Assembly (NCBI GenBank): GCA_016927285.1
Contig: JAFGMZ010000033.1
Coordinates: 1 to 46,686 of the forward strand
Length of the DNA stretch: 46,686 bases
From: Chlorobiaceae bacterium
GTDB lineage: Bacteria > Bacteroidota > Chlorobiia > Chlorobiales > Chlorobiaceae
Reading direction: 5' to 3'
The notes beneath the pieces were generated by a model. That model saw nothing but the letters and a program-made list of their open reading frames with translations. It did no database searches and was not told the DNA's origin. Position 1 is the stretch's first letter; each line of letters begins with the position of its first letter. The translations under genes and the position numbers were made by a program. Below, in pieces: positions 1 through 46,686 of this stretch.

Positions 1-122
1 GACGCAACTATAGTCGTTGAGCGACAAATAAAAAATGTCGAGAATTTTTTCTGTTCCATGACAGTTATTTACATTCAATCCAGTTAAATGATTTGTCATG
101 TTTTTCAATGGGAGCAACCGGT

Positions 123-416
123 ATGAAAATGTCTGAGCTGCAGGTCGGCGACAAGGCTGAAGTTATGGTCGTAAAGGCGGATCAGGCCCTGCGTCGCCGG
201 ATTCTCGATATGGGTCTTATTAAAGGAACCCGTTTCAAGGTGTTACGCGTCGCACCGCTTGGTGATCCCATGGAGATTTATTTTAAAGGGGTCTATCTGA
301 GTCTGAGAAAGAATGAAGCCGAAGGAATCTCGGTCAGGAAAACCGGCCAGGCAGGAGACGGTATGCCTATGTCTTGTGATAACGCAGGCAACTGCCGCTG
401 CGGGAGCGCTCAATGA
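123..416 (+). CDS. feoA: FeoA, ferrous iron transport accessory protein
   Basis: Small cytoplasmic SH3-like protein that partners FeoB in Fe(II) uptake. The sequence begins MKMSELQVGDKAEV and contains the FeoA pattern RRRILDMGLIKGTRFKV followed by APLGDPMEIYFKG. I chose the ATG at 123 because GGGAG lies 8 nt upstream; in-frame ATGs at 93 and 108 lack a good ribosome site and add a non-homologous stretch. This gives 97 residues. The C-terminus carries an extra cysteine-bearing tail (MSCDNAGNCRCGSAQ), which could bind metal; that is inference. The stop overlaps the feoB start by 4 nt (ATGA), which indicates translational coupling. Confidence 0.93.
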   Translation: MKMSELQVGDKAEVMVVKADQALRRRILDMGLIKGTRFKVLRVAPLGDPMEIYFKGVYLSLRKNEAEGISVRKTGQAGDGMPMSCDNAGNCRCGSAQ

Positions 417-2551
417 AGGATCGAAAAGAGATCAGCGTTGCGCTTGCCGGCAATCCTAACTGCGGGAAATCATCGCTATTCAACGTATTGACCGGTGCAC
501 ACCAGAAAGTCGGCAACTTTTCAGGGGTTACCATTGAGAAGCACGAGGGGTATATGGATTACGGCGAATACCGTATTCTTTTCGTCGATCTTCCCGGTAT
601 CTACTCGCTTACTCCCTACTCCCCCGAAGAGCTTGTTACCCGACGATTTCTTAACGATGAGCGTCCGGATGTGGTTGTTAATGTCGTTGAAGGTCCTAAT
701 CTCGAAAGGAACCTGCAACTTACCACCCAGTTGATGGAGATGAATGTCGATTTTCTTGTCGCCCTCAACATGATCGACGAGGTCGAGGAAAAAGGTTTTT
801 CTATTGACGTAAAGCAGCTCCAGCGTCTGCTCGGCTGTCATATCGTTCCGACTTCGGTAAAGAAGAAAACCGGCATCGACTCTCTGCTTGACCATATTGT
901 CAGGGTTTATGAAAAGGATATCGAGATACGCAAGAACAAGCTCACGTTCAGGCCTGAAGTGGAAGCGTGGGTTGAAGACATAGCGGAGATGCTGCAGCGG
1001 GAAAAAGAACTGGAAAGCATCGACTCTCGCTGGCTTGCCATCAAGCTGCTTGAAAATGATCGCGAGGTATACCATCAGGTACGGCAGTATCCACTCTGGG
1101 TGAAAGTTGAACTCGCCCTGCAGGATGCGATTCGTACAGCATCGAAACTGTTTGATTCCGATCCTGAGATGCTGATTACCGAGGATCGATACGCATTTAT
1201 TCGGGGCGCGGTGAAAGAGTGCATGCGGGTACCCGAAACCAGAAAGTCGACGATTACCGATTATATCGACATGGTGGTGCTGAACCGGGCGCTTGGACTG
1301 CCGGTCTTTCTGTTCGTGGTCTGGGGAATTTTTCAGATTACCTTTACGCTCGGAGCTCCGCTTATGGAGATGCTCGAGTTTTTTTTCGGCGCTTTTGCCG
1401 GGGTTGTCGAGCCGCTTCTGCAGAATTCCATGCTTCGCTCGATCGTCATAGACGGTATCATTGCCGGTGTAGGCGGCGTACTTGTTTTTCTGCCTAATAT
1501 CGTCCTGTTGTTCATAGGGCTTTCCTTTCTCGAAGCGTCGGGGTATATGGCCAGGGCTGCTTTCGTAATCGACAAGGTGATGCATCGTTTCGGCCTTCAC
1601 GGCAAGTCGTTTATTCCCATGATCACGGGATTCGGATGTTCCATTCCCGCCATCATGGCAACGCGAACGCTGAAAAGCCCGACAGATCGTCTTGCAACCA
1701 TTCTGGTTATTCCCTTCATGAGCTGCGGAGCGAAACTCCCGGTTTATGTACTGCTTGCCGGGGCGTTTTTCCCACCGGATGTAGCGGCCAATGTCATGTA
1801 CGCTATCTATCTCCTTGGCGTCGTCGTAGCTCTGTTGACTGCGAAGTTTCTGAAATCGACTGTGCTGAAAAGCGATTCCGAGCCATTTGTGATGGAGCTT
1901 CCTCCTTACAGGTGGCCGACATTGTACTCGGTGCTCTTCCAGGCGAAACTCAAGGCTATGATGTATGTAAAGAAAGCCGGAACTCTTATACTTCTGGCTG
2001 TCATCGTTATCTGGGCCGCCAGCAATTTTCCCCATAACGCAGGAATTGATCGTGCAGCGGAAGCGGAGGCTGCGCGCATCGAAACGGGTTCAGGTGCACC
2101 GATGGAGAAGAAGGCGGCTCTTGATGCTCTTGCATACAGGGTTCAGTCTGAGCAGTTGCGCCATTCAGTTGCCGGCAGGGTGGGCACCCTTATCGAGCCG
2201 GTCATCAGGCCTCTCGGCTTCGACTGGAGGATCGGTATTGCGCTGGTCACAGGGCTTGCGGCTAAAGAGGTCGTGGTATCTACCATGGGAACCATCTATG
2301 CGCTTGGTCAAACCGATGAATCGTCAGTCGAGCTTTCCGCGATCCTGAAAAACGATCCGGCTTTCAGTCGGGCATCCGCCCTAAGCCTCATGGTTTTCGT
2401 GCTGCTCTATATTCCCTGCGTTGCCGCCGTCGGCGTCATGAAAAAGGAGATCGGACAGTGGAAACCAGTGCTGCTTTATTCGGTCTATGTGCTGGCGCTT
2501 GCCTGGGTTCTTTCGTTCATAACCTATCGGGCAGCACTCCTTATGCTGTGA
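413..2551 (+). CDS. feoB: FeoB, ferrous iron transporter with N-terminal GTPase
   Basis: Inner-membrane Fe(II) permease of 712 residues. The N-terminal G domain has G1 GNPNCGKSS (about 13-21), G2 region GNFSGVT (34-40), G3 DLPG (59-62) and G4 NMID (119-122). After a helical linker, the membrane part starts near residue 290 and carries the two gate motifs GFGCSIPAIMATRT and PFMSCGAKLPVY, whose cysteines are typical of FeoB. The last segments include AAKEVVVSTMG and a hydrophobic C-terminus. Length fits the family. It follows feoA with a 4-nt overlap, and its last 11 nt overlap the 3' end of the convergent topA gene. No separate FeoC is visible. Confidence 0.97.
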   Translation: MKDRKEISVALAGNPNCGKSSLFNVLTGAHQKVGNFSGVTIEKHEGYMDYGEYRILFVDLPGIYSLTPYSPEELVTRRFLNDERPDVVVNVVEGPNLERNLQLTTQLMEMNVDFLVALNMIDEVEEKGFSIDVKQLQRLLGCHIVPTSVKKKTGIDSLLDHIVRVYEKDIEIRKNKLTFRPEVEAWVEDIAEMLQREKELESIDSRWLAIKLLENDREVYHQVRQYPLWVKVELALQDAIRTASKLFDSDPEMLITEDRYAFIRGAVKECMRVPETRKSTITDYIDMVVLNRALGLPVFLFVVWGIFQITFTLGAPLMEMLEFFFGAFAGVVEPLLQNSMLRSIVIDGIIAGVGGVLVFLPNIVLLFIGLSFLEASGYMARAAFVIDKVMHRFGLHGKSFIPMITGFGCSIPAIMATRTLKSPTDRLATILVIPFMSCGAKLPVYVLLAGAFFPPDVAANVMYAIYLLGVVVALLTAKFLKSTVLKSDSEPFVMELPPYRWPTLYSVLFQAKLKAMMYVKKAGTLILLAVIVIWAASNFPHNAGIDRAAEAEAARIETGSGAPMEKKAALDALAYRVQSEQLRHSVAGRVGTLIEPVIRPLGFDWRIGIALVTGLAAKEVVVSTMGTIYALGQTDESSVELSAILKNDPAFSRASALSLMVFVLLYIPCVAAVGVMKKEIGQWKPVLLYSVYVLALAWVLSFITYRAALLML

Positions 2552-4943
2552 TACCGGCGTTTTCTTCCGTGACCGGCGCGATCAGACCGGTATCTTCGGC
2601 CCTTGTGATGATGTCTTCCACCGGAAGGTTCATGGAAACCGGGCTACCGTCGGTCATGCAGAGCACAACGTCGGGATGGGCATTTCGGTGTTCGGCCATC
2701 ACCGCTTCCCAGTGTTGCTGCACTGCCGGGTCGAGCGAATTCCACGCAAGGCGTCCGCGGCATTTAGGGAATTTCGAACACCCGAGCCACAATCCCCGTT
2801 TTCCGCTTCTCAGATAGAGCGGCGCGCCGCATTTCGGACAGGGGAGATCTGTCTGAACCGGAGGAGTTTTCAGCGGTTCGATATGGCGTTGCTTGCTGAG
2901 GTTCAGAAGTGTGTTGCATTTCGGGTAGCCTGAACAGGCAAGGAACGGGCCGAGTCTGCCGTCGCGCAGAAGCATCTGGCCTTCGTTGCAGGTGGGACAT
3001 TTGATGCCTGTTTCTTTCGGCTTTGCCTTTGTGGAGCTGATCGGTTTGATGTTCTTGCAGGAAGGATAGCGCGAGCATCCAAGGAATTTGCCGCTTGCCG
3101 TCCACTTGATGATCATGTGTCCTTCGCCGCATTTGTCGCAGATTTCGGCCTGCGAGTTCTGCGGAATGATAGGATCGTTTTTACGCAGGCAGAGTGCGGT
3201 TTCCAGTGGACGGTAAAAACCGTCGAGCACTTTTTCGTATTCATCTTCTCCTGCAGCTACCTTGTCGAGCTCATCTTCCATGAACGCGGTGAACCGCACA
3301 TTGAAAATGTCCGGGAAATTGGCTACAAGAATTTGCGAGACATCCATTCCGAGCTCGGTCGGAATGATTTTCTTTTTCTGCAATTCCACATAGCGCCGAT
3401 CCTGCAGCGTGGAGAAGATCGATGCATAGGTCGATGGACGACCGATGCCGTAGTTATCGAGATCCTTGACGAGCGTGGCTTCACTGTATCTGGCGGGCGG
3501 TCTGGTGAAGCTTTGTTTCTGTTCCATGCCGGCAAGGTTCAGACGGTCTTGTACTGCGATGTTATCGGGAAGTCTGACGGCCAGCTCCTTTTCCGGGTCT
3601 TCGTCTTTTGTCGAGGATCTCGCTTCGTAATCGAGCTCTTTCTGGTCGTCGTAGACTTTCATGAATCCCGGAAAAAGCACTCTGCTGCCGTTGGCCCGGA
3701 ACACGAACTGTTTTTCGTGATCCGCTACATCGACCTTTGTCTGTTCGATTTTTGCCGGCGCCATCATGGCAGCAAGAAATCGCTTCCAGATCAGTTCATA
3801 CAGTCGGAACTGATCGTTGGAGAGAAAGTGCCGGAGCGATTCGGGCGTTCTGGTAATCGATGTCGGCCTGATGGCTTCATGGGCATCCTGGGCATTTTTT
3901 TTAGAAGATTTCGCCGAACTGCCGTAACCGGTATATTCGGAACCGAATACGCTGCGGATATAGCCATGTGCTTCGCTAACTGCTTCCGAACCGATTCGTG
4001 TGGAGTCGGTTCGCATATAGGTGATCAGGCCCGCAGCCCCTTCGTTTCCGAGTTCTATACCCTCATAGAGCTGCTGGGCTACGCGCATGGTTTTCTGTGA
4101 GCCGAAGCCGAGCTGGTTCGATGATGCCTGCTGCAGCAGGGATGTGGTAAAAGGAAGCGGAGATTTTCGCAACTGGGTTTTCGTTGCGATATCGTCAATG
4201 GCGTAAAGCTGTAAACCGGCAAGAGCAGCAATGGCTTCGGTCTGTTCCTGCGAAGCGAGTTCGGGTTTTCCGCCGTTGTGTTTGACCAGTTTCGCTCTGA
4301 ACGAGTCTCCACTGCCGGTTATGAAGTCGGCAGAAATTGTCCAGTATTCCTGTACTTCAAACCGATTGATCTCCTCTTCGCGTTCGCAGATCAGCCTAAG
4401 GGCAACCGATTGGACCCTACCGGCCGAGAGGCCGCGCAGTACGACATTCCAGAGGAACGGGCTGATCTTGTATCCGACGATTTTGTCGAGACCCTGTCTT
4501 GTCTGCTGCGAACGGACCAGTCGGTAGTCGATCTGGCGAGGTTCGTCGATTGCGGCAAGAATTGCGTTTTTCGTGATTTCGTTGAAAAGCACCCTGTAGA
4601 CCGGTTTGCCATGGGGATCGATTTCGTTTGCGATATGCCAGGCAATCGCTTCGCCTTCCCGGTCAGGGTCTGTTGCGATCATGACCGAATCGGCTTCTCC
4701 CGCGAGTTTTTTCAGTTGACGGACAACTTTTTCCTTTCCGGAGATGATTTCATATCGGGGTTCGTAGTGGTGATCGAAATCAAGACCGATTTCCCGTTTC
4801 GGCAAGTCCTTGATGTGGCCGACAGATGCGAATACCGTATAGCGGTCGCCAAGGTACTTATTGATGGTTTTTGCCTTTGACGGGGACTCAACGACAATAA
4901 GGGTTCTGTTTCTGGCTGAAAGAGCTGTTGTTTTTGATGCCAT
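2541..4943 (-). CDS. topA: DNA topoisomerase I (type IA)
   Basis: Relaxes negative supercoils by single-strand passage. The 800-residue protein opens with the Toprim strand LIVVESPSKAKTINKYLG and has the acidic Toprim motif DPDREGEAIAWH at about 92-103. The active-site tyrosine is Y309 in GLITYMRTDSTR. Three C-terminal four-cysteine zinc ribbons are visible at about 602-629, 649-676 and 702-728, followed by a short tail ending near residue 800. The ATG at 4943 is preferred because the Toprim fold starts 14 residues in; no strong ribosome site is seen in front of it. The gene is monocistronic and convergent with feoB. Confidence 0.97.
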   Translation of the reverse strand: MASKTTALSARNRTLIVVESPSKAKTINKYLGDRYTVFASVGHIKDLPKREIGLDFDHHYEPRYEIISGKEKVVRQLKKLAGEADSVMIATDPDREGEAIAWHIANEIDPHGKPVYRVLFNEITKNAILAAIDEPRQIDYRLVRSQQTRQGLDKIVGYKISPFLWNVVLRGLSAGRVQSVALRLICEREEEINRFEVQEYWTISADFITGSGDSFRAKLVKHNGGKPELASQEQTEAIAALAGLQLYAIDDIATKTQLRKSPLPFTTSLLQQASSNQLGFGSQKTMRVAQQLYEGIELGNEGAAGLITYMRTDSTRIGSEAVSEAHGYIRSVFGSEYTGYGSSAKSSKKNAQDAHEAIRPTSITRTPESLRHFLSNDQFRLYELIWKRFLAAMMAPAKIEQTKVDVADHEKQFVFRANGSRVLFPGFMKVYDDQKELDYEARSSTKDEDPEKELAVRLPDNIAVQDRLNLAGMEQKQSFTRPPARYSEATLVKDLDNYGIGRPSTYASIFSTLQDRRYVELQKKKIIPTELGMDVSQILVANFPDIFNVRFTAFMEDELDKVAAGEDEYEKVLDGFYRPLETALCLRKNDPIIPQNSQAEICDKCGEGHMIIKWTASGKFLGCSRYPSCKNIKPISSTKAKPKETGIKCPTCNEGQMLLRDGRLGPFLACSGYPKCNTLLNLSKQRHIEPLKTPPVQTDLPCPKCGAPLYLRSGKRGLWLGCSKFPKCRGRLAWNSLDPAVQQHWEAVMAEHRNAHPDVVLCMTDGSPVSMNLPVEDIITRAEDTGLIAPVTEENAGITA

Positions 4944-5172
4944 TGATCGATCCCTGCTGAAAGGAGGTTATCATGATGGTGCCGTCTTCTTGCTGACTGT
5001 CTGAGGTACCCTGAAATTTGAAAAAAGATAGGTGTTGATTGCCAAAAAACAAATTTCCCTGTAAACGCATTCATACCAATCCATAAACCGGAAGAGGATC
5101 CTGTATCGGAAAGAACACAATTATATATTATTATTATAAACTGTTACGGTCAAGCAACAAGCAGATAACGTC

Positions 5173-6903
5173 ATGAATCCAATTTTTTATCGTTCCGTTA
5201 CGGTGATAGTCGTATTTCTCTTACTCATTGTTTCGCTGATTCCGTTGACTGCGCATGGGGCCCCGGCCTTCGCCCGCACAGAGGAAACGACTGTTCCGCT
5301 TCGGGTGACCACTGGAAATCAAGAGGGTTATACCATCAAGGTACTCGCGCTCAGGACCGACAGCGGGCTGTTTGTCGATATCGAGTCCTTTTCGCGAGCG
5401 CTTCGGCTCAGTTTCCGACAGGAGAACGGCGTGATACTGATGGAGGAGACCGACGCTGTTCCGGGAAGCAGTTGTCAGTTGAGAAGCGATAATAATTTCG
5501 CACTTTTCGTTCCGAAGGACGCCCGGCGCATGAAGCGGGTGGTGCAGTTGCAGTCTGCGCCGGTTCTGAGGGATGGCAAGCTGTATCTTCCTGTGCTGCA
5601 TGCCTGTCGGCTTTTCACGCTTTGGCTGGACAAGGATGTTGTCTACGATTATTCTTCGGGCATTATGACCGCCTGGTTCTGGGGTACGCGGCTTGGCGAT
5701 TCGGTGAGCTATGTCGGATCGGTAAGGCCGGGAGAACTTCGTGCGGCTATTGAAGGCGGCAAGATCATTTCAGAAGAGCCGGGTACCATTATCAAAGGCG
5801 TGAACGTCGAGAACAAGGCGAACGGCGTTGTAATTATGTTCAGTGCATCAGGAAAAGCCGTCAGGGCCGAGCTGAAGAAGCCTGATGAGAGCGGCAGGGC
5901 CTATTTTACCCTACGGAATGCGTCATGTAATGTCGATGCTCTGACAAAACTGTTCAGCGGGGGATTGGTGAAATCCGTTACGCCGGTCGCATCAGACGGA
6001 GAATCCCTGCAGTTTGCAATTGATCTCGATGCTGAAGGGTACAGGATAAAAACTGTCGAATTCCAGCGTGACGAGAAGAATAACCAGTATCTTGTTTACG
6101 TTATGAGTGATGCCGATGTGAAGGGTATCCGGCAGAAAGAAAAAGAACTGCAGATTGCCAGGGTACTTAACAGCGATGTCGAAAAATGGAGACTCAATAC
6201 CATTGTGCTCGATGCCGGCCATGGGGGGCATGATCCGGGTGCTATAGGCGTAAAGGGTACGAGAGAGAAGGATATTGTGCTTAATATCGTCCGGGATCTT
6301 GGTGGCCTTATTTCAAAGAAATGGCCGGATGTCCGGGTGGTTTATACCCGAAAAGATGACAGGTTCATTCCTCTGCATGAACGAGGTAAAATCGCAAACA
6401 GGAGCGGCGGCAAGCTTTTTGTCAGCGTTCATTGCAATGCTAACAATAAAAGGCATATAAAGGGATCGGAAGTTTATATCCTTGGTCCGCATAAAAGCAA
6501 GGCCGCTCTTGAAGTGGCTATGTTCGAAAACTCCGTTATCACCAAAGAAGAGGATTATCGGGAGCGCTATAAGGGTTTTTCTGCCGAGTACCTGATTATG
6601 AGCAGCATGGCGCAGAGCGCATTTGCAAAACAGTCTGCAGATCTTGCGGTCGAGGTTCAGAATCGGATAGGTCGTCCGAACAGTACCAATGGAAGAGGAG
6701 TGCGGCAGGCGGGCTTTATGGTTTTATGGACCCCTTCCATGCCGAGCATCCTTGTTGAAGCGGGATATCTTTCGAATTCAGAAGAGGAGAGAGTTCTGCG
6801 CGATCGACAGGAACAGACGAAAATCGCCTACAGAATATTCCAGGGTGTTGAAAGCTACCGCAAGAGCTACGAGCGGGAACAGCTTGCGGCAATGGGGAAG
6901 TAA
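5173..6903 (+). CDS. secreted N-acetylmuramoyl-L-alanine amidase (Amidase_3)
   Basis: Cell-wall hydrolase that cuts the bond between MurNAc and L-alanine in peptidoglycan. The 576-residue protein has an N-terminal signal (hydrophobic about 9-27, likely cleavage near A30-A34). A stalk-type domain resembling copper-amine-oxidase N-terminal repeats follows (about 40-165), then an AMIN-like beta region (about 205-325). The Amidase_3 catalytic domain is at about 343-565. Zinc ligands are visible in LDAGHGGHDPG (His), TREKDIVLN (Glu) and FVSVHCNA (His), with the catalytic Glu in SILVEAGYLSN. It probably acts in cell separation like AmiC, but I cannot assign AmiA, AmiB or AmiC. It lies alone between topA (divergent) and the biotin operon. 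Confidence 0.93.
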   Translation: MNPIFYRSVTVIVVFLLLIVSLIPLTAHGAPAFARTEETTVPLRVTTGNQEGYTIKVLALRTDSGLFVDIESFSRALRLSFRQENGVILMEETDAVPGSSCQLRSDNNFALFVPKDARRMKRVVQLQSAPVLRDGKLYLPVLHACRLFTLWLDKDVVYDYSSGIMTAWFWGTRLGDSVSYVGSVRPGELRAAIEGGKIISEEPGTIIKGVNVENKANGVVIMFSASGKAVRAELKKPDESGRAYFTLRNASCNVDALTKLFSGGLVKSVTPVASDGESLQFAIDLDAEGYRIKTVEFQRDEKNNQYLVYVMSDADVKGIRQKEKELQIARVLNSDVEKWRLNTIVLDAGHGGHDPGAIGVKGTREKDIVLNIVRDLGGLISKKWPDVRVVYTRKDDRFIPLHERGKIANRSGGKLFVSVHCNANNKRHIKGSEVYILGPHKSKAALEVAMFENSVITKEEDYRERYKGFSAEYLIMSSMAQSAFAKQSADLAVEVQNRIGRPNSTNGRGVRQAGFMVLWTPSMPSILVEAGYLSNSEEERVLRDRQEQTKIAYRIFQGVESYRKSYEREQLAAMGK

Positions 6904-6919
6904 CAGGATTGCTTTCCGG

Positions 6920-6966
6920 CCCTATGTGGATATGCAGTTGTCGCGGATAATCCAGGGTTTTTTTTG
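6920..6966 (+). terminator. possible rho-independent terminator after the amidase gene
   Basis: CCCT at 6920-6923 and GGAT at 6928-6931 can pair with ATCCAGGG at 6950-6957, leaving a 4-nt bulge and an 18-nt loop. A run of nine T follows at 6958-6966. The bulge makes the stem modest, so the call rests mainly on the T tract and its position between two operons. Confidence 0.4.
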
Positions 6967-6975
6967 TTAGGATAG

Positions 6976-7007
6976 TTGTCAACCGGAGCCTAAATTCAGG
7001 TTGACAG
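6976..7007. promoter_or_regulatory. BirA-type biotin operator (bioO)
   Basis: A near-perfect inverted repeat reads TTGTCAACC (6976-6984), a 14-nt spacer, then GGTTGACAG (6999-7007). Eight of nine positions are symmetric. It matches the known BirA operator plan TTGTAAACC-N14/16-GGTTTACAA with one changed position per half plus the last base. The right half contains TTGACA, which resembles a -35 hexamer, so binding there could block RNA polymerase. It lies 68 nt before birA, the first gene of the biotin operon, whose product has an N-terminal DNA-binding domain. Confidence 0.85.
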
Positions 7008-7074
7008 GCATTGGCGGTTAAGGCGTAAGGGAGCCTTTTTCGGGAATTTTCGCTTACATCTATACAGGTTTTTC

Positions 7075-8070
7075 ATGAATGATCTGACTGCCGGCATTCT
7101 TGCCCGTCTTCATGGTGAGGGTGGTTATCTTTCCGGAGAACAGCTTTGCCGTGAATTCGGTATTACCAGAAGTGCGATCTGGAAGCATATCCGACAACTG
7201 CGGGACACCGGCTGTCGCATTGAGGCTGCGCCCGGTTCAGGCTACAGGCTGCTCATGCTTTCCGGGTCTCCGGTGCCTGCCGAGGTAGCGCTTTTTCTTA
7301 AAACCGGATTTTTCGGACGCGTCGTTTACTATCGCGAGGAGACTGCGTCGACGAATCTTCTTGCGAAACAGCTCGCAGCAGAAGGGGTGCCTGAGGGGAG
7401 TGTCGTTACTGCGGATTTTCAGAGCGCAGGCAGGGGACGTCTTGGCAGGAGCTGGGTTTCTCCAGCTGGTCAAAATCTTTATTTTTCGGTTATTCTTCGT
7501 CCTCTTGTCGCATCATACCGTGTTCCGCAGATAACCCTGCTTGTCGCTGCGGCGATTCATCGCGCCTTGCTCGACGCGATTCCCGGCATTGATGCGCAGA
7601 TCAAGTGGCCGAACGATATTCTCATCGGAGGAAAGAAGTTGTGCGGCGTTCTGTGCGAAATGCAGGCCGATCCAGACACGACGCATTTTGTTGTTGCCGG
7701 AATCGGTATTAACGTAAGCCAGAGTAGGTTTGCTCCGGATCTTCAGGATCGGGCGACTTCACTGTATCGTGAGACAGGCATCCATGTCTGTCGTCCGGAA
7801 CTGCTTGCCGGAGTGCTGAACCGATTCGAGGAGCTTTACCTGCAGTGGCTCGGCGAGGAGTCTCTTGGTTTTATTCTGCCTCATCTTGAGCGGCATTCAC
7901 TGCTTCAGGGCAGGGAGGTTATTGTCGAACAGCTGAACAGAAGGATTGCGGGGACGGTGCTGGGCATCGCTTCCGGCGGGGAGCTTCTGCTTGGTATTGC
8001 TGACGGCACGGAACTGAAGATAACCTCAGGGGAGGCGTCGCTTGGCAGCACCTATACTACGAACCTATGA
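7075..8070 (+). CDS. birA: bifunctional biotin--protein ligase / biotin operon repressor BirA
   Basis: Activates biotin to biotinyl-5'-AMP and attaches it to a lysine of biotin-dependent carboxylases. When biotin is plentiful it binds DNA as a repressor. The 331-residue protein has an N-terminal winged helix (about 5-60, with [19 protein letters not shown]), then the ligase core with the adenylate-binding loop [10 protein letters not shown] and the KWPNDI motif, and a C-terminal SH3-like domain. Length equals that of group II BirA proteins such as the E. coli one (about 320). It heads the operon, directly behind the operator at 6976-7007, which implies autoregulation. The bioB start lies 10 nt after its stop. 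Confidence 0.95.
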
Positions 8071-8080
8071 ATCACTTTTT

Positions 8081-9094
8081 ATGAAGTTCTCTATCCATCA
8101 GGATATCAGCAATGCATATTGCGTACTTGAGACCGGGGAGCCCCTTGATCGGAAGGGAGCATCGCTGCTTGCCGATATTCCTGGCGACGCGGTGCTTGAC
8201 CTCGCTTCTCTTGCACATAAGGTACGCCTTCGGTATGCCGGGGAGCCTGAAGGTTTTCACACCTGCTCCATCATGAATGCCAAATCAGGCGAGTGTGGCG
8301 AGAATTGCCGTTTCTGTGCCCAGTCGCGGCATAACAGCGCGGCTATCGATGTCTATGACCTCGCTTCAGAAGATGAGGTTTTGGCCCAGGCTGCAGAAGC
8401 CCGCGCTCAGGGTGTGCGGCATTTTGGTATTGTGACGAGCGGATACGGATATCTCAAGATGACGCCTGAGTTCAGGAGGATCCTTGCCATGATCGACCGG
8501 CTGCATCATGAATTGCCGGGGCTCAACGTCTGTGCGTCTGTCGGAGTACTCAGCAAGGAAACCGCAGCTGCGCTTGCCGCGCATGGAATTGCGCACTACA
8601 ATATCAATATCCAGGTGGCGCCATCCCGGTATGGAGATCTTATCGCCGATACTCATACGGTCGATGAGCGCATAGCTACGGTGCGGCTGCTGCGCGAACA
8701 TGCTATTCCTGTCTGCTGCGGGGGGATTCTCGGCGTGGGAGAAAGCATGCTCGAGCGCATCGACATGATCTTTGCGCTTGCTGAGCTCGATGTGTCGGTT
8801 ATTCCCCTCAACGTGCTTGTGCCTATAGAGGGGACGCCGCTTGCGGCCAATCGGACAGCCGGGCTTGCCGACATTGTGAAGACCTTTGCGATATGCCGCC
8901 TCGTGCACCCGCGAAAAATAATCAAGTTTGCCGCTGGGCGAGAAACCGTCATGAAGGATTTTCAGGGGCTTCTCATGCTTTCCGGAGCGAATGGTTTTCT
9001 GACCGGAGGTTATCTGACCACGAGAGGCAGGGATGTTTCTGATGACATGAAGTTTATGGGTCAGCTTGAACATTTTTCAGGGGAGTTGCCATAA
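8081..9094 (+). CDS. bioB: biotin synthase (radical SAM)
   Basis: Inserts sulfur into dethiobiotin to make biotin, the last step of the pathway. The radical-SAM [4Fe-4S] motif is C72-x3-C76-x2-C79 in [28 protein letters not shown] and the conserved arginine region [12 protein letters not shown] also fit BioB. I use the ATG at 8081 ([10 protein letters not shown]), giving 337 residues; an in-frame ATG at 8042 lies inside birA and adds an unrelated stretch. The bioF start is 2 nt after its stop. Confidence 0.96.
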
Positions 9095-9096
9095 CC

Positions 9097-10263
9097 ATGG
9101 AGTTTCATGCTTTTATTCGGAACAGGCTCGATATGCTTCGCAGTGAAGGCCGTTTCCGCACGCTTCCCGATATCGGAGAACGGAGCGGAAAGTTCATCTA
9201 CGTGGCTGGTCAGTCTCGTTTGAACCTCTCTTCGAATGATTATCTCGGTCTTGCTGAAGACCGATTTCTGCGCGATGCGTACAGCGAGGCATGCAGGGAA
9301 CAGGGATATTCGATGACCAGTTCATCGTCGCGGCTCCTGACTGGCAATCATCACTGGTACGAGCAGCTTGAACGGGAGCTTGAGCAGATGTACGGCAGGG
9401 ATGCGGCGTTGGTGTTCAATAGCGGCTACCACGCCAATGTCGGGATTCTTCCGGCGCTTGCCGGGCGTAACGACCTGATTTTGTCCGACAGGCTTAATCA
9501 TGCAAGCATTATTGACGGTGCCGGGATTTCCGGCGCGGTTCATCTTCGTTATCGCCATAATGACACCAGCCATCTCGAAGAGCTGCTTGACAGCGCGCAG
9601 GGCAGCTACCGGCACAGGTTTATCGTAACCGAATCGGTGTTCAGCATGGACGGCGATCTGGCCGACCTCAGGAAACTTGTACAGCTGAAAAAGCGTTACG
9701 GAGCGGTGCTGATCGTCGACGAAGCTCATGCAGCAGGAGTGTTCGGGGAGCGGGGACTTGGTTTGTGTGAGACAACGGGAACCGTCGCCGATATGGATAT
9801 TATCATCGGCACCTTCGGAAAAGCATTTGCTTCGACCGGAGCTTACGCCGTGATGGATTCCGTTATTCGCGATTATCTTGTCAACACGATGCGTTCGTTT
9901 ATCTTTACGACGGCACTGCCGCCAGCCGTGCTTGCCTGGAGTATGATGACCCTCAGGAAACAGAGCGAGATGTATGGCGAGCGGATTCATCTGCAACGGA
10001 TTGCCGCCATGCTGCGTGGCCGGCTTGCTGATGCAGGATTCGAGGTGTCGGGAGTGAGTCAGATCGTGCCGGTTATTACCGGTAGCAACGAAAGCGCGGT
10101 TATTCTGGCGGAAAAACTGCGCCGCGCCGGAGTGCTCGGTATGGCGGTACGGCCTCCGACCGTTCCGGAAAACCGCGCGAGAATTCGACTTTCACTCAGG
10201 GCAAACCTGCAGTGGGACGATATCGAGTATATTCCCGATCTCATAAAGGCGGGGAGGTCATGA
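9097..10263 (+). CDS. bioF: 8-amino-7-oxononanoate synthase
   Basis: PLP enzyme that condenses pimeloyl-ACP (or CoA) with L-alanine, releasing CO2, to form KAPA. The 388-residue sequence shows SSNDYLGLA near the N-terminus, the SSSSRLLTGNHHWYEQLE stretch, VDEAHAAGVFGERG with the cofactor aspartate, and the Schiff-base lysine in IIGTFGKAFASTGAY. All residues expected for the alpha-oxoamine synthase family seem present. It lies between bioB and bioG, overlapping the bioG start by 4 nt. Confidence 0.96.
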   Translation: MEFHAFIRNRLDMLRSEGRFRTLPDIGERSGKFIYVAGQSRLNLSSNDYLGLAEDRFLRDAYSEACREQGYSMTSSSSRLLTGNHHWYEQLERELEQMYGRDAALVFNSGYHANVGILPALAGRNDLILSDRLNHASIIDGAGISGAVHLRYRHNDTSHLEELLDSAQGSYRHRFIVTESVFSMDGDLADLRKLVQLKKRYGAVLIVDEAHAAGVFGERGLGLCETTGTVADMDIIIGTFGKAFASTGAYAVMDSVIRDYLVNTMRSFIFTTALPPAVLAWSMMTLRKQSEMYGERIHLQRIAAMLRGRLADAGFEVSGVSQIVPVITGSNESAVILAEKLRRAGVLGMAVRPPTVPENRARIRLSLRANLQWDDIEYIPDLIKAGRS

Positions 10264-10952
10264 ATACAGACTGGATCATCCGGAAGGGGGCTTGCGATGC
10301 GGTGCTTTTCTTTTCCGGCTGGGGTATGGATCGGCGGATCGCCGACCATATCGCGCGTACGGCCCGGGCCGAATCGGAATATGACGTCGTGGCGTTTCAT
10401 GATTATCGCACCGGGAATATCGAGGCGGCAACATACGATGCTCTGGCCGGTTATCGGAAACGAACCGTTGTTGCCTGGTCGTTCGGCGTATGGGCGGCGG
10501 CACATGCGAAGCTTCCGGCAGTATCGTATGCGATTGCGGTGAACGGTACGCTCTCTCCCGTCTGCCGTGAGACAGGTATAGACCCTGCGGTGTTTCAGGT
10601 CACGCTCAATACCTATAACGAAGAAAATCGCATCAGGTTCAATCGCCGAATGTGTGGCGATGGCGAGGTTCTGGATCATTTCATTTCGGTGCAGCCACTG
10701 CGGACTCCAGCATGCCAGAAAGAGGAGCTCGCCGCATTTGCCGGTCGCATTCAGAGTGTATTGCCGGAACAAGGTGTAGAGGAGTTCAGGTACGATCATG
10801 TCATCATAGGAGGCAGGGATATGATTTTTCCGGCATCCAGGCAGTTCGCAGCATGGAAAGGCTGCTCGCAGACGGTGATTGCCAATATGCCGCATTATCC
10901 TTTTTTTCATCTTGCCGGTCTCGAAGAGGTGCTCGAATGCAGCAGGGAATAG
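10260..10952 (+). CDS. bioG: BioG, pimeloyl-ACP methyl ester esterase
   Basis: Removes the methyl ester from pimeloyl-ACP methyl ester, ending the BioC-dependent detour through fatty acid synthesis. It replaces BioH. The 230-residue alpha/beta hydrolase-like protein has the nucleophile elbow WSFGVWAA and opens with VLFFSGWGMD, an oxyanion-region pattern of the BioG family (DUF452). The ATG at 10260 overlaps the bioF stop (ATGA); an upstream ATG at 10212 lies inside bioF. Its 3' end overlaps bioC by 16 nt. Position between bioF and bioC strongly supports the call. Confidence 0.92.
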   Translation: MNTDWIIRKGACDAVLFFSGWGMDRRIADHIARTARAESEYDVVAFHDYRTGNIEAATYDALAGYRKRTVVAWSFGVWAAAHAKLPAVSYAIAVNGTLSPVCRETGIDPAVFQVTLNTYNEENRIRFNRRMCGDGEVLDHFISVQPLRTPACQKEELAAFAGRIQSVLPEQGVEEFRYDHVIIGGRDMIFPASRQFAAWKGCSQTVIANMPHYPFFHLAGLEEVLECSRE

Positions 10953-11719
10953 ACAAGCAGCTGGTTAGCGAGCGTTTTGCCAAAGCACTCGGATCATACC
11001 GCGAGCACGCTGTCGTGCAACGCGAGATGGCTATCGTGCTGACAGATATGATCTGTACTGCGGATACTTCGTGCAACTTCGGACGGGTTCTCGAGGTCGG
11101 TGCGGGAACCGGAGCGTTGATGGCCGAGCTGCTCAGTCGCTGCGCCATCGATATCTATATGGCTAACGATATAGTTGCTGAAAGCCGGCGCTATACTGCA
11201 GGTGAAGCCGAACGGCGGGGGCTTGTCGGGTTTGCTTTTCTTCCGGGCGATATCGAAACCATTGAAGATCTGCCTGTCGAGCTTGATCTTGTGGTCTCGA
11301 ATGCCACGGTTCAGTGGCTTTCGGACCTCGATGGTTTTTTCAGGAAGATGGCCGCCTGCCTGAAGCCGGGCGGCATGCTCGCTTTCAGTACATTCAGCAG
11401 CGGAAACATGCGCGAGATCGCAGCAGTCGAAGAACAAGGTCTCATGTATCCCGAATTGTCCGATCTTGAAGTACTTGGCCGTCGCTACTTCGATCCGGTC
11501 TGCCTGCAGGAGGAGCTCCGGCGTATTGCGTTTGATTCACCGATATCGGTACTGAATCACGTCAGGAAAACAGGCGTTAACGGCATTGCGCGGCGTTCAT
11601 GGACCAAAGGGCATTACCTGCGCTTTCTCAGGCGCTATCAGGAGGACTACGCCTGTGCGGAGGGGGTCTATCTTACCTACCATCCGGTTTACTGCTGTTT
11701 CAGAAAACGATTGTCATGA
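10937..11719 (+). CDS. bioC: malonyl-ACP O-methyltransferase BioC
   Basis: Methylates the free carboxyl of malonyl-ACP using SAM, so that the fatty acid machinery can extend it to pimeloyl-ACP methyl ester. The 260-residue class I methyltransferase has motif I VLEVGAGTGALM (about 51-62), a motif II acidic position in IYMANDIV, and the BioC-typical LVVSNATVQWLSDL followed by KPGGMLAFSTF. The N-terminus LVSERFAKALGSYREHAVVQ also fits. The start at 10937 lies within the end of bioG; longer upstream frames are out of family. The stop overlaps the bioD start by 4 nt. Confidence 0.94.
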   Translation: MQQGIDKQLVSERFAKALGSYREHAVVQREMAIVLTDMICTADTSCNFGRVLEVGAGTGALMAELLSRCAIDIYMANDIVAESRRYTAGEAERRGLVGFAFLPGDIETIEDLPVELDLVVSNATVQWLSDLDGFFRKMAACLKPGGMLAFSTFSSGNMREIAAVEEQGLMYPELSDLEVLGRRYFDPVCLQEELRRIAFDSPISVLNHVRKTGVNGIARRSWTKGHYLRFLRRYQEDYACAEGVYLTYHPVYCCFRKRLS

Positions 11720-12420
11720 AAGGATCCGTCATCGCAGTTTCCGGTATCGATACCGGAACAGGGAAAACTGTCGCTACCGGCCTGCTTGGCAGGGCTATGC
11801 TTGATTGCGGAGTGCAGGTCATAACGCAGAAACTTGTGCAGACCGGCTGTGCAGGCAGGGTTGCCGAAGACATTTTCGAGCACAGGAGGATCATGGGTAT
11901 CGGACTGATGGCTGAAGATCTTGATGGGTTGACATCGCCATACGTTTTTCCATATCCGGCATCTCCCCATCTTGCCGCAAAGCTCGGCAAGCAGATCATA
12001 GATCTTGCGGCTCTCAGAAGGGCGACGTTCCGACTGCAGCAGAGCTATGGAACTGTTCTGCTTGAAGGAGCGGGTGGGCTGCTGGTGCCGCTCGATGGCG
12101 ACCAGCTTCTTGCCGACTATATTCGCGATGCCGGTTATCCGCTGCTGCTGGTTACTTCTTCCCGACTTGGCAGCATTAATCATACGTTGCTATCCATCGA
12201 GGCTTGTCTGACGCGGGGCATTTCGATAAAAGGCATTCTGTTCAACCGGTTCAGGGAGGTTGACAGGCTTATTGGCGATGATTCCCTCGATATGATTCGT
12301 CATTTTCTTAAGCGATACGGAATTTCCGCACCATTGGCAACTATGGATGAACATGGTCTTCAAGCAGGCGCCGCATCGCTGTTCGGGCTGGTCCCCGGCG
12401 GCAGAGCTGCTGATAACTGA
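11716..12420 (+). CDS. bioD: dethiobiotin synthetase
   Basis: ATP-dependent carboxylation and ring closure of 7,8-diaminopelargonate to dethiobiotin. The 234-residue protein has the P-loop [15 protein letters not shown] (from residue 10), the KLVQTG substrate motif, the [13 protein letters not shown] region and the [12 protein letters not shown] magnesium-binding segment. The ATG at 11716 overlaps the bioC stop; an upstream ATG at 11599 lies inside bioC. The bioA start is 5 nt downstream. Confidence 0.95.
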
Positions 12421-12425
12421 TTGCG

Positions 12426-13715
12426 ATGAAAACTATTGATCTCGGTTTTGACCGGACCCATATCTGGCACCCCTATACATCTCTTGTCGACCCGTTTCCG
12501 GTTTATCCAGTAAAAAGCGCTCGGGGTGTGTTGATTGAACTGGAAGATGGACGGCAGCTTATTGACGGTATGTCCTCATGGTGGTCGGCAATCCATGGGT
12601 ACAATCATCCCGATCTCAACCGGGCAGTTTGCGACCAGCTCGAAAGCATGAGTCATGTTATGTTCGGCGGCTTTACCCATGAGCCTGCGGTTGCCCTTGC
12701 CAAAGAGCTTCTGGGGATTGTTCCCGAACCGCTTGACAGGTTTTTTTTCTGCGATTCGGGGTCGGTAGCGGTGGAAGTCGCGCTGAAAATGGCTATCCAG
12801 TACTGGGCAGGGCGAGGGAACTCGAGAAAGAAACAGATGCTGACTGTCCGCTCAGGTTATCATGGCGATACATTCGGAGCTATGTCGGTCTGCGATCCGG
12901 AGACCGGCATGCACCGCCTGTTCAGCGGGTTTCTGCCCGAACAGCATTTTGCTGAAGCTCCACGGTGCGGCTTTCACGAACCCTGGAATGAAGCATATAT
13001 TGCCGATATTCACCTGAAAATCGAACGCCATGCTGCTGATCTTGCCGCAGTGATCATCGAACCGGTGGTGCAGGGGGCTGGCGGTATGCGGTTCTATTCT
13101 CCCTGTTATCTGAGGCGTTTGCGTGAGCTGTGCGACCAGTACGGCGTCCTGCTTGTTTTCGATGAGATCGCGACCGGTTTCGGGCGTACGGGAAAATTGT
13201 TTGCACTTGAACATGCCGGAGTCGTGCCCGATATCCTCTGTCTTGGCAAGGCTTTGACCGGCGGGTACATGACCCTTTCGGCTACCCTTGCCACTGAGGA
13301 GATTTCATCGGCAGTTTGTTCCGGAGAGGCCGGGGTGTTCATGCACGGCCCTACTTTTATGGGCAATCCTCTCGCATGTGCCGTAGCAGTGGCAAGTATC
13401 CGGCTGCTTCTGCAGTCCGGTTGGCAGGATTCCGTACTTCGCATCGAAAGACAGCTGAAGCGGGGGCTCGAGCCCTGCCGGGAGTTCGATGGCGTCGCCG
13501 ATGTCCGCGTGCTGGGCGCCATAGGGGTCGTTGAGCTGAAAAGTCCCGTAGATATGAGCGCCATACAGAAACGGTTCGTCGAAAAGGGTGTCTGGGTTCG
13601 GCCGTTCGGCAAGCTGGTTTACCTCATGCCTCCCTTTATCATCAGCGACGGTGAACTTGATCGGCTGACCGCAGCGGTATGCGATGTCGTGAGGGAATCT
13701 TATAGTGTACTTTGA
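12426..13715 (+). CDS. bioA: adenosylmethionine--8-amino-7-oxononanoate aminotransferase
   Basis: PLP class III aminotransferase that uses SAM as amino donor to convert KAPA into 7,8-diaminopelargonate. The 429-residue protein begins with [15 protein letters not shown], a signature of BioA. It also has [16 protein letters not shown], the PLP-contacting [28 protein letters not shown], and the Schiff-base lysine in [12 protein letters not shown] followed by [15 protein letters not shown]. Last gene of the biotin operon; the next ORF starts 63 nt later. Confidence 0.96.
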
Positions 13716-13778
13716 TTTATCGCCGGAGAGTGCGTAAACTAAAATTCTGCCGTTTCAGCAACGCAAGACGCAATTGTC

Positions 13779-15482
13779 ATGACCACTGCCAAGCCCTGGC
13801 TCCGCCACTACGACAAAGGGGTTCCTCATTCGCTCGAACCTTATCCGGAACACACCCTTGTCGATATCGTGCGACGTACGGCATCGGAACAACCTGATCA
13901 CCCTGTCCTGTACTTCAAGGGACGAGTGCTCTCATACGGATTGGTCGAGCGGGAAAGCAGCTCTCTTGCCGAATCGCTCAAAGAACTCGGTGTAGCCGTC
14001 GGCGACAGGGTGGCACTGATCATGCCCAATTCACCGCAGATGATCATCAGCGAGCTTGCGGTCTGGAAAACAGGCGCTATTGTTGTCCCGCTTAACCCGC
14101 TCTACACGGAAACCGAGCTGGCCTATGCGCTTAACGAGTGTGGCGCTGAAACGGTTATCGTACTTAGTGCTTTTTATGGCAAGATCAGCGATGCCAAGTC
14201 TGATACCAGACTCAGGAGGGTGATCGTCACCAGCATCAAGGAGTATCTGCCTCCACTGAAACAGCTGTTGTTCACGTTGCTGAAGGAAAAAAAAGATGGA
14301 CATCGCATTGAGCTGCTGAAAGGAGATTTTCTGTTCCAGGATCTTGTTCGACGATATGATGCAGCCGAAGCCAGACCTATGCCGGTCAGTAGCGATGCTC
14401 CGGCTCTCTTTCTTTTTTCCGGGGGCACGACCGGTAACCCTAAATGTGCAGTGAGCACCCATCGAAGCCTCGTCGTTTCAGGCATGCAGATCGCCTCATG
14501 GTTCAGCGTGATCCTTGATCGTGGAACGGATTCCATTATTCTTAACATGCCGCTATTTCATGTGTACGGTCAGGCAGGGATTTTGCCTGCTGCTCTGACG
14601 GGCGGATTTCCGATCGTTCTGGTGCCGAATCCGCGGGATCTCGATGACCTGCTGCACGCCATCAGAACCCTCAGACCGGCCGTGTTGCCCGGCGTTCCAA
14701 CGCTCTTTACCGCACTGCTCAACCATCCGGCAGTGAGGAAGCAGCGAGGAGTCATGCAATCCATCAAACTCTGCGTTTCAGGGGCCGCACCGCTCATGCA
14801 GGAGACGAAGCGTAGTTTTGAAGAGTTGACAGGCGGCAGGATCATCGATGCATACAGTCTTACCGAAACAACTCTTGCGTCAACCTTTACACCCATTCTT
14901 GGTACCTATAAACCCGGGTCTGTCGGAATTCCTGTATCCGATGTGGAGGTTCGCATCGTCGATCAGGAGTGCGGCATGGAAGAACTTGGTCCGAACGAGG
15001 TCGGGGAAGTGCTCATGCGGGCGCCCCAACTGATGAAAGAGTATTGGCAGAATCCTGAAGAGACAGCTATTGTGCTTCGTGGTGGATGGCTCTACACCGG
15101 AGATCTCGGTTACCTCGATGAGGATGGTTATCTTTTCATCGTAGATAGGAAAAAAGATGTGATCAAGCCTGGCGGATTTCAAGTGTGGCCAAGAGACGTC
15201 GAGGAGGTGATTGCCAGCCATCCTGCCGTACAGGAGGTCAGCGTTGCAGGCGTTCCCGATCCATACAAGGTAGAAGCGGTCAAGGCATGGGTAGTGCTGC
15301 GTGACGGCCATAGCCTGACGGCAGAAGCTCTTTGCGAGTTCTGTCGCCAGGACCTTGCCGCGTACAAGATTCCCCGGCATGTTGAATTCATACAGGCGCT
15401 CCCGAAATCCACTGTAGGCAAGGTGCTGCGCCGGAAACTCGTTGAGGAGCACTGCTTGAAAGCCGGGAGTGCCGGGACTTGA
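13779..15482 (+). CDS. AMP-forming acyl-CoA synthetase (FadD-like)
   Basis: Activates a carboxylic acid, probably a medium or long fatty acid, through an acyl-AMP to the CoA thioester. The 567-residue ANL-family protein has the adenylate motif FLFSGGTTGNPKCAVSTH; this loop usually reads TGGTTGxPKGA, so Gly to Cys after the lysine is unusual. It also has DAYSLTETTLAST, WLYTGDLGYLDEDGY, DRKKDVIKPGGFQVWP and the C-terminal catalytic lysine in LPKSTVGKVLRRKL. Substrate cannot be read from sequence. It follows bioA at 63 nt in the same direction and might be read through from the biotin operon, but BioC/BioG biotin synthesis does not need a pimeloyl-CoA ligase. Confidence 0.88.
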   Translation: MTTAKPWLRHYDKGVPHSLEPYPEHTLVDIVRRTASEQPDHPVLYFKGRVLSYGLVERESSSLAESLKELGVAVGDRVALIMPNSPQMIISELAVWKTGAIVVPLNPLYTETELAYALNECGAETVIVLSAFYGKISDAKSDTRLRRVIVTSIKEYLPPLKQLLFTLLKEKKDGHRIELLKGDFLFQDLVRRYDAAEARPMPVSSDAPALFLFSGGTTGNPKCAVSTHRSLVVSGMQIASWFSVILDRGTDSIILNMPLFHVYGQAGILPAALTGGFPIVLVPNPRDLDDLLHAIRTLRPAVLPGVPTLFTALLNHPAVRKQRGVMQSIKLCVSGAAPLMQETKRSFEELTGGRIIDAYSLTETTLASTFTPILGTYKPGSVGIPVSDVEVRIVDQECGMEELGPNEVGEVLMRAPQLMKEYWQNPEETAIVLRGGWLYTGDLGYLDEDGYLFIVDRKKDVIKPGGFQVWPRDVEEVIASHPAVQEVSVAGVPDPYKVEAVKAWVVLRDGHSLTAEALCEFCRQDLAAYKIPRHVEFIQALPKSTVGKVLRRKLVEEHCLKAGSAGT

Positions 15483-15632
15483 ATGGCGGAGATGCCATAA
15501 GCGACATTGTTGACAGGAACGGCATCGCCATATCGGTACTGGATCTGTTTATTTTATCTCTGACGATGTTCGATGTGTTTTGTGTTGCTGCAGTCATTGT
15601 TGTCTCTGAACCATTCTTCGATTTTTTTTATC

Positions 15633-16889
15633 ATGACTTTCGATGAACTTCGGCAATTGCTTTTGCCGGAAAATCTCGGTCTGCTCAATGCGCACGGCTC
15701 CGATGATCCGGCTGATTTCGCCATGCGGTTCCAGAGTCGTCATGATCTTCCCTCAAGGGTAATAGCCGAACAGCTCGCATGCCGACGGAAGGCGCTGAAA
15801 AAGCTGCCGGGGCTCTCTCTGAAGGGTTTGCTGTATGCCTCGCTTGCCCTTGAACAGTCATCTGGTGAAGCTGCTGCGATATACAAGGCGTCGCTTACAG
15901 GAGGAGAGCGCCTGATCGATCTCACCGGAGGGCTCGGTATCGATACCGTTTTTTTTTCGAAAGCGTTTCGAAATGTGGTTTATTGCGAGCGCGACCCCAT
16001 GCTCGCCGAGCTGGCAACATACAATTTTCGCAGGCTTGGTATTGTCAATGTGCAAATCTGTCAAGGCGACAGCCTCACGACACTTCATTCGTTTCCCGAC
16101 GGCCATTTCGATTGGATTTTCGTCGATCCCGCCCGCCGTGAAGGCGGCCGGCGTTCTATTGGCCTCGGGGCGGCAAGTCCCGACGTTACTGCCGCTCACG
16201 ACCTGTTTCTTCGCAAGGCATCGAAGATAATGATCAAGGCATCTCCGGCTCTTGAACTGAGCGGGTTGAAGGAGTACCTGCCCTCACTTTCGGAAATACG
16301 TGTAGTATCGGTGGGCGGAGAGTGCAGGGAGGAACTGCTGCTGCTTGATCGAAGCATGACGATTGGAGCTACGGTAAAGCGCAAAGCCTTGCTGCTTGCA
16401 GAAGACGGGAGTGTCGTGCATGAAACTTCGGGGGCCGGTGATGAGTCGAGAACTGTCGCACAGCGGGTGCTCAAGTATTTCTACGAACCTGATGCGGCAA
16501 TCATCAAGGCCGGTTTGACGAAAAAGCTCGCTCTTGATCTCGGGCTGTCTTTCATGAACGGAAGTGTCGATTACCTTACTGCCGAGGGTTTTATTCCGGA
16601 TTTTCCCGGACGTATTTTTCGTGTTGTGGCCGTCGAGCGATACACACCGAAAACATTCCGGTTTTTTCTCTGTCATTATGGAATTACGGGGGCGGCGATT
16701 CAGCGGAGGGATTTTCCTCTTCGCCCTGACGAGATACGTAAGAAGTACCGGTTGCTTGAGAGTGACAGCCGCTATCTTTTTTTTACGAGGAACACAGAAA
16801 GCGAGCTGGTTTGCGTCTATGGGCTCAAGGCTGTTGCAGGCGGAGAAGCTCCTTTTGTGCAAGACCGAATCGCAGGCCCTGAATGCTGA
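15633..16889 (+). CDS. class I SAM-dependent methyltransferase, PG1098/THUMP-like family
   Basis: Probable RNA-directed methyltransferase of 418 residues; the exact target is unknown to me. SAM motif I reads LIDLTGGLGIDTVFFSKAF and motif II VVYCERDPMLAELA. The catalytic region is FDWIFVDPARREGGRRSIG, the VDPARR pattern being characteristic of PG1098-type proteins. C-terminal segments FPLRPDEIRKKYRL and SRYLFFTRN fit the THUMP-like accessory domain. The ATG at 15633 is chosen because the upstream ATG at 15573 adds a hydrophobic stretch not expected in a cytosolic enzyme. Its last 65 nt overlap the 3' end of the convergent ppx-like gene. Confidence 0.85.
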   Translation: MTFDELRQLLLPENLGLLNAHGSDDPADFAMRFQSRHDLPSRVIAEQLACRRKALKKLPGLSLKGLLYASLALEQSSGEAAAIYKASLTGGERLIDLTGGLGIDTVFFSKAFRNVVYCERDPMLAELATYNFRRLGIVNVQICQGDSLTTLHSFPDGHFDWIFVDPARREGGRRSIGLGAASPDVTAAHDLFLRKASKIMIKASPALELSGLKEYLPSLSEIRVVSVGGECREELLLLDRSMTIGATVKRKALLLAEDGSVVHETSGAGDESRTVAQRVLKYFYEPDAAIIKAGLTKKLALDLGLSFMNGSVDYLTAEGFIPDFPGRIFRVVAVERYTPKTFRFFLCHYGITGAAIQRRDFPLRPDEIRKKYRLLESDSRYLFFTRNTESELVCVYGLKAVAGGEAPFVQDRIAGPEC

Positions 16890-17757
16890 CGCGAAGTTCG
16901 GCTACACCGAGCAGGCGCATGAATTGGCGGAGGATGAGCGCGCCCATGGTGATGACGTCAGCGCGTCCTTTGGGAATTCCGAGTGCGACGATTTCCTCAA
17001 GGGAGCAGCTTCTGAACTTTTCGAGCATGCGGTCTACCTCTGCGAAGGTAAGCGGATAGTTCTGTACTTTCAGCGCGTCGAATTGTTTCAGTCTTTGGCT
17101 GACCTGCGCAAGCGTCGTGAGCGTGCCGGCAACGCCGTAGACAGCTTCCCTTGCTTCGAAGAACGGGATAATGTTCGCGGTCAGCACTCTGTTTATCTCT
17201 TCTCTTGCAGCTTCGAATGCGTCTGTGGATGGAGGGCAAGCACTGAAAAAACGTTCGGTAAGTCGCACCGATCCGATATCCATGCTGACGCTCTCTTCCA
17301 GGTCGTCAGGGCTACCTATGGAAATTTCCGTGCTACCGCCGCCGATATCGATTACCATAAATGTCTCCGGCAGGCTGTTCATCCCGGCCACTGCCCCGAA
17401 AAAGGTGAGTTCCGCCTCTTCGTTTCCGGAAATGCAGGTAATGTCGATTCCTGTTTCTGTACTGATGGCAGCTATAACCCCTTCACGATTAGAGGCATCG
17501 CGCAGAGCGCTTGTGCCTCCGGCGATGATGGTTCCGGCTCCGTATTCTTCCGAAATGCGTCGGTATTCTCTCATGCATGCAGCGAGACGTTCCATGGCTT
17601 CGCCGCCTATCAGCTTTCGTTCGTCGACCCGCTCTCCGAGCCGAACAATGGTCTGTCGGTGGAATACCGGCAAGATAGCGCCGCTTGCCGGTTCAAGGTC
17701 GGCTATCAGCAGAAGCGCCGTGTTTGTACCGATATCGATGCATGAGACCCGATTCAT
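16825..17757 (-). CDS. Ppx/GppA-family phosphatase, short form
   Basis: ASKHA-fold hydrolase acting on inorganic polyphosphate or pppGpp; which one is not decidable here. The 310-residue protein holds only the two actin-like subdomains: phosphate-1 motif CIDIGTNTALLLIAD at the start, AGGTSALRDASNR, SGNEEAELTFFGAV and phosphate-2 motif VIDIGGGSTEIS, ending with VSIQGLRFGLA. The C-terminal HD domain of long E. coli-type enzymes is absent, as in other short homologues. It lies 13 nt after prmA on the same strand and overlaps the convergent methyltransferase gene by 65 nt. Confidence 0.88.
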   Translation of the reverse strand: MNRVSCIDIGTNTALLLIADLEPASGAILPVFHRQTIVRLGERVDERKLIGGEAMERLAACMREYRRISEEYGAGTIIAGGTSALRDASNREGVIAAISTETGIDITCISGNEEAELTFFGAVAGMNSLPETFMVIDIGGGSTEISIGSPDDLEESVSMDIGSVRLTERFFSACPPSTDAFEAAREEINRVLTANIIPFFEAREAVYGVAGTLTTLAQVSQRLKQFDALKVQNYPLTFAEVDRMLEKFRSCSLEEIVALGIPKGRADVITMGALILRQFMRLLGVAELRVSIQGLRFGLAQKELLRLQQP

Positions 17758-17770
17758 CTTTCGTTATGGT

Positions 17771-18652
17771 TCACGATTTTGAAGAGTTTTCGGCGCGTAC
17801 CAGACTCGACAGCCACTCGTCTTCGTAAATTGTTTTAGCGCTGGCGTAGCCGAGCCGTTTCAGAAGCTTTTTCAGCCATGGTTCGTCGTACACGAGTATT
17901 CCCGACAGCAGCACGTCGGCATGGGGCGCATAGTTCCGGATGACCGGCAGTATACGGTCGATCACGTTTTTGTTGATGTTGGCAAGAATCAGATTATAAC
18001 CTTCACGCAGGTTCGCTACCAGTTCCTCCTCGGCATCGATCAGTTCGATCCGGATATCTCCAGCCTGGTTTTCTTTTGCGTTCTCTACGGCATTTTCAGC
18101 GGCCCAGGAGTTGTTGTCGAAGGCAAGGATCGGAAGGCGGTTGCCGAGTTTCCGGGCTGCTATGGCCAGAACGCCGGTGCCGGTGCCTATGTCCATGATT
18201 TTTCGATCCTGCAGGTCAAGTTCTTCCATCTGTCGAAGCATAAGGCGGGTTGTTGCATGGTAGCCGGTGCCGAATGACATTTTCGGATTGATTTCGATGA
18301 CGATCTGTCCGGGTTTCGGAGCAATTCCCTTGTTTTTCTGTACGATAAGAAACCGGTCGGAAATTTCTATTGGCTGCAGGTGCGCCTCCCATTCGGCATT
18401 CCAGTTCCTGTCGGCAATGACGTTTGTCTTATATGGCGGTATGCTTCCGAAGGTCTTTTCAAGCGTCTTGCCCATAGCAAGTTCCTTTTCGTTGTTCCAT
18501 TCCGATTCAGGCAGGTAAGCAAGCAATCGGTCATCTTCTTCAAGAAAGTACACGATGCCTTCCTCTGAAAGCATGGCGATGCAGGTTTCGAAAAGGGCCG
18601 GAGCGAGCGTTATGGCAAGCTCGATGTAGTTATCAGTTCCTGTCGGCTGCAT
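17771..18652 (-). CDS. prmA: ribosomal protein L11 methyltransferase
   Basis: Methylates lysines and the N-terminus of ribosomal protein L11. The protein has an N-terminal ferredoxin-like substrate domain and a C-terminal SAM domain with IEINPKMSFGTGYHATTRL, motif I IMDIGTGTGVLAIAA, ILAFDNNSWAAENA and LILANINKNVI, all PrmA hallmarks. I chose the ATG at 18652 (MQPTGTDNYIELAI), giving 293 residues, the usual family length. In-frame ATGs at 18802 and 18721 would add up to 50 residues and cannot be excluded, because no start has a strong ribosome site. The ppx-like gene follows 13 nt downstream. Confidence 0.9.
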   Translation of the reverse strand: MQPTGTDNYIELAITLAPALFETCIAMLSEEGIVYFLEEDDRLLAYLPESEWNNEKELAMGKTLEKTFGSIPPYKTNVIADRNWNAEWEAHLQPIEISDRFLIVQKNKGIAPKPGQIVIEINPKMSFGTGYHATTRLMLRQMEELDLQDRKIMDIGTGTGVLAIAARKLGNRLPILAFDNNSWAAENAVENAKENQAGDIRIELIDAEEELVANLREGYNLILANINKNVIDRILPVIRNYAPHADVLLSGILVYDEPWLKKLLKRLGYASAKTIYEDEWLSSLVRAENSSKS

Positions 18653-18891
18653 GATGTAAGGAAGAATACTGATTTTTTCAGGGCACAGCTGAAAAGTTAC
18701 TGCTCGAACCGATTGTTTCATTGGGCGGTGCTCGAATTCCTCATGTACTAAGGGGATATTCCGGTTTCTGCGTTCCGCCCGCTTTACTCTCAGGCCGCTC
18801 ATGACACTTTTAAAGGGAGCCCTTAAATTATGCTTTGTCAGTCTAATATAGGGAATTTTCCTGTGTCACATCTGCCAGGGTCCGATTTCGC

Positions 18892-19515
18892 TCAGTCCGG
18901 TCTGATGATGCGGGCAGCGCATACGTAACGCTGATCGTAATAAAGGGAATCCAGTCGATCGATACGCACACCGCGGCTTGTCGATACATGAGCGAAGCTG
19001 TTGTCGCCCATATAGATGCCTACATGGTCGATAGTTTTTCCTCTGTTACTGAAAAAGACGAGATCTCCTGGCCGGAGTCTGTTGCGGGGAACAACCTTGC
19101 CGAGAGATGCCATATCAGCAGAGGTTCTCGGCATCAGGAGCTGGAATGTTTCCTCATAAAGATACTGCACGAAGCCCGAGCAGTCGAAGCCGTCGAGAGA
19201 CCTGCCACCCCACCGGTATACGGTACCGAATCGCTCCCTGATCGAAGAAAACAGCTGGAGGATCTCATGCCCCGATACTTTAACAGGTAGTTCTTCCGTC
19301 ACCGGGTCGGGAGAGCCCGGAACGATTCTCGATATATGTGTTTTTCTCTTTTTTAAGCTATATTTACAGTCTGGATCGTAGCGGGAGCCGGAAGAGGCGC
19401 TGCTGCATCCCGCAAGCATCGCCAGAAGCAAAGCATAAAGCATCGCGGGTCGAAGGGTATCGTAATACCCTTTTTTTTGAGAGGATAGGATCAACCGGTC
19501 GAGGACCTGTCTCAT
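18892..19515 (-). CDS. NlpC/P60 lipoprotein endopeptidase
   Basis: Predicted outer-membrane-anchored peptidoglycan DL-endopeptidase that cuts within stem peptides. The 207-residue protein has a lipobox LLAMLAGC ending at Cys37, a short linker, and an NlpC/P60 domain at about 85-205. The catalytic Cys is in LDGFDCSGFVQYLY, the catalytic His in TIDHVGIYMGDN, and a further His in FAHVSTSRGV. Related to E. coli MepS/NlpC. The start at 19515 leaves positive charges before the hydrophobic core; the internal ATG at 19443 would remove them, so I prefer the longer form. Divergent from lysC. Confidence 0.88.
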   Translation of the reverse strand: MRQVLDRLILSSQKKGYYDTLRPAMLYALLLAMLAGCSSASSGSRYDPDCKYSLKKRKTHISRIVPGSPDPVTEELPVKVSGHEILQLFSSIRERFGTVYRWGGRSLDGFDCSGFVQYLYEETFQLLMPRTSADMASLGKVVPRNRLRPGDLVFFSNRGKTIDHVGIYMGDNSFAHVSTSRGVRIDRLDSLYYDQRYVCAARIIRPD

Positions 19516-19640
19516 AAAGCGTTTTTTTCTGTCTTTTTCCTGATAGAAGATGACGTTTCTCTTAATAAGCTTTGACGGATGGGGATAAAAATAAGCGAAA
19601 TTTCAGCAATCAGAGAATCTTAACCTTACCGTTTGCACTT

Positions 19641-21056
19641 ATGGCGGTCATGAAATTCGGTGGAACCTCGGTTGGCAACGCCAGGGCAATGCAGCAGGCC
19701 ATAGATCTTGTTGTCCGTGAAAAGAAGAACGGAGCGCCGCTTGCGGTGCTCAGCGCATGCAGCGGTATTACCAACAAGCTGGTACGCCTTGCCGAAGCTT
19801 CGGGTCGAAGCGCTCTTGACGAAGCGCTTGTGATTGCGGCGGAGGTTCGTCAGCATCACCTCACGATTGCAGATGAATTGATCACGACGCCGGCAGTGAA
19901 ATCAGAGGTTACCTCAAAGATCGGGGAATATGTTTCGAAGCTTGAGATGCTGGCCCGGGGCGTCGATATCGTCGGCGAACTGACCGAACGGTCGAAAGAT
20001 ATGTTTTTTTCATTCGGAGAACTGCTTTCAACAACGGTGTTCGCAGCAGCAATGAAGGAACAGGGGCATATCGCGGAGTGGATCGATGTTCGCAGAGTGA
20101 TGATCACGGATGACAATTTCGGATTTGCGCGTCCTCTTTCAGAAGTTTGCGAGGCAAATACGTCGGCCATAATCAGACCCCTGCTCGAAGCGGGAACCAT
20201 AGTGGTTACGCAGGGGTATATCGGCGCCACAACCTCCGGACGCACCACGACGCTCGGACGGGGTGGATCTGATTTTTCCGCAGCTCTTTTCGGCGCATGG
20301 CTTGGCGATAACGCTATCCAGATATGGACCGATGTGGACGGAGTTATGACCTGCGATCCGAGACTCGTACCCGAAGCCCGCAGCATCAGGATCATGACGT
20401 TCAGCGAGGCTGCCGAACTTGCCTATCTCGGCGCAAAGGTTCTGCATCCGGATACCATAGCGCCTGCGGTCGAGAAGAATATTCCGGTTTATGTGCTTAA
20501 TACCTGGCATCCCGACGCAAAAGGCACACTGATTACCGATGATCCTGAGCGGCTTGCGGGCATGAGCTACGGCGGCCTGGTCAAGTCTATTGCCGTCAAG
20601 AAAGGGCAATGCATCATCAACATCCGCTCCAATCGCATGCTTGGACGCTACGGGTTTATGACCGAACTGTTCGGTGCGTTTTCTCGTTACGGTGTCTCGA
20701 TCGAAATGATCTCGTCAAGCGAGGTGTCGGTTTCGGTCACGGTCGATGACAAGTGTTTCAGCGAAGAACTGTTACAGGATCTCAGAGCGCTTGGTCAGGT
20801 GGATATTGAACATGCCGTGGCCACGGTCAGCGTGGTGGGGGATAATCTCAGGATGGCGAAGGGCGTTGCCGGACGGATTTTCAGTTCGCTCCGGAATGTC
20901 AATCTCAGGATGATCTCTCAGGGTTCATCAGAAATCAATGTTGGTTTCGTCGTGGAGGAGATGGATGTCAACGAGGCAGTCAATACTTTGCATCATGAAT
21001 TTTTTTCCGGAGAGGAGACAGCCGGAATCTTTGAAAAACCGGCAGGAAATCCGTAA
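19641..21056 (+). CDS. lysC: aspartate kinase, monofunctional with ACT domains
   Basis: Phosphorylates aspartate, the entry step to lysine, methionine and threonine. The 471-residue form begins [14 protein letters not shown], the kinase signature. Other family motifs are [25 protein letters not shown] and the [17 protein letters not shown] segment. Two C-terminal ACT domains (about 310-460) suggest feedback inhibition by an amino acid. The track-length start at 19572 adds a poorly conserved leader, so I prefer the ATG at 19641. No homoserine dehydrogenase domain is attached. purM begins 43 nt downstream. Confidence 0.95.
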
Positions 21057-21099
21057 GGGAGAGCCGGAGTTAAACGTATAAACAAAAGAGTACGCTGCG

Positions 21100-22089
21100 A
21101 TGGATTATAAGAAAGCCGGAGTCGATATCGGTGCGGGGGAAGAATTTGTCCGCATGATCAAACCTCAGGTGCGTCAGACCTTTACGCCCGGAGTCATAAC
21201 AGATATCGGCGCTTTCGGCGGTTTTTTTCAGCCTGATTTTACCGGATACAGCAGGCCGGTGCTGGTCAGCAGTATCGATGGCGTAGGCACCAAGCTGAAA
21301 ATCGCCATTGAACTTGGAGTCTATGATACGGTGGGTTCATGTCTTGTGAACCACTGCGTGAACGACATTCTCGTCTGCGGAGCAAAACCGCTTTTCTTTC
21401 TCGATTATTATGCATGCGGCAAGCTTACTCCGTCCATAGCTGCAGGGGTTGTTACCGGGATGGTGAATGCCTGCCGGGAGAATGGTTGTGCGCTTATCGG
21501 AGGCGAGACAGCAGAGATGCCCGGAGTCTACGATGAGGCCGATTTCGATCTTGCCGGTTCTATTGTTGGCGTGGTCGATCACGAAAAAATCGTGAACGGA
21601 ACTTCGATCGAGGAGGGCGACGTGCTGATTGGACTGCCCTCTACAGGACTTCATACAAACGGCTATTCGCTTGCCCGCAAAGTTTTCGAAGGCCGTATGG
21701 GGGAGCGTTTCGAGGGTCTCGGCGGTACCGTTGGCGAAGAGTTGCTCAAGGTGCATCGGAGTTACCTGCAGGTGATCGCACCGCTTTCCGGCAATTGCGA
21801 TGTCAGAGGATTGTCTCATATTACTGGCGGCGGGTTGACTGGCAATACGATGCGTATCGTTCCCAAGGGGTTGACTCTCGCAGTTGACTGGGCATCATGG
21901 CCTGAGCCGGCTATTTTCGATATCCTTCGAAAGGAAGGCGAGGTGCCGGAAGAGGATATGCGTCGTACCTTCAACCTGGGGATTGGTCTTGTGATGGTCA
22001 TCCGCAGGGACGGAGTGCGCAAAATCATGGACTATTTGAAATCAAAAGGCGAAATTTCATACATTATAGGTCACGTTACCAGAACCTGA
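21100..22089 (+). CDS. purM: phosphoribosylformylglycinamidine cyclo-ligase
   Basis: Closes the imidazole ring in purine synthesis, converting FGAM to AIR with ATP. The 329-residue protein has the family motifs [48 protein letters not shown] and [12 protein letters not shown], then [15 protein letters not shown] and [14 protein letters not shown]. Length is normal. It lies between lysC and plsY, all on the plus strand with small gaps, though these genes share no pathway. A short hairpin (GGGTTC pairing with GAACCC, about 22118-22145) lies between purM and plsY but has no T tract. Confidence 0.96.
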
Positions 22090-22164
22090 GAATCTTTTCC
22101 GGTTTTCCGTAAAACGGGTTCAGCTGTCTTCGGCAAGCCGAACCCCTAACGTAATCAAGACGCA

Positions 22165-22872
22165 ATGCTGACGTTACTTGCCATCATAACAGTGAGCTAC
22201 ATTATCGGGTCCATTCCTACCAGCATCGTGGCGGGAAAAATGCTCAAGGGTATCGACATCCGTAAGTTCGGAAGCGGTAATGCCGGAGGAACCAATGCCT
22301 TTCGGGTGCTTGGCTGGAAAACCGGTCTTGCGGTTACGCTGATCGATATCGTCAAGGGTGTCGTCGCAGCCGTGTCTGTGGTGGCGTTTTTCCGTCATTA
22401 TCCCATCGATGTTTTTCCCGATATGAACGAGGTTGCTTTGCGCCTGGTTGCCGGCATCAGCGCGGTTATCGGCCATGTTTTCACGGTCTTTGCCGGATTC
22501 AAGGGGGGCAAGGGGGTCAGTACGGCTGCAGGTATGCTCATTGGTATTGCGCCGGTAAGCATGCTGATGGTTATCGGCGTATTTCTGCTTACCGTCTATA
22601 TTTCTCGTTATGTTTCAGTTGCTTCGATGCTTGCCGCCGTTGCGTTTCCGCTTATCATCGCTATCCGTAAATATATTTTCGAACTCGGCAGCGGTCTGGA
22701 TTACTACATAAGGCTTTTCGGTGCCCCTGTTTCTTTTCATGACAGTCTCGATTATCATCTGCTGATCTTCGGTCTGATTGTAGCTCTTGGTATTCTCTAT
22801 ACCCATCGAGCAAACATCAGGAGGCTGCTGTCGGGGACCGAGAATCGTGTAACGTTCGGAAAGCATTCGTGA
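22165..22872 (+). CDS. plsY: acyl-phosphate glycerol-3-phosphate acyltransferase PlsY
   Basis: Integral membrane enzyme that transfers an acyl group from acyl-phosphate to sn-glycerol-3-phosphate, starting phospholipid synthesis. The 235-residue protein has the three PlsY motifs: [35 protein letters not shown] and the glycine-rich loop [19 protein letters not shown]. Five or six hydrophobic segments are visible. A slightly long loop near the C-terminus (about 165-195) precedes the last segment. The stop overlaps the gpsA start (GTGA), and both proteins handle glycerol-3-phosphate, which supports coupling. Confidence 0.95.
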
Positions 22873-23891
22873 CCAATCTTTCAGAACCTCTACGCATAGC
22901 CGTTCTTGGCGCTGGAAGCTGGGGTACCACGCTTGCGGTTCTTCTGGCAAAAAAAGGGTATTCTGTGGCGCTCTGGGCCCATCGTCCGGAATTCGCCAGG
23001 CAGCTTTCTTCCGAACGCGAAAATCGCCGTTACCTTGCATCCGTGAGTTTTCCGGATAACCTGCGTGTTTCCGAATCTCTTCTCGATGCGGCTTCTTCTT
23101 CGTCCCTGATCGTAACCGCGGTGCCCTCACAGGCTCTTCGTGAAACTGCCGAACAGCTCAGAGACATTGTCTTCGAGGGTAAGATCATCGTGAATGTTGC
23201 CAAGGGTATTGAGCTGCAAACCGGTAAACGCATGTCGGAAGTGCTGCTTGAAACCATTCCCGGGCTTAAGCCTGCGCAGGTAGCCGCGCTCTATGGCCCT
23301 AGTCATGCCGAGGAGGTCTCTAAAGAACAGCCGACCACGGTTGTCGCCTCTTCGCCATCGCAGGAAACGGCAAGAAAGGTTCAGGAGGCGTTTCATACCA
23401 GCATGTTTCGCGTCTATACCAATACCGACATTACTGGCGTGGAAATAGCCGGCTCCGTGAAAAATATCATCGCTATTGCTGCGGGTATTTCTGACGGTAT
23501 CGGGTACGGAGACAATGCGAAAGCAGCAATCATCACGCGGGGTCTTGCAGAAATGTCGAGGCTCTGCGATCGTCTTGGCGGTGATCCGGTAACGGTTTCA
23601 GGGCTATCGGGTATCGGCGATCTGGTCGTTACCTGTCTGAGCCGGCACAGCCGGAATCGCTATGTCGGCGAAGAGATCGGAAGAGGTAGATCTCTTGACG
23701 ATGTAGTAAGCCATATGAATATGGTTGCCGAAGGGGTGCATACTTCTAAAGCCGTCTACGAGTTGAGCCAAAAGCTTGGCGTCGAAATGCCCATTACTCA
23801 GACGGTGTACCAGATGCTTTTTGAGAAGAAGCCCGTTCAGCAGGCCATCCTCGACCTTATGACCCGCGAGCCGAAAGATGAAGTATATTAG
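22869..23891 (+). CDS. gpsA: NAD(P)-dependent glycerol-3-phosphate dehydrogenase
   Basis: Reduces dihydroxyacetone phosphate to sn-glycerol-3-phosphate, the PlsY substrate. The 340-residue protein has an N-terminal nucleotide-binding motif [14 protein letters not shown], then [32 protein letters not shown] and the catalytic lysine region [15 protein letters not shown]. The C-terminal motif is [17 protein letters not shown]. It starts with GTG at 22869, overlapping the plsY stop by 4 nt. It ends only 7 nt before the 3' end of convergent sixA, leaving no room for a separate terminator. Confidence 0.96.
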
Positions 23892-23898
23892 CTGTCTT

Positions 23899-24384
23899 TT
23901 ACTTTTTCGGATAGTCGTACCATATTCTCGATCCTGTGCGATCGCCGGCATCGCTCCAGTTTCCCGCCATATCGATCCGCACAATCCCGCAGGTAACCAT
24001 ATTGTCGAGATCTTCCCCGGTCAGCAGGTTTGAAAACTCGGTTATGACAGGGTTGTGACCGAAGAGCATCGCCGATGCGCTGCTGTCCGGAAACGCACGG
24101 ACAATCTGCAGGAGATCGCCGGTGCCTCCGGTGTATATGGCCATGTCCTGAACTATAGCTTCAACCGGATAGCCGAGTACTCCGGCAAATATGCCAGCAG
24201 TCGTGATCGCACGGTTTGCCGGGCTTGATACCATCATTCCAGGCAGAATTTTTTTTTCTTTAAGACGTTGGGCCATGAGCGGCGCCGATTCCATGCCGCG
24301 GTCGTTCAACGGTCTGTCGAAATCGCTGATCAGAGAGTTGTTCCAGCTTGATTTCGCGTGCCTGACCAGGTAGAGGGTTCTCAT
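23899..24384 (-). CDS. sixA: SixA-type phosphohistidine phosphatase
   Basis: Small histidine-phosphatase-superfamily enzyme of 161 residues, probably removing phosphate from phosphohistidine or a similar substrate. The catalytic RHG-like motif is LYLVRHAKSSW at the N-terminus, the second catalytic His is in AMLFGHNPVITEF, and the arginine-bearing SSPANRAITTA fits the family. The alpha-helical insert of larger phosphoglycerate mutases is missing, as in SixA. Its start overlaps the nagZ stop by 4 nt, so it is translated with nagZ and the clpB half-gene, though no shared role is known. Confidence 0.85.
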   Translation of the reverse strand: MRTLYLVRHAKSSWNNSLISDFDRPLNDRGMESAPLMAQRLKEKKILPGMMVSSPANRAITTAGIFAGVLGYPVEAIVQDMAIYTGGTGDLLQIVRAFPDSSASAMLFGHNPVITEFSNLLTGEDLDNMVTCGIVRIDMAGNWSDAGDRTGSRIWYDYPKK

Positions 24385-25505
24385 TTGCAGTAATAGATAA
24401 AGCGTTCCTTGAGTTTCATGATCCGCTGATAGGAGCGGTCGATACGATTTTTGCTTATTGAGCCCTCTCGGACCAGGCGATGCAGAATCGAAGAGGCTTT
24501 ATCAGCTATAGCCGGATCATAGGCCGTGTTGTTTCCGAAAAGCAGAATATCCACGCCAGCCTGTACGGCAAGCCGGATCGACTCATCAAGTCCGTAATGG
24601 CCGGCAATGGCTTGCATCTGCATGTCATCGCTCAGAATAACCCCTTCAAAACGGAGTTGATTGCGAAGCTTCAGGTCAAGCGTTTTTTTCGAAAGGGTTG
24701 CGGGGTGGCGGCTGTCAAGCCGACGGTTGAATACGTGTGCGGTCATGATGGCATCGTCGTAACCGGCATCGATCATTGCCCGGTAGGGTTCAAGTTCTTT
24801 TTCGGTCCAGCGTACGGTAACATCAGTGAAATCCTTATGGGTGTCGGTCGTCGAACTGCCGTGTCCGGGAAAGTGCTTGAATACGGGAATGACTCCCTCT
24901 TCTCTGAATACCGCTGCCGTCAGCAGGGCGTGTTTCGTTACAACTGCCGGGTCGGCAGAGTAACTGCGCCCAAGTCTGCCGATGACCGGATTGTCAGGAT
25001 TGGTATTCAGGTCGAGCACCGGGGCGAGGTTCATGTTTATGCAGCCGGCTCTCATTGTAAGGGCGTTTTTTCGGGCAGCAGCGATCGTGCTGTCAGGATT
25101 GTCGAGATTGCCGAGATGCAGCGCCGAGACAGTGCGCGGAAATCCTTTCGATGCCTTAAGCCGGTTAACTTTGCCGCCTTCCTGATCAATTGCGATGAAG
25201 AGCGGGATATCGGAGATCCCCTGAAGTCCGACGGTAAGCTTTCCAAGCTGTTCCGGATTTGCGATGTTTCGTACAGGCGACTTCATGGGAACATCGTAGT
25301 CGAACAGCACAATGCCGCCGATATGGTGTTTGCGTATATCCTCAACGATTTCAGGAGCGTCTTCGATGGCGAGTCCTCGGAAGCCGATCATGAGCATCTG
25401 ACCGATTTTTATCGATAGGCTGTCAGCTCCCTGGCCGGCATAGACGTGCCGGCCAGGGAGGAGCATGACGAGCAGCAGTGCGGCAAGAACAGGTTTTGTT
25501 ATCAC
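24381..25505 (-). CDS. nagZ: glycoside hydrolase family 3 beta-N-acetylhexosaminidase (NagZ-like)
   Basis: Removes N-acetylglucosamine from peptidoglycan fragments. The 374-residue protein has [25 protein letters not shown], the NagZ signature [14 protein letters not shown] (about 210-223, with the acid/base His/Asp pair) and the nucleophile Asp in [13 protein letters not shown]. The N-terminus carries a signal-like stretch (hydrophobic about 5-17, ending near VYAG), so unlike cytosolic E. coli NagZ this one may act in the periplasm. It overlaps clpB upstream and sixA downstream by 4 nt each. Confidence 0.92.
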
Positions 25506-26830
25506 GCTTCTCCCGCAGTTACAGCGATCCGCATTTCGCCTTCCGACAGATCGATCGATACGCCGTCTCCTTCCTGAACTGAACCGGAGAGAATCATTTC
25601 TGACAGCTTATTGGTGATTTTTCGCTGCAAGACGCGTTTGAGCGGTCGCGCTCCGAAAACCGGATCGAATCCTGCATTTGCAAGCCAGTCGAGTGCCTCC
25701 GGAGTGATCTCCATTGCTATGCGCTGACGCATGGCAGTGGCTCTGATGCGATCGAACTGCACCTGTACGATATGACGCAGGTCTTCTCTCGACAGCGGGG
25801 TAAACAGGATGATTTCATCGATTCTGTTCAGGAATTCGGGACGGACCTGTTGTTTCAGTAAAAGAAACAGCTTGTCGTGCAGTCCGGCGAGCACCGAGTC
25901 ACGATCCATGCCGTCAATTTTTTCCATTTCCGACTGGATCAGGTGGGCTCCGATATTGCTCGTCATGATGATGATGGTGTTCTTGAAGTTCACCGTATGA
26001 CCTTTGCTGTCGGTCAGCCTTCCGTCATCGAGAATCTGAAGCAGGATGTTGAATACATCCGGATGCGCTTTTTCTATTTCGTCGAGCAAAACAACCGAAA
26101 ACGGCTTGCGTCTTACTGCTTCAGTGAGCTGCCCCCCCTCTTCGTAGCCGACATAGCCGGGAGGAGCCCCAACCAGGCGACTGACATTGTGAGACTCCAT
26201 GTATTCGCTCATGTCGATACGGATAAGAGCGTCTTCGTCATCGAAAAGATATTCGGCAAGGGTACGGGCAAGTTCGGTTTTTCCGACGCCGGTCGGGCCG
26301 AGAAAGATAAAGGAACCGATAGGCCGCTTTTCGTCTCCCATGCCTGCTCGGGATCGTTTTACCGCCTCGCTGACCGCGCTGACAGCCTCGTGCTGTCCGA
26401 TTACCCGTTTGTGCAGCTCATCCTCTATGCCGAGCAGCTTCTGCCTTTCAGACTGAAGCATCTTGCTGACCGGAATACCGGTCCAGCGTGAGACGATGTC
26501 GGCAATATCTTCAGCGTCTATTTCTTCTTTCATGATAAGGTCGCCTGCAGCTTGTTTTTCTTCTATTTTTTTGCGGTTTTCCTCGATCTGGCGTTCGATG
26601 CGAGCAATGCGGCCATAACGGATTTCGGCTACTTTACCGTAGTCGCCCTGCCGTTCATGTTCTTCAGCCTGGACTCTTAGCTGTTCGAGTTCCGACTTCA
26701 GGTCCCGTGATGCACTGATCAGTTCTTTTTCACTGTCCCACTGGGCTTTTATACGAGTCTGTTCCTCGACAAGCCCGGCAAGCTGTTTTTCGATTTCCTG
26801 CAGTCGCAGTTTTGTATCGGCGGTACTCAT
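25502..26830 (-). CDS. clpB: ClpB C-terminal half (M domain remainder plus AAA2), split chaperone
   Basis: Corresponds to the second half of the ClpB disaggregase, which works with DnaK to pull apart protein aggregates. The 442-residue protein starts with a coiled coil (about 5-100) matching the later part of the M domain, then [11 protein letters not shown], Walker [12 protein letters not shown] (about 179-189), the pore loop [13 protein letters not shown], Walker [14 protein letters not shown] and sensor-2 [11 protein letters not shown]. The N-domain, NBD1 and first M-domain helix are absent, and the 128 nt upstream contain no remnant of them. The ORF is intact, so this is probably a genuine split protein whose NBD1 partner is encoded elsewhere, rather than a pseudogene. 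First gene of clpB-nagZ-sixA. Confidence 0.9.
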
Positions 26831-26868
26831 AGGTTCTCTCTTGTTTGATTACCGGATGTGAATAACAA

Positions 26869-26896
26869 ATAATGTTGTAAATTAAACGTCAGTCAA
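26869..26896 (-). promoter_or_regulatory. sigma70-like promoter for clpB-nagZ-sixA
   Basis: On the minus strand TTGACT (26896-26891) is followed after 16 nt by CATTAT (26874-26869). This matches five of six -35 positions and four of six -10 positions. It sits 39 nt before the clpB start in the divergent gap with kdsA. No CIRCE element or sigma32-like CCCCAT box was seen. Confidence 0.4.
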
Positions 26897-26958
26897 AATG
26901 TGTTTCGATTCTTGCTTTTCCGATAAAGTTAAATCCAAATAAAACAACCGGTAACATC

Positions 26959-27789
26959 GTGCAAAAGTTCTCCATCGGCACTATTGGCCTACCCGGGGCA
27001 GGATCGCTTTTTTTTATTGCTGGTCCATGCGTTATCGAAAGCCGGGATATGGCGTTTGCCGTAGCCGGGGAGTTGCAGCGCATTTCCTTAGCTGAAGGAG
27101 TGCCTTTCATTTTCAAGGGTTCGTATCGCAAGGCAAACCGATCATCGGCAACATCCTTTACCGGTATTGGCGACGAAGAAGCTCTTGGTGTGCTTGCAGA
27201 GATCAGGGAGCGTTTCGGCATGCCGGTACTGACCGATGTGCATGAGGTTGCCGAGGTTGAGCGTGCTGCGCCATTTGTCGATGTGCTCCAGATCCCGGCT
27301 TTTCTCTCTCGCCAGACGGAGCTGCTTGCCGCCGCCGGGCGGAGCGGCCGGGCAGTCAATATCAAGAAAGGACAGTTTATGGCTCCCGGCGACATGGCGC
27401 TTGCCGCGGCCAAGGTTGCCGGTACCGGTAACAGCCGCATCATGTTGACGGAACGGGGTTCAAGTTTTGGCTATCATAACTTAGTGGTGGATTTTCGGGG
27501 TATCCCGCAAATGGCCGAAACCGGTTATCCTGTAGTCTACGATGCAACTCACAGCCTGCAGCTTCCCGGTGCGGGCAACGGTGTTTCCGGAGGCGAGCGA
27601 CAATTCCTGCTCCCTCTCGCACGAGCTGCCGTCGCGGCCGGGGTGAACGGTCTTTTTTTTGAAGTGCACCCGGATCCGGCGTCGGCGCTTTCCGATGCGG
27701 CGACCCAGATAGCTCTCGGAGATTTTGCAGGAGTCGTCAATGAGCTGCAGCAGCTTTCCAGATGCGTGCAGTCTATCCATTCACGTTAA
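26959..27789 (+). CDS. kdsA: 3-deoxy-8-phosphooctulonate (Kdo-8-P) synthase
   Basis: Condenses phosphoenolpyruvate with arabinose-5-phosphate to Kdo-8-phosphate, a precursor of the LPS inner core. The 276-residue sequence has [69 protein letters not shown] and [14 protein letters not shown]. The Cys in AGPCVIES, where E. coli-type enzymes carry Asn, points to the metal-dependent class. It starts with GTG at 26959. The KdsC-like gene follows after 15 nt. Confidence 0.95.
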
Positions 27790-27804
27790 AACAGGAAGAA
27801 CGTT

Positions 27805-28377
27805 TTGTCAGGTTTTCAGTATTTCGGCATGGAGCCTTCGCTGGCCGACCCCTCCTCCAGGATACAGCAGGCGCTGCTGGCGGTCAGGGCTGTCATATTT
27901 CCCGTTGATGGCGTATTGAACGGTCCTCGAATTACCTTCGACAGTCATGGTGGAGAAATCGTCTCCATTTCCAACCGTGACGCTTCGGCGATCAGGGCGG
28001 CGATCGATCAGGGACTGCATGTTGCCGCACTCTCCTCCCGGGATGCAGGCGGGTTCAGACCGGTGCTCGAAGCGCTCGGCGTGAGAAATATCTATCTCGG
28101 GGCATCGAGTCTTCTCGATGCTTACGAGGCTTTTTGTCGGGAGCGCGGTCTCGACGACGAAGCATGCGCCTATATCGGCGATGACATTGTCGATGTTCCC
28201 GTACTTGAACGGGCAGGTTTTCCCGTCACCCCGATCGATGGTGCGGATTATCTCAGGAACCGGGTGGGATATATTTCAGCATACGAAGGAGGGAAAGGGT
28301 GTATTCGGGAAGTTGTGGAGATGGTGCTGCAGCAGCAGGGAAAGCTTGCATTTGGCGATCAGGCAGCTGAGCCTTAG
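27805..28377 (+). CDS. KdsC-like HAD protein lacking the catalytic aspartate
   Basis: By context and overall sequence this is the KdsC family (Kdo-8-P phosphatase), placed right after kdsA. However, motif I reads IFPVDGVLNGP (residues 31-41), where active enzymes have DVDGVLTDG: the nucleophilic Asp is Pro33. The motif III lysine (SNKL in E. coli) is Leu103. The second motif I Asp (D35), a Ser in motif II (SSRD), GDDIVD (125-130) and the C-terminal GGKGCIREVVEMVL are kept. I therefore expect no phosphatase activity; a structural or regulatory role is possible. The start is TTG at 27805, with AGGAAG 6 nt upstream; ATG at 27829 is the alternative. Confidence 0.82.
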   Translation: MSGFQYFGMEPSLADPSSRIQQALLAVRAVIFPVDGVLNGPRITFDSHGGEIVSISNRDASAIRAAIDQGLHVAALSSRDAGGFRPVLEALGVRNIYLGASSLLDAYEAFCRERGLDDEACAYIGDDIVDVPVLERAGFPVTPIDGADYLRNRVGYISAYEGGKGCIREVVEMVLQQQGKLAFGDQAAEP

Positions 28378-28420
28378 GCATTCCTTTCTGTTGTTTTCTC
28401 CATCGGTTTTTTACCGGGCA

Positions 28421-29857
28421 TTATTCTGCGAGGTTTTCAGAAAGCGCTGGTCTGTTCAGCAGACGAGCGGTCTCCGCGAGATTGAGCGTTCCTACGATGT
28501 TCGTCCCGTGGTTCGGTTCTATGTGCACATCTCCAAGATACTCTTTACCGGCTCCAAGAGCCTGTTCGAGGGCCTCGATTTTTCCGAAGAGGCTGTATGC
28601 TGCCGATTGCGGGGTAGAGCATGATACCGGCGGGTTGTTTTTACCATGCATAAAATATCCTTCCGGCAGTGCGGCGCTTTCGGGATAGCCGTGCCAATGG
28701 GTCATCGATGCTCCCTTTTTTTCGAGCCTTTCCGAAAAGATCGATCCGGGTTTGAGCACTTTCAGAATGGAGGCGATGAACGCATTGCCAAGCGCATGGG
28801 CAAGTATGGTAAGCGTATCGAACGATGGCCTTGTTGTCGGGCCATCGGGCAGGCCAGGCGAGGTTTTAAGATAGGCGTTTCCCTTTTCAAGGCCGATCTC
28901 GATCAGGTCGGTTTTCAGGTTCAGCTCATGCTTTCGGCATCCTGATCGGGTGGTGAGTACCCGAACATCCGGAACAGGAACGAGCAGGGTATTTCCCGCA
29001 ACCCTGACAGCAATCCATCCGTTTTCTTCATTTCCGGCAACCGTAGCAGGTTTTACCGGAAGAGGGAGTTGTCTTGCAAAAAAACCATAACTCATCCCGC
29101 TGCGCTGATCGAGGTATCGCGCCACTATTTTCCGATAGAAATCATTTCGGTAATCAAGTTCTTCAGTAGAGGTATGGGTAAGCAGAAAGCTGCTCGAAGA
29201 CCAGTTTCGGCTGCATGTGAGAAAGTCATCGGCCGCTTCCATGTACTCGGCAGATGTCACGGAAAGCTCGCCGTGCCGGAAGTCAAAGTCCTCAGGCTTT
29301 GGCGGAACCACCTGGGCCGTTAGTTTCGGAACCAGTGTATTCCGGACATCTTTTCGGGAGGGTAGCGGGGTATTGAAGGTGATTACCCCCCCATTCATGG
29401 TGCAGATGGTCCATGATTCATCTGTTACAAAAACAAGGATGTGCACCATATCTCTTGCAAGGCGCCTGACGATGGCATCGAGCCGCATCTGGGGAAGCGC
29501 ATTTTCATCCAGCGGAGAGGGCTCGTCATAGATTCCGACGATGATGTTATTGTGAAGCGTCGATACCCTGTTAATTGCAAGTTCGTCATCAAGAAAGATA
29601 CCGGGAGCGAGAATGACCGTACCGGGGCTGAACCGTCCGTTAACCAGCGAAGACGGGCTGTAAGATTCTGCCGATACTCCCAGTGAACGCAAGGCCTGCA
29701 TAAGCGACAGAGAGAATCGTTCGAGCCGTCCTGTTATCGTTTTTGCCGGATAGAGCACGCACCGGAGTTCGGCGCACATCGCACCGAGAGAGAGTGGCGT
29801 CTTTTCGGGTATGCCAAGAATATGGCGGAGGGATGCAGGGCTGACTGGATGACTCAT
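28421..29857 (-). CDS. protein of unknown function in the nadK operon
   Basis: I do not recognise this 478-residue protein. It has no signal peptide or clear membrane segment and looks cytosolic. An N-terminal part (about 15-150) contains LRSLGVSAESYSPSSL and GTVILAPGIFLDDE and could be an alpha/beta fold. A central part includes EYMEAADDFLTCSRNWSSSS, reminiscent of residues that bind small ligands, but this is not diagnostic. The ATG at 29857 (MSHPVSPASL) is preferred because the longer start at 29962 would run into nadK. It lies 31 nt after nadK and is the last gene of ruvX/pyrE-tyrA-nadK. Base composition matches its neighbours, which argues against recent transfer. Confidence 0.85.
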   Translation of the reverse strand: MSHPVSPASLRHILGIPEKTPLSLGAMCAELRCVLYPAKTITGRLERFSLSLMQALRSLGVSAESYSPSSLVNGRFSPGTVILAPGIFLDDELAINRVSTLHNNIIVGIYDEPSPLDENALPQMRLDAIVRRLARDMVHILVFVTDESWTICTMNGGVITFNTPLPSRKDVRNTLVPKLTAQVVPPKPEDFDFRHGELSVTSAEYMEAADDFLTCSRNWSSSSFLLTHTSTEELDYRNDFYRKIVARYLDQRSGMSYGFFARQLPLPVKPATVAGNEENGWIAVRVAGNTLLVPVPDVRVLTTRSGCRKHELNLKTDLIEIGLEKGNAYLKTSPGLPDGPTTRPSFDTLTILAHALGNAFIASILKVLKPGSIFSERLEKKGASMTHWHGYPESAALPEGYFMHGKNNPPVSCSTPQSAAYSLFGKIEALEQALGAGKEYLGDVHIEPNHGTNIVGTLNLAETARLLNRPALSENLAE

Positions 29858-29888
29858 GAAAAAAATCTTGCGTGATGCGTTCAGAGGG

Positions 29889-30746
29889 CTAATGGCCGGA
29901 GTCGTATTCACGTCCCCAGAGCAGTTTTGTGCGCAGGATTTCACAATAATCGCGGCTTTCATTGGCGACGAGATTGATAAGGGTATCCGATTTTTTTACC
30001 GTTACCATCTCCTGCGGCTGCAGCATTTTTGTTATTCTTCCGTCGCAGTTCAGGGGGAACTCACCGATTTGCGCATCGACGGATACCTCGATGATTTTCT
30101 CGTCGCTGATGACGATCGGCCTGACTGTCAGCATATGCGGACAGATAGGGGTGATGACGAACACGCAGGATTTCGGTGCGATAATCGGTCCCCCGGCCGA
30201 CATCGAATAGGCGGTTGACCCTGTCGAGGTCGCGATGATGATGCCGTCTGCCCGGTATGAACCGAGCAGTTCTCCGTCAAGACGGATAACGAAAGTAGGT
30301 ATCCGCGGGTAGGTTCCTTTTTCGATCACTACGTCGTTCAGCGCGCGAAGCCGCCGTTCGCTGCCGTTGATCATCGTAACAGCTTCAAGCTGTGATCGAT
30401 GGTGGATCGAGTATGTGCCTTCAATAACAGCGTTCACGACAGGGATCATCTCTTCCTGACTGAACTCGGTGAGGAACCCGAGATGACCGACGTTGATGCC
30501 GATAACCGGTTTCGTATCGGAATAGTGCGAGGCCAAAAGGAGCGTCCCGTCTCCGCCGAGTGAAATAACGACATCGCACAGCCTGCTGAGATCATCAATT
30601 TTCGCAGAGGGTCCGATACCGAGTTTTTCAGATGAAAGTGATTCAAGTACATAGCTGGTATTCTGCCGGTCGAGCCAGCTCGTCAGCTCTTTTGCAAGAT
30701 CCAGCGCTTCCATACGCTGCGTGTTGATGACAATGCCGAATTTCAT
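29889..30746 (-). CDS. nadK: NAD kinase
   Basis: Phosphorylates NAD to NADP. The 285-residue protein shows the two diagnostic motifs: [17 protein letters not shown] with the catalytic Asp in GGDGT, and [31 protein letters not shown] is also typical. The start at 30746 overlaps the tyrA stop by 4 nt. It may serve reductant supply for biosynthesis in general; the neighbours are biosynthetic housekeeping genes. Confidence 0.96.
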
Positions 30747-31606
30747 GGGTTGTGCAGTTCCTTAAGAGTTTGGTACAACTGGTTGGCATTGCTGAATTTC
30801 GTCGAGAGGGTTTCCATATCGAGGCTCCGAACGTTTCCTGCAAGCGATTCAAGTTCAGAGGCGAAGTGCTCAAGCTCGTCGGCGATATTGTCGCTGTTGG
30901 TAAGCACGATATCTTTCCATATCTCCCAGGAGCTTCCGGAGAGCCTTGCAAGCGAGGAAAATCCCGGGCCGGATGCGGCGATGTTGTCTTTACAGTAGTT
31001 TATGAGCAGCGTGGAGATCAATTGGGGAAGGTGGCTGATATTGGCGACAACTTTGTCATGGCTTTCCGGGTTCATGTACATGATCCTGCACCCGGCGGTG
31101 GTGAGCAATTTTTCGAAAGCCTGACCTCGCGGTTCATCAAGGAAGCTGCCGTTATCGCAGAGAATAACGGTTTTACCCTGAAGCAGCTCTTCGCTTGCCG
31201 AGCTGAATCCCTGCTGTTCCCTGCCGGCCATAGGGTGCATTCCGATGAACGGGACGCCGAGGGATCTGGCTTTTTCGGCGATTATGGATTTGGTGCTCGA
31301 AACGTCGGAGACCAGCACCGATGAACCGGCAACGGTCCTGATGTCGTCAAGAAGGGCTATGTTAACCTCTACAGGCGCAGCAAGGATGATCAGATCGGCG
31401 TCATAAAGTGCCGATCTGTCGGTTTCGAACCTGTCGAGACCGTATTCGAGTGCATCATGACGCTCCTTTTCGGTCAGGGCGGGGTCATATCCTTTCAGGC
31501 AGAGGCGCAATCCTCCCTGAAGCGGCGCCTGCCTGAACGCCCGCATCATGGATGCTCCAATCAGGCCGAGGCCGACGAATGATATGGTTCTGATAGCCGG
31601 TTGCAC
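30743..31606 (-). CDS. tyrA: prephenate dehydrogenase
   Basis: NAD(P)-dependent oxidative decarboxylation of prephenate (or arogenate) in tyrosine synthesis. The 287-residue protein starts with a Rossmann motif [17 protein letters not shown] and has [28 protein letters not shown] and the catalytic-region [16 protein letters not shown] helical C-terminal dimerisation half includes [14 protein letters not shown]. No ACT or chorismate mutase domain is fused. The start is 1 nt after the pyrE stop and the end overlaps nadK by 4 nt. Cofactor and substrate preference cannot be fixed by eye. Confidence 0.93.
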
Positions 31607-31607
31607 G

Positions 31608-32201
31608 TTATGATTCGTCTCGTTTCTGATAGTTAGCCCGGCTTCCCGGCGCTTCGAGCGGTATGCCGGCCTTGCAGAGAGGACACTCTTCAGGCCTATA
31701 GCTGATTACTTCCATGGCGAGTACCGAGTACTGGTTTTCCGCAAGCCGGACCTTGCCGTTGCTGCGGTCAACAACCGAGCCAACACCGACTAAAGACGCC
31801 CCTGCCGCTTCGATGAGTGCAATCACTTCTGCGACCGAACCTCCGGTGGTGATTACATCCTCAATCACAAGCACCCGTTCGCCTTTCGCCAGCTCGAATC
31901 CTCTTCTGATAGTCATGGAACCCTCCTTGCGTTCCGCAAAGATGGTTTTCAGTCCAAGCTGGCGACCTACTTCTGTGCCCACAACAATTCCTCCGATGGC
32001 CGGCGAAATAACCGTTTCAACGCCGGATTCGGTGAAATGACCGGCTATCTGGCCGCATACCAGCGATAGATGTTCCGGATGCTGCAGCACCTTGGCGCAT
32101 TGGAAATACGTGTTGCTGTGACGACCGGAGGTGAGCCTGAAATGGCCTTCAAGCAGAGCGCCGGTCGATTTGAATACTTCAAGAATTGATGGATTACTCA
32201 T
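31608..32201 (-). CDS. pyrE: orotate phosphoribosyltransferase
   Basis: Transfers ribose-5-phosphate from PRPP to orotate in pyrimidine synthesis, giving OMP. The 197-residue protein has [18 protein letters not shown] at the N-terminus, the flexible catalytic loop [17 protein letters not shown] and the PRPP-binding motif [18 protein letters not shown]-terminal CPLCKAG dicysteine motif is seen as in some bacterial relatives. The ATG at 32201 lies about 100 nt after ruvX; tyrA follows directly. Confidence 0.95.
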
Positions 32202-32305
32202 GAATTCGATAGCAGGGAATGGGTGATTGACTCGCCGGGATCATAACCAGCTAAAATACGGAAGCTGCGGCAAAAACAGCAACAGAAAAACCCTGGAACA
32301 ACGCT

Positions 32306-32734
32306 TCATCGCTGCGAATCGAGATATTCCTGCAGAATGATGCACGCAGCAGCGCTGTCGAGTCGTCCTTTTTTCTTCCTTTCTTTTCGGCTTATACCTG
32401 ATGCAGCCAGAATTCGCATGGCTTCTCGCGAAGAACGGTGTTCGTTTACCCGTTCGACAGGCACGAAAGGAAATGCGATGTGCAGATCGTTGATGAACAG
32501 GTCTACGACTTCCGTCATAGCGTTCTGCGTTTCGTCTTCATTGAGCGGATAGCCAACCAGAATGGTACCGATCTCATCTGCCTGCACCAGGGTATTGAGT
32601 TTGGCAAGCAGTTCGTCACGAGCGAATGTACCAGCAGGCTGGGCAAAGAGCCCGAGCGGATCGGTCCATGCTAATCCTAAGCGTTTCGTTCCGTAATCGA
32701 TGGCGGCGATTCTTTTTTTTTGTTGCAGGTTCAT
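32306..32734 (-). CDS. ruvX: RuvX/YqgF, putative pre-16S rRNA nuclease
   Basis: RNase H-fold nuclease proposed to trim the 5' end of pre-16S rRNA; the older name is Holliday junction resolvase homologue. The 142-residue protein has IAAIDYGTKRLGLAWTDPLG with the first catalytic Asp, VGYPLNEDETQNA, RVNEHRSSREA and the final acidic motif RLDSAAACIILQEYL. Length is typical. It begins 243 nt from the divergent sqr gene and may lead the pyrE-tyrA-nadK set. Confidence 0.93.
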   Translation of the reverse strand: MNLQQKKRIAAIDYGTKRLGLAWTDPLGLFAQPAGTFARDELLAKLNTLVQADEIGTILVGYPLNEDETQNAMTEVVDLFINDLHIAFPFVPVERVNEHRSSREAMRILAASGISRKERKKKGRLDSAAACIILQEYLDSQR

Positions 32735-32977
32735 GCTGCCAGTTCAACTATTTAATAGTAATTATACGTTTGTAAAAATAATTCGAGTTTTCGGGGAGAT
32801 ATAACTACGGGGATATCTCGGCTAAGGCGGATTAAAAGCGAGATAAAATATAGCATATGCTCAATATTCTTGTATAACTCTTTGGCTATATGGTATTTTG
32901 GTATTAATTTTGCCTAATTCTTTTCCTCGAAACCCGAGGGGATGTATTCAAAACAAGTATAACGGGAGAATAACACA

Positions 32978-34411
32978 ATGGCAAAGGTTGTTATTATAGG
33001 CGCCGGTTTCGCAGGACATACTGCGGCGATGTACCTTGGTGACGCAATAGGCCGAGATCATGAGATAACGGTTGTTCATAAGTTCGATTATTTCGGTTTT
33101 GTGCCCTCGTGGGTCTGGCTTGGCATTGATGCCGTGAAGCCCGAGCACACGATTTTCAAGTTAAAGCCGATTTACGACAAATTCAATGTAAACTTTGTTC
33201 AGGGATGGGTCACTTCGGTGCACCCCGACGAGAATTATATTGTGCTTGAACAGGCAAACGACGCTGGTCCGGCAAGCCTCGAATATGATTACCTGATCAT
33301 AGCAACCGGCGCGCACATGAATTACGATGCAACGCCGGGTCTGGGGCCGAAAAAGTTCACGCAGTCGATCTGCCATTTCGATACCGCTATCCAGGCGCGA
33401 GATGCGTACCTGCAGTCGGTAGAGCGCATGAAGCGAGGAGAGCGTCAGAAACTCGTTATCGGTACCGGTCATCCGCTTGCGGCATGTCAGGGTGCGGCAT
33501 TCGAGTACATCACCAACATTCATCACGATCTTACACAAAGAGGCATACGCGAGAAAGCCGAACTGGTATACCTCACCAATGAACCTGAAATCGGCGATTT
33601 CGGAGTGGGGGGCATCAATGTCGTTACGAAGGGCGGACGGATTGCAAAGGGCGGCGACCTCATCGAGGATGCAATGGACGAATTCGGTATCGGCAAGGCA
33701 GTCCGCAAGGGCGTTAAAGAGGTCGATGCCAAAAAAGTCTACTGGGAGGATTTCGAAGGTAATTACGGTGAAACCGATTACGATTTCGCGATGCTCATTC
33801 CACAGTCGCGCGGCGTTACCTTCAAGTTTTTCGATAAAGAGGGGCAGGACATCTCCTCGAAGGTTTGCAACCCTGGCGGGTTTGTGTTCGCCGATGGCAT
33901 CTATGGTCTGAAATATGATGAACTGGTTGGCAATGCCAATGCATGGCCGGCACAGTATTACAATCCGACTTACAAGAATATTTTCTCGGCGGGGATCGCT
34001 TTTGCGCCCCCCGGTCCGATTTCCGTTCCGCATACAACAAAGAACGGTACGGTTATTACGCCCGGAGCGCCGAGGACAGGAATGATCTCCGGGGTTATCG
34101 GCAGGGTTGTCGCATTCAACGTGATCGACATGATCAAGACCGGGCGCATGACGCACCGCGAGCGCATGTCGGAAATGCTTGCAGTCTGTATTGCCTCGAA
34201 CGGCAAGTCTCTATGGAACGGTTCGGCAATCGTGATGATTATCTATCCTATCGTGCCCGATCACTCTCGCTACGACAATAAGGAGGGCAGAGACATGTTT
34301 GTCACCAAGGTGGAACGAGGTATTTCGGGAGCATGGCTCAAACAGATGGTTGAATCTACCTTTATGCACAAATTTCAGGGCCGTATCGGCTGGCAGTTAA
34401 TTCCGGAATAA
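32978..34411 (+). CDS. sqr: sulfide:quinone oxidoreductase, green-sulfur-bacterial type
   Basis: FAD flavoprotein that oxidises sulfide to polysulfide or sulfur and passes electrons to the membrane quinone pool. The 477-residue protein has the FAD-binding motif [17 protein letters not shown], the second dinucleotide stretch [14 protein letters not shown] and [16 protein letters not shown] near the isoalloxazine. Cysteines C132 (SICHFDT), C170 ([11 protein letters not shown]) and C297 ([12 protein letters not shown]) fall where SQRs carry redox cysteines. A C-terminal amphipathic region (about 420-477) probably docks to the membrane. GGGAG precedes the ATG. Green sulfur bacteria carry several SQR subtypes and I cannot fix which this is. 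The next frames downstream are a short ORF and a terminator. Confidence 0.88.
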
Positions 34412-34454
34412 CCGGTTCCGAAGCGAATTCTATCAATGACAAAATGCGATAACC

Positions 34455-34571
34455 ATGAGGCCAACATCGTTTGACAAATTTCTGATGCGCTGCCGGGTCT
34501 ACCAGCTCTGGCGCTTTGTCGTGCTGAACATCAAGATTCTAAAAGCAGTTCACCACGAAAAAACTTCCTGA
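34455..34571 (+). CDS. possible 38-residue microprotein behind sqr
   Basis: A short open frame 43 nt after the sqr stop and 35 nt before a strong terminator, so it would share the sqr mRNA. It reads MRPTSFDKFLMRCRVYQL and then continues WRFVVLNIKILKAV, ending HHEKTS. The middle can form an amphipathic or membrane-dipping helix with basic residues. No strong ribosome site is seen. I do not recognise it, and chance is possible; its position inside the transcript and its well-formed composition are the only support. Confidence 0.5.
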   Translation: MRPTSFDKFLMRCRVYQLWRFVVLNIKILKAVHHEKTS

Positions 34572-34606
34572 TGCCGTTCTCATCAGCGCAGCTTCTGCTT
34601 TTCTTG

Positions 34607-34648
34607 AAAAAAAACCGGCACTGTTTTCTATAAGGGCCGGTTTTTTTT
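34607..34648 (+). terminator. rho-independent terminator of the sqr transcript
   Basis: A-run plus CCGGC (34607-34619) pairs with GCCGG plus T-run (34636-34648), a 13-bp stem with a 16-nt loop ending in eight T. The A-tract on the left side means it could work in both directions, but only sqr reads into it. Confidence 0.85.
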
Positions 34649-34740
34649 CTATTACTTTTATCAGCAGCTGATGTTTTTATCTGCTTGTCATGATGCAGGA
34701 TAAGAGTGATAGTAATTATAACCAGTCAATTTGCACCGCA

Positions 34741-35136
34741 ATGAAAACACCATTACGTTTTATAGCGCCGATACTTCTATTGTTTGTTACCCTGTTATGG
34801 GGTGCGCCAGTCGAAGCAAAATGGGATCATCACGACAACAATCGCAGAAATTCTCTTCAGTGGCGGGGTCGCGTTGACGACAAAATCGATATCTATATTC
34901 AGGGGCGTTCCGTGAGGCAGGTTGTTCTGTCCGGCAGACGTCCTCAGCATGTCCGGTATGATTTCGATGGACGTCTGCCAAGGCGTACGGAATTTGTACG
35001 AGTCGTTTCGAAAACCGGCAGGGGGAGCGTTTACGTGAGGCAGCAGCCTCGGAGTTCCAACAATTATACGGCTGTGGTAAGAATATACGATCCGAAAGGT
35101 GGCGCTGACCGGTATCGGTTCCGTCTTCAATGGTGA
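34741..35136 (+). CDS. small basic secreted protein of unknown function
   Basis: The 131-residue product has a clear signal peptide: MKTPLRF, a hydrophobic core, and likely cleavage after PVEA (about residue 26). The mature part is rich in Arg and predicted beta strands (IDIYIQGRSVRQVVLSG, GSVYVRQQPRS, YTAVVRIYDPKGG) and ends in RYRFRLQW. It looks like a small periplasmic beta-sandwich, and some such proteins bind polyanions; that is speculation. The ATG at 34741 is chosen over 34690 because the signal begins there. It ends just before a 28-bp hairpin shared with the convergent psr operon. Confidence 0.75.
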   Translation: MKTPLRFIAPILLLFVTLLWGAPVEAKWDHHDNNRRNSLQWRGRVDDKIDIYIQGRSVRQVVLSGRRPQHVRYDFDGRLPRRTEFVRVVSKTGRGSVYVRQQPRSSNNYTAVVRIYDPKGGADRYRFRLQW

Positions 35137-35156
35137 GGAGCGTGAGAAATTATTAC

Positions 35157-35215
35157 CATACGAAATAAAGAGAAAGGGCTGCCAGCTTGGCAGCCCTTTC
35201 TCTTTATTTCGTATG
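35157..35215. terminator. bidirectional terminator, 28-bp perfect stem
   Basis: The arms 35157-35184 and 35188-35215 are perfectly complementary over 28 bp with a 3-nt loop. The centre is GC-rich (GGGCTGCCA) and the outer parts are AT-rich (AAATAAAGAGAAA / TTTCTCTTTATTT). It sits between the convergent secreted-protein gene and psrC-like gene and would stop transcription from both sides. Confidence 0.85.
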
Positions 35216-35233
35216 AGCGGAGCAGGTAGAGCC

Positions 35234-36229
35234 TTACATGAAGGTATGGTAAGTCTGACCGGCAAAGACTATCAGGAACCGTAATACAAGACCTCCGAGC
35301 AGCACCATGACCGGCGCGACATTCGGAAATTTAATGTGTACTCCGGCCGCTTCGAGGAATTCGAGCAGCAGTGGTACAACAAGGCCTGCTCCGACAAAAA
35401 TACCCCAGAACCAGAACATATACGACATACCGGCAAGGTTCACATCGCCGGTTACGAGGTGCATCATGGCTCCGTGCGTGTTCGCCGATCCTGTCAGGCC
35501 ACCGAGCACAAAGAGGCCGACGGTCATGATTTCTATCCAGATAGCGTTCGCGTCGATCATGCTGTAGACCGGCTTTTCATCTTTCGGCGCGAGCAGCAGC
35601 ATCAGTGCGGCAGCAGCGGAGATTCCCGAGACGAGAAAAAGCATGCCAAGGATGGAACTCGACCAGAGCGGGCGGGCAGAGAAGAATGAGAGAAGGATGC
35701 CGGTGTAGATGCCGATGCCTACGCCGATGTGGGCATTGACCAGCGCCACGATCGTCATGTGGTTCTCTGTCCAGTCTATAACCTTATTGACCGGTTCGAT
35801 ATTGAAGCTGCGGAGCTGCCGTTTATTGACCAGCATTGCCTGCAGGATAGCGAGCGGGAAAAAGGCGAGCAGAATCCAGCTGCCCGCAGACATGGGCGAT
35901 GTGGGCTGAATGGTGGTGTAGAATGCCCAAACATAGAGGGGATGAGCAAGGTCGAGAAACAGGAAGAGCATGCCTATACCAAGCAGTGTAGGCGAAAGAA
36001 TGGAACCTATCCGCACGGCAAGACAGGGGCATCCATCGCCCTGATCGCGCGGGCCGATGCCGAATTTGCGTTTCAGTACAATCATGATCGAGGTGATCAC
36101 GAGAAGTCCCCCGGCGATACCACCCAGAAAGAGGTAGAGAGGAATGTGCCACTCCCAGATGTGCAGGTGGGGGACCACGTTCGGATTGAGTTTCGTTGAA
36201 ACGATCTCATTAACTGCAGTTGCCAACAT
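35234..36229 (-). CDS. psrC: PsrC/NrfD-type quinone-interacting membrane subunit
   Basis: Integral membrane subunit (331 residues) that exchanges electrons with the quinone pool for the PsrB iron-sulfur subunit. About eight hydrophobic helices are visible; the NrfD-like opening is [20 protein letters not shown] and a later motif is [15 protein letters not shown]. The last helix ends [15 protein letters not shown]. It starts 2 nt after the psrB stop. Assignment to polysulfide reductase rather than tetrathionate or thiosulfate reductase is by context (sulfur metabolism next door), not by a decisive residue. Confidence 0.88.
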
Positions 36230-36231
36230 AG

Positions 36232-36798
36232 TTACGCTCCGTGTTTATTACTTGCGGAAATCCATTGCAGGCCAGGTTCCGTTCCTGCATGTTCTTTCTG
36301 GCGGTAAACGACCTTACCGCTTAACAACGTTTTTGTTTTCTGATCCATATTGTTGAAATCGACAAGGTGCAGGCTGCCGGTCGGGCAGATCGATACACAT
36401 GCGGTTTCAAGGCCCTGTTCGATCCGGTGTTTACAGAGCGAGCACTTATCTACGTACCCTTCCGGATGCACGTAGCGGGCATCGTAAGGACAAGCTGCCA
36501 TGCATGCCTTGCAGCCGGTACAGAGCGATCGGTTGATCTGTACGGTGCCATCTTCGGCATAGTGCGATGCTCTCGTAGGGCAGTAGGTTACGCAAGGGGC
36601 GTTTTCGCAGTGCTGGCAGCGCTCCGAACGGTTCTCCATGGTGAGTTTCGGGTACTCTCCCCCGGTCTCCTGCACAACCCAGTCGCGGCAGTAGCCTTCA
36701 GGCACATGGTTTTCCTGTTTGCAGGCATAGACACAGGCCGAACAGCCGACACAGACTCTCGTGTCGATGACCATTCCATAGTTTTTTTTGTTACTCAC
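36232..36798 (-). CDS. psrB: PsrB-type iron-sulfur electron-transfer subunit
   Basis: Ferredoxin-like subunit (188 residues) with four [4Fe-4S] cysteine clusters: [51 protein letters not shown] and [11 protein letters not shown] with CVSICPTGS. It carries electrons between the PsrA molybdopterin site and PsrC. It has no signal peptide, so it is exported with PsrA through the Tat system as in this family. The start is GTG at 36798, with GGAGG located inside the end of psrA; gaps to both neighbours are 2-3 nt. Confidence 0.9.
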
Positions 36799-36801
36799 GC
36801 T

Positions 36802-39018
36802 TTATGCCTCCTTGATGAATGTCACGAAATTGTTCTGGAACCCGACGCCACCCATTGCTGGATCGATATCGGTTCTTGATATGAGCTGATTGTGCGAAGC
36901 GCCGCGTTTATGGGCCCATGTGAGTTTCGCGGCTGAGTGCCCGAAACCGTGGACCATGTAGACAGCATCGGTGCGGATGCGCTGGGTGACCTTCACCTTG
37001 ACCGGAAATTCCGAAACCACGCCAGCCTGGTTTTTCAGGTGCACGTACTCGCCATTCTGCAGACTGTGCTTTTCGGCGATTCTGTTGTTGACCCAGACCT
37101 CGTTTTCTTTGGCCGTAGCGACATCCCCCAGAAAACGGTTGTTAGCCGTGCGTCCGAATGTGAGCATCGGCTTGCGTCCGGTCAGCATTCTGTAGAATCC
37201 GGCAGGCGCTTCCGGTTGAGGAGTGTATTTTGGCACTGCATCGAACCCTGCCGCTTTCATCTGCGCCGATGCAAGCTCCACCTTGCCGCTCGGCGTATTC
37301 AGGTTCAGCGGTTCGCCTTGCTTCCGGTAGAGGTCGGTTTCCGGCATGACCAGCACGCCTTTTTTCTTCATCTCTTCAAGGGAACTGCCGACCAGCCTGA
37401 GTTTCTTGTCGAGGCCCTTTTCAACGCTAGGCGGAAAGGCTCCGTGGATGCCCCACTTGTCGGTGATCATTTTAGCGATCTCGTTGCCCGGTTTTGAGTC
37501 GTACATGGGTGAGACCGCAGGTTGCCGCAACGCTACGAACGGCGTGCGGAATGCCCGACCGTTATCGAGATCGTCATACCGTTCCAGGTAGGTACATTCG
37601 GGAAGCACTACATCCGCATACCCGGTAACTTCCGCAGGAAGCACATCCACCGCCACGACAAATTCGGCTTTTTTCATGGCTTCGATGGCTTTCTCCCGTC
37701 CGAAGGTCATGGTCTCCGGCAGGTTGACGCCGTAGATCAGAAGACCCTTGATATTGCCTGCGATGGTTTCCTGGATAATTTCATGCGAGGCGAGTGTGTT
37801 GGAGGGCTCGTCCTGCGGGAAAAATGGATATTTGCTGTAAGCCTCTTTTTCATAGGCAGGATGCTCATGAGTGGCAGGCGGCTTCACAAGCGGGAATTTC
37901 TCGAACTTGACAACACCTCCGCGCATCCAGAAGTTACCTACGAGCGCGTTGAGGATATGGATGGCTCGTATCCGCTGCAGCGCGTCGCCGTACCAGTTGG
38001 TGCGTCTGCCACTGTGCACGAAAGCCGCCGGGGCATGGAAAGCATATTCGCGGGCAACCGTGCGGATTGCGTCTGCAGGTATATCGGTAATTTCCGTAAC
38101 CTTTTCCGGCGTCATATCCTTTACCGAATCCCGGAGTTCATCGAATCCGACAGTGTGGGCCTCTACAAAGGCCTTGTCGTAAAGGTTTTCGCTGATCAGC
38201 ACATGCATGAGTCCCTGCATCATGGCAATGTCGGTAGCCGGCTTGATAGGCAGCCAGTGTTCTGCCTTTCCGGCAAGGGTGGAGAATCGGGGATCGAACA
38301 CTACGATCTTCGCTCCATTACGGATGCCGTCGGAGATCTCCTGTACGGCAGTGTTGTGCATGTTTTCTCCGAAGTGGGTTCCGAAGAAGACCATATATTT
38401 GCTGTTCTTCATATCGAATCCTTCCGGCGTGTCGCTCGGATATCCGTATGTCAGCACCGAAGCCTGGCGTGCCGGGCCGCAGCAGAGGTCGTAGGAGGGT
38501 TTTGCATACTTGTTGACGCCGATCTGCGACAACATGTTTTTGAAGAACGAAACGCCATATCCATGGTGCAGCATGGCCAGCGCTCCGGGGCCGTGCTCTT
38601 CCTTGATATTCCAGAGTTTTTCGGCAACCAGCGAAATGGCCTCTTCCCAGGATGCTTTGCGATAGAACTGCCGTCCCCCTTTTGTTTCACGAATCAACGG
38701 ATGGGCAAGGCGATCGGGGTCGTAAAGCAGTCCGGTTCCTCCGGTGCCTCGAGGGCAAAGCTTGCCCTGGCTCAGCGGGTGATGATCCGAACCGGTGATT
38801 TTGTAGACTTTTCCGTCCCGAACGTGCGCGGCAATGCCGCATCGCCAGAAACAGTGCTCGCAGAATGAATGGACCACTTTACTGCCCTCGTCGCCTACCG
38901 GGGTGTCTGCACCCGAAAACGCATGTCCGGTAGCGGTGGTTATGGCTGCGGATCCTGCAAGGAAAATCGATGATATCTTTATGAAGTCCCGGCGGCTGAA
39001 GTTCTGGCCATGGCTCAT
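36802..39018 (-). CDS. psrA: PsrA-type molybdopterin oxidoreductase, Tat-exported
   Basis: Catalytic subunit (738 residues) of a periplasmic complex of the polysulfide/thiosulfate reductase class. The N-terminus has a twin-arginine signal [15 protein letters not shown]. The [4Fe-4S] cluster uses C53, C56, C60 and C88 ([11 protein letters not shown] and KLCPRG). A Mo-ligand candidate is C179 or C180 in [12 protein letters not shown]. Later motifs are [31 protein letters not shown] and [17 protein letters not shown]. In a green sulfur bacterium it may work in the oxidative direction. A ribosome site GGAG lies 8 nt from the ATG. First gene of psrA-psrB-psrC. Confidence 0.92.
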
Positions 39019-39622
39019 ATAATGGGCTCCTTACTGATGGTTAACGAAATACATGAACTGCAAGTTATTACAATCAGCCGCTATCTGCTGCGCAGCAATC
39101 CTTTGACGCTTTTTTACGCCGTGCGGACGGATTAAGGTGATGGTATACGTTTTCAGTGAGTGTCGATTGCGGCAAGCAGGCTTTCTCATCCTGTTACCTC
39201 AGTCGGGTATACGGGTTCCTTGGCCGGTAAAGGAATATTTTTTGTGCTGAAAATACCTTTGCTGAGACGGCTTGCGGAGATAAAAAATTGTTATATGAAC
39301 GTTAAATATAATTGTTCGAGCAACATCATGCAAAATGAAAATATTTCGCTTCTTTTTTGCTTAAGTGGCTGTTTTATAATGTCTTTTATGGTAAAGTATA
39401 CATCTTATTATGGTTATATGATTTTATGGCTTTATAGTTATATATATATGAAGATATTTTTCGGTAACGTTTTTTATTTTTTTTGTTGTGATTTTCGGGG
39501 ATGAGTATTTCGTTTATTTCAGAAACAGGGGAGATAAAACAGGGTTGGGGAGGTGAACACCCGGCTTTTTAAACGTCAGCCGAATTAGTACATTTCAAAG
39601 AATAACCATCAGCCATTGATCT
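39019..39622. other. 604-nt intergenic region between psrA-like and crcB cassette
   Basis: No convincing gene. The psrA-proximal part (39019-39260) has normal composition and two short hairpins: AGCAGG/CCTGTT-type pairing near 39175-39200, and TTCCTT/AAGGAA near 39216-39235. The middle (about 39260-39510) is very AT-rich, with long T runs and a TATATATATA stretch near 39450. The 115-codon frame there has the composition of AT-rich noise and I reject it. The region should hold the promoters of both divergent operons. I did not find a fluoride riboswitch. Confidence 0.6.
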
Positions 39623-39853
39623 ATGAAATCGCTCTACTACTTCATTTCGGCAGGGTTTTCCATCCTGCTCTCGATCTATATCTTCATTTTCGGTACATCG
39701 CCCAACCACGAGCTGATTGCCATTTTTATCGGGCTCTGGGCGCCAACCATAATATGTCTCGGTATTTTCAATACCCTGCTTGGCATTCTCGACGAAATGT
39801 GCTGCGCGCACAAGCGAATAGAGGAGCGGCAGACATGCAGCCATGACCGGTAA
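39623..39853 (+). CDS. small membrane protein in the CrcB cassette
   Basis: A 76-residue protein I do not recognise. It has two hydrophobic segments (about 5-26, FISAGFSILLSIYIFIFG, and about 33-55, FIGLWAPTIICLGIFNTL), a short acidic/Cys motif LDEMCCAHKR and a polar C-terminus. Its stop overlaps the crcB start by 11 nt, which suggests it is made together with the fluoride channel. No strong ribosome site is seen. Confidence 0.72.
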   Translation: MKSLYYFISAGFSILLSIYIFIFGTSPNHELIAIFIGLWAPTIICLGIFNTLLGILDEMCCAHKRIEERQTCSHDR

Positions 39854-40235
39854 TATGACGGTTCGAAACCTTTTTCTGGTAGGGGCCGGTGGGTTTCTTG
39901 GTTCGGTTGCCCGCTATCTTGTAGCCATTGCGTTGCCTTTTTCCGGTACGGGATTTCCGTTCGCCACTTTTATCGTGAATCTGCTCGGCAGTTTCCTGAT
40001 CGGTTTCGTAAGCGAACTTGCGGTTTCCACGACGCTCGTATCGACTGATGTGCGCCTTTTTTTTGCAACCGGTTTCTGCGGAGCATTTACTACCTTTTCT
40101 TCATATATGTACGAGAATAGCGCGCTGATACGTGATGGTCAGGTATTCTATACATCGCTCTACCTTGCAGGCAGCGTTGCCGGCGGTTTTCTTTCGCTCT
40201 ACTTCGGAATGGCAATGGCTAAACTCTGGTCATGA
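39843..40235 (+). CDS. crcB: CrcB/Fluc fluoride ion channel
   Basis: Dual-topology membrane protein (130 residues) that exports fluoride as an antiparallel homodimer. Four hydrophobic segments are visible. Conserved patterns are GGFLGSVARYL, FPFATFIVNLLGSFLIGF and the TGFCGAFTTFSSYMYE block, with the Asn, Phe and Thr residues of the pore. A single copy fits the homodimeric form. An alternative ATG at 39855 would shorten it by four residues. It overlaps both neighbours. Confidence 0.93.
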   Translation: MTGNMTVRNLFLVGAGGFLGSVARYLVAIALPFSGTGFPFATFIVNLLGSFLIGFVSELAVSTTLVSTDVRLFFATGFCGAFTTFSSYMYENSALIRDGQVFYTSLYLAGSVAGGFLSLYFGMAMAKLWS

Positions 40236-40567
40236 TGCACTTCATCGAATCGGAACTGTTACGTGTCTTTGTCGGTGAGCAGGAAAAGCTGCACCATCGA
40301 CCGCTCTATGAACTGCTTGTCAGCGAAGCGCTCGAACGCGGCATGGCCGGAGCGACCGTGTTTCGTGGCCAGCTTTCCTTCGGTCTGCGCCACAAAGTGC
40401 ACACCGCAAAGATATTGGAGCTTGCAGGCGAACTGCCAATGGTGATCGAAATCGTGGACATCAGTGAAAAAATAGAAGAGTTCCTGCCTGTTGTGGAGAT
40501 GCTGCTTCGGGAATCCGGAGCGCAGGCGCTGGTGACGCGGGAAACGGTGCGTCAGTGGACGACCTGA
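40232..40567 (+). CDS. DUF190 PII-like protein
   Basis: A 111-residue protein of the DUF190 family, with a PII-like ferredoxin fold: LLRVFVGEQEKLHHRPLYEL, AGATVFRGQLSFG and LPMVIEIVDISEKIEEFLP. DUF190 genes commonly follow crcB, and a regulatory or sensing role is assumed from the fold; the ligand is unknown. The ATGATG start overlaps the crcB stop by 4 nt. Confidence 0.87.
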   Translation: MMHFIESELLRVFVGEQEKLHHRPLYELLVSEALERGMAGATVFRGQLSFGLRHKVHTAKILELAGELPMVIEIVDISEKIEEFLPVVEMLLRESGAQALVTRETVRQWTT

Positions 40568-40652
40568 ATGAGAGTTTACGTGTCGGAAAGAGCTTTAAAG
40601 AAAATACGAATGAAAGGCGCAAATTATTCGGCTCATTCATGGGAGAATTGAC

Positions 40653-41354
40653 ATGCTCAAATCGATTACCTTCAACGATTTCAAAAGTTATCGACATGCC
40701 AGACTGCCGCTGGCACCGCTGACTGTCATGATTGGTGCAAATGCTTCGGGTAAAAGTAACGCTATCGAAGGGATGCGGCTTTTGTCATGGTTTGCCCGAG
40801 GGCAGAGTCTGTCAGATATTCAATATGCCGTTCAGAGCGGTGAGAGCATTGTGCGTGGTGCCGTCAATGATTTGTCCTATGAATGCGGGGACTCTTTCGG
40901 AATGGAGGTTGAGACCGATGAAGTCGAATGGAATCGATTGGCTTTGTCGCTCACCCGAAGAGAGAGCGGCTTGCATATAACGGCTGAATCTATGACACAT
41001 GACGGGGCTGACGTTCCCCTCTACATTATCAGGCAGCCATCGGTTAAGCAAGGTTCGGATGTCAGTGTCGCTTTATAACAACTTTTCAACGGGGGAAAAA
41101 ACCTCTTGTCACTTGTAGTGACCAGTCAGCTGTTTTTACCTGGCTTACGAGCCCGGCGACTTTTGATGCCGTGCACCAGTCATCTCCTGAGATCATTCCT
41201 GCCGTTACGAAGCAACTGAAACAGTGGCTTTCAGCGATGCTGTTCCTCGATCCTGTTCCCGTTCAAATGCGCGATTATGCGTTTCCGTCTGATTCTAGTA
41301 TTGCAGGGAAACGGTAAAAATGTTTCGGCAGTACTGTATTACCTCTCGTGGAAT
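40653..41354 (+). pseudogene. degraded AAA-family (AAA_21, SMC-like) ATPase
   Basis: The first 141 codons read as the N-terminus of a RecF/SMC-like ATPase: MLKSITFNDFKSYRHA and Walker A MIGANASGKSNAIEGM, with a good ribosome site (GGGAG). The frame then stops at 41078, but homologous-looking text continues in other frames: LYNNFSTGE (about 41071-41095), PLVTCSDQSAVFTWLTSP to MRDYAFPSD (about 41102-41290), and GKNVSAVLYYL (41310-41345). At least three frameshifts are needed, one at a G5A6 run. The signature, Walker B and D-loop half is missing. Beyond about 41355 I recognise nothing up to the hemL terminator. Confidence 0.75.
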
Positions 41355-41742
41355 GCAGACCTACAGCTTGACCTTTTTGCGCTTCGTATCGAGAGCGGTG
41401 ATCATTTTCTTTTACCGATGTCTTCGATATGGAAAACGGGAAATCATAGAGCGCATTTGGCCGATGGCAATTTGAGGCGTCAGTTTGCAGAGAAGCTCGC
41501 GAGACACGTCCGTGGCGCTTTTAATGGTGAGGCGCCGTATCGACCAACCTGCGTGCCGACCCGCGATCGGCATTTCATGAGCCGGGTGCTCATCTGGTCG
41601 CTCGACTGCGATTTGAGCTGTTATGATACCGGGTCTCGTTGATTTGTAATCTTTCATCTATGGCGTCGAACTGTGTACGGCGCAGATACCTTGATTGTGT
41701 TGCTGGAGTAGCCCTGAGCGTGAATAACGAATACGTATCATC

Positions 41743-41774
41743 AAAAAGGGCCGCCTTTTCGGGCAGCCCTTTTT
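41743..41774 (-). terminator. rho-independent terminator of hemL
   Basis: AAAAAGGGC-C-GCC (41743-41755) pairs with GGC-A-GCCCTTTTT (41762-41774), 12 of 13 pairs with a 6-nt loop. Read on the minus strand it ends in five T, 22 nt after the hemL stop. Confidence 0.8.
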
Positions 41775-41795
41775 GCGCATCATTTCTTTGGCAGC

Positions 41796-43091
41796 TTACT
41801 GGTGAGCAGCGACAAGTGCGTTGTAGTTCGCCTTGACGGTTTTTTCCAGATCCTCGTCCGAGTGCACGTAACTGGTGAACATGGCTTCGAACTGCGAAGG
41901 GGCAAGGTAGATGCCCTGGTCGAGCATGGAGTGGAAGTACTTGCCGTATTTGGCAGAGTCGGCGGTGATGGCGCTCCTGTAGTCCACGACAGGCGTTTCG
42001 GTAAAGAAGAGGCAGGCCATGGAACCGACGCGGTTCTGCACGTAGTTCAGGCCGAGTTTCTGCATGTTGTCCCTGAAACCGGCTTCGAGGAATGCCGCTT
42101 TTCTTTCGAGTTCCGGATAGGGATTTTCTTCCATGAGGATCTTCAGGGTTTCGAGACCTGCTGTCAGGGCAAGCGGGTTGCCTGAAAGAGTTCCGGCCTG
42201 GTAGACCGCGCCGAGTGGTGCGACGTTCTCCATGATCCGGCGTTTGCCGCCGAATGCTCCGACCGGCAGACCGCCGCCGATGATCTTGCCCATGGTGGTC
42301 AGGTCAGGGGTGACGCCATAAAGCTCCTGAGCGCCGCCGAGGGCAACACGGAAGCCGCACATCACTTCGTCGAAGATCAGAACGATGCCTTCCTTGTCGC
42401 AAAGCTCACGCAGAGCAACGAGGAACTCTTTCTTTGCCGGAATAACGCCAGTGTTGCCTGCGACCGGTTCGATGATGATCGCGGCAACCTGGCCTTTGTT
42501 CTCGTTGACGAGCACTTTGACCGATTCGATGTCGTTGTAGGTGGCATTGAGCGTGTCGTTGGCAGTGCCTTTGGTGACGCCGGGGCTGTCTGGAGCGCCG
42601 AGCGTCAGGACACCGGATCCTGCCTTGATGAGGAAGCTGTCGCCGTGGCCGTGGTAGCAGCCTTCGAACTTGATGATTTTATCCTTGCCGGTATAGCCGC
42701 GGGCAAGGCGAACGGCCGACATGGTAGCTTCGGTGCCGCTGTTGACCATGCGAACCATCTCGAGCGATGGAACGATCTTGCACAGCAGTTCAGCGATCTC
42801 GATTTCCATCTCGATCGGCGTACCGAAGCTCGTTCCTATGTTGCGCAGGGTGTATTCGATAGCCGCAGTCAGTCGGGGATGCATGCTGCCGAGGATGAAC
42901 GGCCCCCATGACCCAACGTAATCCAGATAGGTGTTGCCGTCAACATCAGTCATGTAGGCACCCTCGCCCTTTGCCATGTAGATCGGGGTTCCTCCAACGG
43001 ATTTGAAAGCGCGGACCGGGGAGTTGACGCCGCCGGGAATAAACTTTTTGGCAAGCTCAAAGAGCTCTGCGGATTTGGTTAGCTGAGGCAT
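41796..43091 (-). CDS. hemL: glutamate-1-semialdehyde 2,1-aminomutase
   Basis: PLP enzyme that makes 5-aminolevulinate from glutamate-1-semialdehyde in the C5 tetrapyrrole pathway, feeding (bacterio)chlorophyll and haem. The 431-residue protein has FIPGGVNSPVRAFKSVGG, VGSWGPFILGSMHP, MVNSGTEATMSAVRLARG, KFEGCYHGHGDSFLIKAGSG, LIFDEVMCGFRV and the Schiff-base lysine in TTMGKIIGGGLPVGAFGG. Length is normal. It stands alone, with a terminator behind it. Confidence 0.97.
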   Translation of the reverse strand: MPQLTKSAELFELAKKFIPGGVNSPVRAFKSVGGTPIYMAKGEGAYMTDVDGNTYLDYVGSWGPFILGSMHPRLTAAIEYTLRNIGTSFGTPIEMEIEIAELLCKIVPSLEMVRMVNSGTEATMSAVRLARGYTGKDKIIKFEGCYHGHGDSFLIKAGSGVLTLGAPDSPGVTKGTANDTLNATYNDIESVKVLVNENKGQVAAIIIEPVAGNTGVIPAKKEFLVALRELCDKEGIVLIFDEVMCGFRVALGGAQELYGVTPDLTTMGKIIGGGLPVGAFGGKRRIMENVAPLGAVYQAGTLSGNPLALTAGLETLKILMEENPYPELERKAAFLEAGFRDNMQKLGLNYVQNRVGSMACLFFTETPVVDYRSAITADSAKYGKYFHSMLDQGIYLAPSQFEAMFTSYVHSDEDLEKTVKANYNALVAAHQ

Positions 43092-43222
43092 GTCGAGCAG
43101 TTGGGTTTGAATTAGATAGAGACAAGAAGACCGGGAACAGATGCCTGGACCTGTAAAAGTATTTATCTTACAAGATAGAAATCCTGTTGCAGATATAAAA
43201 GCCGGCAGGAGGCAATGGATCT

Positions 43223-44008
43223 TTATTTAAGGAGCATCTGTGCAACGACGGCAAGATTGCTGGCTCGAGGAGCCTGTTCCAGATGAATGGAACAGTAATC
43301 CTGCAGCAGGGCAGCAAGTAGTGTCGTTTCGGCTTCAAGGGCAGGTATGTTGCCGAGCTCCGACAGCGGGGTTTCGGCTATTGCCAGGAGCGTGAGGAAC
43401 GCATCGGCCGAAATGCGCTGCTCATGAGGCGTTCGACCTGTTGCGGTAGCGGGAATCGCGATGCCACCGGGATTCATCACAAAAAGCAGTTCCCGCAGTT
43501 TCATCGTCTCGATTGCCGGTTCGATCTCCTCATCGCTGTAGACGCATCGTTTGATTGATGGTTCAAACCCAAGCAATGAAACCATACGAAGCAGAAACCA
43601 GACGAGCAGACGTTCAGTGTATCTGTTCATTCTGTAGAGTGCATCGAGAGAGTTTTCGAGCAGCCAGAAGAGCTGAAGATTTTTTTCCTCGCCATCCAAG
43701 GCCTGATCGATGAGGTCGACTATCAGGTACATCGCCGCAAATTTTTCCATGTCCGGCTCAGCAGCAAGCGGACTGTACACGATGTTTCCATCGCTAACCA
43801 GCTGTACGTCGCGGTTGGGCTTTTTATAGAGCACGATATCGAGTACGCTGCCGGGACTGAACTTGCCAGAGAGGCGGCTTTTCGGGTTTCTCGCGCCTTT
43901 GAGAATAACAGACACCTTGCCGAACTCGCGGGTGAAGAGCATGCAGATCTTTGACTGGTCGCGGAATTTTGTCTCCCTCAGCACCACTGCGCGGGTTTTG
44001 ACGATCAC
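43223..44008 (-). CDS. recO: DNA repair protein RecO
   Basis: Recombination mediator that with RecR loads RecA on SSB-coated DNA. The N-terminal OB-fold reads VIVKTRAVVLRETKFRDQS, MLFTREFGKVSVILKGARNPKSRL and LQLVSDGNIV. The helical remainder carries LLLVWFLLRM-like text and FEPSIKRCVYSDEE; only one of the usual zinc-binding cysteines is seen, so the zinc site is probably lost. I chose GTG at 44008 (261 residues), because the upstream ATG at 44080 adds a 24-residue leader before the family start. No strong ribosome site is seen at either. Confidence 0.85.
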   Translation of the reverse strand: MIVKTRAVVLRETKFRDQSKICMLFTREFGKVSVILKGARNPKSRLSGKFSPGSVLDIVLYKKPNRDVQLVSDGNIVYSPLAAEPDMEKFAAMYLIVDLIDQALDGEEKNLQLFWLLENSLDALYRMNRYTERLLVWFLLRMVSLLGFEPSIKRCVYSDEEIEPAIETMKLRELLFVMNPGGIAIPATATGRTPHEQRISADAFLTLLAIAETPLSELGNIPALEAETTLLAALLQDYCSIHLEQAPRASNLAVVAQMLLK

Positions 44009-44123
44009 GGCAGGAACTTTTTTATTTTTGGAAATATAGTTATATACGGTAGCATCTGCTTTAAAAAGCAGAATTCCCAATTGACCATTGAAGTTACAGT
44101 CGGATATCCATAGGTCGTTGCGG

Positions 44124-44219
44124 GTTCCTGTTCTCAGGAACGCTTAGCTGCGGTCGGGAGTTTTCCGGATGTAGCAAGAACAGAGAACAAGATAGTATCT
44201 TTATAAGGAGAACAAGATA
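44124..44219 (+). promoter_or_regulatory. leader of the FmdB-type gene with hairpin and direct repeat
   Basis: GTTCCTG (44124-44130) pairs with CAGGAAC (44135-44141) over a TTCT loop. Two copies of GAGAACAAGATA lie at 44183-44194 and 44208-44219, 25 nt apart. The second overlaps the start codon and contains part of the AAGGAG ribosome site. Function is unknown. Confidence 0.4.
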
Positions 44220-44476
44220 TGCCAACTTACCAATACCGTTGTTCAAGCTGCGGAAACGAGCTTGAAGTGTTCCAGAAAATGACCGATGAAGCGCTGACTA
44301 CCTGCCCAAAATGCGAAAAGGAAACCCTGGAAAGGGTTATAAGCGCATCGGGAGGATTCGTGCTGAAGGGATCGGGTTTCTACAGCACCGACTACTGCGG
44401 CAGCAAGGGGTCTTCATCACCATCATCGCCACCTTCAGGAGGCTGCTCCACAGGTACCTGTCCTTTCGCTAAATAA
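44219..44476 (+). CDS. FmdB-family zinc ribbon protein
   Basis: An 85-residue putative regulatory protein of the FmdB (CxxC_CxxC_SSSS) family. The N-terminal zinc ribbon is [18 protein letters not shown] and [14 protein letters not shown], four cysteines. A middle [15 protein letters not shown] is the family signature, and a Gly/Ser-rich tail ends in [10 protein letters not shown]. The strong AAGGAG site supports the ATG at 44219. The role is unknown beyond the family name. A strong terminator follows 30 nt downstream. Confidence 0.92.
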
Positions 44477-44505
44477 CTTCTCAAGAGGACTGGATTGCTT
44501 TTGCC

Positions 44506-44542
44506 AAGCCCCCCTTTTCAGCAAAAAGGGGGGCTTTTTTTC
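44506..44542 (+). terminator. rho-independent terminator
   Basis: AAGCCCCCCTTTT (44506-44518) pairs perfectly with AAAAGGGGGGCTT (44524-44536) over a 5-nt loop, ending in a run of seven T. It follows the FmdB-type gene; the lptA-like gene reads towards it from the other side. Confidence 0.9.
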
Positions 44543-44592
44543 ATTGCTGCGTCCTGCGGCAATCGAAGCTCGCTTCAACGAAGGGCATTTCG

Positions 44593-45516
44593 TTAAAAAG
44601 GCCGTTCAGGCTCCTTCCGCACAAACCCCGGAAGGTTGATTTTCGGATCGCCCCGGTATCTTCCGGGATACTGTCGGCCCTCCACGTTACCAGTCACCTT
44701 TGCCTTGATGAGTCTGCCTTCGATGAATAACATCAGGATCGAATTTCCGCTGGAGTAGTTGATGCCTGTAGGCTTGTTTCCTTCATCGTAGAGGTGGTAA
44801 AGGCTCTCCGCCTGACCGGTAACGATTACATCCGAGAGTTTCCCCCGGTCGTTCATTGAGATAACCATACGATTGCCGCTCAGCTGGTTATACAGGACTG
44901 GCGACAGAGAAAGCGTGTCTCGTGCGGCAAGCAGGGTGTTCCGGTGAACCTGTACCTCATCCACGTATTGTTTTCCGTCGCCTGCGGCCTTTTTTGTATG
45001 TACCATGATAATGTCGCCGCTGAGCCGCTCGGTTTTTCCCCACGCAATGGCGTCGTCATAGAGCCATAGCCTGTTTTTTCTGTTTTCCATCACGGCTTTG
45101 CGTGCTCTGGCCATAAGGCTGCCGTTGAGCATCCGGGCGCGGACGTTGCCGGTTAGTTCCCCATGCTCGTTGTCAGGAAAATAGACGCCGTTATCCGCAT
45201 GGATTTCGACATCGTTGTCGATGATCACAATGTTGCCGAAGAGTACTATTTTTTTTTCCGTTTCAAATTCCGTGGCGCGGTCGCAGGCAAGGGTGAGTGT
45301 GCCGTGCCGGAAACGCACGTTGCCGATTACCGAACGGTAGGACTGCGGTTCGCTGCCGGAAGCGGTTTCGACGCCCTCTATGGTGTCGGCATTCAGGAGA
45401 ATAATTTTCTTTTTTTCCGCCCGCAATGTATTATGAACCGAAACCGGGGCCAATGCTGTTGCAAGCAGCAGAATCCATGTGGTGAGCAGCGGAATCGATC
45501 GAAAAGCCTTTTTCAT
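44593..45516 (-). CDS. LptA/OstA-like periplasmic protein
   Basis: A 307-residue protein with an N-terminal signal (hydrophobic about 8-27) and OstA-fold beta repeats: IILLNADTIEGVE, VIGNVRFRHGTLTLACDRA, VLFGNIVIIDNDVEIHADNG and ELTGNVRARML. The pattern of a threonine/leucine-rich strand followed by a D/N-rich turn is typical of LPS-transport LptA and LptD N-domains. It is longer than E. coli LptA (about 185), and the C-terminal extension ends in a basic, Pro-rich stretch. A role in LPS transport is likely but LptA itself is not proven. Divergent from the epimerase-like gene. Confidence 0.8.
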   Translation of the reverse strand: MKKAFRSIPLLTTWILLLATALAPVSVHNTLRAEKKKIILLNADTIEGVETASGSEPQSYRSVIGNVRFRHGTLTLACDRATEFETEKKIVLFGNIVIIDNDVEIHADNGVYFPDNEHGELTGNVRARMLNGSLMARARKAVMENRKNRLWLYDDAIAWGKTERLSGDIIMVHTKKAAGDGKQYVDEVQVHRNTLLAARDTLSLSPVLYNQLSGNRMVISMNDRGKLSDVIVTGQAESLYHLYDEGNKPTGINYSSGNSILMLFIEGRLIKAKVTGNVEGRQYPGRYRGDPKINLPGFVRKEPERPF

Positions 45517-45579
45517 TGATTTGTCGGATAATTGTCCCGGAAGCGAACTCGCTCTTTAATGTAATAAAGCTTTTCAGCG

Positions 45580-46683
45580 ATGAAAACCATTCTCCTCATA
45601 GCCGGCGGCCGCCAGGGTACACTTTTGCTCGCTCCGCTTTACCAGGAACTGACAACTCGAGGCGGCTACCGTCCGGTTCCTGTCATAGCCGATACGGAGG
45701 GCGATTGTCGGCAAGCGGATGGAATTGTCGCCTTTTTCGGGATTGGTAGCGATCTGCAAACAGTCGCTCTGCCTGAAGGTACCGTCGCACAGGAGACGGC
45801 AATGGCCATGACCGAGCTTGAGACAATCATCGCCAGTCATGCGCCGGATCTCGTTATGATCTGCGGGTGCGACAGCGCATCGATGGCGGCAGCCGTCACT
45901 GCGGCTAAGCTTGGTATTCCCGTTGCAGCTGTCGATGCCGGATTGCGCAGCTACGATCGCCGGGAATATGCGGAAATCAATCGCATGATTATCGATACGG
46001 TTGCGGATTTCCATTTCGTGAGCGAACGAAGCGGAGAGTATAACCTTATTAACGAGGGCGTTTCGGATGGCCAGCTTCACTTTGCCGGGAATCTCTCCAT
46101 CGACAGCCTCGTCAGCCTCATGCAGGAGGTCAACAGACTCACGGTAACCACAGATCTCGGTGTGGAGCCGAAGAAGTATGCGATGCTTCTGCTCAACCGC
46201 TCCGAGCAATGCATCGAAAAGGGTTATCTCGATAAACTGCTGCATCTGCTTGCGGAAATTGCCGGACAGATCGTCGTGCTTATGCCGCTCACTTCAGGCA
46301 TGGAAACGGCCATGAAGAGATATGAACTCTACGAAGCTTTCACTGCGATCTCCGGTCTTCGGATGTTTGAGCCTCAGAGCTATACCGCGCAGCTGCGTCT
46401 TCTCAAAGATTCTGCACTGCTCATTACCGATGCCGACGAACTGCAATCGGAAGCGACGGTTATGAACGTGCCTTGTCTCACCATGTCGGAATCCAGCAGT
46501 CGTCCATCTACTATTGAAATCGGCACCAACGTCCTTGTCGGCGAGGACGAGGAGGAAATTCTCTCCCGCGTTCATGATATATTCAGCGCCGAAGATCACA
46601 GTCCCAGACGTTCGAAAATCCCGGAAAAATGGGATGGCGCATCAGCTGCCCGCGTTGTCGATGTGCTGGACCGGGTGCTTTGA
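45580..46683 (+). CDS. UDP-GlcNAc 2-epimerase-like GT-B protein, catalytic residues diverged
   Basis: A 367-residue protein with the overall plan of WecB-type UDP-N-acetylglucosamine 2-epimerase, ending just inside the window. Recognisable pieces: AGGRQGTLLLAPL (family GTRPEAIKMAP), VMICGCDSASMAA (family GDTTTT), AVDAGLRSYDRREYAEINR (family HVEAGLRT...PEEANR), HFAGNLSIDSL (ITGNTVID) and SSSRPSTIEIGTNVLVG (TTERPE...LVG). But Lys15 is Leu16, Asp95 is Cys97, Glu117 is Asp119, His213 is Asn206 and the SGG before QEE is ADE. A glutamate matching Glu131 (E132) remains. It may have lost activity or bind another sugar nucleotide. Divergent from the lptA-like gene. Confidence 0.72.
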   Translation: MKTILLIAGGRQGTLLLAPLYQELTTRGGYRPVPVIADTEGDCRQADGIVAFFGIGSDLQTVALPEGTVAQETAMAMTELETIIASHAPDLVMICGCDSASMAAAVTAAKLGIPVAAVDAGLRSYDRREYAEINRMIIDTVADFHFVSERSGEYNLINEGVSDGQLHFAGNLSIDSLVSLMQEVNRLTVTTDLGVEPKKYAMLLLNRSEQCIEKGYLDKLLHLLAEIAGQIVVLMPLTSGMETAMKRYELYEAFTAISGLRMFEPQSYTAQLRLLKDSALLITDADELQSEATVMNVPCLTMSESSSRPSTIEIGTNVLVGEDEEEILSRVHDIFSAEDHSPRRSKIPEKWDGASAARVVDVLDRVL

Positions 46684-46686
46684 ATC

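Follow-up and report, generated by a model that had tools for sequence, protein, structure and literature searches.

A putative pseudophosphatase of the KdsC family, conserved across Chlorobia, mostly behind kdsA, and proposed to serve Kdo synthesis as a non-catalytic partner or regulator

The stretch of DNA analysed here (the window, 46,686 nucleotides from a member of the Chlorobiaceae) carries kdsA and, directly behind it on the same strand, a homologue of KdsC that is referred to as P1. The open reading frame of P1 was confirmed, with a TTG start at 27805, a stop codon ending at 28377 and 190 encoded amino acids. The stop codon of kdsA ends at 27789, and the gap of 15 nt between the two genes agrees with the spacing given in an earlier note on this DNA. 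The features of the locus are as follows, with the residues of P1 mapped by alignment to E. coli KdsC.

26959–27789, plus strand: kdsA, Kdo-8-P synthase, 276 aa (TIGR01362, 355 bits; cut-off 314)
27805–28377, plus strand: P1, KdsC homologue and probable pseudophosphatase (profile, alignment, AF2 and Foldseek)
27805–27855, plus strand: conserved N-terminal extension LSGFQYFGMEPSLADPS, with [FML]G[MIV] in 93 of 95 Chlorobia P1 sequences
27901–27903, plus strand: codon 33 (ccc), Pro33 at the HAD nucleophile Asp site (E. coli KdsC D32), from alignments and codon counts
27907–27909, plus strand: codon 35 (gat), Asp35 (E. coli D34), the second Asp of motif I, found in every readable P1 copy
28033–28041, plus strand: motif II, Ser77-Ser78-Arg79 (E. 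coli T76 corresponds to S77 and R78 to R79); Arg79 is invariant
28111–28113, plus strand: codon 103 (ctt), Leu103 at the motif III Lys site (E. coli K102), from alignment
28177–28194, plus strand: motif IV, G125-D126-D127-I-V-D130, kept (E. coli D125/D126/D129 correspond to D126/D127/D130)

Two further genes flank the pair on the minus strand. Beside kdsA, positions 25502–26830 hold a stand-alone gene of 442 aa that represents only the C-terminal half of ClpB, matching positions 431–851 of TIGR03346 (the end of the middle domain and NBD2). Open reading frames of 438–441 aa occupy the same place in three other loci (L165, L168 and L170), and from these a free ClpB C-terminal half seems to be conserved in Chlorobia. 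Convergent with P1, positions 28421–29962 encode a protein of 513 aa for which no Pfam or NCBIfam match was found; L168 and L170 have frames of similar length in the corresponding position.

In HAD phosphatases the phosphate group passes to the first Asp of motif I, and the Lys of motif III holds the phosphate. The window P1 reads PVD in place of the DxD of motif I, and so lacks the nucleophile Asp, and Leu103 stands where motif III would have its Lys. Both substitutions had been described in the earlier note, the first from the sequence FPVDG, and the alignment to E. coli KdsC agrees with that reading. The motif II Ser/Thr is present as Ser77, as is the Asp pair of motif IV, D126 and D127 being found in all 62 copies of the window's genus. 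The same note had described GDDIVD and the C-terminal KdsC block as retained, and its observations proved right on each point that was checked. The P1 alignment shows no variation at Asp35 of motif I, at Arg79, at Asp126 or in the GGxGCxRE block near the C-terminus.

The family identity of P1 was assessed from profiles, structure prediction and phylogeny. P1 scores 111.3 bits against TIGR01670 (the KdsC/YrbI subfamily; curated cut-off 106.95) and 113.1 bits against the KdsC equivalog model NF007019, which is below the curated cut-off of 208 for that model. Its nearest sequence relatives are the solved KdsC structures, the best being 4hgn (1.2e-28). The AF2 model of P1 (pLDDT 78.6, pTM 0.77) returned as top Foldseek matches the KdsC proteins of E. 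coli, B. thetaiotaomicron and H. influenzae, with TM of 0.75–0.81 and E of about 1e-15, and the predicted fold is thus the HAD type C0 fold of the solved KdsC enzymes. In the tree, P1 forms a single clade (99/99) that adjoins the KdsC of Bacteroidota, including 4hgn (100/96), a placement which indicates that P1 is a KdsC lineage turned dead. On balance P1 would seem to be the former kdsC of a Chlorobia kdsA-kdsC operon, now a pseudophosphatase.

In comparison to KdsC (YrbI, HAD type C0; 2r8e from E. coli, 1j8d from H. influenzae and 4hgn from B. thetaiotaomicron), P1 shares the fold, length and lineage, the Ser and Arg of motif II, the GDD of motif IV, the C-terminal GGxGxxRE block and the place behind kdsA. 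It differs in having Pro for the nucleophile Asp (P, S, N, T, A or V across the class), Leu for the motif III Lys, and a conserved N-terminal FGM extension that is missing from the single Asp-bearing Chlorobia copy.

The distribution of P1 was followed in a sample of 98 Chlorobia genomes or species, the 98 of the order being identical to the 98 of the class. P1 is present in 95 of them. The remaining three (G019, G025 and G066) are also without kdsA, a joint absence that was set aside as trivial evidence since the genes are neighbours. The earlier note had proposed an alignment across Chlorobi, and this gives Pro33 in all 62 P1 copies of the window's genus and a residue other than Asp at the nucleophile site in 93 of the 94 readable Chlorobia copies (P 67, S 17, N 4, T 3, A 1, V 1). 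The one copy that retains Asp comes from a genome that is 97% complete (G039), and it is also one of the two exceptions to the N-terminal [FML]G[MIV] motif, the other being truncated where its contig stops. A tree was also made from the alignment minus the nucleophile column, with four further Asp-bearing rows as outgroups; on it the nucleophile site has undergone at least 10 changes among its states, and two changes are required between Asp and not-Asp.

Other catalytic residues have been lost over a narrower range. The motif III site is L, P, F, V or R in the P1 of Chlorobiaceae, Lys being absent from all copies, and Lys is retained in the order's other families. Within one genus (g19) the motif II Ser has become Ala in 14 of 20 copies. 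In the sister families the nucleophile alone is lost (to N, S, T or V), with Ser, Lys and GDD/GDE retained. A nucleophile lost class-wide, a Lys lost in Chlorobiaceae and a Ser lost in most copies of one genus together indicate that the catalytic parts of P1 were eroded in steps.

The gene itself shows the marks of selection. In the window's genus Pro33 is encoded by all four CCN codons (CCC 20, CCG 35, CCT 5, CCA 2), and its invariance through these synonymous changes argues that selection holds the residue itself, beyond the fold alone. The median pairwise dN/dS (Nei-Gojobori, dS 0.1–1.2) is 0.098 for P1, 0.069 for kdsA and 0.102 for an intact paralogue, described below as P2; the pairs are non-independent and these values are descriptive. 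P1 therefore has the two properties of a pseudoenzyme, an essential residue that is lost and a gene that is conserved and under selection. The suggestion that the protein has been kept for a non-catalytic purpose is supported by these results, with the nucleophile absent class-wide, Pro selected in the genus and dN/dS at about 0.1.

A sequence error, a strain-specific mutation or a decaying pseudogene might be considered, given that the window's genome is a draft (1.93 Mb, 188 contigs, 85.6% complete). Independent assemblies from across the class, complete genomes among them, nevertheless agree, the frames are intact with dN/dS near 0.1, and 93 copies lack Asp, so that this explanation has practically no probability left. 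Some hydrolysis by P1 of Kdo-8-P or another phosphate, through an unusual route that dispenses with Asp at position 33, would find some encouragement in Asp35 of motif I, in Arg79 and in the Asp residues of motif IV, all of them invariant or nearly so. Against it, the HAD mechanism requires the motif I Asp, and the site has changed repeatedly on the tree, between P, S, N, T, A and V, so that no single replacing residue could serve as nucleophile; such a route is improbable. P1 is very probably dead as a KdsC phosphatase: with Asp missing, no aspartyl-phosphate intermediate would form and Kdo-8-P should be left unhydrolysed, as predicted from the established HAD mechanism, and the variability of the replacing residue makes another nucleophile at that site unlikely.

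The window's genome carries kdsB as well as kdsA, and by this gene content the Kdo route appears to run. The earlier note had suggested looking for a second HAD phosphatase, and one with intact motifs is indeed encoded in the window's genome. This second KdsC-family gene, P2 (G000:C10:423-1010, minus strand), occurs in 93 of the 98 Chlorobia genomes. In the 77 copies read, Asp22, Asp24, Lys92 and Asp115 are each present in all 77, and motif II has Thr or Ser. In all the Chlorobia contexts that were read, apart from one (G043) where neuB lies elsewhere, P2 adjoins a neuB-like gene. Its best solved relative is KDN9P phosphatase, with which it has Glu56 and Lys67 in common, the residues mutated in 4hgr according to the title of that entry. 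The KDN9P phosphatase model NF058599 is the best model for P2 by E-value, and the scores of 144.5 bits (P2 of L158) and 153 bits (L171) lie below its cut-off of 180.

The tree groups P2 on the KDN9P-phosphatase side; P1 and P2 are about 25% identical and are encoded apart. The placements of the two proteins indicate that P2 represents a separate lineage of greater age and did not arise by a recent duplication. The view of P2 as simply a second KdsC was dropped on account of its neuB-like neighbour and its KDN9P phosphatase relatives. KDN9P phosphatase (3e8m, NF058599) is accordingly the known system closest to P2, sharing the Glu56/Lys67 positions, the best PDB matches and the neuB linkage, although P2 falls under the model cut-off and is left uncalled by it; P1 belongs to a different lineage. 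In many Bacteroidota (L159, L161, L171–L173 and L286–L300) a P2-type HAD phosphatase and a NeuB-like synthase stand in a conserved cluster with a transketolase-like protein, a cytidylyltransferase-like protein, a class III aminotransferase, a short-chain dehydrogenase and a membrane protein. Of this cluster the phosphatase-NeuB pair alone is seen in Chlorobiaceae.

P2 is the best candidate for the missing Kdo-8-P phosphatase activity and probably supplies it, a proposal that draws on its motifs and on three patterns of gene presence. The sole Chlorobia genome with an Asp-bearing P1 (G039, a single case) is without both P2 and a neuB-like gene. Three families (f33, f5 and f35) have kdsA and a NeuB-linked P2, and no KdsC-lineage gene was found in them by sequence search or, where read, beside kdsA; in several other Bacteroidota families with kdsA, the P2 type is the only KdsC-family protein found. 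Conversely, three genomes with an intact KdsC of the P1 lineage (G050, G054 and G058) are without the P2-type NeuB. The exchange of P2 for KdsC does not appear to be universal, since one family (f10) has a shortened, Asp-bearing KdsC-like gene beside kdsA though a NeuB-linked P2 is present. The f10 genes behind kdsA (L301–L307, L309 and L310) encode 148–165 aa and keep Asp, Lys and GDD; a stretch after motif I is missing and some have DLE for DLD. They were rejected as a second case of a dead KdsC because the nucleophile Asp is retained.

The idea that another phosphatase makes Kdo thus finds support, subject to a reservation. An intact P2 exists and the phylogenetic profile favours it, whereas its neuB linkage and its likeness to KDN9P phosphatase allow that its substrate differs: the NeuB cluster and the Glu56/Lys67 signature suggest that P2 may serve a sugar of its own.

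The earlier note had further proposed that P1 holds KdsA. Of the 83 Chlorobiaceae copies of P1, 80 lie no more than 20 nt from kdsA, as do 6 of the 12 other copies, which makes KdsA the first candidate partner. However, kdsA and kdsC are also adjacent in two other genomes (G052 and G060), adjacency appears to be the ancestral order, and as such it is weak evidence for contact. Dead P1 is moreover kept in genomes where it lies apart from kdsA: the distance is about 6.5 kb in G037 and in G044, and in G043 the two genes stand on different contigs. A fused KdsA-P1 AlphaFold model, in which the genes were read through as one chain with the kdsA TAA as Gln and a paired alignment, gave no confident arrangement (pTM 0.59, pLDDT 26–36 at the junction and linker); as a model of a single chain, where KdsA and KdsC form tetramers, it speaks neither for nor against contact. 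A hold on KdsA is a tentative proposal, and direct contact between P1 and KdsA is less likely than not. In one genome (G018, contig C27; L032/L224) kdsA and P1 form one frame of 479 aa. This candidate for a natural, Rosetta-stone fusion was rejected: close to the 3' end of kdsA a run of T is one T too long, which scrambles the KdsA C-terminus, and the frame is probably a frameshift or sequence error.

A fold that is kept when its chemistry is gone points to binding, and two specific forms of binding can be weighed. P1 could conceivably act as a ligand-binding regulator, its half-kept site sensing Kdo-8-P or Kdo that stays uncut and reporting flux, for example by damping KdsA. The retention of Asp35, Arg79, Asp126 and Asp127 in Chlorobiaceae is consistent with this, and the loss of the nucleophile alone in the sister families is the pattern expected of a binder that does not cut; however, the absence of the motif III Lys in Chlorobiaceae and the change of Ser to Ala in most g19 copies have probably weakened phosphate binding, and this form is rather unlikely. 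Slightly less probable still is a mixed oligomer in which P1 would be a non-catalytic subunit that shapes the P2 site and shifts it toward Kdo-8-P. Phosphatases of the KdsC type (C0) are tetramers in which neighbouring subunits help to cover each active site. The GGxGCxRE block and the region around residues 150–158, within the part that lies at oligomer faces in KdsC, are among the most conserved in P1, and P2, widespread in the class, is missing from the sole genome with an Asp-bearing P1; the low identity of the two proteins and the separate location of their genes speak against such an assembly.

The HAD superfamily has known pseudophosphatases, among them KdsC-like members in animals. In the vertebrate CMP-sialic acid synthetase, no phosphatase activity was found for the C-domain, which serves oligomerisation (PMC8636478, citing Oschlies et al. 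2009). This domain (3ewi) resembles P1 in being a KdsC-like HAD domain tied to a similar sugar-pathway enzyme, but it is fused to the cytidylyltransferase, whereas P1 stands free behind a synthase and its oligomeric role is putative. For the SPP-like domain of plant sucrose-phosphate synthase, a role in substrate channelling through binding of the phosphatase has been proposed (PMC4493782). Like P1, it is phosphatase-like, of the HAD type and associated with a synthase whose product is the substrate of the phosphatase; it differs in belonging to another HAD family and pathway and in being fused, where P1 is separate. By analogy with these two precedents, P1 would most likely act in the Kdo branch through its fold, without catalysis, either as a protein partner, with KdsA as the first candidate, or as a regulator, and its half-kept site may serve to sense Kdo-8-P. 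Taken as a whole, the reading we favour, with moderate confidence, is that P1 is a pseudophosphatase found across the class and retained for a non-catalytic role, as partner or regulator, in Kdo synthesis. Among the open-access papers searched, none dealt with Chlorobium kdsC or with KdsC pseudoenzymes, and none described a KdsC pseudoenzyme that stands free and is conserved throughout a class of bacteria.

Automated annotation names P1 as KdsC, and pathway models of green sulfur bacteria thereby credit Kdo-8-P phosphatase to a protein that is almost certainly without that activity, and misname the likely real enzyme as a phosphatase of the sialic-acid type. It is possible, though we hold it only tentatively, that the class has split Kdo-8-P dephosphorylation, in which case a phosphatase of a nonulosonate pathway would have taken on the chemistry. 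The original KdsC, no longer catalytic, would then be devoted to KdsA or to the new phosphatase, as a subunit or an allosteric regulator, and would control the entry into lipopolysaccharide synthesis. The P1 sequences form a natural series, with Asp intact, a single substitution or several motifs lost, that bears on the question of how an enzyme becomes a kept non-enzyme, here in a pathway on which the outer membrane depends.
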